Assembly (NCBI GenBank): GCA_947172705.1
Contig: CAMWCA010000001.1
Span: forward strand, 1-64,000
DNA: 64,000 bases
Direction of reading: 5' to 3'
DNA from: an uncultured Lachnospiraceae bacterium
Lineage (GTDB): Bacteria > Bacillota > Clostridia > Lachnospirales > Lachnospiraceae
Each line of letters begins with the position of its first letter. Position 1 is the first letter of the stretch. The position numbers and the translations under genes are program-made. The notes under the pieces are model-generated. The model had not been told where the DNA came from. It saw only the letters and a program-made list of their open reading frames with translations, and did no database searches. Below are positions 1-64,000 of the stretch, one piece after another.

Positions 1-89
1 TTATTCTGGCAAATCGCCCACTTGCAATCTCCCGGTGGATTTAGTATACTACAAAATAGAAATCAGCATTTCGGAAGGAGAAATGTAGC

Positions 90-470
90 ATGGCTGAATT
101 TACAGAAAGAAAAAGATGGGTGTTTTTAGGGCTTCCCTTCACCTTTACCAAGTATATTATTAAAGAAAATATGCTCACCATTGACAGCGGGCTTTTCAAA
201 AAGGTTGAGAATGACTGTTATATGTATAAAGTACAGGATGTGGAACTGGTTACTTCTTTTGCAGAGCGGATCGTGGGGATCGGAACCGTGGTATGCTATA
301 CGGGGGATACCACTCATCCCAAACTGATTCTTTCCCATATTAAAAATGCAAAGACCATCAAGGATTTCATTTTGGAGGCGTCCGAGCAGGCGAGGATGAA
401 ACGCCGTACATTAAATACGTTGGATATCGGAGCGGGGATCGACGACCTGGACGGAGATGATTTGAATTAG
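90..470 (+). CDS. small PH-domain-like (YdbT/bPH2-type) conserved protein
   Basis: 126-aa ORF with SD upstream (gaaggag); N-terminal RKRWVFLGLPFTFTKYII resembles small bacterial PH-like proteins. Confidence 0.55.
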   Translation: MAEFTERKRWVFLGLPFTFTKYIIKENMLTIDSGLFKKVENDCYMYKVQDVELVTSFAERIVGIGTVVCYTGDTTHPKLILSHIKNAKTIKDFILEASEQARMKRRTLNTLDIGAGIDDLDGDDLN

Positions 471-532
471 CGGCGGATGCCGCCGCAGTCTGCGGGGCGG
501 CTTATGGCAATAAGAAAGGGCGGTATGAGGGA

Positions 533-952
533 TCATACCGCTTCGTTATTGTGGGCGTCTTCCTGGGAGAGGAGTTTTTCAAATAAAAGCCCGGCAAAGA
601 ACCAGTTGGGGAAGTAATCCAGGCGCACCACTTTGCGGATATGCCAACGGGAACGCTCGTAATTCCAGGGGCAAAGGGCGCGCTTGTCCAGGAAACGTCC
701 TGAGAGATATTCTCCGGCAAAAATGCACAGCGCATAAATACTTCCCCTGACCTGAATGGGAATCTTTTTCAGCTTTTTGAATAAAGGTTCCAGCAGACAT
801 GCGCTGCCGTAGATGGGGAACATCCACAGGGAGGTCTGTCCCATCAACCGCAGCTCCCTTTTTTGCAGGGAATGAAGCGCCGTAAAGGTGATTTCAAGGC
901 ACCAGCCCAAAACACCGCATTTTACAAAGTTTTTAAAAAAGGTTTTCATCAT
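533..952 (-). CDS. putative ABC-transporter permease-like membrane protein (PF06541/CmpB-like)
   Basis: ORF runs 533..1087; likely start is the internal MMKTFFKNF at 952; GWCLEI and FPIYG motifs typical of this membrane family. Confidence 0.5.
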   Translation of the reverse strand: MMKTFFKNFVKCGVLGWCLEITFTALHSLQKRELRLMGQTSLWMFPIYGSACLLEPLFKKLKKIPIQVRGSIYALCIFAGEYLSGRFLDKRALCPWNYERSRWHIRKVVRLDYFPNWFFAGLLFEKLLSQEDAHNNEAV

Positions 953-1012
953 ACTATCAGTATGGTGAAAAGAAGCGCAATTATTCATGGGATTATGGAA
1001 GAAGCATTCAAA

Positions 1013-2383
1013 ATGGAAGAGACGATCAAAAATCAGAAAATCATGACTTATCGTGAAACAATGGAATATGTGGAGGAACTGAAGCAATACGGAAGTGTGC
1101 CGGGGCTGGAGAATATCAGAAATTTGTGCGCCAAATTGGGAAACCCGGAAGACTCCCTGTCATTTATACACATTGCAGGAACCAACGGAAAAGGTTCGGC
1201 GCTTGCCTTTATTTCTGAAATTTTAAAGGCGGCGGGATACCGCACGGGAAGATATCTTTCCCCCACTCTTTTCGAATACAGAGAGCGCATCCAGATCAAT
1301 GGAAGACCCATCGGCAAAAAGGAGCTGTGCAGACAGATGAGCCGTATGAGGGAGATCTGTGAGGAGCTTACAGCGGAGGGGAAAAACCATCCCACGGCAT
1401 TTGAGATCGAGACGGCGATTGCATTTCAGTGTTTTAAGGAACAGAAATGTGAGATCGTAGTTTTGGAAGCCGGGCTGGGAGGGCTTTTGGATGCCACTAA
1501 CGTTGTTTCTAATACGCTGGCGGCGGTGTTTACCTCTATCAGTTATGACCATATGGGAGTTTTGGGAAATACCCTGAAGGAGATCGCAGAGAATAAGGCA
1601 GGCATTGTGAAGCCGGGGGCAAGGGTAGTGGCGGTGAAAGGAGAACCGGAAGTAATGGAAGTACTGCAAAAGAGGGCGGAAGCGTTAAAACTCCCCTTTC
1701 GTGTGGCAGATCCCGGCGAGGCGTCAAATATAAAGAGAAGCCTGGGAAAACAGACCTTTACCTATAAAACATACAAGAACCTGACGATTCACCTTTTGGG
1801 AAGCTATCAGATAGACAATGCCGTTCTTGCCCTGGAGACTATGGAGGCGCTCAGGGAAAGGGGCTTTTCCATACCGGAAAAGGCAGTTTACAAAGGGTTT
1901 GCGGATACCGTATGGCAGGGAAGGTTTCAGATTTTATCCAAGAACCCCTTGTTCATTGCAGACGGCGCCCATAACAGGGATGGCGCAGGGAGGCTTAGAG
2001 AAACCATTGGTTTTTATTTTACAAACAAACGGATTCTATATATAATAGGCATATTGAGGGATAAGGAGCAGGATGAGATCTTAAAGGCCACCTGCCCTCT
2101 TGCAGATCAGATTCTGACGGTTCCTACCAGAGGAGAGCGGGGGCTTTCCTCCTATGAGCTTGCCTGCAAGGCGAGGGAATATCACCCCAATGTGACGGCG
2201 CTGGACAGTGTGGAGGAAGCGGTGGAAATGGCTTACCTGCTTGCAGATAAAGACACGGCGGTGATCGCCTTTGGTTCCCTGTCCTATCTGGGAGAACTGA
2301 TCCAATATGTAGAAAGAATAACCGCCGGTAAAGGCGGAAACGAGATCGGGAGAGATTCACATGGTAAACAAAGAAAAGATTGA
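1013..2383 (+). CDS. folC: bifunctional folylpolyglutamate synthase/dihydrofolate synthase
   Basis: [11 protein letters not shown]-loop, [14 protein letters not shown] and DGAHNRDG motifs; start chosen downstream of the longest ORF start (863). Confidence 0.93.
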
Positions 2384-2915
2384 GGAAGCTGTAAGGCTCC
2401 TTTTGGAAGGAATAGGGGAGGATACTGACAGAGAAGGGTTAAGGGATACGCCGAAGCGGGTAGCGCGGATGTATGAGGAGATCTTTTCCGGTATGGAGGA
2501 GGATGCAGGGGAGCATCTTTCCAGAACCTTTACCGCTGAAAATAACGAAATGATTCTGGAAAAGGATATTGTTTTCTATTCCACCTGTGAACACCATCTG
2601 ATGCCTTTTTACGGAAAGGCGCACATTGCCTACATTCCCGATGGAAAAGTGGTTGGGATCAGCAAGCTTGCCCGGACGGTGGAAGTCTTTGCAAGGCGGC
2701 TGCAGATTCAGGAAAAACTGACGGCGCAGATCGCAGATGCAGTTATGGAGTGCTTAAGCCCCAGGGGGGTCATGGTTCTTGTGGAAGCGGAGCATATGTG
2801 TATGACTATGCGTGGGGTGAAAAAGCCGGGAAGCCATACGGTGACCATGGTTTCCCGAGGCATATTTGAAGAGGATGAAACATTAAAAAGAACCTTTCTT
2901 GATCTGGTAAGATAG
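2361..2915 (+). CDS. folE: GTP cyclohydrolase I
   Basis: [20 protein letters not shown] and [11 protein letters not shown] signatures. Confidence 0.97.
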
Positions 2916-2937
2916 GAGAGCAGCGTGGCGCACAGGC

Positions 2938-3432
2938 ATGGAGGGGAAGATGGAACGTATTAACCAAATCCTGGCATCCGACCTATATGGAGGATATCTG
3001 AAAAAAAACAATAAGGCAGAGGCGGGACGACGCTTCTGCCGTCATAATATGGGGCATTTTCTGGATGTGGCGCGGATCGCATGGATACTGAATCAGGAAG
3101 AGGGCTATGGGCAGGAGAAGGAGCTGGTCTATGCCGCAGCTCTTTTGCACGATATTGGAAGATGGATGCAGTATGAGCAGGGGGTACCCCATGAGCAGGC
3201 AAGCGCCGCCCTGGCGCCGGAGATATTGAGATCCTGTGGTTTTGCCCGGGAAGAGGAAGAGACGGTTATAAAGGCAATTGGAAATCATAGAAACGCCGAC
3301 ATAAAGGAAGAGAAATCCTTATCAGGGCTTTTGTACCGCGCCGACAAATACAGCCGTCCCTGCTTTGCCTGTGAGATGAAAGAGGCATGTGATTGGAAAA
3401 CGGGTAAAAAGAATTTACAGCTGTTTTTATAG
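2938..3432 (+). CDS. HD-domain phosphohydrolase in folate operon
   Basis: CRHNMGHFLDVARIAWIL and AALLHDIGRWMQ HD motifs; sits between folE and folP. Confidence 0.85.
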   Translation: MEGKMERINQILASDLYGGYLKKNNKAEAGRRFCRHNMGHFLDVARIAWILNQEEGYGQEKELVYAAALLHDIGRWMQYEQGVPHEQASAALAPEILRSCGFAREEEETVIKAIGNHRNADIKEEKSLSGLLYRADKYSRPCFACEMKEACDWKTGKKNLQLFL

Positions 3433-3468
3433 AAAACAGACAAAAGAAGCTTTGGCATGGAGGATAGA

Positions 3469-4314
3469 ATGAAGATTGGCAGCCATGATTTTGACCTGAA
3501 AAACCATACCTATGTTATGGGAATCTTAAATGTAACGCCGGATTCTTTTTCCGATGGGGGAAAGTTTAACCATCTGGACAAGGCGCTTTTCCATGTAGAG
3601 GAAATGGTGGAGGAAGGAATGGATATTCTGGATATCGGAGGAGAATCCACCAGACCGGGTTATACGCCTTTGTCCTGTGAAGAGGAGATTGAGCGGGTGG
3701 TTCCCGTAATCGAAGGGGTGAAAAAGAGATTTGATGTTCCGGTTTCCCTGGATACCTGCAAGGGAGAGGTGGCAAAAGCAGGAATTTGGGCGGGAGCGGA
3801 TCTGATCAATGATATATGGGGGTTAAAATATGATCCTGCCATGGCGGGTATTATTGGAGCCGCCCATCTTCCCTGTGTCCTGATGCATAACCGCAGGGAA
3901 GCAGTTTACCGGAACTTTATGGAGGATGTGTTACAGGATTTGAGGGAAACGCTTGTATTGGCACATGGCGGAGGAATTGCCGATGATAAGATCATTCTGG
4001 ACCCGGGGATTGGTTTTGGAAAGACCCGTGAACACAACCTGCTCCTTCTTAAGTCCCTGGAAAGACTGCTGGAACTGGGATACCCCACCCTTTTGGGAAG
4101 CAGCCGAAAGTCGGTGGTGGGGCTTACCCTGGGACTCCCTGTATCAGAACGGCTGGAGGGCACTTTGGTCACCACTGTTTTTGCAGTATTGCAGGGATGC
4201 TCTTTTGTACGGGTACATGATATTAAGGAAAATGTGCGTGCGGTGAAAATGACGGAAGCGATCTTAAAATCAGAGGATATGGATGGAAATGAAGATGGAT
4301 CAGATCAAAATTGA
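3469..4314 (+). CDS. folP: dihydropteroate synthase
   Basis: MGILNVTPDSFSDGG, DIGGESTRPG and DPGIGFGKT; start 3469 has GGAGG upstream (ORF from 3457). Confidence 0.97.
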   Translation: MKIGSHDFDLKNHTYVMGILNVTPDSFSDGGKFNHLDKALFHVEEMVEEGMDILDIGGESTRPGYTPLSCEEEIERVVPVIEGVKKRFDVPVSLDTCKGEVAKAGIWAGADLINDIWGLKYDPAMAGIIGAAHLPCVLMHNRREAVYRNFMEDVLQDLRETLVLAHGGGIADDKIILDPGIGFGKTREHNLLLLKSLERLLELGYPTLLGSSRKSVVGLTLGLPVSERLEGTLVTTVFAVLQGCSFVRVHDIKENVRAVKMTEAILKSEDMDGNEDGSDQN

Positions 4315-5167
4315 AAATCTGGAGGTGTATGCTGCCCACGGGGTTTTTCAGGAGGAGACCCGAGAGGGACAGCTGTTTTTGGTGGACGTGACTTTAAATA
4401 CAGATTTAAGGCAGGCGGGGCTTGCCGATCAGCTTACGCTGTCTACCCATTATGGGGAGGTGTGTGAGACGATCAATGGTTATCTAAGAGAGCATACTTT
4501 TTTGCTGATCGAGGCGGCGGCGGAACATTTGGCGGAGGAGCTTCTTTTGCGCTTCCCCCTTGTGAACAGTCTGACGTTGGAATTGAAAAAGCCCCATGCA
4601 CCCATCCGGCTTCCCTTTTCAAATGTTTCCGTAAGGATCGAAAGAGGCTGGAAAAAAGTATATCTGGGAATCGGCTCCAATCTGGGAGACCGTAAGAAAT
4701 TTTTGGAGCAGGGGATCTCAGGGTTAAAGCGCAATCCCCGGGTCCGCAGGGTGGAATGTTCCCAAGTGATAGAAACAAAGCCCTATGGAGGCGTGGAACA
4801 GGGGGATTTTTACAACGGGGCAATAGCCCTTGAAACCTTACTTTCGCCTTACGAACTGCTGGATTATCTGCATCAGTTGGAAGCGGCAGCGGGAAGAGAA
4901 AGAAAGCTCCGCTGGGGTCCCCGTACCCTGGATCTGGATATTTTATTTTATGAAGATTTTATTTCTCAGGATGCGGTGCTTACGGTTCCTCATCCGGATA
5001 TGGAAAACAGGGTTTTTGTGCTGGAACCTTTAAATCAACTCTGCCCCTGGTATCGGCATCCGGTGACGGGAAAAAGCGTAAGGCAGATGCTGGAAGAACT
5101 GAAGAAAAAGTGTGGAAATGAGGAAGAATGTGAAAAAAGGAATGAAACGCCCCAAAGGCAGCTGTGA
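4283..5167 (+). CDS. folK: bifunctional dihydroneopterin aldolase / HPPK (FolB-FolK fusion)
   Basis: N-term VYAAHGVFQEE (FolB), C-term YLGIGSNLGDR and GPRTLDLDILFY (HPPK) in one ORF. Confidence 0.94.
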   Translation: MEMKMDQIKIENLEVYAAHGVFQEETREGQLFLVDVTLNTDLRQAGLADQLTLSTHYGEVCETINGYLREHTFLLIEAAAEHLAEELLLRFPLVNSLTLELKKPHAPIRLPFSNVSVRIERGWKKVYLGIGSNLGDRKKFLEQGISGLKRNPRVRRVECSQVIETKPYGGVEQGDFYNGAIALETLLSPYELLDYLHQLEAAAGRERKLRWGPRTLDLDILFYEDFISQDAVLTVPHPDMENRVFVLEPLNQLCPWYRHPVTGKSVRQMLEELKKKCGNEEECEKRNETPQRQL

Positions 5168-5327
5168 GCAGTGCAATAACTATGTTTATGATGAGGACTA
5201 TGAATGCTATACCTGCGAGATGGATCTGGATGAGGACGAGATGGCAAGGTTTTTGTCAGGTTCCTATAAAGACTGCCCTTACTACCAGCCCGGAGATGAA
5301 TATCTGATCGTAAGAAAGCAGATGTAA
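5112..5327 (+). CDS. small cysteine-rich DUF6472-like protein
   Basis: 71 aa: CEQCNNYVYDEDYECYTCEMDLDEDEMARF. Confidence 0.7.
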   Translation: MEMRKNVKKGMKRPKGSCEQCNNYVYDEDYECYTCEMDLDEDEMARFLSGSYKDCPYYQPGDEYLIVRKQM

Positions 5328-5367
5328 AAGGGCGGCAGCAGGGCAGCAAAATAACAAAGGAGCAGCG

Positions 5368-6396
5368 TTATTTTACAGGAACGGCGTTTTGCGCGGCGGA
5401 AAAGGCTCCGATCTGGATCGGACCGTTGACGGGGGTACGATAAACGGGAACCTCTGAGCCAAATGCGTTAAAATAAGCGTACTGGGAGGTAAGGTTGATG
5501 TTTTCATAATTTCCTTCCGCCAGGATTTCAGGATTGCTGCCATCCAGTCCCATCCGCATCAGGGCGGGGGCGTCAACGGAATTTTTCTGATAGTAGATAA
5601 ATTGATCGCCCACATTGAAGGTGTCTACCCGGTCGTTTGTAAGGATCTCAACCGTATTGGACGAGAGAGAGTAACGGCACAGGCAGTAATTGCTGGAAAT
5701 GTCCATATAATAGATGTATCCCTGATGATATGCCGGAAAGCACAGATTTCCCTCCAAAACAGTGGAGATGGTGTCTGTTCTGGTATCCAGGGCATAGAGA
5801 TAGTGGTCTTTGTCCGCCCCGCTGAAATAGATGATGCCGTTGTTGCATGCCGCAGGGTTGATCATAACATCAGATACAAATTCATTTTCAGATTTATCGG
5901 TTTTGACTTTATACAGTTTGGTGAAATCCTTGTTATTATAGCGCTGATAGTAGAGATAATCGCCGGTAAGGACCATGTTCACGGAAGCGCTTCGGTCAAG
6001 GCATTTGGTGTGGGAACCGTTTGACTTTGAGCGGTAAACGCCGAAGGTGCGCACCACATAGCCCATGCCGCTTCCCCCGTTTACACTGTCCATATAATAA
6101 TAGATGTAATCTCCTCCGGTGTTGATGGAGTTTACCTGGGCGTCAGAGAGCTTCTTTACCTCTGTCTCGTCAGCGTTCATGGAATAGAGACATCCTCCGT
6201 CATAGGCATTTGAAAAATAAACCTTTCCGTTGTTTTCAGCAAAGAGACCTCCGTTGTTTAAGTTTCCGGCGGTATTTCCGGTAACGGCTGGATCATTTGG
6301 GGGTACTCTTTGTGCAAGAGAGGAGAAAACGGCGGAGACAATTAATACCAATAAAATAACTGCTACTACCAGCAGCGTTTTCCAGTTCTTTTTCAT
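5368..6396 (-). CDS. DUF5050-domain membrane-anchored beta-propeller-like protein
   Basis: N-terminal TM helix, repeated Y-x-Y-Y and D-G-S-N motifs. Confidence 0.7.
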   Translation of the reverse strand: MKKNWKTLLVVAVILLVLIVSAVFSSLAQRVPPNDPAVTGNTAGNLNNGGLFAENNGKVYFSNAYDGGCLYSMNADETEVKKLSDAQVNSINTGGDYIYYYMDSVNGGSGMGYVVRTFGVYRSKSNGSHTKCLDRSASVNMVLTGDYLYYQRYNNKDFTKLYKVKTDKSENEFVSDVMINPAACNNGIIYFSGADKDHYLYALDTRTDTISTVLEGNLCFPAYHQGYIYYMDISSNYCLCRYSLSSNTVEILTNDRVDTFNVGDQFIYYQKNSVDAPALMRMGLDGSNPEILAEGNYENINLTSQYAYFNAFGSEVPVYRTPVNGPIQIGAFSAAQNAVPVK

Positions 6397-6530
6397 AGAT
6401 TTATTCCTTTCAGTTCAGATCATTCTGGTTTTATTATAATAAGCTGATTTTTGTTACGCAATAGGAATTGTGCTTGAATCCCATATTTTTTTAATATAAA
6501 ATACTATTGTCAGGAAAGGAATGAGTGAAA

Positions 6531-7655
6531 ATGGATTTATTGGATTTACGCAGACAGATTGATGAGATCGACACCAGGATCGTGGAACTGTATGAAAAGC
6601 GGATGGACATATCCAGGCAGGTTGCCGAATATAAAATAGAAACCGGCAAAAAGGTTTTTGACAAGGTGAGGGAGGAAGAGAAGCTGCGCAGTGTGAAGGC
6701 GCTGACCCACAGCGAGTTTAACAGCACGGGAATAGGGGAGCTTTTTGAACAGATCATGGCGATCAGCCGGAAGCTTCAGTACCGCCTGCTGACGGAACAG
6801 TGCGGCAGTGGAAAACTGCCTTTTATCCAAGTGGACAGCCTGGAGACGGGAAAAGCAAGAGTGGTATTTCAGGGAGCGGAAGGCGCCTACTCTCAGGCGG
6901 CGATGATGCAGTATTTCGGAGATCAGGTAAACAGTTTTCACGTTGAGACCTTTCGGGACGCTATGATCGCCATTGACGAAGGCAGGGCGGATTTTGCGGT
7001 GCTTCCTATCGAAAATTCCACGGCAGGCATTGTCAGTGAAATATACGATCTTCTGGTAGAATTTGAGAACTATATTGTGGGAGAACAGATCATACGGATC
7101 GAGCATTGTCTGATGGCAGTGCCGGGGACAAAGCTGGAAGAGATCAAAACAGTATACTCCCATCCCCAGTCCCTGATGCAGTCGGCGCGGTTTTTAAGCG
7201 AATACAGCTGGCAGCAGATCAGTATGCAGAACAATGCCTTTGCGGCGAAGAAAGTTTCTTTGGATCAGGACAAAGGACAGGCGGCGATTGCCGGCGAAGC
7301 GGCGGCAAAGCTGTACGGGCTCCAGGTGCTTGTAAAGGGGGTCAACCAGTCCCAGACCAACTCCACCCGGTTTATTATCGTGACCAATCAGAAAATCTTT
7401 CTGGAACAGGCAAAAAAGGTCAGCATTTGCTTTGAGGTTCCCCATGAAAGCGGGTCCTTGTACCACATGCTTTCCCATTTTATCTATAATCATCTGAATA
7501 TGAACAAGATCGAAAGCAGACCCATAGAGGGAAGAAACTGGGAGTACCGATTTTTTATTGACTTTGACGGCAATCTTTCGGACAGTTCCGTCAGGAACGC
7601 TCTGCGGGGATTGCGGGAAGAAGCGAGGAATATGCGGATACTGGGCAATTATTAG
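6531..7655 (+). CDS. pheA: bifunctional chorismate mutase / prephenate dehydratase (P-protein)
   Basis: DLRRQIDEIDTRIVELYEKRM (chorismate mutase), FQGAEGAYSQAA and PIENSTAGIV, NSTRFIIV (PDT), ESRPIEGRNWEYRFFIDFDG (ACT). Confidence 0.95.
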   Translation: MDLLDLRRQIDEIDTRIVELYEKRMDISRQVAEYKIETGKKVFDKVREEEKLRSVKALTHSEFNSTGIGELFEQIMAISRKLQYRLLTEQCGSGKLPFIQVDSLETGKARVVFQGAEGAYSQAAMMQYFGDQVNSFHVETFRDAMIAIDEGRADFAVLPIENSTAGIVSEIYDLLVEFENYIVGEQIIRIEHCLMAVPGTKLEEIKTVYSHPQSLMQSARFLSEYSWQQISMQNNAFAAKKVSLDQDKGQAAIAGEAAAKLYGLQVLVKGVNQSQTNSTRFIIVTNQKIFLEQAKKVSICFEVPHESGSLYHMLSHFIYNHLNMNKIESRPIEGRNWEYRFFIDFDGNLSDSSVRNALRGLREEARNMRILGNY

Positions 7656-7682
7656 ACGTCCGTATAAACAGAGGAAAAGAGC

Positions 7683-8993
7683 ATGAGGGAACAGGAATTA
7701 ATCGTATATAAGGATTTTGAGAAAGATGAAGGAAAGCTGCTCTATGACATGGCATGGCTGATGGAGCATTATGGGGATGAATATTACAATAGAGAGGACA
7801 TGGCTGCTCTTTTGTACGAGTGTATCCACCGGCTTTTAGAGATGGCGGGCAACCATGGTTTTTACGGAAATCTCTGGCACTGCTATCTGTCCAATCTGCT
7901 GGTCAATAACGAAAACAGCTACAGCAGAGCATGTGAGATCAGAGGTCCGGTAGAAGGAACCATTAACCGTGCGGTGCTTCACGATATCGTGATCTTGAAA
8001 GAATTTTTTGACTATGATTTTTCCCATATGGTGCAGACACTGGGCGTAGAAGGATTTGACCTGGTTACGGAATACAGCGCCAGCGACAGTGAAAGTAAGG
8101 TGTACAACAGCCGGATCAGAGAAAGGATCTGCTCCCTTGCGGTAAAATTTACCCAGAACCACACGCCGGATGAGATGAAAGATACGCTGACGGAATTTTA
8201 TAAAGACTGCGGAGTGGGAAAATTCGGGCTGCACAAGGCGTTCCGGGTGGTACATGAGGGAAATGGAGTGGAAATCGTACCCATCCAAAATATTGCCCAT
8301 GTGCATTTGGATGATCTGGTGGGCTATGAGATTCCCAAGCAAAAGCTGATCGAGAATACCGAGGCGTTTGTGGAGGGGAGAAAGGCGAACAACTGTCTGC
8401 TTTTCGGGGATGCAGGAACCGGAAAATCCTCCAGTATCAAGGGCATTGCAAATGCCTATTACGAGAAGGGGCTGCGTATCATTGAAGTGTACAAGCACCA
8501 GTTTCAGGATCTCAATGAGGTGATTACCCAGATCAAAAACCGAAACTATAAGTTCATCATATACATGGATGATCTGAGCTTTGAGGATTTCGAGATCGAA
8601 TATAAATACCTGAAAGCAGTGATAGAAGGGGGATTGGAGAAGAAGCCCCGGAATGTATTGATCTATGCTACCTCCAACAGACGCCACCTGGTTCGGGAGA
8701 AGTTCTCCGACAAGGAGGAGCGCCGGGACGACCTTCATGCAGGGGATACGGTTCAGGAGAAGCTTTCTCTGGTATCCAGGTTTGGCGTGACCATCTTTTT
8801 TGCCGCGCCGGATAAAAAAGAGTTTCAGAACATCGTAAAGGTTCTGGCGGAGCGGTATCAGGTTTCCATGCCGGAGGAGGAGCTTTTGCTGGAGGCAAAC
8901 AAGTGGGAGCTTGCCCACGGCGGATTGTCGGGAAGATGTGCACAGCAGTTTATTGATTATTTACTGGGAAAGAAGGGAAATTCATGTCAGTAA
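7683..8993 (+). CDS. DUF815-family AAA ATPase
   Basis: LLFGDAGTGKSSSIKGIAN P-loop, IIYMDDLSFEDFE, IYATSNRRHLVRE. Confidence 0.88.
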   Translation: MREQELIVYKDFEKDEGKLLYDMAWLMEHYGDEYYNREDMAALLYECIHRLLEMAGNHGFYGNLWHCYLSNLLVNNENSYSRACEIRGPVEGTINRAVLHDIVILKEFFDYDFSHMVQTLGVEGFDLVTEYSASDSESKVYNSRIRERICSLAVKFTQNHTPDEMKDTLTEFYKDCGVGKFGLHKAFRVVHEGNGVEIVPIQNIAHVHLDDLVGYEIPKQKLIENTEAFVEGRKANNCLLFGDAGTGKSSSIKGIANAYYEKGLRIIEVYKHQFQDLNEVITQIKNRNYKFIIYMDDLSFEDFEIEYKYLKAVIEGGLEKKPRNVLIYATSNRRHLVREKFSDKEERRDDLHAGDTVQEKLSLVSRFGVTIFFAAPDKKEFQNIVKVLAERYQVSMPEEELLLEANKWELAHGGLSGRCAQQFIDYLLGKKGNSCQ

Positions 8994-10525
8994 GAACATT
9001 TGCAGCCCTTGACATCGGCTCGTATGAGCTGTCTATGAAAATTTTTGAGGTTTCCAGGGCAAGAGGAATGCGGGAGATCGACCATATCAGGCACAGCATT
9101 GACATGGGAACGGAGACCTACAGCACCGGAAAGCTTTCCTATGACAGAGTGGATGAGCTTTGCCGGGTGCTTCGGGAGTTTGGGGATATTATGAAATCCT
9201 ATCAGGTGGCGGATTACAGGGCTTATGGAACCAGCGCCATCAGAGAATCCAAAAACAGGGCGATTCTGTTGGATCAGATCGAGCAGAGAACGGGAATCAG
9301 GATCGAAGTGCTGAGCAACTCGGAGCAGCGTTTTCTGGATTACAAATCCATTGCTTTTCAGGGAGAGGGTTTTCAGAAGATCATCGAAAACGGAACCGCC
9401 ATTTTGGATATTGGAGGAGGGAGCATCCAGCTTTCCCTGTTTGACAATGATACCCTGGTATCTACCCAGAACCTGCGGCTGGGGGTTCTGCGGCTTCAGG
9501 AGAATCTGAATCATCTGGATGCCAGCATCAGCCGTTATGAGGAACTGATCGGAGAGATCGTAGAGTCTCAGATGAGCGTTTACAAAAAGTTGTATTTAAA
9601 GGATCGAACCATTAAAAATATCATTGTAGTGGACGATTATATTTCGGCAATTGTAAAGCGCAGAGAGACCGGTGTCCAAAAAGGCGGATTTGCAGATAAA
9701 AAGCTGATGGATCATTTTATGCAGAGCCTTCAGACCAAAAGCCTGCCGGAGCTGGCAAAAGTTTTGGATATGCCGGAGGAAAACATGATGCTTTTGTTGA
9801 TTTCCATGATTTTGCTGCGGAATATCATGGAGGATATGGGAGCGGAGCAGATCTGGGCGCCGGGGGTAACGCTGTGCGACGGAATTGCCTATGAATATGC
9901 GGAAAAGAATAAAATGATCGCCTCCCCCCATGATTTTGAGAAGGACATTATCGCCTGCGCCCAGAATATCAGCAAACGTTACAGAGGCAGTAAAAAGAGA
10001 AGCGAAACTCTGGAAAAGATAGCCCTTACGGTTTTTGACAGCATGAAGCGGGTGCATGGGCTGGATAAACGGGCGCGGCTGCTTTTGCAGATCGCCACCA
10101 TTCTTCACGACTGTGGGAAATATATCAGTATGGCGAATCTGGGGGAGTGTTCCTATAGCATTATCATGGCAACGGAGATCATAGGCTTGTCCCATCTGGA
10201 GCGGGAGATCGTTGCCAATGTGGTAAAGTACAACCATTTGGAATTTGATTATTATGAGACCAAGGGAAGCTTAAACGCCCTGGACAATGAATCTTATCTC
10301 AAGATTGCAAAGCTGATCGCCATTCTCCGTCTTGCCAACGGGCTGGATCGGAGCCACAAGCAGAAATTCAGAGATATGAGAATTTCCCTGAGAGAAGAGG
10401 AACTGGTCATCACAGTCAACACCAATGAGGATATTACACTGGAAAAGGGGCTTTTTGATGCCCGGGCGGATTTTTTTGAGGAAGTATACAATATAAGGCC
10501 TTTGATCAGGCGAAAGAGAATTTAA
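8984..10525 (+). CDS. ppx: exopolyphosphatase / Ppx-GppA family with HD-like C-terminal domain
   Basis: ALDIGSYELSMKIFE, YGTSAIRESKNR, AILDIGGGSIQLSLF, ATILHDCGKYIS. Confidence 0.88.
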   Translation: MSVRTFAALDIGSYELSMKIFEVSRARGMREIDHIRHSIDMGTETYSTGKLSYDRVDELCRVLREFGDIMKSYQVADYRAYGTSAIRESKNRAILLDQIEQRTGIRIEVLSNSEQRFLDYKSIAFQGEGFQKIIENGTAILDIGGGSIQLSLFDNDTLVSTQNLRLGVLRLQENLNHLDASISRYEELIGEIVESQMSVYKKLYLKDRTIKNIIVVDDYISAIVKRRETGVQKGGFADKKLMDHFMQSLQTKSLPELAKVLDMPEENMMLLLISMILLRNIMEDMGAEQIWAPGVTLCDGIAYEYAEKNKMIASPHDFEKDIIACAQNISKRYRGSKKRSETLEKIALTVFDSMKRVHGLDKRARLLLQIATILHDCGKYISMANLGECSYSIIMATEIIGLSHLEREIVANVVKYNHLEFDYYETKGSLNALDNESYLKIAKLIAILRLANGLDRSHKQKFRDMRISLREEELVITVNTNEDITLEKGLFDARADFFEEVYNIRPLIRRKRI

Positions 10526-10543
10526 AAAGGAAGGGAGGCTGTT

Positions 10544-12673
10544 ATGAGTATGTCCAGATATGAAGACCCGGAATTTTACAGCAACAGAGAACTGAGCTGG
10601 ATTCTGTTTAACAGGAGAGTTTTAAGCGAAGCGAGAAATAAAAATAACCCTCTGTTTGAGAGGCTGAAGTTTTTAAGTATTACAGCGTCCAACCTGGATG
10701 AATTTTTTATGGTCCGCGTGGCATCCTTAAAAGATATGGTAAATGCAGGATATACCAAGACGGACATTGCAGGGATGACGCCCACGGAGCAGCTGCAGGC
10801 GTTGAATCAGGTGACCCATGAGCTGGTGGAGCAGCAGTATGCCACCTATAACCGGTCTATTATACCCCAGCTTCCGGCAAATGGTCTTAAGGTGATAGAA
10901 CGCCATGAGAAACTGACTCAGAAAGAAGGAGCCTATGTGGATAAATATTTTGAAGAGAATGTTTATCCGGTGCTGACGCCCATGGCGGTGGATTCCTCCA
11001 GACCCTTTCCGCTGATTCGGAATAAATCCTTAAACATTGGCGCTCTGGTACAAAAAAAGGAAGGGGATAAAGAACTGGAATTTGCCACGGTGCAGGTGCC
11101 CAGCGTCCTGCCCAGGATCGTGCCCATTCCCTCGGGAAAAGAAGGGGAAACGGTGGTGATCCTGCTGGAGGAGATCATTGAAAGAAACATTCATAAGCTT
11201 TTTCTGAATTATGATATTGTGTGCGCTTATCCCTTCCGCATTATGCGGAATGCGGATCTGTCCATTGAAGAGGACGAGGCGGAGGATCTGCTGAAGGAAA
11301 TCGAGCGTCAGTTGAAAAAAAGACAGTGGGGGCAGGCGATCCGGCTTGAAGTTGAGGAGGGGATCGATGAACGGCTGCTGGATATGATCGAGAGAGAACT
11401 GCATATTGCCAATGAAGACATTTACAGAATCGACGGTCCTCTGGATCTGACTTTTTTAATGAAAATGTATGGGCTCCCGGGCTTCGAGCATTTAAAAGAG
11501 AGAAGCTATGCGGCGCCCCAGCAGGTGCCGGAGCTTCCGCCGGAATGCGATATTTTTGAAAAGATCCGGGAAAAGGACATTTTGCTGTTTCATCCCTATG
11601 AATCCTTTAGCCCTGTGGTGGAATTTATCAGGCAGGCGGCAAGAGATCCGGAGGTGCTTGCCATCAAGCAGACCCTTTACCGGGTCAGCGGCAATTCCCC
11701 TATTATTGCGGCTCTCGCCCAGGCGGCGGAGAATGGAAAACAGGTTTCCGTTCTGGTGGAATTGAAGGCAAGATTTGATGAGGAGAACAACATTGTATGG
11801 GCAAAAATGCTGGAGAAAGCAGGATGCCATGTGATCTATGGGCTGGTAGGGCTTAAGACTCACAGCAAGATCACCCTGGTGGTGCGCCGGGAGGAAGACG
11901 GCATCAGAAGATACGTACATCTGGGAACCGGTAATTACAATGATGCAACCGCAAAGCTTTATACGGACATTGGTCTTTTGACCTGCGCCTCCGCCATCGG
12001 CGAGGATGCTACCGCGGTATTCAATATGCTTTCCGGTTATTCGGAGCCCCTTGGCTGGAACAAGCTGTCTGTGGCGCCTTTGTGGCTGAAGGATCGTTTC
12101 CTGTTTTTGATTGGAAGGGAAAAGGAGAATGCCCTGGCAGGCAGAGGCGGTCATATCATTGCCAAAATGAACAGTCTGTGCGATCAGGATGTGATCAGGG
12201 CGCTCTATGAGGCGGCAGCGGCAGGGGTGAAGATTGAGCTGATCATCAGAGGGATCTGCTGCTTAAAGACAGGGCTGCCGGGGATAGGCGACCGTATTAA
12301 AGTTCGCTCCATTGTGGGAAACTTTCTGGAACACAGCCGTATCTTTTACTTTGAAAATGGCGGAAAAGCGGAGTACTATTGCGCCAGCGCTGACTGGATG
12401 CCAAGAAATCTGGAACGCCGGGTGGAGATCATGTTCCCCATTGACAGACCTGAATTGCAAAAGAAGCTGATGACGATTCTTCAGATGCAGCTTAAGGATA
12501 CGGTCAAAGCGCATATTCTGACCCCTCAGGGCGTCTATGAAAAAGTGGATAAGAGAGGAAAGGGAACCTTTAATTCTCAGCTGGCATTCTGCGATATGGC
12601 TGTGGAAGCGGCAAAAAAGCAGGAGGAGCAGGTGAACAGCAGGATATTTATCCCGGAGATGCATCATGAATAA
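10544..12673 (+). CDS. ppk1: polyphosphate kinase 1
   Basis: NRELSWILFNRRVL, IKQTLYRVSGNSPI, ELKARFDEENNI, HLGTGNYND. Confidence 0.97.
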   Translation: MSMSRYEDPEFYSNRELSWILFNRRVLSEARNKNNPLFERLKFLSITASNLDEFFMVRVASLKDMVNAGYTKTDIAGMTPTEQLQALNQVTHELVEQQYATYNRSIIPQLPANGLKVIERHEKLTQKEGAYVDKYFEENVYPVLTPMAVDSSRPFPLIRNKSLNIGALVQKKEGDKELEFATVQVPSVLPRIVPIPSGKEGETVVILLEEIIERNIHKLFLNYDIVCAYPFRIMRNADLSIEEDEAEDLLKEIERQLKKRQWGQAIRLEVEEGIDERLLDMIERELHIANEDIYRIDGPLDLTFLMKMYGLPGFEHLKERSYAAPQQVPELPPECDIFEKIREKDILLFHPYESFSPVVEFIRQAARDPEVLAIKQTLYRVSGNSPIIAALAQAAENGKQVSVLVELKARFDEENNIVWAKMLEKAGCHVIYGLVGLKTHSKITLVVRREEDGIRRYVHLGTGNYNDATAKLYTDIGLLTCASAIGEDATAVFNMLSGYSEPLGWNKLSVAPLWLKDRFLFLIGREKENALAGRGGHIIAKMNSLCDQDVIRALYEAAAAGVKIELIIRGICCLKTGLPGIGDRIKVRSIVGNFLEHSRIFYFENGGKAEYYCASADWMPRNLERRVEIMFPIDRPELQKKLMTILQMQLKDTVKAHILTPQGVYEKVDKRGKGTFNSQLAFCDMAVEAAKKQEEQVNSRIFIPEMHHE

Positions 12674-13244
12674 GATCATATTGGCTTCCGCTTCCCCCAG
12701 AAGGAGGGAATTGCTGGAGCAGATAGGCTTGGAATTTGAAGTGATTCCAAGCGACATAGAGGAAAAACCTCAAAACCGGATACCCTGTGAGATGGTGATG
12801 GAACTTTCAGCGGTGAAAGCGGAGGATGTTTTTGGGCGCCTTTCCGGGGAAAAGAAAAATTCTGCGATAGTGCTGGGTGCGGATACCGTGGTCGCCCTTG
12901 GAGACCAGATCATGGGCAAGCCCGGAAGCAGAGAGCGCGCGGAGACAATGCTGACCCTTTTGCAGGGGAAGACCCATCAGGTATATACAGGTGTAACGCT
13001 GATTTGCCAAAAGGAAGGGGTTCCGGTACAGGTTTCCTTTTATGAGCGTACAGATGTGGCCATGTATCCCATGAGTGGCGAGGAAATACGTGCCTATGTG
13101 GATACCGGGGAGCCTATGGACAAGGCGGGCGCCTATGGCATTCAGGGAAAGTGCGCCGTTTTCATAAAGGAAATTCAGGGAGACTATTACAATGTGGTAG
13201 GGCTTCCTGTTGCCAGACTATATCAGGAGATGAAGAAGCTATGA
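12666..13244 (+). CDS. maf: Maf-like nucleoside triphosphate pyrophosphatase
   Basis: ILASASPRRRELLEQIG, ADTVVALGDQIMGKP, DKAGAYGIQG. Confidence 0.95.
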   Translation: MNKIILASASPRRRELLEQIGLEFEVIPSDIEEKPQNRIPCEMVMELSAVKAEDVFGRLSGEKKNSAIVLGADTVVALGDQIMGKPGSRERAETMLTLLQGKTHQVYTGVTLICQKEGVPVQVSFYERTDVAMYPMSGEEIRAYVDTGEPMDKAGAYGIQGKCAVFIKEIQGDYYNVVGLPVARLYQEMKKL

Positions 13245-14038
13245 TCAAATTGATTGCGTCGGATGTAGACGGGACTTTAATTCAGGATTCCACGCCGGAT
13301 CTGTATCCTGAGATGGTGCAGACCATCCGGGCTTTAAAGGAAAAAGGAATTCTGTTCTGTGCCGCAAGCGGAAGACAGTATGAAAGCTTGAAAAATGTGT
13401 TCCGGGACGTGGCGGAGGAGATCGCTTACATTGCGGAGAATGGCGCCCATATCCGTTACAGACATCAGAACATTTCCGTTACGCCCATGAAACGGGCGCA
13501 TATTGAGGGGATTATGCAAATGCTCCGCCCATATTACGGGGAATGTGAAGCCGTGATCTCTACGGCGCAGGGGGCTTTGGTAGAAAGTAAAAACCAGGAC
13601 TTTATCGATCTGCTGAAATACGGATATCATAATACCTTCCGGCTGGTGGAGGATGTGCTTAAGGAAAAGGCGGATATCATTAAGATTGCAGTCTACCGGA
13701 AGGAAAGCATCCGTGCGCTTGGGGAAAGCCTTTTTATCCCAACCTGGTCTTCCCAGGTGAAGGCATGTATGGCGGGAGAGGAATGGGTGGATTTCATGGA
13801 TCGCTCAGTAGACAAAGGCAAGGGGTTGAAGATTCTGGAGGAGTATTTGGGCATAAGCAAAGAGGAGACCATGGCGTTTGGCGACAATGACAACGATATC
13901 GGCATGATGCTTGCCGCAGGGGAGAGCTATGCGGTGGACACGGCAACAGACCAGGTGAAGGCGGCGGCAGGCAGCATCTGCCCCGGCTGGCGCGAAAAAG
14001 GAGTTTTTCAAATTATAAATACAAAAATTTTGGGATAG
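13241..14038 (+). CDS. Cof-type HAD-IIB family hydrolase
   Basis: ASDVDGTLIQDS, AASGRQY, DKGKGLKILEEYLGI, AFGDNDNDIGML; start corrected from ORF start 13151. Confidence 0.92.
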   Translation: MIKLIASDVDGTLIQDSTPDLYPEMVQTIRALKEKGILFCAASGRQYESLKNVFRDVAEEIAYIAENGAHIRYRHQNISVTPMKRAHIEGIMQMLRPYYGECEAVISTAQGALVESKNQDFIDLLKYGYHNTFRLVEDVLKEKADIIKIAVYRKESIRALGESLFIPTWSSQVKACMAGEEWVDFMDRSVDKGKGLKILEEYLGISKEETMAFGDNDNDIGMMLAAGESYAVDTATDQVKAAAGSICPGWREKGVFQIINTKILG

Positions 14039-14109
14039 GTATTGACTTAAATAAATAGAATACAGCATAATAATATTAGCAATTAAATTTTGTCATAGGA
14101 GAACAGGTT

Positions 14110-14376
14110 ATGCATGAATTTGATGATGCGGTATTACAATGTTTTTTGGACAATCAGAGGCAGTTGTTTCCGGAGGAGGATGTGGCGTCCAATCTGGAGG
14201 AAGCGGAGGCGTTTTTGGAGGAATGCCTTGCCGTTGTGGTGAATTCCGTGGAAGAAGTATGGGAATTCTTTGAAGAAGAAGGCGTTGATGTGGAGAATGT
14301 GAAGGGAGAAGAAATTCTGGAAGCGGATGAGGTGTTTGATATTGGAGATGGCAGATATCTCATTGTAGAAGGATAA
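14110..14376 (+). CDS. small highly acidic protein of unknown function
   Basis: 88 aa, Glu-rich; SD upstream; co-directional with the CPBP gene. Confidence 0.6.
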   Translation: MHEFDDAVLQCFLDNQRQLFPEEDVASNLEEAEAFLEECLAVVVNSVEEVWEFFEEEGVDVENVKGEEILEADEVFDIGDGRYLIVEG

Positions 14377-14384
14377 CAGAAAAG

Positions 14385-15323
14385 ATGGAAAAGCAGACAA
14401 ACAAAAATACCAGGCAGATCGTGATCTATCTTTTGATTACTTTTATTCTTACTTATGCAGTAGAAATTTTCCTGATCATGCCCATGGCAGGGAGCACGGA
14501 TCTGCTGCTGGCTTCTCTGGCGCAGGCATTGAAGGCGGGGGTGATGATGATACCGGCTTTCGGAGCGTTGACGGCACGGCTTGTGACGGGAGAAAAACTG
14601 AGCAAAGAGAATTTGATGCTTTCCTTTCACTTTAAGGGAAATCTGAAATATTATGGGCTTGCCTGGTTTGGCATGGCTTTTTTGATCGCATTTGGGGCGG
14701 CGCTGTATTTTTTGATTTTTCCCAGGCAGTTTGATCCCAATATGGGTTATATAAAAAGCTTACTGGAAGCCCAGCAAAGCGCACTGGGACAGACCGGAGA
14801 GATATCCCAAAGCATGGTGGTGCAGGTCGTGGCAGTTCAGATGCTTATGGGTGTGTTCCTTTCTCCTTTTTTGAATGCCATTCCCTGCTTTGGAGAGGAG
14901 TGGGGCTGGAGAGGCTTTCTCCTGCCAAAATTGTTGAAGCGCTTTAAAGTAGTGCCCTCCCTTCTTTTAAGCGGAGTAATCTGGGGGCTGTGGCATGCGC
15001 CGCTGATCGTAGCCGGGCACAATTACGGAATTGGTTATCGGGGCTTCCCTTACCTGGGAATTTTTGCCATGTGTGTGTTCTGCATTGTGGTGGGAATTAT
15101 TTTATCCTATGTAACGATCAAGACAGAAAGCTGCATTCCGGCGATCATGGGGCATGGAACATTGAATGGTCTTGCATCTGCAGGTATATGTTTTGTATCC
15201 CTTCAAAATCCTTATAATGTATTTGTAGGACCGTTGCCGGTAGGCGTTATCGGAGGCGCGGGATTGATTTTGACAGCTGCCCTGCTGCTATATAAGTTAT
15301 ACAGGGAAGAAAAAAGCGCTTGA
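14385..15323 (+). CDS. CPBP family intramembrane glutamic endopeptidase
   Basis: EEWGWRGFLLPKL and WGLWHAPLI motifs, multiple TM helices. Confidence 0.9.
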   Translation: MEKQTNKNTRQIVIYLLITFILTYAVEIFLIMPMAGSTDLLLASLAQALKAGVMMIPAFGALTARLVTGEKLSKENLMLSFHFKGNLKYYGLAWFGMAFLIAFGAALYFLIFPRQFDPNMGYIKSLLEAQQSALGQTGEISQSMVVQVVAVQMLMGVFLSPFLNAIPCFGEEWGWRGFLLPKLLKRFKVVPSLLLSGVIWGLWHAPLIVAGHNYGIGYRGFPYLGIFAMCVFCIVVGIILSYVTIKTESCIPAIMGHGTLNGLASAGICFVSLQNPYNVFVGPLPVGVIGGAGLILTAALLLYKLYREEKSA

Positions 15324-15326
15324 CAA

Positions 15327-15537
15327 TTCCTTTATATGGTGTTAAAGTAAATGAGCATGCGGAAAACGCAGGTACATGAAGCAGAGTATCCACTCTCACC
15401 CTGTGGCAATCGGGCTTACAGGCGTTTATCATTTTTAACTTTGCGCTTATATAAGGTTTATTGCGCTATAGTTGTGAGGTTTAGTGGATAGGTATGCTAT
15501 CCACTTTTTTAGTTCATGAGGTAGGGAGGATACAGCC
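15327..15537 (+). promoter_or_regulatory. infC-rpmI-rplT leader (transcription attenuator, L20/IF3 leader type)
   Basis: TTGACA at 15321 upstream; terminator hairpin AGTGGATAG-gtatg-CTATCCACT-TTTTT at 15483-15510; TATCCACT at 15387-15394 duplicates the 3' arm, giving an alternative pairing for AGTGGATA. Confidence 0.75.
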
Positions 15538-16044
15538 ATTAGCGAATTATTCATTAACGAACAAATCAGAGACAAGGAAGTGCGTGTTGTCGGAGAAAAC
15601 GGCGAACAGCTGGGAATCATGTCTTCAAGGGAAGCATTACAGATGGCAGAGGAAGCAGGCGTGGATCTTGTAAAGATCGCACCCACCGCCAAGCCCCCTG
15701 TGTGCAAGCTTGTTGATTACGGGAAGTATAAATATGAGCAGACCCGTAAGGAGAAGGAAGCGAAGAAAAAACAGAGAGTAATTGAAGTGAAGGAAATCCG
15801 CCTGTCTCCTAATATTGATACCAATGACCTTAATACCAAAATGAATGCAGCAAGAAAATTTATCTCCAAAGGAGACAGAGTGAAGATTACTTTAAGATTC
15901 CGGGGACGTGAAATGGCGCATATGGCAAACAGCAAGCATATTCTGGACGATTTTGCCGAGGCTCTTTCCGATATATGCGTGGTTGAAAAAGCGCCCAAGG
16001 TGGAAGGAAGAAGTATGACAATGTTTTTAACTGAAAAGCGTTAG
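15538..16044 (+). CDS. infC: translation initiation factor IF-3 (ATT start)
   Basis: In-frame ATT at 15538 preceded by GGGAGGA; translation (I)SELFINEQIRDKEVRVVGENGEQLGI matches the IF-3 N-terminus; the ATG ORF from 15580 lacks it. Confidence 0.9.
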   Translation: MSELFINEQIRDKEVRVVGENGEQLGIMSSREALQMAEEAGVDLVKIAPTAKPPVCKLVDYGKYKYEQTRKEKEAKKKQRVIEVKEIRLSPNIDTNDLNTKMNAARKFISKGDRVKITLRFRGREMAHMANSKHILDDFAEALSDICVVEKAPKVEGRSMTMFLTEKR

Positions 16045-16119
16045 CCTGGCAGTTAAAATAGAAGGCGGAGGACATGCCCGCCAATGGAAATTTAAATTAG
16101 TATACAGGAGGAAACAGTT

Positions 16120-16317
16120 ATGCCCAAAATGAAAACAAGCAAATCGGCTGCAAAGCGTTTTAAAGCTACAGGAACAGGTAAATTGAAAAGAAGCAAAGCT
16201 TACAAGAGCCATATCTTAACCAAGAAGACTACCAAGAGGAAAAGAAATTTAAGACAGCCTGCAATTACAGATAAGACAAATGTTAAGAATATGAAGAAGA
16301 TTTTACCCTATTTATAA
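16120..16317 (+). CDS. rpmI: 50S ribosomal protein L35
   Basis: [24 protein letters not shown]. Confidence 0.98.
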
Positions 16318-16347
16318 GTTTCATAAGTCGTAAGGAGGATATAAGAG

Positions 16348-16704
16348 ATGGCAAGAATTAAAGGCGGCATGAACGCCAAGAAAAAACACAATAGAGTATT
16401 AAAGCTTGCGAAAGGCTACAGAGGAGCCAGAAGCAAACAGTACAGAGTAGCAAAGCAGTCCGTAATGAGAGCGTTAGCTTCTTCCTATGCAGGACGCAAG
16501 GAGAGAAAGCGTCAGTTCAGACGTCTTTGGATCGCACGAATTAATGCGGCAGCAAGGATGAACGGTTTATCTTACAGCAAATTTATGCATGGACTGAAGC
16601 TTGCAGAGGTAGAGGTCAACAGAAAGATGCTTGCAGAGCTTGCGGTAAATGATGCGGAAGGCTTCAAGACATTGGCAGACCTGGCAAAGAGCAAAATTGC
16701 ATAA
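16348..16704 (+). CDS. rplT: 50S ribosomal protein L20
   Basis: [33 protein letters not shown]. Confidence 0.98.
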
Positions 16705-16729
16705 AATAAATTTGAAAATGTTTTAAACC

Positions 16730-16764
16730 AAAGACCTTATTCCAGTTAATAAGGTCTTTTTTCT
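16730..16764 (+). terminator. intrinsic terminator of infC-rpmI-rplT
   Basis: AAAGACCTTAT-tccagtta-ATAAGGTCTTT followed by T-run (11-bp stem). Confidence 0.92.
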
Positions 16765-16825
16765 ATAGGAAACATGTGATATGATTGCTTTATATTGTAA
16801 GGAAGCAAATACAGGGAGGAATGAG

Positions 16826-18325
16826 ATGAGGGCGCTTAGGCATTTGGAACCCAGGGATGTTTTTTATTATTTTGAAGAAATCAGCCGAATTCCCCACGGA
16901 TCAGGCAATACGGATCAGATCAGCAATTATCTGGCAGCGTTTGCCAGAGAGAAAAATCTTGAACATTATCAGGATGAAATAGGAAATGTAATCATCATGA
17001 AAGAAGCAACTCCGGGCTACGAGGATCATCCGCCGGTTATGCTGCAGGGGCACATGGATATGGTTGCGGTAAAAAAGCCGGAATCCCCAATCGATATGGA
17101 GAAGGAGGGGCTGAAGCTGGCGGTGGACGGCGACAGACTGATCGCCCAGGGAACCAGCCTGGGAGGCGATGATGGCATTGCCATTGCTTATGGGCTTGCA
17201 CTCCTTGCAGGCAGTCAATATCAGCACCCCAGAGTGGAACTGGTGGTCACGGTGGATGAAGAGGTCGGAATGGATGGAGCGAGAGCTTTGGATGTTTCGC
17301 CTCTGAAAGCAAAACGGCTGATCAATCTGGATTCAGAGGAAGAAGGAATTTTCCTTGCAGGCTGTGCCGGCGGCGCAAGGGTCAATTATTACTTTGACCA
17401 TGAGAGAAGATCAAGAAAAGGGCTTTGCTGTGAAGTCCGCGTAGAGGGCTTAAAGGGCGGACATTCAGGGGAAGAGATCAATAAAGAACGGGGAAACGGC
17501 ATTTGCCTTTTGGGAAGAGTTCTTGCAAGGCTTTCAGGGAAATTGGATATTTGCATTGAGGACCTGGAGGGCGGCGTGGCGGACAATGCCATTCCAGGCC
17601 ATGCAGCTGCCCGCATTCTGCTGACCGGCTATAAAAACGGAAACAGCAGACAGAAGAGCATGCAGGGCGAGTTTTCCGAGCAGGAATGTCTGGCGCTTTT
17701 TAAGCATACCTGTGAGAAGCTTGGCAGAGAGTTTCAGACGGAATTGGCGGAAAAGGACGGCGGAGTATGTGTTAAGACGCATTCCCAGGGAACAGGGGAG
17801 AGAATGGTTGTGGAAGAGGAGGCAAGCAGCCGGCTGATCGCCATGTTGAACGGACTTCCCCATGGGGTTCAGGCAATGAGCAGCGCCATGCCGGGCTTAG
17901 TGGAAACCTCTCTTAATCCTGGATTACTTTCCATGAATGAGCATCAGGTAAACATAGGGATATCTGTGCGCAGTTCTTTTGACAGCGCAAAGCAGGCATT
18001 GATCAGACAGCTTCAAAGTATCGCCCAGCTTGCAGGAGCAAAAACAGAGGTGACCGGTGAATATCCTGGCTGGGCATATAAAAAAGAGTCGCCTTTGCGG
18101 GATAAAATGGTGGAAGTATATGAAGAAATGTATCAGGCAAAGCCGATGGTCAGGGCGATCCATGCAGGCGTGGAATGTGGTCTGCTTGCCCATAAAATAC
18201 ATGGGCTGGACTGCGTGTCCATAGGACCTGATATGAAAAATATTCATACCGCGGAAGAGGAACTTTGCATTTCTTCTGCAGAAAGAGTCTGGAAGTATCT
18301 TTTAAGGCTCTTACAGGCACTGTAG
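16826..18325 (+). CDS. pepD: aminoacyl-histidine dipeptidase (PepD-like, M20)
   Basis: LQGHMDMV, TSLGGDDGIAIAY, VTVDEEVGMDGA, AIHAGVECGLL; start 16826 follows a gggagga SD. Confidence 0.92.
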   Translation: MRALRHLEPRDVFYYFEEISRIPHGSGNTDQISNYLAAFAREKNLEHYQDEIGNVIIMKEATPGYEDHPPVMLQGHMDMVAVKKPESPIDMEKEGLKLAVDGDRLIAQGTSLGGDDGIAIAYGLALLAGSQYQHPRVELVVTVDEEVGMDGARALDVSPLKAKRLINLDSEEEGIFLAGCAGGARVNYYFDHERRSRKGLCCEVRVEGLKGGHSGEEINKERGNGICLLGRVLARLSGKLDICIEDLEGGVADNAIPGHAAARILLTGYKNGNSRQKSMQGEFSEQECLALFKHTCEKLGREFQTELAEKDGGVCVKTHSQGTGERMVVEEEASSRLIAMLNGLPHGVQAMSSAMPGLVETSLNPGLLSMNEHQVNIGISVRSSFDSAKQALIRQLQSIAQLAGAKTEVTGEYPGWAYKKESPLRDKMVEVYEEMYQAKPMVRAIHAGVECGLLAHKIHGLDCVSIGPDMKNIHTAEEELCISSAERVWKYLLRLLQAL

Positions 18326-18399
18326 AAAATCGGATAAGGAGATTACTGTGAAAATGCTGACGCCCAAATTTGCAGGTGTTGGCAGCATGGAGGATTACT

Positions 18400-19590
18400 A
18401 TGAATTTGAACCGAAAAAATATCAAAAAGATACGGGGATTGATTTTGTTTGCGGCTGTGGTGATTTTAGGGCTGATGAAATTTGATCTTTTGTGTGCCGC
18501 CGCGGTATTTGTGGTGAATATCCTGAAGCCCTTTATTCTGGGCGGTATGATTGCATTTGTAATCAATATTCCCATGGGCTTTTTTGAGACAAAGGTATTT
18601 GGCAGCGGTCTGGCAAAAAAAGGAAAGGGCAGTTATTTGCAGAAAAGCAGGAGAGGAATCAGCATGGTGCTTTCCTTCTTTGCCGTAATTTTGGTGGTTA
18701 CCCTGGTAGTGGTTACGGTAATACCCCAGCTTTTTGCGGCAATCAGGGTGCTTACCAATAAGATTCCCGTATTCTGGATGGATCTCATCGCGCAGTTGGA
18801 GATTTTGTTTGCAGAAAACCCTGAGTTGATGGGAGTTTTAAACAGTTTTGAATCCATTGAGATCGACTGGCAGAAAATCATCAACACAGTGTTGGAGTTT
18901 TTGCAAAATGGAATGGGAAGCATGCTGAACTCTACGTTTACAGTGGCAAGCAGCATTATCAGCAGTACCGTTAATTTTTTTATTGCCCTGGTTTTTTCTA
19001 TCTATATTCTGGTACAAAAGGAGAAGCTGGGAAATCAGTTTAAAAGACTTTTAAAGGCATACGGGACACCTAAGATATATCAGGGAACACTTAAGGTGTG
19101 CAGGCTTTTACACCAGAACTTCAGTCATTTTATCACCGGACAGTGTACCGAAGCTGTAATTTTAGGTTTGATGTTTGTGGTTTCCATGACCATTTTCAGA
19201 TTTGATTATGCGGTGATGATAGGAGTGTTGATTGCATTTACGGCATTGATTCCCATTGTAGGCGCATTTATTGGCTGCTTTGTAGGCGCGTTTTTGATGC
19301 TGGTGGATGATCCGGTAAGGGCGCTTTGGTTTGTAATTTTGTTTATTGTGCTGCAGCAGATCGAAGGGAATCTGATTTATCCCCACGTGGTGGGAAATTC
19401 GGTAGGTCTGCCTTCCATATGGGTGCTCGCCGCGGTTACGGTGGGCGGCAGTCTCATGGGCATATTTGGCATGTTGATTTTTATTCCCCTTCTTTCTACG
19501 GTGTATATGCTGCTTAGAGAAGATGTGAATAAGCGAAACGGAACCCTGCCGGAACCCCAGGCGGCGCCTCCGGATGTTTCACCCAAGTAA
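18400..19590 (+). CDS. AI-2E family transporter (PerM-like)
   Basis: Multi-TM; FIPYxG-like region TALIPIVGAFIGCF, QQIEGNLIYPHVVG; SD ggagga before 18400. Confidence 0.88.
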   Translation: MNLNRKNIKKIRGLILFAAVVILGLMKFDLLCAAAVFVVNILKPFILGGMIAFVINIPMGFFETKVFGSGLAKKGKGSYLQKSRRGISMVLSFFAVILVVTLVVVTVIPQLFAAIRVLTNKIPVFWMDLIAQLEILFAENPELMGVLNSFESIEIDWQKIINTVLEFLQNGMGSMLNSTFTVASSIISSTVNFFIALVFSIYILVQKEKLGNQFKRLLKAYGTPKIYQGTLKVCRLLHQNFSHFITGQCTEAVILGLMFVVSMTIFRFDYAVMIGVLIAFTALIPIVGAFIGCFVGAFLMLVDDPVRALWFVILFIVLQQIEGNLIYPHVVGNSVGLPSIWVLAAVTVGGSLMGIFGMLIFIPLLSTVYMLLREDVNKRNGTLPEPQAAPPDVSPK

Positions 19591-19605
19591 AAAGGATGGA
19601 TAAAT

Positions 19606-19635
19606 AAAAAGCACTGGCGAAAGCCAGTGCTTTTT
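19606..19635. terminator. bidirectional terminator with GAAA tetraloop
   Basis: AAAAAGCACTGGC-GAAA-GCCAGTGCTTTTT, perfect 13-bp stem between convergent AI-2E gene and tRNA. Confidence 0.92.
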
Positions 19636-19637
19636 CG

Positions 19638-19710
19638 TCGGAGTGACAAGACTTGAACTTGCGGCCTCTACTTCCCTAAAGTAGCGCTCTACCACCTGAG
19701 CCACACCCCG
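19638..19710 (-). tRNA. tRNA-Pro (anticodon AGG)
   Basis: Reverse complement CGGGGTGTGGCTCAGGTGGTAGAGCGCTACTTTAGGGAAGTAGAGGCCGCAAGTTCAAGTCTTGTCACTCCGA folds as a cloverleaf; loop TTAGGGA gives AGG; CCA not encoded. Confidence 0.9.
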
Positions 19711-19796
19711 AAACGCAAGTTATATTATAAAGGGTGTGGGAAATAAAATCAAGCCCTATTTTAAAAAAGTTTTTTTGAAAATTTATAAAAAAGCAG

Positions 19797-19825
19797 TTGA
19801 CATTTTTGAAAATCAGCCATATACT
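19797..19825 (+). promoter_or_regulatory. sigma70-type promoter of the fab operon
   Basis: TTGACA (19797-19802) - 17 nt - TATACT (19820-19825). Confidence 0.85.
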
Positions 19826-19869
19826 TTGACTGTCAAATAATTTGAATATCAAAATATTTGACGGGCAAA
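19825..19869 (+). promoter_or_regulatory. three tandem FabT-like operators
   Basis: TTTGACTGTCAAA (19825-37), TTTGAATATCAAA (19841-53), TTTGACGGGCAAA (19857-69); 16-bp periodicity. Confidence 0.8.
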
Positions 19870-19902
19870 TAAATTATAGAAGTAAATAAAAGGAGAAAGA
19901 TT

Positions 19903-20133
19903 ATGCTTGAAAAGGTAACGGAGATTCTAAGAGAACAGTTGAATTTGGAGAATGCGGATATTCAGATGGAGACCTCTTTTAAGGAGGACCTTGAAGTGGA
20001 TTCTCTGGATTTGTTTGAGCTGGTGATGGCATTGGAGGAGGAATATGATATTGAGATCCCTTCTGAAGATCTGGAACAGCTTACCACGGTAGGGGCAGTG
20101 GTGGAATATTTAAAGAATAAAGGGGCGGAGTAA
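19903..20133 (+). CDS. acpP: acyl carrier protein
   Basis: EVDSLDLFELVMALEEEYDIEIP. Confidence 0.96.
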   Translation: MLEKVTEILREQLNLENADIQMETSFKEDLEVDSLDLFELVMALEEEYDIEIPSEDLEQLTTVGAVVEYLKNKGAE

Positions 20134-21065
20134 TGAAAACCAGAATAACGGAGCTTTTGGGAATTGAATATCCTGTTTTTCAGGGCGGTATGGCATGGGT
20201 GGCGGAGCATCATCTGGCGGCGGCGGTTTCTGAGGCGGGAGGTCTGGGCATCATCGGAGCGGCAAGCGCTCCGGCACAGGTGGTACGGGAGGAGATCCGA
20301 AAAGCAAGGAAACTCACGGATAAACCCATAGGCGTCAATATTATGCTGATGAATCCCAATGCCCCCGAGGTTGCAAAAGTGGTAATAGAAGAAGGTGTGA
20401 AGGTGGTTACCACCGGAGCGGGAAATCCGGCAAAGCTGATGCAAGAGTTTAAGGAAGCGGGAGTGAAGGTAATCCCTGTGGTTGCAGGAGTGGCAATGGC
20501 GAAGATGATGGAGCGCTGCGGCGCAGACGCGGTTATTGCAGAGGGAACCGAATCGGGCGGTCATATTGGTGCGGCAACTACCATGTGTCTGGTACCCCAA
20601 GTGGCGGATGCGGTTCAGATTCCGGTCATTGCGGCAGGAGGCATTGGAGACGGCAGAGGTTTTGCCGCCGCATTTATGCTGGGAGCTGACGCCGTACAGA
20701 TGGGGACGCGGTTTGTGGTGGCAAAGGAGTCTATCGTGCATCCCAACTATAAGGAAAAGATCCTTAAGGCAAAGGATGTGGACTCAGAGGTTACAGGCAG
20801 AAGCACCGGGCATCCGGTACGTCAGATCCGCAATCAGATGACCCGAGAATACCTTCGTCTGGAAAAAGAGGGGGCAGGGCTGGAAGAACTGGAGCAATTG
20901 ACACTGGGTTCCCTGCGCAGCGCCGTGATAGACGGGGACGTTGTAAAAGGCACCCTGATGGCAGGGCAGATCGCAGGGCTGGTGAAAAAGGAGCAGAGCT
21001 GTAAGGAAATAATTCATGAGATCATGGAGGAAGCGGAGTTCCTTTTGAACAGAAAGGAATGGTAG
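20133..21065 (+). CDS. fabK: enoyl-ACP reductase II (FMN-dependent, FabK)
   Basis: ELLGIEYPVFQGGMAWVAE, EGTESGGHIG, AAGGIGDGRG, GADAVQMGTRF. Confidence 0.95.
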   Translation: MKTRITELLGIEYPVFQGGMAWVAEHHLAAAVSEAGGLGIIGAASAPAQVVREEIRKARKLTDKPIGVNIMLMNPNAPEVAKVVIEEGVKVVTTGAGNPAKLMQEFKEAGVKVIPVVAGVAMAKMMERCGADAVIAEGTESGGHIGAATTMCLVPQVADAVQIPVIAAGGIGDGRGFAAAFMLGADAVQMGTRFVVAKESIVHPNYKEKILKAKDVDSEVTGRSTGHPVRQIRNQMTREYLRLEKEGAGLEELEQLTLGSLRSAVIDGDVVKGTLMAGQIAGLVKKEQSCKEIIHEIMEEAEFLLNRKEW

Positions 21066-21072
21066 GGCAAAT

Positions 21073-21999
21073 ATGGGCAAGATAGCGTTTATTTTTCCCG
21101 GACAGGGGGCGCAGTACCCCGGGATGGGAAAGGATTTTTATGAACAGGAACCGTTGGCAAGGGAAGTGTTTGATAAGGCGTCCAGCATCACAGGTCTGGA
21201 TCTTCCCGCCATCTGCTTTACGGAAAACCATAAATTGGATATGACAGAGTATACCCAGATCGCCATGCTGACGGTGGAGGCGGCGATCCTGAGGGTGTTG
21301 GAGGAGAGAGGAATCCGCCCGGATGTTACCGCAGGATTAAGCCTGGGAGAATATGGGGCGATGGTGGCATGTGGAGCGATCAGGGCGGAAGAAGCATTTG
21401 CCATTGTCAGAAGAAGAGGAATCTATATGCAGGAGGCTGTGCCTGTGGGAGGCGCCATGGCGGCGGTGCTGGGGTTGTCGGGAGAGGTGATCCGGGAGGT
21501 ATGCGAAAATACCCCCGGGATGGTATCCATTGCCAATTACAACTGTCCGGGACAGATCGTGATTACCGGTGAAACAGATGCGGTCAACCATGCCGGGGAA
21601 GCACTGAAGGAAAAAGGAGCAAAACGGGTAGTGCCTTTGAAGGTCAGCGGTCCCTTTCATTCTCAGATGCTGACAGAGGCGGGAAAAAGGCTGAGAAAGG
21701 ATCTGGAGCGGATATCCATCCATGAATTTTCCGTTCCCTATGTGGCAAACCTGACGGCGGATTTTGTAACCTCCGGGGACAATGTGAGGGAGCTTTTGGA
21801 AAAGCAGATATCCTCTCCGGTGAAGTGGCAGCAATCGGTGGAACGGATGGCAGCGGAAGGGGTGGATACTTTTGTGGAGATCGGACCGGGGAAAACCCTC
21901 AGCAGCTTTGTGAGAAAGACCGACAAAACCTTAAGAAGCCTGAATATTGACCGGTATGAGGATCTGGAAACGTGTATGGAGGTGCTTGCAAATGCTTAA
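21073..21999 (+). CDS. fabD: malonyl-CoA:ACP transacylase
   Basis: FIFPGQGAQYPGMGKDF, AGLSLGEYGA, VSGPFHSQML. Confidence 0.96.
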   Translation: MGKIAFIFPGQGAQYPGMGKDFYEQEPLAREVFDKASSITGLDLPAICFTENHKLDMTEYTQIAMLTVEAAILRVLEERGIRPDVTAGLSLGEYGAMVACGAIRAEEAFAIVRRRGIYMQEAVPVGGAMAAVLGLSGEVIREVCENTPGMVSIANYNCPGQIVITGETDAVNHAGEALKEKGAKRVVPLKVSGPFHSQMLTEAGKRLRKDLERISIHEFSVPYVANLTADFVTSGDNVRELLEKQISSPVKWQQSVERMAAEGVDTFVEIGPGKTLSSFVRKTDKTLRSLNIDRYEDLETCMEVLANA

Positions 22000-22732
22000 T
22001 GGAAAGGTGGCACTTGTAACCGGAGGAGGACGGGGGATCGGAAGAGAGATCGCCCTTACCCTGGCGGAAAAAGGAGCGTTCGTGGTGGTGAACTACAGAG
22101 GCTCAGAGGAAAAGGCAAAGGAGACAGTGGAAGCCATCCGGCACGCAGGAGGCACGGCGGTTTCTTATGGCTGTAATGTGGCTGATTTTACAGACTGTGG
22201 GGAAATGATAAAAAACCTTATAGAGGAATATGGGCATATCGACATTCTGGTAAACAACGCAGGTATCACAAAAGACAGCCTGTTAATGCAAATGAGTGAG
22301 GAAGCCTTTGACAGCGTAGTGGATGTGAATTTGAAGGGATGCTTTAACACCATGCGGCATTTGTCCAGACAGCTTTTGAAACAAAAAGGCGGAAAGATCA
22401 TCAATATCTCTTCTGTTTCAGGCATTCTGGGAAATCCCGGGCAGGCAAATTACTGTGCCTCCAAGGCGGGAATCATCGGTCTTACCAAAAGCGCCGCAAG
22501 GGAGCTGGGCAGCCGGGGCATTACAGTGAATGCAGTGGCGCCGGGGCTGATCGAGACGGAAATGACAAAAGGGCTTTCCGAAAACGCAAGGAAAACGCTG
22601 GAAGAGAAGATCTTGTTAAAGCGTTCGGGAACGGCAAGGGAAGTGGCGGAGGCAGTGGCGTTTCTGGCGTCAGATGCGGCAGGCTATATTACCGGGCAGG
22701 TAATCGCTGTGGACGGCGGAATGGCGGTATAG
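21992..22732 (+). CDS. fabG: 3-oxoacyl-ACP reductase
   Basis: ALVTGGGRGIGREIA, NNAGITKDSLLMQM, YCASKAGIIGLTKSAARE; start corrected to 21992. Confidence 0.96.
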   Translation: MLNGKVALVTGGGRGIGREIALTLAEKGAFVVVNYRGSEEKAKETVEAIRHAGGTAVSYGCNVADFTDCGEMIKNLIEEYGHIDILVNNAGITKDSLLMQMSEEAFDSVVDVNLKGCFNTMRHLSRQLLKQKGGKIINISSVSGILGNPGQANYCASKAGIIGLTKSAARELGSRGITVNAVAPGLIETEMTKGLSENARKTLEEKILLKRSGTAREVAEAVAFLASDAAGYITGQVIAVDGGMAV

Positions 22733-22751
22733 CCGGAAGGGAGATAGAAGA

Positions 22752-23987
22752 ATGAACAGACGGGTAGTAGTGACCGGAATGGGGGCGATCACCCCTACAG
22801 GACTGAATGTGTCGGCGTTTTTTCAGTCTGTAAAAGAAGGAAAGCATGGATTTGGCGTTATTACGAAATTTGACAGCACCGATTATAAATGTCATGTGGC
22901 TGCCGAGGTAAAGGGGTTTGATCCCAGGGAATACATGGATTTTAAGACCGCAAGGCGTATGGAGCCTTTCAGTCAGTATGCGGTAGCGGCGGCGGGAGAG
23001 GCGCTTGCCGATGCAGGTATCCGGATGGAAAAAGAAGATCCTTACCGGGCAGGCTGTGCAGTGGGTTCAGGAATCGGAAGCCTGCAGGCGATGGAGCGGG
23101 AATATGACAGGCTGACTTCCCGGGGACCGTCTAAGGTCAACCCTCTTTTTGTGCCTTTGATGATTTCCAATATGGCGGCGGGGAATGTGTCCATTCAGTT
23201 TGGTTTGAAAGGCAAAAGCATCAATGTAGTGACGGCATGTGCAACAGGAACCCATTCCATCGGAGAGGCATTTCGCAGCATCCAGTATGGAGAGGCGGAT
23301 ATTATGGTTGCAGGGGGAACGGAAGGCGCCATTACCCCCATGGGTATTGCAGGTTTTTGCGCCCTCACGGCGCTTACCTCATCGGATGATCCGGATCAGT
23401 GTTCCCTGCCCTTTGATAAAAGACGCAGCGGCTTTGTGATGGGAGAAGGCGCGGGAATCGTGGTCTTGGAGGAACTGACTCATGCCAGGGAAAGAGGCGC
23501 GCACATATACGCTGAGGTTTTGGGATATGGCTGTACCAGCGACGCCTATCATATTACCTCCCCGGCGGAGGACGGTATGGGGGCGGCGAAGGCAATGCTT
23601 TTGGCATTGGAGGACGGCGGGGTTTCCCCCCAGTCGATCACCTATATCAATGCCCACGGAACAGGAACCCATCATAACGATCTCTTTGAGACAAGAGCGA
23701 TCAAAACCGCATTTGGGGAACACAGTAGAAATATCCGTATTAATTCCACAAAGTCCATGATCGGGCATCTGTTAGGAGCGGCAGGGGCTGTGGAACTGAT
23801 CACCTGTGTGAAAGAGATGGAGGAGGGCTTTATCCACAAAACGGCGGGCTATGCAGTGCCGGACGATGAACTTGACCTGGATTATTGCCGGGAACCCTAT
23901 GAGGAAAAGATACCCTATGCGCTCAGCAATTCTCTGGGCTTTGGGGGGCATAATGCAAGCATACTGATTGGTCAGTATGTAGATTAG
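22752..23987 (+). CDS. fabF: beta-ketoacyl-ACP synthase II
   Basis: RRVVVTGMGAITPTG, VVTACATGTHSIGEA, NAHGTGTHHND, GHLLGAAGAVE. Confidence 0.97.
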   Translation: MNRRVVVTGMGAITPTGLNVSAFFQSVKEGKHGFGVITKFDSTDYKCHVAAEVKGFDPREYMDFKTARRMEPFSQYAVAAAGEALADAGIRMEKEDPYRAGCAVGSGIGSLQAMEREYDRLTSRGPSKVNPLFVPLMISNMAAGNVSIQFGLKGKSINVVTACATGTHSIGEAFRSIQYGEADIMVAGGTEGAITPMGIAGFCALTALTSSDDPDQCSLPFDKRRSGFVMGEGAGIVVLEELTHARERGAHIYAEVLGYGCTSDAYHITSPAEDGMGAAKAMLLALEDGGVSPQSITYINAHGTGTHHNDLFETRAIKTAFGEHSRNIRINSTKSMIGHLLGAAGAVELITCVKEMEEGFIHKTAGYAVPDDELDLDYCREPYEEKIPYALSNSLGFGGHNASILIGQYVD

Positions 23988-23997
23988 GAGGATAGCA

Positions 23998-24426
23998 ATG
24001 GCAATTTTATCGGCAAAAGAGATCATGGAGCTTCTTCCCCACCGGCAGCCTTTTATGCTTCTGGATACCGTGGAGGAGCTGACGCCGGGAATAAGGGCTG
24101 TGGCAAAGAAATGTGTTTCCTACAATGAACCCTTTTTCCAGGGGCATTTTCCAGGGGAGCCGGTTATGCCCGGAGTGCTGATCATAGAAGCATTGGCGCA
24201 GACCGGAGCGGCGGCGATCTTGAGTCTTCCGGAAAACAAAGGTAAGACGGCTTATTTTGCCGCAATCGAGATGGCAAAATTTAAGAGAAAGGTGGTGCCC
24301 GGAGACGTTCTGATGCTGGAAACAGAAATCATCAGGCAAAAGGGCGCAATGGGAATTGGCATGGCAACGGCAAGGGTAGAGGGAAAAGTGGCGGCACAGG
24401 CAAAGCTTACCTTTGCAGTTTCATAA
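23998..24426 (+). CDS. fabZ: 3-hydroxyacyl-ACP dehydratase
   Basis: LLPHRQPFMLLD, GHFPGEPVMPGVLIIEALAQ. Confidence 0.97.
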   Translation: MAILSAKEIMELLPHRQPFMLLDTVEELTPGIRAVAKKCVSYNEPFFQGHFPGEPVMPGVLIIEALAQTGAAAILSLPENKGKTAYFAAIEMAKFKRKVVPGDVLMLETEIIRQKGAMGIGMATARVEGKVAAQAKLTFAVS

Positions 24427-24462
24427 ACAAGCAGGGGCGGAAAGCCCCGCCGGAGGCGTAAT

Positions 24463-26160
24463 ATGGCAGGATTGTTTCACAGAGAAAAATATATACATGT
24501 TAAAGGCGGCGGGAAGGAACAGGAGACGCTGGTGTGTCCCGTCTGTCAAAAGGAACTGGATCGTGCAGATGTGATCGTAAACCACTATATCTGTACGGCA
24601 TGCGGCAGTTATTTTCGGGTGAGGACCAAAAACAGGCTTCGTATGGTCTGCGATAAGAATACCTTTATCCCATGGTTTGAGGAGATGGAAAGCGGCAACC
24701 CCCTTGATTTTCCGGGCTATGAGGAAAAGCTTTCAGAGGTGAAAGAAAAGACAGGGCTTCACGAAGGAATCACTCTGGGAGTGGGAGAAATTTTCGGAGA
24801 AAAAGTATGCCTGGGCGTGTGCGATGCCAGATTTCTCATGGGAAGTATGGGGCATGTGGTAGGAGAGAAGATCGCCCTTGGGGTTGAGAGGGCGACCAGA
24901 GAGAGACTGCCGGTGATCCTGTTTTGCTGTTCCGGAGGGGCAAGAATGCAGGAAGGAATTATTTCCCTGATGCAGATGGCAAAAACCGCGGCGGCGTTGG
25001 AAAGGCATTCGGAGGCAGGGCTTTTATATGTGACGGTACTGACAGATCCCACAACGGGAGGGGTTACCGCAAGCTTTGCCATGTTGGGGGACATCATTCT
25101 GGCGGAACCGGGGGCGCTGATCGGCTTTGCAGGTCCCAGAGTCATTGAACAGACCATCGGTGAAAAGCTTCCCAAGGGCTTTCAGAGGGCGGAGTTTTTA
25201 CAGGAACACGGCTTTGTAGACCGGGTGGTGGAGCGGGATGATCTAAAGCAGGTATTGTTTCAAATCCTGAAATCTCACAGAGTTTCAGGGGAAAACCGGA
25301 ATTACAGCCATTTTACAGACGAGATCAAAAACTTTAAACCCACAGAGATCAGCAGGGAAAAGCAGGCGAAGACCTCTGTAAAATCGGCATGGGAGAAGGT
25401 AAAGGAGGCAAGAAGCCTTACAAGACCCTCCGCTCTCACCTATATCAATTATATATTTGATCAATTTTTGGAACTTCACGGAGACCGGGGCTATGGAGAC
25501 GATAAGGCGGTGATAGGCGGAATTGCATGGCTCTACGGGCAGCCTGTTACGGTGATCGGCATTCAGAAGGGCAATGACGCAAAGGAATGCGCCCAGTGCA
25601 ATTATGGCATGGCATCGCCGGAGGGCTACCGCAAAGCGCTGCGGTTGATGAAGCAGGCGGAGAAATTTCACCGTCCGGTGATCTGCCTGATCAATACCTC
25701 CGGCGCATATCCGGGAATGGAAGCGGAAGAGAGGGGACAGGGAGAGGCGATTGCACGGAATCTTTTCGAGATGTCCGCCCTTAAAGTGCCTGTTCTTTCC
25801 ATTATCATCGGAGAAGGGGGCAGCGGCGGCGCCCTGGGGCTTGCAGTGGGAAATGAGGTGTGGATGCTGGAAAATGCCGCGTACTCTGTTCTTTCACCGG
25901 AGGGCTTTGCTTCCATCCTCTGGAAGGACGGGAAACGTGCAAAGGAAGCGGCGGAGGTTATGAAAATAACGGCTGAGGAGCTAAAAAGGCTTTCGGTGAT
26001 CGAAGAGATCATTCCGGAGTATGGAGGAGCAGATGCATCTACCGCAGAGGACATTGCAGGTTTTATGAAAGAGCGGATGGTTCAGTTTTTGCAGAAATTC
26101 GATGATATGGATGGGCAGGAGATTGCGGAAGACCGATACAGGCGGTTTCGGCAATATTGA
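24463..26160 (+). CDS. accDA: acetyl-CoA carboxylase carboxyltransferase, fused beta (AccD) and alpha (AccA) subunits
   Basis: N-term zinc ribbon CPVCQ..CTACG and [12 protein letters not shown] (AccD), C-term [23 protein letters not shown] and [24 protein letters not shown] (AccA) in a single 565-aa ORF. Confidence 0.94.
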
Positions 26161-26188
26161 TTTCAGGGAACCATGGAGGAGGATTATT

Positions 26189-27151
26189 ATGGCGGCAAGA
26201 ATCATAGGAACGGGGAGCGCGCTTCCCGAAAGAATCGTTACCAATCTGGAGCTGGAAGCAAAGCTGGATACCACAGACGAGTGGATTAGGAGCCGTACCG
26301 GAATAGAAAAGCGTCATATCGCGGTGACGGAAACCACTACTTCCATGGCTGTGGAAGCGGCGGAAAAAGCGCTTGAAAATGCAGGAATGAAGGGGGAGGC
26401 GCTTGACCTGATCATTGTGGGAACCATATCAGGGGATCTGTGCTTTCCCTCTACGGCTTGTCAGGTGCAGAGCGCCTTGTCAGCCGCCAACGCAGTTGCC
26501 TTTGATCTTAACGCCGCCTGCGCGGGATTTTTATTTGGGCTTGCCATTGCCGATGCTTACATGAAGTCCGGCATGGCGGAAAACGCCTTGGTTATTGGGG
26601 CGGAAACCCTGTCCAAAATGATGGATTGGAATGACAGGAGCACCTGCGTGCTTTTTGGAGACGGCGCAGGAGCCACTGTGTTAAAGAAAGATACAGCAGG
26701 CATGATGAGCATGGTGCAGGGTTCGGACGGGCAAAGAGGCGATGCGCTGGTGTGCAGAAATAGGGAAGTAAATAATCCTTTTGTGCAGAATGGAAGGGAA
26801 ATCGACTATACGAAAATGGACGGGCAGGCAGTCTACCGGTTTGCAGTAAGGACGGTTCCCCGAGCGATTACCGAGGCGTTGCAAAAGGCGGAAACAGAGG
26901 CAGATCAGGTAAAATATTTCCTGCTTCATCAGGCAAATATTCGTATTATCGAGGCGGTTGCAAAGAAAATGAACCAGCCCGTTGAAAAATTTCCCACAAA
27001 CCTTCAGGAATGTGGTAATATTTCAGCAGGAAGCGTTCCCCTTTTATTGGATTTTATCAATCGACAGGGGAAGCTGACCAGAGGCGATAAGATCGTGCTT
27101 GCCGGTTTTGGAGGCGGATTGACCTGGGGAGCGGCGGTTCTTACATGGTAA
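26189..27151 (+). CDS. fabH: beta-ketoacyl-ACP synthase III
   Basis: GTGSALPERIVTNLELE, NAACAGFLFGL, LHQANIRIIEAVAKK; start corrected to 26189 after GGAGGA. Confidence 0.96.
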   Translation: MAARIIGTGSALPERIVTNLELEAKLDTTDEWIRSRTGIEKRHIAVTETTTSMAVEAAEKALENAGMKGEALDLIIVGTISGDLCFPSTACQVQSALSAANAVAFDLNAACAGFLFGLAIADAYMKSGMAENALVIGAETLSKMMDWNDRSTCVLFGDGAGATVLKKDTAGMMSMVQGSDGQRGDALVCRNREVNNPFVQNGREIDYTKMDGQAVYRFAVRTVPRAITEALQKAETEADQVKYFLLHQANIRIIEAVAKKMNQPVEKFPTNLQECGNISAGSVPLLLDFINRQGKLTRGDKIVLAGFGGGLTWGAAVLTW

Positions 27152-27199
27152 AGGGTCGAGAAGGAGAAATTTCCTTCAGAAGATTTGGATGGAGCGGAT

Positions 27200-27694
27200 A
27201 TGGAATTAGATAAAGCGTTGAACACCCTGCTGGTTAAATTGTTCAGGGACATTATGCATATTGAAGAGGAGGCATTGATCACAGGGGAGTTTACGGATAT
27301 TACGGTAAATGACATGCATGTGATTGAGGCGATCGGAACGGGAGAACCCAAGCCCAGCTCCGTGGTGGCAAAAGCATTATCTGTGACCATGGGAACCCTT
27401 ACGAAATCCATTGACCGGCTTACCAGAAATCAATATGTTCTGCGGGAAAGAAGTGAAGAGGACAAGCGGCTGGTGCTTCTCTCCCTGACGGAAAAAGGCT
27501 TAAGGGCGGATGCCCATCACCAGAAGTTCCACAAAGAGATGATTCAGGCGGCAATGGCGCAGTTTGATGAAAAGGAGACCAGAATTTTGCTGGAATCCCT
27601 GGGCGGTCTGGCGGATTACTTTTCCCAGCAGAAAAGAACCGGGGGAATGGAAAGTAAAAGCAGCCGGAAGGGCTTACCTGGAGAAGATCAATGA
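27200..27694 (+). CDS. fabT: MarR-family regulator (FabT-like)
   Basis: MarR wHTH TLTKSIDRLTRNQYVLRERSEEDKRLVLLSLTEKG; last gene of the fab operon. Confidence 0.8.
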   Translation: MELDKALNTLLVKLFRDIMHIEEEALITGEFTDITVNDMHVIEAIGTGEPKPSSVVAKALSVTMGTLTKSIDRLTRNQYVLRERSEEDKRLVLLSLTEKGLRADAHHQKFHKEMIQAAMAQFDEKETRILLESLGGLADYFSQQKRTGGMESKSSRKGLPGEDQ

Positions 27695-27984
27695 TAGACA
27701 AAGAAAAGTTTCATATTCTCAATTACATTAAGAAAGAAGAATACAGCGCCAGCATGGAGGGGATGCGGTACATGCTGAAAAAAAAGGATACGGAGGAAGG
27801 CGCAAAGCTGGAAGTCATCATTTGGCCGGAGCCTTACTGCTATGCCAGGACGGAGGAGGAAAAGAAGCAGCGGCGGGAATTTGCCCTGACAGAGGAAGGC
27901 GTGGGGGAAGCGGCGGACTGGCTGAACCAGCAGTATACCCAGCAGAAGCCCTTGTGGGAATTGTCTAAAAAGATGCGGCTTTAA
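27691..27984 (+). CDS. conserved small protein of unknown function
   Basis: 97 aa, overlaps fabT stop (translationally coupled). Confidence 0.6.
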   Translation: MIDKEKFHILNYIKKEEYSASMEGMRYMLKKKDTEEGAKLEVIIWPEPYCYARTEEEKKQRREFALTEEGVGEAADWLNQQYTQQKPLWELSKKMRL

Positions 27985-28076
27985 ATTCTTTCATTTTTTT
28001 ATTGAAATCAGTTCTTATTATGAATATAATATATATAGTTGACATAACGTGAGAATTGTACGGGGAGAGAAGGGTA

Positions 28077-28364
28077 ATGACACCATTGATTTTTGACGAT
28101 CAGAATATTAACAGGGAAGTGGCTTTTTGCAGAGTATACAGTATGGCAAGTAAAGAGAAACTGGAAAAGCTTTTCTTAAAAAATCGTATTTCTTATTTTA
28201 TAGAGTGGCAGGAGCGTTCCTTTTTAACAAGGCTTTTTGGTGGGGAGAAGAACAAAGAAAAGACTGTGTTTACCATTCGGATTAACGAAGCGGATGTAGA
28301 GCGCGCCACGGAGCTGGTGCAGGGAATTGATTCTATCAAGCTCAGAAAAAAGGAAGATGCATAG
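28077..28364 (+). CDS. small protein of unknown function
   Basis: 95 aa; SD gagaagggt upstream of ATG 28077 (ORF from 28056). Confidence 0.55.
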   Translation: MTPLIFDDQNINREVAFCRVYSMASKEKLEKLFLKNRISYFIEWQERSFLTRLFGGEKNKEKTVFTIRINEADVERATELVQGIDSIKLRKKEDA

Positions 28365-28374
28365 AGAAAAGAAA

Positions 28375-28412
28375 AACCCCGGGTACTGATGCAGCCCGGG
28401 GTTATTTGCTTT
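28375..28412 (+). terminator. intrinsic terminator
   Basis: AACCCCGGG-tactgatgcag-CCCGGGGTT followed by a T-rich tract. Confidence 0.75.
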
Positions 28413-28436
28413 TCTTATAAACAGGAGGAAATGAAA

Positions 28437-29660
28437 ATGGACAGGAGATCCAACCAAAATACAAGATCTGCAGGCGGGCATAGCACAAGCCGGAAACCAA
28501 AGAAAGAAAACAACCTTTGTCCCGTATATAAAAAATGTGGAGGCTGTCAGCTATTACATATGGATTACGCTGCGCAGCTGCACTATAAAAAGGAGCAGCT
28601 ACGGACGTTGCTTAAGCCCTATGGAAAATTAGAAGGAATGCTGGGGATGGAGGCGCCGGAGCATTACCGGCATAAAGTACATGCGGCTTTCGGAAGGGAT
28701 AAAAGAGGGAATGTGATATCCGGAGTGTACAAAGAAGGAACCCATACCCTGGTTTCTGTGGAGAAATGTCTGTTGGAAAATGAAAAGGCGGACGCCATTA
28801 TACAGACCATAAGAGGGATGCTGAAATCTTTTAAAATCAAGACCTATGATGAGGATACGGATTATGGTCTGCTGCGCCATGTGCTTGTGCGGGTGGGATA
28901 TAGGACAGGGCAGATCATGGTAGTGCTTGTGCTTCGGTCGCCCATTCTCCCCTCCAAAAATAATTTTGTAAAGGCATTGCGCAAGGAGCATCCTGAAATT
29001 ACCACGGTTGTTGTAAACGTAAACGATAAAAGCACAAGCATGGTGCTGGGGGAAAAGGAGCAGGTGATCTATGGTCCCGGGTACATTGAAGACGAATTGC
29101 TGGGGATGAAATTTAAGATTTCCCCCAGATCCTTTTATCAGGTAAACCCTGCGCAGACAGAGCTTCTTTATCAAAAAGTAATTGAATATGCAGAGCTTTC
29201 CGGTAAGGAAAGGGTTTTGGATGCTTACTGTGGAACAGGAACCATCGGCATGATCGCGGCGCCAAAGGCAGGGAATGTGATCGGAGTGGAGCTGAATCAG
29301 GATGCGGTAAGGGACGCCGTGGCAGGCGCCAGGAAAAATCAGGTGGAGAATATCTGGTTTTACCAGGGCGATGCCGGAGACTTTATGGTCAAAATGGCGG
29401 ACGCCGGGGAAAAGGTGGATGTGGTGCTGATGGACCCGCCGCGGACGGGAAGCAGCGAAAAGTTTTTGGCGGCACTGGTGAAGTTGAAGCCTAAGAGAGT
29501 GGTGTATGTGTCCTGTAATCCGGAAACGCTGGCGAGGGATTTGAAGTATCTGTGCGGGAAAGGGTATCGGATGAAGAAAGGTGTGGGGGTGGATATGTTT
29601 CCTTTTACGAAACATGTCGAGACGGTATGCCTATTGAGTAATATTCAAAATAAGAAGTAA
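28437..29660 (+). CDS. rlmD: 23S rRNA (uracil-5-)-methyltransferase RlmD/RumA family
   Basis: CPVYKKCGGCQLLHM Fe-S motif, LDAYCGTGTIGMIAA, DPPRTGSS, YVSCNPETLARDL. Confidence 0.93.
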   Translation: MDRRSNQNTRSAGGHSTSRKPKKENNLCPVYKKCGGCQLLHMDYAAQLHYKKEQLRTLLKPYGKLEGMLGMEAPEHYRHKVHAAFGRDKRGNVISGVYKEGTHTLVSVEKCLLENEKADAIIQTIRGMLKSFKIKTYDEDTDYGLLRHVLVRVGYRTGQIMVVLVLRSPILPSKNNFVKALRKEHPEITTVVVNVNDKSTSMVLGEKEQVIYGPGYIEDELLGMKFKISPRSFYQVNPAQTELLYQKVIEYAELSGKERVLDAYCGTGTIGMIAAPKAGNVIGVELNQDAVRDAVAGARKNQVENIWFYQGDAGDFMVKMADAGEKVDVVLMDPPRTGSSEKFLAALVKLKPKRVVYVSCNPETLARDLKYLCGKGYRMKKGVGVDMFPFTKHVETVCLLSNIQNKK

Positions 29661-29682
29661 TAAAAATAAAAAGCATAAGGAG

Positions 29683-31356
29683 ATGAACCTATCGCAGGGA
29701 TACCCGATGGGTGCCATCATGCGATTGGAGTACGGCAATGAAGAGATCAAGTTTAAATATCGTCCAATAGAGGGCGTAAAAAATGTCACTGAAAAGCCGG
29801 CTTACCTTGTGCTGGATGGTCAACAGCGCCTTACATCTATGTATCGCACGACGTATTCAAAGGATCCGGTTGAGACAAAGACGGACAAGGGTAAAGGCAT
29901 TAAACGATTTTATTATCTGGATATCAAGAAATGCATGGATGACAATGAAGATCGTTATGATGCTATATTGCCGGTGCCGGAGGATAGGCGGATTAAAACA
30001 AATTTTGGGCGTGAGATTGAACTGGATTTGTCTACAAAGGAATTTGAGTATAAACATGAGATGTTTCCCATCAATATAATTTTCGATAGTAGCGCACGTG
30101 AAGATTGGGCGGACGGTTATAAAGAGTATCATAAATATGACAAGGTATTCATGGAACGATACAAGTCATTTCGGACGAATATAATCGAGACAATAACAAA
30201 CTACAAATTACCGGTGATTACGTTGGGAAGAGAGACCCCGAGAGAAGCAGTCTGCAAGGTATTTGAGAACGTCAATACCGGAGGTGTTGCACTAACTGTA
30301 TTCGAACTTGTTACGGCGACATTTGCAACATATGAATTCGATCTCAGGGCGGATTGGGAAATTTGTAAAGGAATCATCAGAGGGATTCACGAATCGCTGA
30401 ATACGGATGTTATGCACGGAGTGGATAAAACGGCATTCCTCACGACGATAACGCTCTATACAACTTATTTTTCCGATACTATGACAACCTGTAAAAAGAA
30501 GGATGTTCTGGCTCTGAATTTTGAGTCATATAAAGCAAATAAGCCGGCGGTGCTTGAAGGATACAAGATGGTCAGAAAATTTCTGTTCAGCCAGTATGTA
30601 TTTCGCATGAGAGATCTGCCGTATACAACACAGCTGATTCCATTAGTAGCAATCTGCGCTGTCATTGGCAAAAGTACGTTTAATCTGCCACAGACACAGA
30701 AGATTCTTGCACGGTGGTTCTGGTGTGGAATCATGGGCGAAATGTATGGTGGAGCGAATGAAACGAGGTATGCAAATGATATTGAAGATGTTGTTGCTGA
30801 GATACAGGGCAGGGAAAGTCTAAACAGAACGGTCAACGGAGCGTACTTTTCCGCATCAAGACTGATTTCACTTCAGACAAGAAACAGTGCTGCTTATAAA
30901 GGTATTATGGCTTTGGCTTACAGGGAGAGTTGCTGTGACTTTATGAAGGGCACAACGATGGATATTGTTAAGAGCATGGATGAATCTCCGGATATTCATC
31001 ATATCTTTCCGGAGGCTTACTGCATCAAACAGGGTTATCTGAAGAGTAAGTGGAATTCTATTGTCAATAAGACGCCGCTCCTGCCGGAATCCAATCGGCA
31101 GATCGGAGGTGAGGCTCCAAGTAAGTATAGCCAGAAAATTATGAAGGCAGCTCAAATTGATGAAGCTCAGCTGAGAATGAGAGTGGAATCACATCTTGTA
31201 AATTACGATGCATTTATCCAAGATGATTTTGATACCTACTTTATCGATCGGGCAAAGGCAATTATGAAGGTGATTGAATATGCGATGGAGAAGACGATTT
31301 CAGACAAAGGTGCGGAACAGACAATCAATAATTATGGAGTGAGTCTGGAAGACTGA
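29683..31356 (+). pseudogene. DUF262/HNH protein (GmrSD-type), N-terminally truncated
   Basis: GYPMGAIMRLEYG..YLVLDGQQRLTSMY and FENVNTGGVALTVFELV (DUF262), DIHHIFPEAYC (HNH); the usual N-terminal ~50 aa with the QR-x-W motif are absent and the ORF begins 23 nt after the rlmD stop. Confidence 0.65.
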
Positions 31357-31370
31357 TGAAAGGTTGTGTG

Positions 31371-32303
31371 TCACTTTTTGTACCGTGTAATTTTAACCCA
31401 ATTTTTAGGGAAGCCCATTTCTTTCAATAACTGCTCTTCTGTGAGATGAGGACATTTTCTGAGGACATTTTTTATTAATAGAGTCATACTTTTGCAGAAT
31501 ATACTGAATTCGCCATCAGAAATCAGATAGTGAAGGGCAATTACAACAGCGAACAGATCTTTTTTGCCATTCTGGTACAAACCTTTTTGGCAGGGAATTT
31601 CAAGTTTGCTATGTAACAGGGTATCTGGAATCATGTCTGTGGTTCGGAAGTCAAATAAGCGTTCTCCATGGGCACAAACATTCCGGCATTTGGCAATTAC
31701 AGTGATAAACTGGTGTAGTTGCTTTTCTGTATATTGTGGGTATGCCTTGCTGACTTTTACCTGAACATCGTTTGGCATATACTGATAAAATGCAGAGGTT
31801 TGTCCCATTGTCATTGCATTGGTTGCTACCCATAACGGAACATTATGATATTTTTTTGCGTGGTGGGTAATGTAACGATAGTGACTTGGCATTGCAATTG
31901 TTTTACTTAAGGAATCGATCAATCTTTTTACTTGTTTTGAATGGTGGATATAATCAAAATTTTTTGGATCTAAATATGCGTTCTGTGATTCTCCGTATTT
32001 TTCTGTGTAGTAATATGAAATCATAGATTTTAAGTGGCGTTCCGTCTGTAAAATGTATTTTAGGAAGATACTGCGGAGCTGTTCGTCAAAATGATAAAAT
32101 GTAACGATTTCATCAAATGTAACGCCATATTTATATTTCTTTGATGCTGGATGTAAAAATAATCCTTTATACCCACCAATCAAAGAATAGTAGCTGATTT
32201 CTTCCAATATTTTTCGTGCAAAGTCGACATCAGGGATGGTCAAGCCTTTATCGACGTGCAGTTTATTTAGTTGTTGTTCGTAAGTCATAAATTTCTGAGC
32301 CAT
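31371..32303 (-). CDS. Abi_2 family (AbiD/AbiF-type) abortive infection HEPN protein
   Basis: N-term TYEQQLNKLHVDKGLTIPDVDFARKILEEISYYSLIGGYKGLF typical of Abi_2; RNVCAHGERL is an RX4H HEPN motif. Confidence 0.88.
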   Translation of the reverse strand: MAQKFMTYEQQLNKLHVDKGLTIPDVDFARKILEEISYYSLIGGYKGLFLHPASKKYKYGVTFDEIVTFYHFDEQLRSIFLKYILQTERHLKSMISYYYTEKYGESQNAYLDPKNFDYIHHSKQVKRLIDSLSKTIAMPSHYRYITHHAKKYHNVPLWVATNAMTMGQTSAFYQYMPNDVQVKVSKAYPQYTEKQLHQFITVIAKCRNVCAHGERLFDFRTTDMIPDTLLHSKLEIPCQKGLYQNGKKDLFAVVIALHYLISDGEFSIFCKSMTLLIKNVLRKCPHLTEEQLLKEMGFPKNWVKITRYKK

Positions 32304-32332
32304 CAGATAACCTCGTTTTCATTTGTATGGAT

Positions 32333-32398
32333 AAAAAAGGAGCCCACGCATGAGCTCCTTCGGCTGTGGGCCCCTCGAGCATCCACAGCACAACCACT
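32333..32398 (-). ncRNA. structured ncRNA upstream of Abi_2 gene (candidate RNA antitoxin)
   Basis: Minus strand: GTTAGTGGTTGTGCTGTGGATGCTCGAGGGGCCCACAGCCGAAGGAGCTCATGCGTGGGCTCCTTTTTT; hairpins GCUGUGG/CCACAGC and GGAGCUCA-UGCG-UGGGCUCC-U6; dedicated promoter. Confidence 0.7.
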
Positions 32399-32404
32399 AA
32401 CGAT

Positions 32405-32433
32405 AATATACCTTAAGCTATCAAAGATGTCAA
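32405..32433 (-). promoter_or_regulatory. sigma70-type promoter of the Abi-associated ncRNA
   Basis: Minus strand TTGACA (32433-32428) - 17 nt - TATATT (32410-32405). Confidence 0.85.
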
Positions 32434-32479
32434 ATGGTTTTGAAAGTGGTAATAGTATTTTATGGAGAGGTTTTTAATT

Positions 32480-32584
32480 TATTCTGATTTAATTCTAATT
32501 TTCCCCTTTTGGTATCAAGAAACTATGATAAAATTATAGTTAACAGCAAAGCGCAGATCACAACTTAAGCTCAAAATCAGAATA
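32480..32584. repeat. 11-bp inverted repeat flanking an 83-bp AT-rich segment
   Basis: TATTCTGATTT (32480-32490) and AAATCAGAATA (32574-32584). Confidence 0.6.
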
Positions 32585-32613
32585 GCAATTTATAGTTTGA
32601 AAGGACAATATAC

Positions 32614-34761
32614 ATGTCAAAAGATTTATATCACAATATCCCCAAAAACCGCATTATCAGCATAGCCGTCCTTGCCTTGCTGCTTATGGCATGCGGCGCA
32701 TCCTCAGAAAGTACGGAGAAGCATGCCAGCTGTGAGGTACAGGAACTCAGCGGATATCTGTATGAATATACGCCTGTAAGCCCTTATGCCAGCGCGGAAA
32801 TTACGATAAAAGATTATCAGGGGGAAAGGCTGGAAACCCAGTGGGACGAGCCGTCGGCTTTTCAGTTTGGAGGAGAGGCGGATGTGACATGGCGGTTTTA
32901 CAATTCTCTGGGAGAAATGGAGACAGCGCTAAGTGAGGCGGCAATGCAGGAAACGGATGCAAAATTGCTTCATTTTCTGTACTATACTTTTCCCATGGCG
33001 GAGAATGACCACGCCCTGGATCTATACTACATTCTGAAAGAAAAATTTGATACGGAAGAACATCCTCTCACCGTATGGAGCGCAGACAACGGGAAGATGT
33101 TTTACTATATACAGGAAACGCTGAAAGAGATAGAGGGCTATGAGCTTCCCTGTCTGGACAGCCGGGAGTCGAGGATCAATCTTTATGTGAAGGATCGGAC
33201 GGCATATGGACTTACCCTGTTGAACACGCCAACGGAGGACGACGACGAAACTCCGGGATATGTATTTGAAGATGTTTTCCAGCGCTATGGCGCCCAGGGG
33301 AGCGGCTGGGGGCTGTCTGAGGAAAACCTGTACTGGATCGACCATGATGAGCGGCTGACTGAGCTGGAGAACCCGAAGCGCAGCTTTCGTGAGGTGCGGG
33401 GAATTGACGAGAATTGGGAATCTGCCGGAGACGAAGGGATCATGCGGAATTTTGGGCTGCTTGTGGAAGCTGATTATGAGCTGCCTCTTACGGAGAACGG
33501 CAGAATGCTTTCCCTGCATTTCTCCCTCGTGGAGGAAGAGGATACGGAACTTCGTTATTACCTGTGGAACGGCTCTTGTATGGACGAACCCTATAACATG
33601 ACGGTGACGGATATGGAAACCGGCGAAGTGCTGCAGGAGAGCAGGGTATCCCTGTGTATCGAGCTGGCGGATACGGTCACTTATCCGGATTTAAACGGCG
33701 ACGGTTACGCGGATATGCGGATCGGCGCGCCGGTTCATTCGAGCGGCGCAAAAGCGGAAGAAGAATATTATACGCCGCCTGCTTATATGCTCTGGGACCC
33801 ACAGACGGAGGAGTTTGTGCGTAAGACGGAAAAAGAGGTGGAAAACAGCAGACGGGCGGTGGCAAACGACTTAACGGAGGAAGAACAGGAGGAAAAGAGC
33901 AAGCTGGAGAGGAGAGATCCTTTTGCTCCGGTTCAGGAACTGCCGGAGTGGGCAAAGCCGGAGGACTATATGAAACTCACGGGCGACGGGATGATGGAAT
34001 ATGAGGTGCAGAAAGGAGACAGCCTCTGGCGTATCAGCCAACGCTTCTATGGAACCGGATACAAATGGACGACCATCACGTGGACTGAGGATGCGCCGAA
34101 AGATCCGAATTATCTGTTGGCAGGCGAGATGGTATTTATGCCGGAGACTTTTTATATATGCAAAGACCCCTATTCCAGGGGTGGTCTGCGCTCCCAGGGG
34201 AGTTTTCAGATCGAACAGCCGGATGGGTTTGCCCATTATTTTCTGAATAGCGATGTGGCTTTTATGTCCTGGGAGGAAGAAAACCAGATTCACAGCCTGC
34301 CGGTAACGAATCCCGTGGAGAAAAACCCCTTTCATAAACCGGAGGATTGGGAAGCTTTTCAGGCGGAGGCAATACGGTGCAGTGAAGAACTTTGTCCGGG
34401 AAGAGTTTCCAACCTCACTTTTGAAAAGAGTCATATGGAGGACGGCTGCGACCTGTACGGATATTCCTTTGAGTATGATACGGGGGAGAAAATCCTGGAA
34501 TATGTGGATTTCTTTAAGCTTGACAATGCCAATATGGCGGAAGTGATCGGCGTGCGTGAGCAGGAGCCGAACAGTGTGCTGGTGAATACCGTCCGTTATA
34601 TGGCGGCAAGTTTCACCGATTACGGCGGTAAGCCGGGCATGGGTTGGGGAGATGATGTAGCGCCCAATGTGGGTGCGGATCAATGGACGTATCCATACCT
34701 TCACAATCTGTTTGAGGCGGCGAGGAAGCAATTTGAAGATTCAAGTGATATAAATTTCTAA
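32614..34761 (+). CDS. large putative lipoprotein with internal LysM domain
   Basis: N-term lipobox VLALLLMAC-GASS; EYEVQKGDSLWRISQRFYGTGYKWTTI is LysM-like; YPDLNGDGYADM repeat-like element. Confidence 0.75.
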   Translation: MSKDLYHNIPKNRIISIAVLALLLMACGASSESTEKHASCEVQELSGYLYEYTPVSPYASAEITIKDYQGERLETQWDEPSAFQFGGEADVTWRFYNSLGEMETALSEAAMQETDAKLLHFLYYTFPMAENDHALDLYYILKEKFDTEEHPLTVWSADNGKMFYYIQETLKEIEGYELPCLDSRESRINLYVKDRTAYGLTLLNTPTEDDDETPGYVFEDVFQRYGAQGSGWGLSEENLYWIDHDERLTELENPKRSFREVRGIDENWESAGDEGIMRNFGLLVEADYELPLTENGRMLSLHFSLVEEEDTELRYYLWNGSCMDEPYNMTVTDMETGEVLQESRVSLCIELADTVTYPDLNGDGYADMRIGAPVHSSGAKAEEEYYTPPAYMLWDPQTEEFVRKTEKEVENSRRAVANDLTEEEQEEKSKLERRDPFAPVQELPEWAKPEDYMKLTGDGMMEYEVQKGDSLWRISQRFYGTGYKWTTITWTEDAPKDPNYLLAGEMVFMPETFYICKDPYSRGGLRSQGSFQIEQPDGFAHYFLNSDVAFMSWEEENQIHSLPVTNPVEKNPFHKPEDWEAFQAEAIRCSEELCPGRVSNLTFEKSHMEDGCDLYGYSFEYDTGEKILEYVDFFKLDNANMAEVIGVREQEPNSVLVNTVRYMAASFTDYGGKPGMGWGDDVAPNVGADQWTYPYLHNLFEAARKQFEDSSDINF

Positions 34762-34766
34762 TTTTA

Positions 34767-34795
34767 TTGAAATGATATCACTACGGTGATACAAT
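34767..34795 (+). promoter_or_regulatory. promoter with embedded palindromic operator, DUF3990-XRE module
   Basis: TTGAAA (34767-72) - 17 nt - TACAAT (34790-95); TATCAC-TACG-GTGATA (34776-34791) occupies the spacer. Confidence 0.7.
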
Positions 34796-34823
34796 TGCAT
34801 TAAAATGGATGGAGGTCAGGAGA

Positions 34824-35516
34824 ATGGATAAACTGATTACCGTATATCATGGTTCTGAAAAAATTGTGGAACAGCCGGCTTTTGGCGAAGGAAAAAAGAA
34901 TAATGACTTTGGTCTTGGTTTCTATTGCACTGTAAATGAGGAACTTGCAAAGGAATGGGCAGTATCTTCCCAGCGTGATGGATTTTCTAATCGTTATACG
35001 CTGAATACTGAGTACCTGAACATTTTGAATTTAAACTGCCCTGATTATACAATCTTAAACTGGATTGCCGTTTTGGTGGAACACCGTCTGTTTTCCATCA
35101 AATCGCCTGTGGCAAGACGGGCAAAAAGGTACTTGATTGATAATTTCAGCATCAATGTGAATGCCTTTGATTTGATTATAGGCTATCGTGCGGACGATTC
35201 CTATTTTGATTATGCGGAATCATTCCTTAACAATGGTATTACGGTAGAGCAGCTTGCGCAGGCTATGCGGCTTGGAAAACTGGGGGAACAGATTGTTATC
35301 AAATCGAAGGCTGCCTTTTCCAATTTAAAGTACGAGGGATTCGATATTGCAGAGAAAGACAAGTATTACGTTCTGCGCAAAGCCAGAGATGATGAAGCGA
35401 ATCAGCATTACCTTCAAATACTTGAAGAAGAAAAGGATGGATTGTATATTCAGGATATTATGAGAGGAGACATGAAAAACGATGATCCACGCATACCAGG
35501 AAATATATCTGAGTAA
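34824..35516 (+). CDS. DUF3990-domain putative toxin (ADP-ribosyltransferase-like)
   Basis: VYHGSEKIVEQPAFGEGKKNNDFGLGFYCT..AKEWA hallmark of DUF3990; start 34824 after GGAGG. Confidence 0.82.
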   Translation: MDKLITVYHGSEKIVEQPAFGEGKKNNDFGLGFYCTVNEELAKEWAVSSQRDGFSNRYTLNTEYLNILNLNCPDYTILNWIAVLVEHRLFSIKSPVARRAKRYLIDNFSINVNAFDLIIGYRADDSYFDYAESFLNNGITVEQLAQAMRLGKLGEQIVIKSKAAFSNLKYEGFDIAEKDKYYVLRKARDDEANQHYLQILEEEKDGLYIQDIMRGDMKNDDPRIPGNISE

Positions 35517-36120
35517 GGCGCAGTCGGTGCTTGGAGATGCCTTTGATTATGCTGTTAACACCTGCAGAATTGACGGGAGCGATTTTGTGAAGCTGTTTAT
35601 TGCCAGTTCTGTAAGCAAACGAATGGAAAATGGCGAGCCCGCCTGCCTTACAGGGAAAAGCGGAATTGAGATTGTCAGGGGAATTGTTTTGGAAACAAAA
35701 GGACAGGAAATACAAACAGAACCTCGGGAGCATTTTGGGCGTTCAGGGGAATACTGGATTGGATGGGCTGTGGCTTATTATCAATGGTATTCAGGCAGAA
35801 AGTACGGCGACATTTTCAGGGTGGTTTCCTTTGAGGATTTGCAGAAAATGTATTTTACTCTCCATGAGGCGGATATAACTAAATTTGCTGACATTATGGA
35901 TGCACGAATGAAGGAATTTTTTTCTGAAACCAATTTAAAGCGTATCCGCACAGTTTATGGTCTTACCCAGTCAGAGCTTGCAAAACGTTCCGGAGTCAGC
36001 CTTCGTTCCATCCAGATGTATGAACAGCGCAACAAAAACATTAATAAGGCAAGCGCAGACACAATATATCGCCTTGCCAAAGCGCTTGGCTGCACAATGG
36101 AGGATCTGATTGAAAGGTGA
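35482..36120 (+). CDS. XRE-family HTH protein, putative antitoxin partner of DUF3990
   Basis: C-terminal HTH RTVYGLTQSELAKRSGVSLRSIQMYEQRNKNINKASADTIYRLAKALGCTMEDLIE; overlaps the DUF3990 stop. Confidence 0.82.
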   Translation: MIHAYQEIYLSKAQSVLGDAFDYAVNTCRIDGSDFVKLFIASSVSKRMENGEPACLTGKSGIEIVRGIVLETKGQEIQTEPREHFGRSGEYWIGWAVAYYQWYSGRKYGDIFRVVSFEDLQKMYFTLHEADITKFADIMDARMKEFFSETNLKRIRTVYGLTQSELAKRSGVSLRSIQMYEQRNKNINKASADTIYRLAKALGCTMEDLIER

Positions 36121-36140
36121 GGGTAACAGAGGTGGAAACT

Positions 36141-38048
36141 ATGTATAAAAAAAGGTGGAAAGTTTTTTTCAGGTTAGCGGCAGTACTGACATTTACATTT
36201 TTTGCTGCGTGCGCCTGTGGAAAAACGGAAACAGATGTGAATCATAAAGACAGGGAGACGGAAAACAAGGAAGTTTATACGAACAAAACAGAAGGACAGG
36301 ACGAGACCGGGATCATATTAGGGGAAGGTATCCTTCCGGGAAGAAAAGAATACCATCTTGATAGTTTTGGGGAAAACATCTGGTTTTTTGCGCCGGAAGA
36401 CGATCCGGAGGATGTGCAGAAGGAGTTGGAGATCCTGTGGGAAAGACAGGAGACGAACCAGTTCGGCGATAACAGGTATTCCGTTTACTTTTTGCCGGGA
36501 GAATACGATGATCAGATTCGACCGAAAATAGGCTTCTATATGCAGGCAGCCGGACTGGGTAAAATGCCGGATGACGTATCCCTCTATGCAATCAGGTGCG
36601 ACGCCAGATGGCTGGGGGACAACAATAACCACAATGCCACCTGCAATTTCTGGAGGGGAGTGGAAAACCTGTCCGCCAGAAATCATGTGACCTGGGCTGT
36701 GTCACAGGCTACGTTTATGCGCAGAGTGCATTTGGAGAAGAACCTGTACCTCCATGACACTTTGGGCTGGTGCAGCGGGGGATTTTTGTCCAACAGCAGG
36801 ATAGGGCTGGAGGTAAATTCCGGAAGCCAGCAGCAGTGGCTTTCCCGGAATTGCGACTGGGATGCCTGGGACGGTGAGAACTGGAATATGGTATTTGCAG
36901 GCATTGAGGAGGGAAAGACGCCGGAGGGAACCTGGCCGGAACATGCCTATACCGATATTCCGGTGGTGGAGGAGATCAGGGAAAAGCCTTTCTTGACATA
37001 CGATGAAGAAAAAGGCTTTGGAGTATACCTGCCCGACATGCGGAAGGAAGCGGTGGGCGTGGACTGGATGCCGGGAGAATTTCTTCCTATGGAGAGCTTT
37101 TACATAGCCAAGCCCCTTGTGGATACGGCGGAAACCATAAACGATGCCCTGAATTCAGGAAAAAATCTGTTTCTGACACCAGGGATATACCAGCTGACGG
37201 AGCCCATTCGTATAGAAAAGGAAGGAACTGTGGTGCTGGGAACCGGGCTTGCCACCCTGCGCTCTATGGAGGGGAGTACCTGTATGGAAGTGGCGGGCGA
37301 GGCAAAAGTGACGCTTGCCGGTATTCTCTTTGACGCGGGACCGAAAGAAACGGAATCCCTGTTGGTGGTAGGTGATGAAACCGAAGCTGAATTGCCGGAG
37401 AACTGGAATTTCACACAGAATGCGGGTTCGTTGCAGGAGCAAAAAACCCTGTTGGCGGATCTGTTTTTCCGGGTAGGCGGCGCCGGGGAATATGACACAG
37501 ATGTTGCATGCTGTGTAAAACTGTGTCAGGATGGGATTATCGGCGATAATTTTTGGGTATGGCGGGCAGACCACGGTTCCGGGGTAGGCTGGGACCGCAA
37601 CAGAGCTTCAAACGGTATTCTGGTATCAGGGGACAATGTGACGATGTATGCGCTGATGGTAGAACATTTCCGGGAATATCAGACGATTTGGGAAGGGGAA
37701 AATGGAAAAATTATTTTCTATCAATGCGAAATACCCTATGACGTACCGGATCAGGAGAGCTGGCGGAGCCAGGAAGGTACAGTCAACGGTTATTCTTCCA
37801 TAAAGATTGCGGATTCTGTAAAGAACCACGAGGCATGGGGGCTGGGGATTTATCTGTATAACCGGGATGCAGAGGTAGAACTGTATGCAGCAATGGAAGC
37901 GCCGGAGGGCACAGGCGGAATTCGGGTACATCATATCTGCACCGTGATGATAACCGGGAATCCGGGTATGAGCCATATCATTAACGGGGACGGCGATGCC
38001 GTAACATATGGTGGCGCCAGATCCGTCATTACGGAGTGGGGGACGTAA
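36141..38048 (+). CDS. lipoprotein with predicted right-handed beta-helix region
   Basis: Lipobox TFFAAC-ACG; SYV-type repeats such as NLFLTPGIYQLTEPIRIEKEGTVVLGTGLATLRS; start M9 of the 36117 ORF. Confidence 0.65.
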   Translation: MYKKRWKVFFRLAAVLTFTFFAACACGKTETDVNHKDRETENKEVYTNKTEGQDETGIILGEGILPGRKEYHLDSFGENIWFFAPEDDPEDVQKELEILWERQETNQFGDNRYSVYFLPGEYDDQIRPKIGFYMQAAGLGKMPDDVSLYAIRCDARWLGDNNNHNATCNFWRGVENLSARNHVTWAVSQATFMRRVHLEKNLYLHDTLGWCSGGFLSNSRIGLEVNSGSQQQWLSRNCDWDAWDGENWNMVFAGIEEGKTPEGTWPEHAYTDIPVVEEIREKPFLTYDEEKGFGVYLPDMRKEAVGVDWMPGEFLPMESFYIAKPLVDTAETINDALNSGKNLFLTPGIYQLTEPIRIEKEGTVVLGTGLATLRSMEGSTCMEVAGEAKVTLAGILFDAGPKETESLLVVGDETEAELPENWNFTQNAGSLQEQKTLLADLFFRVGGAGEYDTDVACCVKLCQDGIIGDNFWVWRADHGSGVGWDRNRASNGILVSGDNVTMYALMVEHFREYQTIWEGENGKIIFYQCEIPYDVPDQESWRSQEGTVNGYSSIKIADSVKNHEAWGLGIYLYNRDAEVELYAAMEAPEGTGGIRVHHICTVMITGNPGMSHIINGDGDAVTYGGARSVITEWGT

Positions 38049-38066
38049 AATCTCAAATTCTCATCA

Positions 38067-38094
38067 TTGACAAAGTAAAATCAAATGTTAAAAT
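38067..38094 (+). promoter_or_regulatory. putative promoter of the hybrid kinase gene
   Basis: TTGACA (38067-72) - 16 nt - TAAAAT (38089-94). Confidence 0.6.
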
Positions 38095-38141
38095 TCTATT
38101 AGGATCTTTTTCGATATAGAATTGGGGGGAGAGGCGTTTTT

Positions 38142-41100
38142 ATGAAAAAAAGAAAGTATCTGCAGAAAACAGTTTATTTTGTGATACTTCTAGTTGTGAT
38201 TATGATTTTGTTCCAGTGGTATACGACCCAAAACAGAAGACGTATGGAGGAACGTAACAAGAGCTATGCGTCTGATTCGGCGCGGCAGATGGCGGATCAG
38301 ATAGATGATGAGTTAAACAATGGACTGGATTTGGTTACCACTTATTCCTATTTTCTGGGGGAAAGCCTGACCGAGCCTGAGGTAACACCGCAAATGCTGA
38401 AGGAGATAATAGACAATTCTCTGTTTGACGCTTTGGTGTTTACAGATGCAGAGGGAATCAATCACACGTTTGACGGACGAACCTCTGATGGGTCAGAATG
38501 TGATTATTACATTCATGGCATGCAGGGAGAAAAGGGAATATCCGTGGTATTTGATTCGGCTTTTTATGATGAAACGATGCTGTGCTTTTATGCGCCTGTC
38601 CGATATCAGGGAGAGATCATAGGCGTTTTACGGGGCGCATATCTGGCGGAAGAATATCTGAAGGATATGCTGGTTACTACATACTTTGGAGAGAAGGCAT
38701 CCGTGCATTTGTGTATGCCGGATGGGAGAATACTTGCCTGCTCCGATGCCAAGGGGCATCAGGGTATTCTGGTTGATATGCTGTTAGAGATGGGAATGAT
38801 TGATGCAGGTACGGCGGAACAGACCAACGCTGTGTTTAGGAACGGAGGAGAAGGCGCCTTTGTCTGCAGTGCCGGCAGTAAGACAGATAATATCTGTGTC
38901 AGGTATCTTGCCCAAAATGAATTTGTTCTGGTGCAGACCTTTCCGAAGAATGTTACAGAGAGCATGGTCAAAGCCGAAAATCTTGTAGGAATTCGGCTGG
39001 AGGCAATGCTGATAGGAGTTTTTATTTGCTACATGCTGGTGATGCTGCTTCATGCAGGACGGGAAAGAAAGCGGCTTCAGCAGGAAAACCGTGAGATGGG
39101 ATATATTATCAGCGGCATTAACACATTGTTTTCCCGTTTTGTCATGGCTGATTTTGAAACAGATACCTATCTTTACCTTGCCGGAACAAGACCCGAGGAC
39201 AGCAGGTTTTCAGTCAGCGGCAGATATGAGGATTTGGTACGGCATCTCAGCAGCTTTCTGGAAGATGCTGAGGAACGTCAGGTGTTTGCAGGACAGCTTG
39301 CTAAAGATGCCATTATAAAAGAAATGGAAGAACACGATGACCTTCGTTTTGAATGCCATATACTCCGGGGCGGAAAGCCGGAATGGGAGCATATGAATAT
39401 TATCTGTCTGGAGCGAAAGGAAGGCAGAGTATCCAAAGTTTTGTTTATCCGGCAGAACATTACAGAGGTAAAGGAAAAAGAATTGCGCATCCAGGCGGAA
39501 ATGTCCCTTGCAAATCGAAAGGAAAGGCAGTATCGAATTGCAATTACCTCCAATGCTTTCTGTACCTTTGAATTTAACTTGACGAAGGATATGATAGAGG
39601 ATGATATTTTACGGGATGTAGAGGATGGAACCATTTCGCTGCTTGAGAAAGTTGGGCTGGAGGTTCCCTGTAAAGCGTCCCAATGCTTTGAACTGTGGAA
39701 GCCGTTTGTATTAGAGGAATCTGTGGAGGAGTATGAACGGATCGTAAATACCAACTACCTGAGAGAGCGGTTTGAACAGGGAGAAACAGAGGTCAATATT
39801 GATTATTGGGGCTGGGTTTCTGCCAACAGACAAATGTGCGTAAGGCAGTCGTTTATTATGACCCAGGATTATGATACGGGCGATATCATGGTTATGGTAG
39901 TATCAAAGGAGATCACGGAACAGGTGCAGAAGCAAAGAGAGCAGACCCAGGCGCTTCAGGATGCCCTTATGCAGGCACAGCATGCCAATGCGGCAAAGAC
40001 CACCTTCCTTTCCAATATGTCCCATGATATCCGCACGCCCATGAATGCGATCATAGGCTTTGCAACCATTGCAGTGAGCCATATTGACAACAAAGAACAG
40101 GTCAGGGACTGCCTCCAGAAGGTTCTTTCATCCAGCAACCATCTGCTGAGTCTGATCAATGATATTCTTGACATGAGCAGAATTGAAAGCGGGAAGGTGC
40201 AGATCAAAGAGCAGGAATGCAATATTTCTGAGCTGATGCACAATTTGGTTAATATTATCCAGCCTCAGGTGAAGGCAAAACAGCTTGAATTGTTCATTGA
40301 TACGTTTGAAGTAGCGAATGAAGACGTGATAGCCGATCCCCTTAAGTTGAATCAGATTTTTATTAATCTGCTCAGCAACGCTGTAAAATACACGCCGGCG
40401 AAGGGCAGTATTTCCTTCAGAATTATTCAGAAAACCACCTTCCGGCATGGCTATGGCGATTATACTTTCGTTGTAAAGGACAGCGGTATGGGTATGACGC
40501 CGGAATTTTTAAAACATGTTTTTGAACCCTTTGAACGGGAATCCAGTACCACCCGCAGCGGAATTGAAGGAACAGGGCTGGGAATGGCAATCACGAAAAA
40601 CATTGTGGAGATGATGAACGGCAAGATTTCCGTGGAGAGCGAAGTGGGAAAAGGAAGCGTCTTTACGGTAGAACTGACCTTGAAGCTCCAGGACAATGAA
40701 AAGAATGCGGAACAGATCAAGGAACTGAACGGCTTGCGGGCGTTGGTGGTGGATGATGATTTCAATGTCTGCGATAGTGTAAGTAAAATGCTGAAAGAAA
40801 TTGGCATGCGTGTGGAATGGACCACTTCCAGCAGGGAAGCAGTATACCGCGCCAAGGGCGCCTGTGAGGAGGGAGATTCCTATCATACTTATATCATTGA
40901 CTGGCAGATGCCGGAAATGAGCGGTGTGGAAACGGCAAGGAAAATCCGCAGCGCGGTAGGAAAGGAAGCGCCGATCATCATTCTCACCGCATACGACTGG
41001 ACAGATATTGAGGAGGAGGCAAAGGAAGCGGGGGTTACTGCTTTCTGTGCAAAACCGCTTTTCATGTCAGATTTGAAGTCGGCATTACTGGCGGCAAATA

Positions 41101-41537
41101 ACCTGATTGACAAAGAGGAAAAGGACAGTTCATGGGTATTGGGAGATTTTAAAGGGAAACGGGTTCTCTTGGTGGAAGACATTGAACTGAACAGGGAGAT
41201 TGCAGAGGTCATATTGGAGGAGGCAGGATTTGCCGTAGAGTCTGCACCGGACGGAACGGATGCGGTGGAAATGGTGAGCAGATCGGAAGAAAATTATTAT
41301 GATGTAATTTTAATGGATATACAGATGCCCATTATGAACGGCTATGAGGCAACCAGAGCCATCCGTAATCTTGCAAGAAAAGATGTCAGAAATTTACCCA
41401 TTCTTGCCATGACAGCCAATGCGTTGGAGGAAGATAAAGAGGCGGCAATCAAAAACGGTATGAATGCGCATATTGCCAAACCGTTGGATATAAAAGTGCT
41501 TATGGATGTGCTAAGCCAATATCTTGACCAGAATTAA
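38142..41537 (+). CDS. hybrid sensor histidine kinase with two receiver domains
   Basis: N-terminal TM and Cache-like region, H-box FLSNMSHDIRTPMNAIIGF, HATPase GTGLGMAITKNIVEMMNGKI, REC domains (VVDDD..IDWQMP and LVEDIELNREI..LMDIQMPIMNGYEATR..KPLD). Confidence 0.93.
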   Translation: MKKRKYLQKTVYFVILLVVIMILFQWYTTQNRRRMEERNKSYASDSARQMADQIDDELNNGLDLVTTYSYFLGESLTEPEVTPQMLKEIIDNSLFDALVFTDAEGINHTFDGRTSDGSECDYYIHGMQGEKGISVVFDSAFYDETMLCFYAPVRYQGEIIGVLRGAYLAEEYLKDMLVTTYFGEKASVHLCMPDGRILACSDAKGHQGILVDMLLEMGMIDAGTAEQTNAVFRNGGEGAFVCSAGSKTDNICVRYLAQNEFVLVQTFPKNVTESMVKAENLVGIRLEAMLIGVFICYMLVMLLHAGRERKRLQQENREMGYIISGINTLFSRFVMADFETDTYLYLAGTRPEDSRFSVSGRYEDLVRHLSSFLEDAEERQVFAGQLAKDAIIKEMEEHDDLRFECHILRGGKPEWEHMNIICLERKEGRVSKVLFIRQNITEVKEKELRIQAEMSLANRKERQYRIAITSNAFCTFEFNLTKDMIEDDILRDVEDGTISLLEKVGLEVPCKASQCFELWKPFVLEESVEEYERIVNTNYLRERFEQGETEVNIDYWGWVSANRQMCVRQSFIMTQDYDTGDIMVMVVSKEITEQVQKQREQTQALQDALMQAQHANAAKTTFLSNMSHDIRTPMNAIIGFATIAVSHIDNKEQVRDCLQKVLSSSNHLLSLINDILDMSRIESGKVQIKEQECNISELMHNLVNIIQPQVKAKQLELFIDTFEVANEDVIADPLKLNQIFINLLSNAVKYTPAKGSISFRIIQKTTFRHGYGDYTFVVKDSGMGMTPEFLKHVFEPFERESSTTRSGIEGTGLGMAITKNIVEMMNGKISVESEVGKGSVFTVELTLKLQDNEKNAEQIKELNGLRALVVDDDFNVCDSVSKMLKEIGMRVEWTTSSREAVYRAKGACEEGDSYHTYIIDWQMPEMSGVETARKIRSAVGKEAPIIILTAYDWTDIEEEAKEAGVTAFCAKPLFMSDLKSALLAANNLIDKEEKDSSWVLGDFKGKRVLLVEDIELNREIAEVILEEAGFAVESAPDGTDAVEMVSRSEENYYDVILMDIQMPIMNGYEATRAIRNLARKDVRNLPILAMTANALEEDKEAAIKNGMNAHIAKPLDIKVLMDVLSQYLDQN

Positions 41538-41574
41538 AACAGCAGTCCGAAGGGATAAGGGAAGCTGGATACAG

Positions 41575-41624
41575 AAAGGGCGCTCACGATCATCTGTTTT
41601 GATGGTTATGAGCGCCCTTTTATG
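41575..41624. terminator. bidirectional intrinsic terminator
   Basis: AAAGGGCGCTCA (41575-86) / TGAGCGCCCTTT (41609-20), 12-bp perfect stem, between convergent genes. Confidence 0.88.
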
Positions 41625-41657
41625 AACAATAAGCTGGCGCGCTGCGGCAGCGTTTGT

Positions 41658-43328
41658 TTATGGCCGCGGGATTAAAAGCACCTGACCTACATCCAGAAGA
41701 TCGCTGGTAAGCCCGTTTAAAGCCATGATTGCATCCACTGTGGTGTTGTATTTCCGGGAGATCAGCCAGAGGCTGTCGCCTGCCTGAACCACATATCTTA
41801 TGGTATCTGTCCCGGAGCCGGGACCGGGGACGGGAACATTCTGGTCAATGCCCAGATACACATCGTACAATGCCTGCCAGGTAAGCGGACCTACAATACC
41901 GTCGGCATCCAGTCCCATGGCACGCTGAAAGGCGGATACGGCGCTGTAGGTGTTACGCCCGAAGATGCCGTCCGGTGCGGGGGCGGGAATGCCGGGATAA
42001 TATTCGGAGATGACACTTAGAAGATATTGGAGAGTGACCACATCCTGCCCTCTGGAACCCTGCCGAAGCACGGAAGAAGGAGGAATGGTGCCGATACCCA
42101 GGGTATTCCCCTGGCTGTCCAGTTCGGCAAGCCTTGTGACGGCGGCGTAAAGGCTGGAAAGCTTATACCAGGTAGCTTTGCCTACGATACCGTCAGGAGT
42201 CAGATTGAAAATATTTTGAAATTTGGTGACAGCAGCTTTTGTGCTGTTCTGGAAGGAACCGGCAGCATCGGTAATACGGGGAATTGCCGGATAGTTTTGC
42301 CGGATTCTGTTTAAGTAGGTTTGAATGGTCTGGACATCAAGCCCTGTGCTGCCGACCCTTAAGGGGGTACCGGGATAGGAAGATAAAATACCGGTAATGA
42401 TGTTGGTCTGCACAATTTCAATATCCTTTGGATAGTAGGAACGGAGAATCTGTAAGGGAGTCATCCCCTGATCTGCCAGAGTAACCGTTCCCCATTGAGA
42501 CAAGCCCTGACAGCTGACAGTGGTTCCATTGCAGAAGGATGTAAAATAGGGAGCATTTTGCCCCTGCCTGCGGATATATTCGTTAAAGATCTCATCCACG
42601 ATCCGGTTGATAGAGGAATAGACAGGACGTCCATAGACAAAAGCCTGATCGTAGGCGGTGCTGTTTGTAATATCAAAGCCATACCCCCGGCTGCGGTACC
42701 ATTCTGTATAGACCCGGTTTAAGGCAAATGTAATGATGGCATAAATATTGGCGCGCAGGGAGGCATCCGGCCAGGTGGGATAGATTTCGCTGCTGGCAAC
42801 ATTTTTAACATAATCAGGGAAGGATACCTGTATATTTGAGGCGGAAGAACTGGGGGGACCCAAATGCACGGTAATGGGATTCGGGATCGCCACCTGCCGC
42901 AGAATGCGGGAGTCTTCAGAAACCGTTCCCTGCTGACTGCGTGCAGTATTAGAGGCAACAGCAGGTTTGCCGACGGAAATCTCGGTTTGAAAAGGCTGAC
43001 GCTGTATTTCCTGCATAGGAATCATCGTAAGGGGAAGGATTGCCGTTTCACCGTCATAGATGGGTATATCTGAAACATAAAGAGAGTTAAAGCCGGTGGC
43101 GCGTGCAAGCACATTGTAGCTTACATAAGGAAGACCGGAATAATAGGAAGTCTGAGAAAAACGTTTATCTATGGTTTCTAAAGGCATCTCTTTTGTCTCG
43201 CCATTTTCATCTGTTATCAGTTCGTAAACGCTATTACCCTGGTCGTCCAGAACCCTGATCTGAACCCCTGACAGCGGAAGCGCGCCGTGGGCAGTTTGCG
43301 CCTGCATGGTTAAATAACCAATTGCCAT
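41658..43328 (-). CDS. SpoIID-like protein with two peptidoglycan-binding domains and C-terminal LysM
   Basis: YPTWPDASLRANIYAIITFALNRVYTEWY (SpoIID/LytB-like), two PG_binding_1 units (VGSTGLDVQTIQTYLN.., QGSRGQDVVTLQYLLS..), IRYVVQAGDSLWLISRKYNTTVDAIMALNGL (LysM). Confidence 0.85.
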   Translation of the reverse strand: MAIGYLTMQAQTAHGALPLSGVQIRVLDDQGNSVYELITDENGETKEMPLETIDKRFSQTSYYSGLPYVSYNVLARATGFNSLYVSDIPIYDGETAILPLTMIPMQEIQRQPFQTEISVGKPAVASNTARSQQGTVSEDSRILRQVAIPNPITVHLGPPSSSASNIQVSFPDYVKNVASSEIYPTWPDASLRANIYAIITFALNRVYTEWYRSRGYGFDITNSTAYDQAFVYGRPVYSSINRIVDEIFNEYIRRQGQNAPYFTSFCNGTTVSCQGLSQWGTVTLADQGMTPLQILRSYYPKDIEIVQTNIITGILSSYPGTPLRVGSTGLDVQTIQTYLNRIRQNYPAIPRITDAAGSFQNSTKAAVTKFQNIFNLTPDGIVGKATWYKLSSLYAAVTRLAELDSQGNTLGIGTIPPSSVLRQGSRGQDVVTLQYLLSVISEYYPGIPAPAPDGIFGRNTYSAVSAFQRAMGLDADGIVGPLTWQALYDVYLGIDQNVPVPGPGSGTDTIRYVVQAGDSLWLISRKYNTTVDAIMALNGLTSDLLDVGQVLLIPRP

Positions 43329-43476
43329 AAGATTAAAATCTCCTTTTTCGCTATATCATATCAATATGACGCCTTACAGAGAACTGTTACAGAGAGGTTC
43401 TCCGGGTGACGGGGGGAAACAGGAGGTTTCTATTCAAAAGGGTTTATGCTAAACTATAAAACAGGAGGAAAAAGAT

Positions 43477-44229
43477 ATGGCAAAATATTTATTGGAATGT
43501 TGTGTGGACAGTGTGGAGTCGGCGCTGGAGGCCGCAAAGGGCGGCGCCGACAGGCTGGAGTTGTGCAGCGCTCTGGTCATCGGAGGTATTTCTCCCGGGC
43601 TGGCGTTGTTTGAGCAGGTGAGAAGCTGTTGTGAGCTTCCGGTACGGGTATTATTGCGCCCACGTTTCGGGGACTTCCTATACACGCCATATGAATTTCA
43701 AATTTTGAAAAGAGAAGTGGAGCTTTTTAGAGATGCGGGCGCCGAAGGAATTGTAATAGGCTGCCTGAAGGAAGATGGGAGTCTTCATGTGGAGCAGATG
43801 AAAGAACTGATAGCGGCGGCAGGGGGGATGAAGATTACCCTGCACCGTGCTTTTGATGTATGTGCAGACCCTATCCAAACCTATCTTCAGGCGGGAGAGC
43901 TTGGGATCGATACTGTTTTAACATCAGGGCAGGAAAAAGACTGCCTTTTGGGGATGCCTCTTTTAAAGCGTTTGTGCGAACTGGAGAAAGAAACGGAAGG
44001 CCCCGTAATTATGGCAGGGGCAGGCGTGACGCCGGAGGTGATCAGGACATTTCTTGTCCATACAGAGATTACCTGTTATCATCTTTCGGGAAAGAAAATG
44101 ACAGACAGCGGTATGCTTTACCGCAGAGAGGGTGTTCCCATGGGACTTCCGGTGTTGAGCGAATACAGTATTTTCAGGACAGACAGCAGTGTTGTGGCAG
44201 AAGCAAAGGAAGCGTTGAAAAGGATTTGA
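43477..44229 (+). CDS. cutC: copper homeostasis protein CutC
   Basis: LECCVDSVESALEAAKGGADRLELCSALVIGGISPG, MKITLHRAFD, ILTSG-like VLTSGQ. Confidence 0.95.
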   Translation: MAKYLLECCVDSVESALEAAKGGADRLELCSALVIGGISPGLALFEQVRSCCELPVRVLLRPRFGDFLYTPYEFQILKREVELFRDAGAEGIVIGCLKEDGSLHVEQMKELIAAAGGMKITLHRAFDVCADPIQTYLQAGELGIDTVLTSGQEKDCLLGMPLLKRLCELEKETEGPVIMAGAGVTPEVIRTFLVHTEITCYHLSGKKMTDSGMLYRREGVPMGLPVLSEYSIFRTDSSVVAEAKEALKRI

Positions 44230-44257
44230 AAATATAGAAAGAATGATGGAGGTAAAA

Positions 44258-44533
44258 ATGGACAATCGAGGAAGACAAATTTTTTATGTGATTGGGGGAG
44301 GATACCTGCTGTACCTTGCTTATAAGCTGCTTACGACAGTTAAAAACCAGGAAGGCGACAATCCGGTTTTGCTATTGATTTTTGGTATTGGGTTTGGAAT
44401 TGCGGGCATAGGAATTCTAATTTATACCTACAAAATGTACAAAAATGAAGCTGCAGCCGGGCAGCAGGAGAAGGACAAGGAAGAATCCACGAAAGAAGAA
44501 CAGGCGGCAGAAGACAATAAAAATGAAAAATAA
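44258..44533 (+). CDS. small membrane protein of unknown function
   Basis: Two TM helices, charged C-terminal tail. Confidence 0.6.
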   Translation: MDNRGRQIFYVIGGGYLLYLAYKLLTTVKNQEGDNPVLLLIFGIGFGIAGIGILIYTYKMYKNEAAAGQQEKDKEESTKEEQAAEDNKNEK

Positions 44534-44618
44534 GGAGTTAGCATATTTCTGAATCGACATAAGTGACAAAAAAGAAATATGTAAATATCCCTGAATTGTT
44601 AAAAATGTCCCAAAAATA

Positions 44619-44647
44619 TTGACATCGTTATTTCTTTGTTTTATGAT
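44619..44647 (+). promoter_or_regulatory. sigma70-type promoter driving the surface-assembly locus
   Basis: TTGACA (44619-24) - 17 nt - TATGAT (44642-47). Confidence 0.8.
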
Positions 44648-44732
44648 AAAAACTGACAATTCTTTTTATTTGGTTAGATATTTGTGCAATAATTTTTATA
44701 TATAGCCATTTGAAAGTAACAGGTGCATAACG

Positions 44733-45374
44733 ATGATCGTAGAGGAACTGGAACAGATAAAGCCGTCAGAGACAGGCTGTTTCCCAGGTTTGAATGCTCT
44801 TTGGAGCACGTTCCCCAGAAGTACAAGGATTCATATGGAGAATGTGGGGAAATATGCGGATGCCATGTATCAATATATGGCGGAAACCAATATGGAAAAT
44901 GTAAATGAGGTGCTGGGGAAGGACTTCAGAAGTGTAAGCAGACAGCTTTTTATGCTTCATGACATTGGAAGGCATTACATTCCCTTTGCGCTGTTAAATA
45001 AGGTTGGGAAGTTGGAACCTGAAGAACTGCAATTGATTAAGGATCATACAGTCAATGCCAGGCGTGCGATCAGAAGTATTTATCAACAACCCTTTTCCGA
45101 TGAGCTCATGAGGATATGGGAGGATATTTCCGTATATCATCATGAGCATTTTGACGGTACCGGTTATCCGGAAGGGCTGGCAGGCACAGATATTCCGCTG
45201 GCAGCACGGATCTGCGCAATTGCGGATGCTTATGAGGGAATTGTAAGCTGGAAGCCTTATAAGAAGAAACAGACCTCCAGCCAGGAAGCGGCGGACATCA
45301 TTGAAGGGGAGGCTGGGAAGCAGTTTCAGCCGGAATTGGTTGAGGTTTTCCGAAAATGCATTATAAGGTTCTAG
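44733..45374 (+). CDS. HD-GYP domain protein
   Basis: LFMLHDIGRHYIP, YHHEHFDGTGYPEGLAGTDIPLAARICAIADAYEGI. Confidence 0.88.
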   Translation: MIVEELEQIKPSETGCFPGLNALWSTFPRSTRIHMENVGKYADAMYQYMAETNMENVNEVLGKDFRSVSRQLFMLHDIGRHYIPFALLNKVGKLEPEELQLIKDHTVNARRAIRSIYQQPFSDELMRIWEDISVYHHEHFDGTGYPEGLAGTDIPLAARICAIADAYEGIVSWKPYKKKQTSSQEAADIIEGEAGKQFQPELVEVFRKCIIRF

Positions 45375-45412
45375 GAAGGAGAGACCGTTAAACGGTTAGT
45401 AAGTGGTTGATT

Positions 45413-46414
45413 ATGGACAGTCGAAATCGTTTCCGGAAATCTGCATTGAATCGCAGGAAATCCTCCCAAAAAAGCTTTGAAGGGGACTGGGAAGAAAATT
45501 TGGAGGATATGCCGGATAAAGGAGAGAAAGAGGATAAGGATCAAAAAATAAAACGTACGTTGCTCAGCCGGTTTGATCTCCTTAACCGCTTTAAGCATTG
45601 GTACTTGGGAGGAATCAGCTTCTTCCGAAGTCTTTTTCGCGTACATGCGGCAAAACAGACGATTCTTTTGATTCTGGGCGCATTGTCTGTCTGCTTTATT
45701 ATGGCGGCGTTTTATACCAACGCAGGCGAATTTGTGGTAAAGGTAGACAGGAAAATGGCGCGGGATGGCTTTTTCCTGTCGGAGATCCCCAACTTTGACG
45801 AACGATTGATCACCCTTCATGCAGTAGCGCTGGAGGATGCTACCAACATCAGCATTTATGATATAGAGGAGGATGTGATGGATGTGGACGGCGTTCATCA
45901 TACCAGCGACTGCTTTGCGTATACCTTTTATGCCAAAAATCTGACGGGGAAAACGGTGGATTACCGTTATACGCTTTTTATCAGGCATCAGACAAGAGGT
46001 ATAGAGGAGGCGGCATGGATCATGCTGTTCCATAATGGGAAACAGGAGATCTTTGCAAAAATGAATGAAAACGGTTATCCGGAAACCCAGTATTCGGATT
46101 ATGAATTTCCTTTCAGGGAATATGCAAGATATCCTGAAAAACAGCAGACTACCATCAGTCAGAGAAATCCCGGGCATATTACCCAGGAGGTGATCGACAG
46201 ACAGGGCTTTGACAGGCTGGATGGCATCTATCAGTTGAATACGGTGCCCTTTGCATCAGACAGAACCATATGTACGGGGCTTCGGGAAGAGTTTGAACAT
46301 GACGGAATGGACAAGTTCACAGTAGTGATCTGGCTGGAAGGGGAGGACCCTGAATGCATCGATAAGATCATCGGCGGCGAACTGGAATGCGCAATGAGCT
46401 TTACCTATAAATAA
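45413..46414 (+). CDS. membrane-anchored exoprotein of unknown function in SipW/TasA-like locus
   Basis: Basic N-term, one TM helix (ILLILGALSVCFIMAAFYTNAG), extracellular beta-rich domain. Confidence 0.6.
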   Translation: MDSRNRFRKSALNRRKSSQKSFEGDWEENLEDMPDKGEKEDKDQKIKRTLLSRFDLLNRFKHWYLGGISFFRSLFRVHAAKQTILLILGALSVCFIMAAFYTNAGEFVVKVDRKMARDGFFLSEIPNFDERLITLHAVALEDATNISIYDIEEDVMDVDGVHHTSDCFAYTFYAKNLTGKTVDYRYTLFIRHQTRGIEEAAWIMLFHNGKQEIFAKMNENGYPETQYSDYEFPFREYARYPEKQQTTISQRNPGHITQEVIDRQGFDRLDGIYQLNTVPFASDRTICTGLREEFEHDGMDKFTVVIWLEGEDPECIDKIIGGELECAMSFTYK

Positions 46415-46433
46415 TGAGAGGGACCAGTTTATT

Positions 46434-47378
46434 ATGAAAAAAAGAAAAGAAGACGAGCTGATTCATAATGAAGAAATGGAAAATAAAAAAGAACACCGAA
46501 AGGCAGGATGGCTGAAATCCAAGCTGATGGTATGCCTTTTGTATGTGGCGGTGCTTTCTACAGCAACCTACGCCTGGTTTACCCTGAACAATAAGCCCAA
46601 GGTTTTTAACCTTGCGCTGACCGCGGGAGCCTCTGCGGATCTTTTGATCGCTGACGACCTGGGGGGAGGTCCCGGGGAGTATGGGGAAGAGTTGAATCTA
46701 AAGGAGGCGCGGCAGGACCCGGTGGCAATGGAAGAGGTGGAGTTAAATCCGGTTACTACCCTGGATGCCGAGACCTTTTTCGAGCCGGTCTATACAGGAA
46801 CCACGGTAACGGATGTGAAAGAGGTTACCGATCTGACCGAGTTAAATCAGAGCTACGTCTACGAAAAGACTTTTTACTTGAAAGCGGGAAGCCTGAAGAC
46901 CAAAAGCGGCAGGAGAGTCAATTCCAGAGAAAAATATTATGATATCATGCTTTTGGGTCCTGAGCAGGAAGAGGAATTCACAGGCTGTGTCATCGAACAG
47001 GCGCCGGGCGCTTCCACAGAAGGCGGCGCAACGGCGGCAAACTCTATCCGAATTGCTTTTATTGTGGAAGGCGAGGAGGAAGTATCCATTTATGAGCCTA
47101 ACAGCGAACAGCACAATGGCGGCGACAAGGCAACCAATGGGGTAAATTATGGGACCTATGAGACCATGAAACAGCCTTCGCCCGGTGCAGAGTTTGAAAA
47201 CGGCGAGGGCGGCAACTCTAAAACCATGTTTACCATTAAAGAAGAAGAGGATGTACTGGTTACCATGCGGATCTGGATTGAAGGAACAGACGACGACTGT
47301 ACCAACTCCATTCAAATGGATGAAATTATAGGAAATATTCAATTTATTTCAAAAGATGCAGAGGATGCGGGAAGGTAG
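46434..47378 (+). CDS. SipW-dependent-type exported protein (TasA/CalY-like)
   Basis: Signal region LLYVAVLSTATYAWFTLNNKPKV with the SipW-substrate-like ATYAWFT motif. Confidence 0.7.
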   Translation: MKKRKEDELIHNEEMENKKEHRKAGWLKSKLMVCLLYVAVLSTATYAWFTLNNKPKVFNLALTAGASADLLIADDLGGGPGEYGEELNLKEARQDPVAMEEVELNPVTTLDAETFFEPVYTGTTVTDVKEVTDLTELNQSYVYEKTFYLKAGSLKTKSGRRVNSREKYYDIMLLGPEQEEEFTGCVIEQAPGASTEGGATAANSIRIAFIVEGEEEVSIYEPNSEQHNGGDKATNGVNYGTYETMKQPSPGAEFENGEGGNSKTMFTIKEEEDVLVTMRIWIEGTDDDCTNSIQMDEIIGNIQFISKDAEDAGR

Positions 47379-47390
47379 GAAGGATAAATC

Positions 47391-48998
47391 ATGAATGCGT
47401 TTTTTTACTACTTTTATAATTTTATGAGAAGCATTTTCGGACATATCTGGAATGTGCTGGTGGCGATCAAGGATGCCATCATTGGAATCTTTGATGTTCG
47501 GTATTATATGGAACTGTTCAGCACATACAGGGATGATCTTTCCGTTTTCGGATGGATCTGTGCCATCATTGTACATATTTTACTGATCATGCTTCTTGCT
47601 TTGTTTGTATTTCTGGTGTACAAGGGGCTTAAAGTGGTTTTCCGGTTTAAGGTTCCCGTAGTGGAATATGAGAAAATGAAGGATGAAGTGGTAACTTTAA
47701 AACGCGAGATCATGAAGGCGAATTATGAAAAAGACAAGATTCTTGCCATGAAGATTTCAGAGCTGGGAATGGAGGTCAATCCGGAGTTGATGAATACACC
47801 GGGAGAGCTTCTTGCCGCCGGATTGAAAGCGGATGCAGCGCCGGAAAGCGGAGAGCTTACAGCAGAAGGGACAGAGGAAGGAGCAGTTGAGGTAGTGGAG
47901 ACTACGGAACTGCGTTTTCCGAGGCTTTCCAGTGTCGACCTGATCTACAAGGCGCCCGATTATCAACCGCCGGAATACAACAACACCATCACGTTAGAAG
48001 AGGTCTGCATTAATTTCAGAAACTTTGCGGCAAGCAGGCTTGGGTTATATTATGATCTGGAGGTAATGAAGCAGGCGTTTGCCTCCTTTGGCGCCGCCAA
48101 GATGCTGATCCTTCAGGGTATTTCAGGTACCGGTAAAACTTCCCTGCCTTATGCTTTTGGTCAGTTTATCCAAAATCCCAGTGTGATCTGCTCCGTACAG
48201 CCTTCCTGGAGAGACCGTACGGAATTGTTTGGCTATTACAATGACTTTACCAAAAAGTATACGGAAACAGATTTTTTAAAGACCATATATGAAGCCCATT
48301 ATTATGAGGGCCCCAGAATTGTGATCCTGGATGAAATGAATATTGCCAGAGTGGAATATTATTTTGCGGAAATGCTTTCGATCCTGGAGCTTCCCAGGGA
48401 GGAAGAGCGGTTTGTATCGGTAGTGTCCAATACGGCGGCGAATGATCCTGATCTGATGAAAGAAGGAAAGATCTGGATTCCTGAAAATGTCTGGTATGTG
48501 GGAACCATCAACAACGATGATTCTACCTTTGCAGTGGCGGATAAGGTTTATGACCGCGCGATCCCCATCGACTTGGACGACCGTGCAGAATATTTTGAGG
48601 CGCCGGACACAGAGCCTATGCGTCTCAGCTATAAGCATATGGCAAAGCTTTATGACGAAGCAAAAGAAAAATATCCGGTATCAGAAGAAAACCTGATTCT
48701 TCTCGATAAGCTTGACAAATATCTGATCAGTCATTTCAGGCTTACTTTTGGTAATCGTATTATGCGGCAGATGAAGGATTTTGTCCCCTGTTATGTGGCA
48801 TGCGGCGGTACGGAGATCGATGGCATTGACTTTATGTTTGCCAAGAAGATCCTGCGTAAGTTTGAATCCCTGGGGCTTGGGTTTATCAGGGATGAACTGG
48901 ACAGTCTTGTGGCGTATTTGGACAGCGAGTTTGGAAGAGAAAATATGGGTATCAGCAAAGCATATCTGGCGCGCCTTAAGAGGATGAGCGGCAGTTAA
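47391..48998 (+). CDS. membrane-anchored McrB/MoxR-like AAA+ ATPase
   Basis: N-terminal TM and coiled coil; ILQGISGTGKTSLPYAFGQF (Walker A), IVILDEMNIARVEYYFAEML (Walker B), WYVGTINNDDST (sensor 1), YDRAIPIDL. Confidence 0.85.
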   Translation: MNAFFYYFYNFMRSIFGHIWNVLVAIKDAIIGIFDVRYYMELFSTYRDDLSVFGWICAIIVHILLIMLLALFVFLVYKGLKVVFRFKVPVVEYEKMKDEVVTLKREIMKANYEKDKILAMKISELGMEVNPELMNTPGELLAAGLKADAAPESGELTAEGTEEGAVEVVETTELRFPRLSSVDLIYKAPDYQPPEYNNTITLEEVCINFRNFAASRLGLYYDLEVMKQAFASFGAAKMLILQGISGTGKTSLPYAFGQFIQNPSVICSVQPSWRDRTELFGYYNDFTKKYTETDFLKTIYEAHYYEGPRIVILDEMNIARVEYYFAEMLSILELPREEERFVSVVSNTAANDPDLMKEGKIWIPENVWYVGTINNDDSTFAVADKVYDRAIPIDLDDRAEYFEAPDTEPMRLSYKHMAKLYDEAKEKYPVSEENLILLDKLDKYLISHFRLTFGNRIMRQMKDFVPCYVACGGTEIDGIDFMFAKKILRKFESLGLGFIRDELDSLVAYLDSEFGRENMGISKAYLARLKRMSGS

Positions 48999-49012
48999 GT
49001 CTGGAGAGAGCA

Positions 49013-50284
49013 ATGGGTAATACAGAAAACGCAGAAAACATGGAACAGGAAGATTTTGTTCATGAGACCTATTTGAATATGAATCGGGAAGATGTGCAGG
49101 AAGGTCTTAAGGAGGATAAGTTTTATAATTATTTTTATAATCTCCTTGAAACCGGAAGCAATTACTGCAAATTTTCCAATGCCAAGCTGGTAAAAAGCAT
49201 TGATGAGGAGTGGGTTCGTGCCGTGGAAGCAGCTATGCCTTCCCTCCACTATGTGATTACCCATCCCCGTAAATTTATTGAGGAGGAACGGGAGGTTGTC
49301 AATGTGGCGATGGCGCGTAATATCACTACGGAGTCTATCCGCCACCTTTTACAGCACAGCAATTTGATCGATGAATACAAGGAGGACGGAACGGTTATTC
49401 CCAACCGTATTCTGAACGTTTTTAAGGAGGAAAGCTTAAATATTTATGAAAACCGTTTTATCTGTACGTTGGTAGCGGAGTTACAGTATTTTGTCAATAA
49501 GCGGTTTAATATGATCTTTGAGGCAAGCAAGGATGAGGTGGGCACTTTCTTTGAATTACAGTCCCGCGTTGATAATTATACGGAAGTAGTGGAGTATAAT
49601 CTTTCCGTAAAGATCAAAGAAAAGCAGACGGATGTCAACAATGAGACGGAGAATCAGAACATTTTTGCCAGGATCATCAAGATCCATCAGCAGATCAACA
49701 TGCTTGCCGCTACGGAATTTATCGGGCTTATGCGCCGGTATCCTGCGGTGTCCCATCCCATTGTCAAGACCAACGCCATTGGCAAGAATAAGGACTATAA
49801 AGCATGTCATAAGCTGTGGAATTTTATCCACTCCTACAGCAGAGTGGGCTACAAGGTCAATATTGTCAAGCAGGAGCCCATTATTTCCAGGCAGTTTGAG
49901 CGTGATATTTATAATACGCTGATCCGGGATTATGCCATGCTGCATAATAACATGGAATTTCACAATGAAGTGGATGTAAACCGCCCGCCCATAGAGAAAA
50001 AGATGGATGTAAAGCAGATCAGGCAGCTTCTTGACGAGATTGTAAAGCATACGGAGTTAAGCGATGCAAACTTAAGAAAGCTGCTGGTAAAAGAGCTTAC
50101 GGACATTCAGTCAAGGAGAAAGGCGGAGCTTGCAGAACAGGAGCGCCTTGCCAGACAAAAAAGGCGGGAGATCCAGAAGAACCAGAGAATTGCAGAGTAC
50201 AAAGAAAATGCATCCTCAAAAACCGGCGTAATGCGTCAGAAGCGGCGTGAAAGGATAGCAGAGCGCAAAGCAAAGAAAAAATAA
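49013..50284 (+). CDS. DUF2357-like (McrC-related, no obvious nuclease) partner protein
   Basis: PNRILNVFKEESLNIYENRFICTLVAELQYFVNKRF resembles the DUF2357 core; adjacent to McrB-like ATPase; C-terminal highly basic tail. Confidence 0.55.
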   Translation: MGNTENAENMEQEDFVHETYLNMNREDVQEGLKEDKFYNYFYNLLETGSNYCKFSNAKLVKSIDEEWVRAVEAAMPSLHYVITHPRKFIEEEREVVNVAMARNITTESIRHLLQHSNLIDEYKEDGTVIPNRILNVFKEESLNIYENRFICTLVAELQYFVNKRFNMIFEASKDEVGTFFELQSRVDNYTEVVEYNLSVKIKEKQTDVNNETENQNIFARIIKIHQQINMLAATEFIGLMRRYPAVSHPIVKTNAIGKNKDYKACHKLWNFIHSYSRVGYKVNIVKQEPIISRQFERDIYNTLIRDYAMLHNNMEFHNEVDVNRPPIEKKMDVKQIRQLLDEIVKHTELSDANLRKLLVKELTDIQSRRKAELAEQERLARQKRREIQKNQRIAEYKENASSKTGVMRQKRRERIAERKAKKK

Positions 50285-50829
50285 TGAAAAGAATATTGTC
50301 ACTTATTGGAAACATGATATTTATAGCAGTGGTGCTGTACCTGTGTTACTTCATTATCCAGGCAGTCCAGGACCGCTCCCCAAGTGTGTTTGGGTACAGA
50401 ATGCTGCGTGTTATGACGGACAGCATGGAGCCCGTTTTTTCCAGCGGAGATTGCATTATCGTGAAGGAGACGGAAAAGGAGGAACTGGCAGTAGGCGATA
50501 TTATTACTTTTGTTTCCGCTGATCCTTCCCTCCAGGGCAATCTGAACACGCACAGAATCGTAGACATTGCCAAAGATTATACCAACGGTGAAATGGTTTA
50601 CTATACCAAGGGAGATCATAACAGCTGGGTTGACGATTACACCACTCCTTATGAGGAGATCGTAGGTAAATATGTAAAAACGCTGCCCTTTGGAAAAAAG
50701 TTTTCAGAATTTTTAGGGAAGCTGTCCGATCGGGATTACTATTTTGCAGTGGTGATCGTACCGATTCTCATCTGTTTTATTTCCTGCATTCTTCAGTTGG
50801 TGAGGGACATACGAAAAAGAGTAAAATAA
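50284..50829 (+). CDS. sipW: signal peptidase I, SipW/ER type
   Basis: MTDSMEPVFSSGDCIIV (Ser), NTHRIVDI (His in place of the Lys of prokaryotic-type enzymes), TKGDHNSWVDDY; C-terminal TM. Confidence 0.92.
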   Translation: MKRILSLIGNMIFIAVVLYLCYFIIQAVQDRSPSVFGYRMLRVMTDSMEPVFSSGDCIIVKETEKEELAVGDIITFVSADPSLQGNLNTHRIVDIAKDYTNGEMVYYTKGDHNSWVDDYTTPYEEIVGKYVKTLPFGKKFSEFLGKLSDRDYYFAVVIVPILICFISCILQLVRDIRKRVK

Positions 50830-50845
50830 ATTTTATGGTGGGAAC

Positions 50846-51622
50846 ATGAAGAAATTCAGGCAATTCTTTCAGGAAAAAATCATATTGAGCGCAGTAATGT
50901 GCGTGCTTCTTGCAGTGGTACTGACAACGGCTACCACTGCTTGGTATGCCATAAACAGTTCCACCAAAACCTATGGTTTGGATCTCAAGCTGGGGGGAAT
51001 TGGCGGAATCAAAGTGGCGACTGTGCCAGGAGGAGAGGATATTATGGCAGATCCCAATCTCCCCCAAAATGACGATGGGTATCCCATCATTTCCATCAAT
51101 CTGAGAGAATTTGAAAACATAGAAGGCGGCAGGATCGCGCCGGGCGCTTATGGTACCCTGCCTTTTTATATCACTGCATTGGGGGAGAACATCAAATTTT
51201 ATTCCATTAAAGTGCAAATGGAATACCGCCCCGCATCAGAACATGTTTCCGAGGAGCAGAGACAGAAAATACAGGAGATCATCAACGATCATATTTGTGT
51301 TTATACTTCCCAATACAGGGACGGCGATGGCATCTGGCGTTTTGAAAATCCTCTTACCTATTATGTGGATGAGACAGATGCAGTGACAGCGGCGACAGGT
51401 CCTCTTATGTATATGGAAGAGGTTTTGGCGGAGATCTACTGGGTGTGGAATTATGAGCTTACGGATATTCCCGATTATGATGAAATCGATAGATTTCATG
51501 GCATGGATACCCGCAAGGCGGTGCGTGCTTATGATGAGGAAGACACCACCCTGGGAAATTACATAGATGATATCTGGTTTAATGTATATATTGAAGGCAT
51601 GACGGAAGAGGCAGGTGATTAG
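50846..51622 (+). CDS. SipW-dependent-type exported protein
   Basis: VMCVLLAVVLTTATTAWYAINSSTKTYGLDLKLG. Confidence 0.7.
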   Translation: MKKFRQFFQEKIILSAVMCVLLAVVLTTATTAWYAINSSTKTYGLDLKLGGIGGIKVATVPGGEDIMADPNLPQNDDGYPIISINLREFENIEGGRIAPGAYGTLPFYITALGENIKFYSIKVQMEYRPASEHVSEEQRQKIQEIINDHICVYTSQYRDGDGIWRFENPLTYYVDETDAVTAATGPLMYMEEVLAEIYWVWNYELTDIPDYDEIDRFHGMDTRKAVRAYDEEDTTLGNYIDDIWFNVYIEGMTEEAGD

Positions 51623-51626
51623 AGCG

Positions 51627-52379
51627 ATGAGCAGGATAAAGAAAATAATTGTAATTGCCGTATGTGCGCTTCTGTGCCTGATGGCGGCAGGTGGTACCTT
51701 TGCCTGGTATCTCAGGGAAGAAGAGAAGCGCGCCGAAACAGAGGCTGCAAAAGTGATGGCGCCTTATAACCTGTATTTAATGAACGCCAATGCACAGGAT
51801 ACCCTGCAGTTTGCAGTAGGTAATCTCCATCCGGGAGAGACCAAGCAGGTGGTCATCTGTGTGTCCAATAAACGTCCTGATAATTATGAGGGAGATACCA
51901 GTGAGATGACGGAACTGGTAAAGGACTCGGAATTTGGGTATGACCTGATGCTGGTGCATACGGATAATCTGGCGGTGAATTATCAGGTTTATCCCCTTGC
52001 ACGAAACAATCAAACGCCGGGAAACGTTCTTCCGGAGGGTGCGATCATTATGGACGATGATACAAAGGATTTGTATTATTGGATGAAGATGGCGGCTCCT
52101 TTGGGAGGAAATGACCGATCAGAGGATCTGAGAAAAAGAGTTTTTGGAGAAAATGATACAGGCAGTATTGTAAATGTGGGTTCCTATTGGCTCTCCGATG
52201 ATGACAGCATGCAGCTTGCCTACCGTGTAAATGACAGCGGGGAAGGAAGCTATGAATATGATTATTATCTGGTTGAAGTGACATGGAAAAATATTTCTAA
52301 TTTTGATGTCTACAAAAAAGAAACAGACCTGGTGTACGTGGTGGTAAATGCCAAACAGCCAAGACCTGTGGATAAATAA
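51627..52379 (+). CDS. SipW-dependent-type exported protein
   Basis: VIAVCALLCLMAAGGTFAWYLREEEKRAETEA. Confidence 0.68.
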   Translation: MSRIKKIIVIAVCALLCLMAAGGTFAWYLREEEKRAETEAAKVMAPYNLYLMNANAQDTLQFAVGNLHPGETKQVVICVSNKRPDNYEGDTSEMTELVKDSEFGYDLMLVHTDNLAVNYQVYPLARNNQTPGNVLPEGAIIMDDDTKDLYYWMKMAAPLGGNDRSEDLRKRVFGENDTGSIVNVGSYWLSDDDSMQLAYRVNDSGEGSYEYDYYLVEVTWKNISNFDVYKKETDLVYVVVNAKQPRPVDK

Positions 52380-52439
52380 GCGCGCTGCAGCAGGAATTGT
52401 GCAAGACAGAGAAAATGCAGCGGCGGATAGGAAAGACGG

Positions 52440-53525
52440 ATGCAGAAGGAAAAACCGGAAAAGAAAAAAAGAGAAAAGAAAAACAGAATTCCTCAAATCA
52501 TATTTACAGCCCTGGCGGGTTTTCTCGTTTTGGGAGTGTCTATTACCGTTTACTCAAAGTACTATAAGACTGGCTATAATAAAGGAATGGCGATTGCTTC
52601 TGGTTTTTATTTTAGCAGTAATTTTATGGCAGTGACGGAAGATCTGAAGGGTAAGACCATGGAGGAGATTGCCAGGGATCATCTGGATTCTGTTATTATT
52701 TCGGCAAACCCTACCTCTTGGAAGGGAACGGACGCCTATACTTTTGGGGTGGAAGTAAGGAATTACGATAATCATCTGCTGTATAATGACAGAGATTTGA
52801 ATGTGGAATATCAGATTGAATTTATGCTTTTGGAGGAACCTAAGGGAGCCACTTATCAGGTAGGATTTGGTACGGAGACAAAGCGTCTGACGAAAAAAGG
52901 CAATGTGGTCAGTTTTAAGGGAAAACTGCCGGGGGGAGGTTTGAAAGCGGATGTATACAGTCTGTCCGTGGGAATGACCAATGCTGGTATTTATGAACCC
53001 GCAGATGTTCTGATGGTTGCCTATCCCATAGGTCCGGATTATCTGGTCGACACGAAATGTATGGCGGGCATTGTCAGGGCTATTTTTGAAGAGAGAGAGT
53101 TTAAGATCGAAGAGGGAAGCGGATTTACAGTTATTTATACAGAGGAGTATGAGAAGGATTGGAAAGCGGCGGTGGAGCCGGAAGCGGGATTTGTTTATCA
53201 GTTGATTACCACCGGAAGCTATACCGGTTCAGAAACCACCTCGACGAAGAAGAAGATCAAGATAAAATGGAAGAAAGATATATTCAAGATCAGCATGAAC
53301 GATGAGTATTACCAGGAGGCGCTAAAACATGACGCAGCTTTTCCCACAGAGCCGAAGCAGTTTTATGAGGATGGAGAATGGCAGGTCATGGAGGTGGAAG
53401 TGATGCCCTATGCCTCGATCAAATTTGTATTTTTCCGAAACGACGGCTTTGAGCCGGGATTAAGCGGGATAACTCAAAAAGAAGATTTTGAAGCTTTGAT
53501 TACTGCAGAAGTGGTAACACAGTAG
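52440..53525 (+). CDS. membrane-anchored exoprotein of unknown function
   Basis: Lys-rich N-term then TM (IIFTALAGFLVLGVSITVYSKYY), secreted domain; co-directional in the locus. Confidence 0.6.
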   Translation: MQKEKPEKKKREKKNRIPQIIFTALAGFLVLGVSITVYSKYYKTGYNKGMAIASGFYFSSNFMAVTEDLKGKTMEEIARDHLDSVIISANPTSWKGTDAYTFGVEVRNYDNHLLYNDRDLNVEYQIEFMLLEEPKGATYQVGFGTETKRLTKKGNVVSFKGKLPGGGLKADVYSLSVGMTNAGIYEPADVLMVAYPIGPDYLVDTKCMAGIVRAIFEEREFKIEEGSGFTVIYTEEYEKDWKAAVEPEAGFVYQLITTGSYTGSETTSTKKKIKIKWKKDIFKISMNDEYYQEALKHDAAFPTEPKQFYEDGEWQVMEVEVMPYASIKFVFFRNDGFEPGLSGITQKEDFEALITAEVVTQ

Positions 53526-53557
53526 GTTTAAAATAGAAACAGACAGGTGATGAAAAA

Positions 53558-56500
53558 ATGAGAAAGAGAATGAGAATAATTCGCGCGGTTGCAATTTTAC
53601 TGGCGATGATTCTGTTTTTGAATAATGAGCAGATGGTATATGTGCTTGCCACCGCCACAGAAAATATAGGCGGAGAAAATCAGATGCCCCAGGAAGCGCC
53701 TTCCGATGAGACTTTGACGGAAGAGGGAGACCAGGATGGAGAGAACAGCGGCGAGACAGTTCCGGATGTCAACGAGGGCGAGGGTGGAGATGAGACGCCC
53801 AAGGAAGAAGCCTGTGACCATGACTGGGTGACCAACGATGAGGGAACTGAGGCAGTGTGCAGTAAGTGCGGGGAGACGAAGACAGTAGAACCGGAGAATC
53901 CGGAAGAACCGGAGGAACCGGAGGAACCCTGCCAGCACGACTGGGTGACCAACGATGAGGGGACTGAGGCAGTGTGCAGTAAGTGCGGGGAGACGAAGAC
54001 GGTAGAACCGGAGAATCCGGAAGAACCGGAGGAACCCTGCCAGCACGACTGGGTGACCAACGATGAGGGGACTGAGGCAGTGTGCAGTAAGTGCGGGGAG
54101 ACAAAGACGGTAGAACCGGAGAATCCGGAAGAGCCGGAGGAACCCTGCCAGCACGATTGGGTGACCAACGATGAGGGAACTGAGGCAGTATGCAGTAAGT
54201 GCGGGGAGACGAAGGCGGTAGAACCGGAGAATCCGGAGGAAGAGTGTGAACATGAGTGGATCACAGATCCGGAAACTTCTTTGACTATATGCAGTAAGTG
54301 TGGAAAAGAAAAGGCGGAAGAGGAAGAGTGCGAGCATGAGTGGGTCACAGACCCGGAAACGTCTCTGACCATATGCAGTAAGTGCGGAAAAGAAAAGGCG
54401 GAAGAAGAATGCGAGCATGAGTGGGTCACAGATCCGGAAACTTCTCTGACTATATGTAGTAAGTGCGGGAAAGAAAAGGCGGAAGAGGAAGAATGTGAGC
54501 ATGAATGGATGAGGGACCCGGAAACCCTGCTGATTATCTGCAGCAAGTGTGGAAAAGAAAAAACGGCGGAGGATATCTGTGAGCATGAATGGATGAGAGA
54601 TCCCGAGACGTTACTGATCGTTTGCAGTAAATGCTATGAAGAGTCATTGGAGGAAGAGGAGGAATGTCCCGAGGGAGGCTTCCATATTTATGATTTGAAT
54701 GAAGAAGGCACAGGCTGGGTCTGTGTTCTTTGCGGCGTTTATAAAGAAACTCTGGATGTGCTGGACGTGACCCTTGAGATGTACCTGAAAGCAATGGGAG
54801 ACGTAAGTCTGTTAGGGCTGGATGACGCAGATGATCCGGCGTCTTCCAAGCTGCCCAAGACCAAGGCGGAACTGGATGGATATCTGTCTAAGGATCTTAC
54901 AATCGCCTCTCTGGGAGATCTGCTCGTGATACAGGAGTTGAGCAAGGAGACAGATTTCAAGGGCTATAACCTTATTTTTTCCAATCGCTCTTTGGGAAAA
55001 CTATCGGCAAATTACTCTGTGGATACCTGGGAATTGAGTACTGTGGCGGATTTTAAGGGGATCGGAGATGCGGCTCATCCTTTTAGCGGAACAGTATATG
55101 CAGGTATTACGGGTGTCAATTTGCAGTTGTCGGTACCCTTATTCCAGTATGCGTCTACAGACGCTTCTATTAACACCATGAATATCAAGAGCGATATTCA
55201 TGTGAACGACAGCGCCACGCCTGTAGGGATCATAGCGGGAACGCTTGTAAAAGGAGACGCACCGGCATTTACTTTTGGCAGGGGCGTCAATCTGGAAGGC
55301 ACTGTTTCCAACGCTTCCGGTGCGGCAGGTATGCTTTTTGGCAGGGTGGAAAACCAGGGCGGAACGGATCTTATGGAGATTAATCTTGACGGTTCTAAGA
55401 TTACATATACAAAGGACTCCAGCGTTTCAGGGCTTCACGCCGGGGGCGTGATCGGAGAGATCCAAGGAGAGGTTAAGCTGAATATTTCCTCACCGAAACT
55501 GGTAAGCAGGGTGAGCGTAAAATCGGTAAACAGCACATTGAGCCTGGGGAATGCCCTTTCCTGGAGCGCAAGCGCGGCAGGTATGTATGTGGGTGCCATG
55601 GAAGACGGCGAGATTGCCATATCCGGCGGCTCTGAAAGTTATATGGCACAGGTAGGACGTGAGTCAGGGAATGGAGGAGTAAACGGCGGGCTTGTCGGAT
55701 TGGTTTTGGGCGCCAAAGTCACCACAGACGGCAGTCAGATTTCAATTGCAGGCCCGGGTGTGACAGGACAGGTTGCCGGAGGCGTTTTTGGATACTATCA
55801 GCATGAAGACGGCGTTTCCATGTCTCTGGAGCATCTTTTGATCGATGTGCCTGTAGACGCATCAGGCGCGCAGTATGCCGGAGGCGTGCTGGGGCGTTAT
55901 TACAGGGATGAGGATGGAAGCCCGGCGAAGGATTACGATATCATTTCTGACGTGACGGTGCAGAAGAATGTGCAGGCAAATCAGTTTGCGGCAGGCATAG
56001 CAGGCTCTGTGCAGGGTTCTAATCTGAAAATTCAGGACGTCTCCATTACAGGCAATATTACCAATGTATCGGGAGGCGCAGAGGACAACAGGCGCGGTGT
56101 GGGCGGTGTGATCGGACGGCTGGAGGGGCAGTATGTAGAAATTGAAAGAGCCAGTGTGAAGACTACGTTCAACAAAGAAGCTTTTGTAGCAGGCGGCATA
56201 GTGGGAGAAGTGGTTAAAGGCGGAGACAGAAACGCTATTTTGAAGATCACAGATCCTGCTGTGGACAGCGCCTTTGGAGATAATAACGCGTATTACAGAG
56301 GTGGCATATTAGGATACGTAGGTTCAGGCAATTTTGTGGCGTTGGACGGCAGCGTCCAGGTGGGAATGGCTTGTACCCAGAACTATGGCAAGGTGGGACA
56401 TATTGCGGGCTCCCAGAGGGAATCTCTGATTTATTTGGAGACGGATGCCGAGTATACCAGACCCACGGGAAAGAACTGGCAGGACGATATTGGTAACTAT

Positions 56501-59500
56501 GGCGGCGTATATAGAAACGGAACATGGGGAGAGGGCGCTCCCTTAATTTCCTATGCAGACGGAAAGGTCATGGGGACGGTGGGGAATTCCGGCGGCACAT
56601 GGCAGATCGACAGCGAAGCGGATCTGATCCGGCTTGCAATTATGTTGAATACAGAGGGAAATTATGCGGCGGAATGCTTTGGCGGTACCGGAAAAGGCGG
56701 TCTGTTAACAGGATCATATCAGGTTACCAGATCCCTGGATATAAGTAAAAGCGGAATTTACGACTTGAACAGGAACGACAGCATAGGCAAGGAAGCGGAG
56801 ATGTTTAAGGGAAGCTTCAGGGGACCGGGCAGCGGGACAACCATTGATTTGGGAGAGGTAAGCACGAACCAGAAATATCTGGGGCTGTTTCCTTATGCGG
56901 GACGGGGAGCGGAAATTTCAGGCTTTACCTTGGAGCGTACCATCAATTATGCAGAAGATTATGCTGGCGGATTGGCAAGCGATATACGGGGAAATTTTAC
57001 GACAAGGGATGTTACCCTTCTCTTAAACATGCAGTCTTATATATCAGGCTCAGCCAATAACAGAACGCATTTTTATGGCGGCGTTGCAGGCAGAATCGTT
57101 CAGGAGGGCGGCGAGGAGCTTACCGTAGAAAACCTCAGGGTAGGTGGAAACTGGCAGATGAAGGTTGCCAACGGAGCTAACAGCGGTCCGGCGATGGGAG
57201 GTTTGACGGCCTTTTACAATCAGGTGGACAATGGCAGCTGCTCCAGGATTCTGGTAGACGGCTTTGAATTAATGGAAAGCTTTAAGCTGACTTCAGGAGG
57301 TTACAGAAGCAGCGGTATGTTCACCTGGCTGAATAATACCTACGTGAAAAAGGACAGGACAAGGCTGTCCATGCAGAATATTAAGATCCATAATGGAGCG
57401 GTGATGGCGCTGGATCAGAATTCCGATGATCCGGGCAGCGGATGGCTTGGTATGAGCTGGAATGATGTGACTCCGGATGATACGGTGCATTATTCCATAA
57501 AGGGACTCCAGATCGGGGATGGCGGAAGCGCAGCGCAGGGACCTGCCTACAGCTCAAGAGCTGTGTTTGGCGGTCTTGTAGATTCTGTAACCGGTCGCAT
57601 TCAGCTGCAGAATATTTCCATTCAGAACGGTACCTTTAACAACGTGAACCGAAAGGATCGTATCGGTTTATTATTCCGTCTGGGACACAATGCGCTGATA
57701 GAGATCGATGGGTACGATATTGCAGGGCGTAAGCTGGGAGACATGAGCGGGGCAAATAATACCGGCGCGGTACAGCTTGTGAATTTTACGGCGGGAAATT
57801 ATGATGAAATAGTGTCATATAATATTGGGATTCATAGAAATAATTCGGACGATTACCAGAGAGGCGGTATTGTCAATATTATTTATGACGGGTTTACAAC
57901 AGGGCATAAGGTTTATCAGAACAGACTTCTTGATGACAAAGCGAACACGGTGACCCGGTATTATTATAATCTCTTTGGGAATAGCTTTGCAGCAGAGGAC
58001 AGCTTCCTTTCAGAGGGCGAGAAGTTAACGAAAAATGCAGCAGTGATCACCAATGAGAGGCAGATGATGATCTGGCATCTGACCCATTATATGAATGACG
58101 ATATCAGAAGATATCTGGCGCCCTATTATGTGGACGGACAGATCAGTGACCGTAGTAAAGACACTGTCTTTAAAGGTTGTATCGATCTGAAAGGGGTCAG
58201 TTACTATCCCACCTGGATTTCTGGGGGAGCGTATCTTTTTAACAAAGGAGATGACGGGAGAGGAGCGGAGATCAAGTTCCATGCCCAGGAGATCAGCGAC
58301 GCGGCGGGAACCAAAATGACGCCTGAAAATAATAGCAGGGAGCATTACATGATGCATGGCGGTCTGTTTATCAGCCGTTCCGGGAATGTAACGGTGAAGG
58401 GAGATGAGGATTATCTTACGTTAAGCGGTACAGTTGCCCATCTATCCCAGCAGCACAGCTCCGGTGCGCTGTTTGTAATGTATGTAACCGGAAATAAAGG
58501 TATGTATCGTATTCGCCTGAAGGATCTGTATTTGACCAATTATAAGGGAGAAGACAGCGAAGGGCTGTTGATTGGGCGGGTGAATGAGGATTCATCCCTT
58601 GATTTGTCCTGGATTGAAACGGAATATACGACTACCGGGAAGAAAGCGGCGGCGGCACTGATTGGCGTTGTCGGAAATGAACAGGCGAAAAATATTAGCA
58701 TCGAGTTTAAAAATATGAAGCTGGACAGCCGGAGAACAGAAGGCATTTTCCAAAATGCAAGCCTGATTGACAGTAATTATTATCTGGAAGATAAGACAAA
58801 CCAGAATTGGAACCGTCTGAGGCGACTGCGGTATCTGTTTACGGAAAGAGCGTTTGACCCTGGCGTTTCTGCAGACAACGATCCTTATCCGCCTTTTGAT
58901 TCCGCAACGGATACAGATAATGCAAATTATGGAAATAATGAATATACGGAATCTTATGTAACCATTGGCGCTGAATTGAAGGACGGCGTGGAATTCTGGG
59001 ATAATGAGAACGGACCGGTGGACGGCACATCTTACGATTTTGCATTTTGGAAAGGCTATAAATGGGATTACAGTAAAATCGAGACCGATTATGTTCCTTA
59101 TGTGCATACCATCGAGCATGTGGGAAGTAAGGAGATAGAGGTCAATCCCAAAAACAGACCGATTACGGAAGGCTGCGGTACCTATGAGGACCCTTACCAG
59201 ATCACCAGTGCAAAACAGCTGCTGGCGTTGGGAAGATACCTTCAGAATAAAGACGACACGAAATATCTGGAAGGCTGGCAGGTCAACAAGTATGAATCAG
59301 GGCGCAGCGGCGCAGGTTCTATTTGCAATAAAACATGCCATGATGACGGTTCAGATTTGAGAACCTATAGGATAGACAGCGATTTTCCCACCCAGGCGCA
59401 GTTAAGTCAGGCATACTATATGATCATGAACGACATTAAACTGGATGGAATGACGAATGCAACGGATAAGCAGATCGCAGAGGACTTTCTGGGACTTGGA

Positions 59501-62500
59501 ACGTTGGACATGCCTTTCAGAGGAGTGATCGTAGGGAAACAGCAGGATGATGGAAGTTATCCTACCATTTCCCTGCCTGTGAGAAGAAATTATACGGGAA
59601 ATACAGCCGATGCAAACCATGGATTTATTCAATACGCAAAAGGCGCGGTGGTGAAGGACCTTCATATCAAGGGAGGCGATGCCGGAGGAGATGACACAAG
59701 AACGGGAATCGTCAAAGTGAGGTCCATGGCAGGCGGCGTTATGGCGTGCATTCTTGGCGGAGATAATATTATTGATAATGTTACGGTGGAATTGGAGGTC
59801 GGTAAGCACAATGCCGATACCGTCCAGGCGGGCGCATATGTAGGAAACATCAGGCAGGGAAGCCTGATTTTGAGAAATTTAAAGGAAGACTCAGCCAAAG
59901 GCTTCCGGGTGGGAAGCTTTGTGACCGACAACGGGAAGAATGGGCGTCTTGAAGCGGGATCAACGGATGCTGATCGGCAGAATCTTTATATATCCGGTCT
60001 GGTAGGCAAAGTGGAGAATGGCTGTGTCATATATGATGATGCCGGTGCCTCCTATAGCGGTAAAGTGCTTCCTCATGATGCTGCAAACATCAGCGGGATC
60101 TATACAAATGACGAGGGATATCCTGTTTGTAAGCATTACGATATTATAGTAAAAAGCCATTTGGATTCAGACGGAAAGATCGATCTGACCTCTGCTGAGT
60201 CGGGCGGCGTTACGCACTTTACGGCAAAGGTAAGCAATGCATCTCAATTACAGGTGGTTTCCATGGCGGTCAATTCGGATGCCTTTTCCGTATGTTACAT
60301 GGACGGCGGTTATGATAAAACAGCGGTCTGCCGTAAAGCGGCGTACAGCGATGTGGGAAATGTTCCGGCGGCAACGGCAGATTTTACAAATGCAACCACA
60401 GAGGACGATAAAACCTACGATTATCCATATCTGTACAAGGAGTATATTGCATTTCATAATGCGGGAGGAAGAGCCGCTACTTTTGTCAGTGCCGGCGGTG
60501 ATCAGGTCAGCAGATTAAACGGGGTGATTTCTCATTCTGATCCGGCACAGAGAGTGGATCTTAATGCGGTAATGAACTATCAGCTGTCAAATACAACCTA
60601 TGATATGTCGGTATATGACAGAGGATTTAGAGGAATAGGAGCCACCTACAGGATATTTTCAGAGCATACATCCGAAGGCATTCCTTATGAGCAGGTTGGA
60701 GCAGAGACTTTTTATTCTGATTTCAGGGCAAATTTCCTGGGAAACGGCGCAGTTATCAATCTTGGAATTGACAGAAGCTATGATAGGTCCATACATACGG
60801 CGGCTTTGTTCAACGATCTTTTGGACAGAAGAAATACCTATGAGTACACGCTCTCTGATTTTACGGTAACGGGAGCAGTGTCCAGCGTGGTGAAGGATTC
60901 GGAGGGAAATATTACCAGCGGCGGTAATGAGATAAACACAACGCGTACAGCCGGCGTGGTGGGACTGATGCGCCGCCCGTGGAAGATAAAAAATGTAAAG
61001 ACAGAAAATATTTTAATTGAGGGAAGAGGAAACACAGGCGGCATCGTGGCATGGATCGAAGCAGATCCGGACCGTAGTGATAAAACCTACGACTTTAACG
61101 GATGTATCGTAGGAGAGGGGACAAAGGCTGATTCCTATGGCGGCAGCGTGGGCGGCGTGATCGGTGTAATATGCCGATATACACCTACCGGTACGCCTCT
61201 GGAAAATGTGAAGGTTAATCTGACCAATTGTGCTGTCAAAGGAAGCGCGGCTGATCCGGACAAGCATGTTATCCTCACTGTGAAAGACAGAAAAGCAGAT
61301 AAAGCACCGGGAGGAGGCGATGATTCCTGGAGAAGACGTAATACAGCTCAGGCGGCAGCGGGAAGAAGCGGCGGTTTGGTAGGCTACATTGGAAGCAGGT
61401 TTGAAGCCCATGCAAACGATCATAATCAGATTATGCCTGTGCAATTGACCATTGAAAACGGTGTGGCGGAATATGCACAGCTGGTGGGCGCTTATTCTGC
61501 AGGCGGACTGCTGGGAGAGTATGACGCGCATCAGGATGCGGAAAACCCTTCTTCCGCTACGACAAGCGCGGGCGTAACAGTTACAGACAGCAGAGTAAGC
61601 TTATGTCAGATTGAAAGCTATAGATGGAATCTGAAATGGGGTTCACTTGTCAGGGATGATTGGAGAAATTATGGTGCAGGCGGACTGATCGGCGGAATGA
61701 GAGGAAGAGAGCTGGTTATTTCAGCATCTCAGGTGGAAAACACCAATATTACAGCGTCCAGCGGTTCAGGGGATGAGACTTTGGCAGCCACAAGAAACGG
61801 CAATCCGGGTATTTATGCTGGCGGTGCCGTGGGATGTATCAAGGCAAGAGCTGCTACTATTACAGATGTTACCGTGGAGGGCGGTCTTGACGCAAGCGCC
61901 CGGGCAGATCTGGAGCTGGGCGGTCAGCAGTACCGCATCCGTTCCTGGGGGGCAAGTGCAGGCGGACTGGTCGGAATGGCAACAGCGGTAAGCCCGAACA
62001 TGGCAGTGCCTTCTGCGCTGAACCTAAGCGGCATCAAAGTGAAAGGGATGCGGATCGATGTGGACGACCGCAAGAATGAAACGGTATTTGAGACAACAGG
62101 CGGTGCAGAAGGAAATGTCGGCGGCGTGGTTGGAAGAAATCAGATGCAGCTTTCCATTAAGCCCAAGACAGGGGAGACCGCCCAGGGGGCAGGAGCAACA
62201 GTAGAAAATTGCATGATCCTGTGTTCCATTAATCATGCCGGCGGCGTACTGGGCGCTCAGGTAAAGCATTACAATAATAATAACAACGCTGCATGCCCTA
62301 TTCGTAACACAAGTATTTGGAATGTGGAAGTGAAAAACAGCATTATCGGTACAAATAACACGGCTACTTTCTTGGTTGATAACAGAAATGATAACTGGCG
62401 CGGCATCGGCGGAATCTATGGAGCTTTGACCGCTTCGCAGGATGCAGGAGGGTATAACAGGCATTATCTGGAGAATGCGGAGGTCAGCGGCTGCTGGATT

Positions 62501-64000
62501 TATGGGTATAGTACCGGCGGTGTTTTAGGTCTTACGGCATCTCATGTGTATTTGCTTTCCAATGCAGTTGGGACAGAAACTGCCGACAGCGTTAAAATCA
62601 GGAATAATAAAATGTACGGTATGGTGGTAGGAGGTGTGATCGGAACCAGCAGAGCAAGGTGGGTGAACTATATTGGCACCCTTGTTGAAGGTAATGTTCT
62701 TCAGGGCTATAAGAACCACAAGGATTGGTCGCCTGTGGTGGGAGGATTTTTTGGGTCAGGGGCGTCCATAACGAACCATATTGATTATGCAAGGATCAGA
62801 AATAACGGGATTCTTGCGGCAAATGCGAATGCAGCGGGCAATAAGAGGATTGCGGTAGGAGGCTTTGCAGGCGTCACAGAATGGTCAAATGGGGCGAATG
62901 TTTACTGCCCTGAGCTTACAGATAACCTGATCGGTTACAGAGAGACGACAACGGGAGACAAATTTGCAGGAAATGTAACAAACTTAAAGGCAAATGAAAC
63001 CCTCCAGACGCTCTTTGGGTCAGGGGGAGAATTGGAGGTTTTCGGTTCAGACGGAAAACCCCTTAGTGGAAATCAGGTGAAACTGGTTTATGGAAATACG
63101 GACGGCGCGCTGAAAACCTGTAATATGCCTTCCGCAGATGAATTACGTGAAAACACGGCAGGCTATTATGGCGCACGCATTGGCAATCTGGTGGGAATCA
63201 ACAGCGGAAATTATCATTCTTACTATCTTGCACCGAAAATTTCCTACAGCAGTGACATTAAGACGCGACCGGTTATTGACGTGGGCGGAAGCTTCAGTGT
63301 CCGTCAGTCATCCGCCGATCTGCTCACCGCTCCTTATGCATATCGGAAGTTTGTCCATATTATTTATCATGAGCCTTTGGCAAGCGCCGATGCCGATGCT
63401 AATGTGTGGGATCGAACCGGAAACACGCTGCTGGATGGAACAACAATAAGCGGAAGTAAATGGAAAACTCTCTTTGGAGGTATCAGCTATACCGGAATTA
63501 TGGAAGAGTATCGGAACGCAAAAACCTCAACGGATCTGAAAGCGGTGCTGGATGCTTATCACTTAAATGCGAAAACCGACAGAGCTGCGGATGCATTACT
63601 GCTCGAGGAAGTGTATCAGAATCTTTATAAGGATGAGAACGGAGATTTACTTTCTACGCTGACTGTAACAGGCGATATAGATCCGGATGCTGAGATCCTT
63701 CCGCTGATTGTGTTGGATACGCAGTATGGAACGGCGGATGAACTGGTAAAAAGCGTCGTCACAGCATTGACCGGAACAGGAGGCGCTTATAATGATGCAG
63801 ATGGCGTCTACTCAACCGGGATGGCTGGGGTCACAGACATTAAGGCTGAACCTGTGGAGATCAAAAATGGTCAGATCCAAAAACGAAGCGGAACGGCAAG
63901 CTTAAAGGCGAGCAAGCAGAATAATAAGTGGACGGTGGATTATGTGGGATTTGACAATGATGGACTGGATGGAAATCCCCAGACCTTTACACTGCTTACG
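53558..64000 (+). CDS. giant repetitive surface protein (3' end beyond window)
   Basis: Continuous frame from ATG 53558 to 64000 (3,481 codons, checked at several sites; absent from the ORF track, presumably because there is no stop in the window); signal/TM start MRKRMRIIRAVAILLAMILFLNNEQ; Cys/His repeats then many G-G-[VIL]-x-G beta-helix-like repeats. Confidence 0.85.
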   Translation, partial: MRKRMRIIRAVAILLAMILFLNNEQMVYVLATATENIGGENQMPQEAPSDETLTEEGDQDGENSGETVPDVNEGEGGDETPKEEACDHDWVTNDEGTEAVCSKCGETKTVEPENPEEPEEPEEPCQHDWVTNDEGTEAVCSKCGETKTVEPENPEEPEEPCQHDWVTNDEGTEAVCSKCGETKTVEPENPEEPEEPCQHDWVTNDEGTEAVCSKCGETKAVEPENPEEECEHEWITDPETSLTICSKCGKEKAEEEECEHEWVTDPETSLTICSKCGKEKAEEECEHEWVTDPETSLTICSKCGKEKAEEEECEHEWMRDPETLLIICSKCGKEKTAEDICEHEWMRDPETLLIVCSKCYEESLEEEEECPEGGFHIYDLNEEGTGWVCVLCGVYKETLDVLDVTLEMYLKAMGDVSLLGLDDADDPASSKLPKTKAELDGYLSKDLTIASLGDLLVIQELSKETDFKGYNLIFSNRSLGKLSANYSVDTWELSTVADFKGIGDAAHPFSGTVYAGITGVNLQLSVPLFQYASTDASINTMNIKSDIHVNDSATPVGIIAGTLVKGDAPAFTFGRGVNLEGTVSNASGAAGMLFGRVENQGGTDLMEINLDGSKITYTKDSSVSGLHAGGVIGEIQGEVKLNISSPKLVSRVSVKSVNSTLSLGNALSWSASAAGMYVGAMEDGEIAISGGSESYMAQVGRESGNGGVNGGLVGLVLGAKVTTDGSQISIAGPGVTGQVAGGVFGYYQHEDGVSMSLEHLLIDVPVDASGAQYAGGVLGRYYRDEDGSPAKDYDIISDVTVQKNVQANQFAAGIAGSVQGSNLKIQDVSITGNITNVSGGAEDNRRGVGGVIGRLEGQYVEIERASVKTTFNKEAFVAGGIVGEVVKGGDRNAILKITDPAVDSAFGDNNAYYRGGILGYVGSGNFVALDGSVQVGMACTQNYGKVGHIAGSQRESLIYLETDAEYTRPTGKNWQDDIGNYGGVYRNGTWGEGAPLISYADGKVMGTVGNSGGTWQIDSEADLIRLAIMLNTEGNYAAECFGGTGKGGLLTGSYQVTRSLDISKSGIYDLNRNDSIGKEAEMFKGSFRGPGSGTTIDLGEVSTNQKYLGLFPYAGRGAEISGFTLERTINYAEDYAGGLASDIRGNFTTRDVTLLLNMQSYISGSANNRTHFYGGVAGRIVQEGGEELTVENLRVGGNWQMKVANGANSGPAMGGLTAFYNQVDNGSCSRILVDGFELMESFKLTSGGYRSSGMFTWLNNTYVKKDRTRLSMQNIKIHNGAVMALDQNSDDPGSGWLGMSWNDVTPDDTVHYSIKGLQIGDGGSAAQGPAYSSRAVFGGLVDSVTGRIQLQNISIQNGTFNNVNRKDRIGLLFRLGHNALIEIDGYDIAGRKLGDMSGANNTGAVQLVNFTAGNYDEIVSYNIGIHRNNSDDYQRGGIVNIIYDGFTTGHKVYQNRLLDDKANTVTRYYYNLFGNSFAAEDSFLSEGEKLTKNAAVITNERQMMIWHLTHYMNDDIRRYLAPYYVDGQISDRSKDTVFKGCIDLKGVSYYPTWISGGAYLFNKGDDGRGAEIKFHAQEISDAAGTKMTPENNSREHYMMHGGLFISRSGNVTVKGDEDYLTLSGTVAHLSQQHSSGALFVMYVTGNKGMYRIRLKDLYLTNYKGEDSEGLLIGRVNEDSSLDLSWIETEYTTTGKKAAAALIGVVGNEQAKNISIEFKNMKLDSRRTEGIFQNASLIDSNYYLEDKTNQNWNRLRRLRYLFTERAFDPGVSADNDPYPPFDSATDTDNANYGNNEYTESYVTIGAELKDGVEFWDNENGPVDGTSYDFAFWKGYKWDYSKIETDYVPYVHTIEHVGSKEIEVNPKNRPITEGCGTYEDPYQITSAKQLLALGRYLQNKDDTKYLEGWQVNKYESGRSGAGSICNKTCHDDGSDLRTYRIDSDFPTQAQLSQAYYMIMNDIKLDGMTNATDKQIAEDFLGLGTLDMPFRGVIVGKQQDDGSYPTISLPVRRNYTGNTADANHGFIQYAKGAVVKDLHIKGGDAGGDDTRTGIVKVRSMAGGVMACILGGDNIIDNVTVELEVGKHNADTVQAGAYVGNIRQGSLILRNLKEDSAKGFRVGSFVTDNGKNGRLEAGSTDADRQNLYISGLVGKVENGCVIYDDAGASYSGKVLPHDAANISGIYTNDEGYPVCKHYDIIVKSHLDSDGKIDLTSAESGGVTHFTAKVSNASQLQVVSMAVNSDAFSVCYMDGGYDKTAVCRKAAYSDVGNVPAATADFTNATTEDDKTYDYPYLYKEYIAFHNAGGRAATFVSAGGDQVSRLNGVISHSDPAQRVDLNAVMNYQLSNTTYDMSVYDRGFRGIGATYRIFSEHTSEGIPYEQVGAETFYSDFRANFLGNGAVINLGIDRSYDRSIHTAALFNDLLDRRNTYEYTLSDFTVTGAVSSVVKDSEGNITSGGNEINTTRTAGVVGLMRRPWKIKNVKTENILIEGRGNTGGIVAWIEADPDRSDKTYDFNGCIVGEGTKADSYGGSVGGVIGVICRYTPTGTPLENVKVNLTNCAVKGSAADPDKHVILTVKDRKADKAPGGGDDSWRRRNTAQAAAGRSGGLVGYIGSRFEAHANDHNQIMPVQLTIENGVAEYAQLVGAYSAGGLLGEYDAHQDAENPSSATTSAGVTVTDSRVSLCQIESYRWNLKWGSLVRDDWRNYGAGGLIGGMRGRELVISASQVENTNITASSGSGDETLAATRNGNPGIYAGGAVGCIKARAATITDVTVEGGLDASARADLELGGQQYRIRSWGASAGGLVGMATAVSPNMAVPSALNLSGIKVKGMRIDVDDRKNETVFETTGGAEGNVGGVVGRNQMQLSIKPKTGETAQGAGATVENCMILCSINHAGGVLGAQVKHYNNNNNAACPIRNTSIWNVEVKNSIIGTNNTATFLVDNRNDNWRGIGGIYGALTASQDAGGYNRHYLENAEVSGCWIYGYSTGGVLGLTASHVYLLSNAVGTETADSVKIRNNKMYGMVVGGVIGTSRARWVNYIGTLVEGNVLQGYKNHKDWSPVVGGFFGSGASITNHIDYARIRNNGILAANANAAGNKRIAVGGFAGVTEWSNGANVYCPELTDNLIGYRETTTGDKFAGNVTNLKANETLQTLFGSGGELEVFGSDGKPLSGNQVKLVYGNTDGALKTCNMPSADELRENTAGYYGARIGNLVGINSGNYHSYYLAPKISYSSDIKTRPVIDVGGSFSVRQSSADLLTAPYAYRKFVHIIYHEPLASADADANVWDRTGNTLLDGTTISGSKWKTLFGGISYTGIMEEYRNAKTSTDLKAVLDAYHLNAKTDRAADALLLEEVYQNLYKDENGDLLSTLTVTGDIDPDAEILPLIVLDTQYGTADELVKSVVTALTGTGGAYNDADGVYSTGMAGVTDIKAEPVEIKNGQIQKRSGTASLKASKQNNKWTVDYVGFDNDGLDGNPQTFTLLT
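53813..54640 (+). repeat. nine tandem C-x-H-[DE]-W ... C-S-K-C repeats within the giant ORF
   Basis: Unit starts at 53813, 53930, 54038, 54146, 54245, 54329, 54410, 54494, 54578; first four units nearly identical in DNA and include PEEPEEP linkers. Confidence 0.9.

What the first reader, a model, noticed from the sequence alone, without database searches (positions are those of the whole stretch)
32333..32433. Compact ncRNA with its own promoter and terminator directly upstream of an Abi_2/HEPN gene
Seen directly: on the minus strand a consensus TTGACA-N17-TATATT promoter is followed by a ~66-nt G/C-rich RNA. It has a 7-bp hairpin (GCUGUGG/CCACAGC) and a terminator hairpin (GGAGCUCA-UGCG-UGGGCUCC-UUUUUU), and about 30 nt later comes the SD and ATG of the Abi_2 protein. 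No second promoter is evident between terminator and gene. Established: Abi_2 proteins carry HEPN RX4H motifs (here RNVCAH), type III TA systems use promoter-RNA antitoxin-terminator-toxin order, and AbiF-type proteins have been linked to conserved ncRNAs and to Cas13 ancestry. Inference: this is an RNA-antitoxin/HEPN-toxin defence module.
Basis: partly seen in the sequence, partly recalled or inferred. Interest (0 to 1): 0.85.

Follow-up and report, generated by a model that had tools for sequence, protein, structure and literature searches.

The report
RNA antitoxin guarding an Abi toxin
A 67-letter RNA made just before a self-harming antiviral gene in gut bacteria is a conserved, structured RNA that very probably keeps that gene's protein in check, and some viruses carry the same RNA without the gene, as if to disarm it.

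Summary
On the minus strand a near-consensus promoter starts a ~67-nt RNA (32398-32332) with two hairpins, the second a terminator, 29 nt before an intact Abi_2/HEPN gene. The same RNA stands beside 41 of 41 relatives in one Abi_2 clade. Helix 1 is paired in 35 of 35 RNAs, and 6 of its 7 pairs show compensatory changes. Of 70 such RNA loci in 299 genomes of the family, 38 have lost the toxin; all 31 intact toxins kept the RNA, one with the RNA behind the gene under its own promoter. That favours a trans-acting RNA antitoxin over a leader-only attenuator. The protein has the sequence and fold of PbAbiF (8VZ6), solved with its ncRNA. The concept is therefore known: AbiF/AbiFr and C. difficile RCd22 are type III-like toxin-antitoxin pairs. 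This RNA is not the known abiF family (RF03085): different fold, no Rfam match, its own protein clade. So it is a new variant of a known kind. Most novel: the same RNA, without any Abi_2 gene, sits inside tRNA arrays of large phages (one contig of 170 kb), a candidate RNA decoy against this defence. No toxicity, binding or phage test could be run.

The parts
32428..32433 (-). -35 element TTGACA
   Evidence: conserved TTTGACA at the same distance in 39 relatives
32405..32410 (-). -10 element TATATT, 17-nt spacer
32332..32398 (-). predicted small RNA (model R1 match, 81.6 bits), begins AGUGG at the predicted start site
32363..32389 (-). helix 1 hairpin GCUGUGG/CCACAGC with 3x1 internal loop, inner stem CUC/GGG and GAG triloop
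   Evidence: 35/35 paired, 6 of 7 pairs with compensatory changes; pair probability 0.99
32333..32360 (-). second hairpin with conserved UGCG tetraloop, and U6: intrinsic terminator
   Evidence: 6 of 8 pairs with compensatory changes
32311..32314 (-). Shine-Dalgarno-like GAGG
31371..32303 (-). Abi_2/AbiD-like HEPN protein, 310 aa, R207-N-V-C-A-H212
   Evidence: PF07751 E 6.6e-45; PADLOC AbiD E 4.6e-65; PbAbiF 8VZ6 by sequence and fold

Best explanation
The locus is a type III-like toxin-antitoxin pair of the AbiF/AbiD kind. The promoter makes a short two-hairpin RNA that mostly ends at its own terminator. The RNA folds, is bound by the HEPN ribonuclease homodimer and blocks its active site (R207/H212). 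A small fraction of readthrough yields the mRNA of the toxin, so the RNA is always in excess. When phage infection or another stress upsets RNA supply or the complex, the free HEPN RNase cleaves cellular RNA and stops growth. Shown here: promoter, RNA structure, conservation, co-segregation with the protein clade, one-way loss, fold of the protein. Inferred from PbAbiF and C. difficile AbiF: toxicity, direct binding, neutralisation. Inferred more weakly: phage defence and the trigger.
For: Conserved promoter-RNA-terminator-gene order across one clade. Covariation, with slid-partner and shuffle controls. The RNA type is one side of one branch of the protein tree (41 rows, 1 change against 32 in shuffles; nine RNA types need 11 changes against 48.7). 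Intact toxin without the RNA: 0 of 31. RNA without intact toxin: 38 of 70 loci (my tally). Orphan RNAs keep helix 1 paired in 32/32 with compensatory changes. The RNA lies behind the gene with its own promoter in L165 (protein L056), on both sides of the gene in L181 and G171 (L038/L164), and as two tandem copies in L045. R-N-x-C-A-H in 41/41. Fold match to 8VZ6, E 1.1e-10, TM 0.74. Precedents: RCd22 neutralises AbiF-Cd in cis and trans and binds it (PMC12373285); the only abiD1 transcript visible without chloramphenicol is a 50-nt RNA ending at a terminator before the gene (PMC2661086).
Against: No expression, toxicity or binding data for this locus. The RNA differs from RF03085 and from the RNA type upstream of the Bacteroidota AbiF genes. 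Only one RNA copy here, whereas classical ToxI is a repeat array. Finding orphans with a covariance model favours copies that kept their pairing.
Confidence: 0.85

Rival explanations
1. The hairpins are only a cis-acting leader: a transcription attenuator (riboswitch-like) that limits readthrough into the Abi gene, with no function as a separate RNA.
For: Terminator directly before the gene and no second promoter. AbiD1 is expressed by readthrough of such a terminator. The readthrough leader has an alternative fold.
Against: Structured copies persist with no toxin gene behind them (22 loci without an Abi_2 trace in the flanks read), some with their own promoter. In L165 the RNA follows the gene. 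Tandem and flanking copies occur. In phage tRNA arrays the second hairpin has no U run, so it is no terminator. A pure terminator would not need a hairpin 1 with an invariant loop.
Confidence: 0.08
2. The RNA is an activating or sensing partner (guide-like or trigger-sensing) of the HEPN nuclease rather than its inhibitor.
For: AbiF is related to Cas13, whose early form Cas13e has a crRNA that both restrains and guides (PMC12737573).
Against: In this clade the toxin is lost while the RNA stays, never the reverse, as expected for an inhibitor. No variable guide segment: the unpaired parts are among the most conserved. RCd22 and AbiFr inhibit.
Confidence: 0.05
3. Not a functional RNA: promoter and terminator of an ordinary gene, similar by recent common descent.
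For: Closest relatives (L001-L003) are nearly identical here.
Against: Paired through compensatory changes down to about 37% protein identity, while the stretch between terminator and start codon is not conserved.
Confidence: 0.02

Closest known systems
PbAbiF/AbiFr of Prevotellaceae (PDB 8VZ6; Zilberzwige-Tal et al. 2025, read only through PMC12737573 and PMC12373285)
   Same: Same protein fold and R-x4-H site; a small cognate ncRNA encoded in cis
   Different: RNAs upstream of Bacteroidota AbiF genes are of the RF03085-like type; here a different two-hairpin RNA with a separate terminator, and a separate protein clade
RCd22/AbiF of C. difficile phi027/phiC2 (PMC12373285)
   Same: SigA-type promoter, ncRNA, terminator, readthrough into an Abi_2 HEPN gene; RNA acts in cis and trans
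   Different: RCd22 holds two RF03085 motifs; protein 24% identical; the window RNA does not match RF03085
AbiD1 of Lactococcus plasmid pIL105 (PMC2661086)
   Same: Abi_2 protein; short terminated transcript just upstream seen by Northern; gene read by readthrough
   Different: Its 50-nt RNA reads as an abiF-like hairpin that is itself the terminator (by eye); protein only 26% identical over part
ToxIN-type III toxin-antitoxin systems
   Same: Promoter, RNA antitoxin, terminator, ribonuclease toxin; some relatives here have tandem RNA copies (L045)
   Different: HEPN toxin, not the ToxN fold; usually one RNA unit, no pseudoknot shown
PhiTE pseudo-ToxI (PMC3475682) and Racr RNA anti-CRISPRs (PMC10651486)
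   Same: Phage-borne RNA that mimics the RNA partner of a defence system
   Different: Here predicted from sequence only; the RNA sits in phage tRNA arrays and would target an Abi_2 system

Membership tests
Rfam RF03085 abiF RNA | Match to the RF03085 covariance model (gathering 37 bits) | tested here: not met
   No match at E<=10 in the window stretch or own genome; positive control phiC2 37.6 bits
Rfam RF03085 abiF RNA | Short 5' and long 3' internal loop between outer and inner stems | tested here: not met
   Window type has 3 nt on the 5' side and 1 nt on the 3' side
[quoted passage not shown]
   154 bits, cut-off 25.6; PADLOC AbiD
[quoted passage not shown]
   RNVCAH 207-212; R, N, A, H invariant in 51 aligned homologues
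AbiF/AbiFr | Fold of PbAbiF | tested here: met
   Model pLDDT 95.8; Foldseek 8vz6 E 1.1e-10, TM 0.74-0.77, the only significant match
Type III toxin-antitoxin system | Order promoter, RNA, terminator, toxin | tested here: met
Type III toxin-antitoxin system | RNA neutralises toxin by direct binding | not testable with these tools
   Indirect only: one-way loss, orphan and downstream copies
Type III toxin-antitoxin system | Tandem repeat array of the antitoxin RNA (classical ToxI) | tested here: not met
   One unit in the window; two units in L045, flanking copies in L181 and G171
Type III toxin-antitoxin system | ToxN-like toxin fold (classical ToxIN) | tested here: not met
   Only PbAbiF matched significantly in the PDB search; the protein is HEPN
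CRISPR-Cas13 | Two HEPN sites in one protein and a repeat-spacer array | tested here: not met
   A 310-aa protein with the RNVCAH site; a single RNA unit, no repeat-spacer array
Anti-phage defence system | Protection against phage | not testable with these tools
   Inferred from AbiD1/AbiF literature

The most novel reading that the evidence does not exclude
Large phages carry this antitoxin RNA as a unit inside their tRNA arrays, without any Abi_2 gene, and use it as an RNA decoy that keeps the host's HEPN toxin silent during infection: an RNA-based counter-defence delivered like one more tRNA.
Probability: 0.45. Interest if true: 0.82.

Novelty: new variant of a known kind. Interest (0 to 1): 0.62.

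Why it matters
It adds an RNA family, absent from Rfam 15 and with very clear covariation, to the AbiF/AbiD toxin-antitoxin pairs from which Cas13 is thought to descend, and shows that different Abi_2 clades have their own RNA types. Because the RNA often outlives the toxin and turns up alone in phages, the family makes two questions directly testable: how HEPN toxins came to recognise different RNAs, and whether phages disarm them with RNA copies placed in tRNA arrays.

Tried and rejected
Rfam at curated and permissive thresholds: only Atu_C8 at 22.5 bits (cut-off 50), which I read as a chance match of two GC hairpins. A first fold of 97 nt gave another structure; the exact transcript does not. 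blastn of the RNA against GenBank phages found only MT835668, and the tRNA-array RNA found nothing. Automatic classing of RNA types by regular expression failed; types were then assigned by eye for the tree. The A-like RNAs of a Streptococcus phage (L183) and a Leptotrichia plasmid (L184) look related by eye, but the model does not match them, so they are not counted. The original Cell 2025 paper is not held, so whether it describes this RNA type is unknown. A Mycobacterium phage record was fetched by mistake and not used. Considered and rejected: that the orphan copies merely mark assembly gaps. Few of the orphan RNAs lie close to a contig end, and only one (G093) could not be judged for that reason; the others have sequenced flanks.

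Full report
THE OBSERVATION. The sequence shows every element that was described. On the minus strand TTGACA-17-TATATT (11 of 12) precedes a predicted start at 32398. The RNA carries hairpin GCUGUGG/CCACAGC and hairpin GGAGCUCA-UGCG-UGGGCUCC with six U, then come GAGG and ATG at 32303. No promoter-like site lies between terminator and gene. The exact transcript folds as two hairpins with helix 1 at mean pair probability 0.99. The gene encodes a 310-aa Abi_2 protein (PF07751, E 6.6e-45; PADLOC AbiD) with RNVCAH at 207-212.

CONSERVATION AND COVARIATION. Homologues were collected from species genomes, and the stretches upstream of their start codons were compared. Relatives down to about 37% protein identity carry the same RNA. 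Thirty-five RNAs were aligned. Helix 1 is paired in all 35 and six of its seven pairs change on both sides. The terminator helix has six of eight such pairs. Observed covariation is 0.564 against 0.282 in shuffles (0 of 500 as high), and at most 0.240 when partners are slid. Invariant or nearly invariant letters lie in the 5' AGUG, the A after helix 1, the inner C..GNG..G loop and the loop of hairpin 2. In 39 relatives the -35, -10 and AGTG blocks lie at fixed distances.

RNA TYPE FOLLOWS PROTEIN CLADE. In a tree of 100 Abi_2 proteins the window-type RNA marks one side of one branch (41 rows, 1 change, 32 in shuffles). RF03085-like RNAs lie on the other side of a fully supported split, and nine types need only 11 changes against 48.7 in shuffles. 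RNA types for the tree were assigned by eye; for the window type most assignments agree with matches of the covariance model R1. SH-aLRT support of the window-type branch is 91.

ONE-WAY LOSS. The covariance model R1 was run on 299 genomes of the family and compared with the protein search of the same family. Seventy-two matches with E below 1e-8 make 70 loci. By my tally 31 have an intact Abi_2 gene, 16 a broken or remnant one, 22 none in the flanks read, and one lies at a contig end. All 31 intact toxins of this clade in that sample have the RNA next to them. The window's own genome is an example of the other state: a second, better-scoring RNA on contig 28 (86.6 bits) is followed by only the first codons of an Abi_2 gene (locus L135). 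Orphan RNAs keep helix 1 paired in 32 of 32, with compensatory changes; because the model helped to find and align them, this is supportive rather than independent. The asymmetry is what an antitoxin predicts: the toxin can be lost, the RNA cannot be lost while the toxin is there.

ACTION IN TRANS. In L165 the RNA lies behind the intact gene (protein L056) with its own promoter. L181 and the G171 locus have copies on both sides of the gene. L045 has two tandem units. Many orphans have their own promoter. A leader that only attenuates transcription does not explain these.

THE PROTEIN. Sequence search finds one solved relative, 8VZ6, PbAbiF bound to its ncRNA (E 6e-13 alone, 1e-54 with the family profile). 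The predicted structure (pLDDT 95.8) matches the same entry with TM 0.74 and nothing else significantly. R207, N208, A211 and H212 are invariant in 51 aligned homologues.

COMPARISON WITH WHAT IS KNOWN. The C. difficile AbiF system has the same plan; its RNA RCd22 neutralises the toxin in cis and trans and binds it (PMC12373285). The review PMC12737573 reports that AbiFr restrains AbiF and that Cas13 descends from AbiF. For AbiD1 a 50-nt transcript ending at a terminator before the gene was seen long ago (PMC2661086); its sequence on pIL105 reads as an abiF-like hairpin (by eye). So the principle is known. This RNA does not match RF03085 (control), has a 3x1 internal loop in place of the short-5'/long-3' loop of RF03085, carries a separate terminator, and belongs to its own protein clade. 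R1 finds strong matches in roughly a fifth of the family's sampled genomes and almost nowhere else in the phylum. The original 2025 Cell paper could not be read, so it may already contain this RNA type.

PHAGES. Intact RNA-Abi modules occur in viral contigs (L175, L177, L178, L176, L191, L194). Ten viral records hold the RNA and no Abi_2 gene anywhere in the record (the records may be fragments). In five of them (two phage lineages) the 67-nt RNA lies between the tRNA-Met and tRNA-Arg genes of an array of up to eight tRNAs. One of these records is 170 kb long, with PhoH, exonuclease and tRNA-His guanylyltransferase genes beside the array; the other lineage has a terminase gene nearby. Between the two lineages the RNA is 91% identical, while five of the seven tRNAs compared are 62-77% (the other two 94 and 99%) and a flanking exonuclease gene 67% (nucleotides). 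The differences between the two RNAs keep the helix pairs. There the second hairpin has no U run. The simplest reading is a phage copy of the antitoxin, as in PhiTE pseudo-ToxI (PMC3475682) and Racr RNAs (PMC10651486), but no function was tested. A rival is that the RNA serves the phage in some other way.

VERDICT. The module is a new RNA variant of the AbiF/AbiD toxin-antitoxin kind; the phage tRNA-array copies are the part that would surprise a specialist.

Noticed in passing
L197 2474-2540, L199 5228-5294, L200 4092-4158, L192 202-268, L201 5598-5664: Window-type RNA without Abi_2 inside phage tRNA arrays (between tRNA-Met and tRNA-Arg); candidate RNA decoy.
   Followed up: partly
L135 2280-2346 (own genome, G000:C28): Second copy of the RNA in the same genome, followed by only an N-terminal remnant of an Abi_2 gene.
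   Followed up: partly
L144 1615-1681, L195 2557-2623, L196 5102-5168: Promoter and RNA kept next to what looks by eye (L144) like a RelBE-type pair in a phage slot, in place of the Abi gene.
   Followed up: partly
L139 3000-3066, L151 3067-3133: Orphan RNA directly before a gene pair whose second member looks like a Zeta-type ATPase toxin (by eye), in two genera.
   Followed up: no
L185 7296-7345 (pIL105): The long-known 50-nt abiD1 transcript reads as an RF03085-like hairpin, so AbiD1 may have an unrecognised RNA antitoxin.
   Followed up: no
L083, L084, L091, L094, L098, L102; L073, L093; L085, L090: Other Abi_2 clades have further, different small hairpin RNAs before the gene (GUUGCC..GGGGACCA and others); one clade (L088, L095, L101, L103) seems to have none.
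   Followed up: partly
window 34809-36120: DUF3990 protein followed by an XRE-type HTH protein, matching PADLOC candidate system PDC-M42; possible toxin-antitoxin pair near the Abi locus.
   Followed up: no
window 29683-31356: GmrSD_N/HEC-05-like gene converging on the Abi gene; the match starts at profile position 38, so the N-terminus may be missing.
   Followed up: no
L197 2946-3017: A 72-nt stretch between tRNA-Asp and tRNA-Ala of the phage array in which ARAGORN finds no tRNA and which is not this RNA; unexplained.
   Followed up: no
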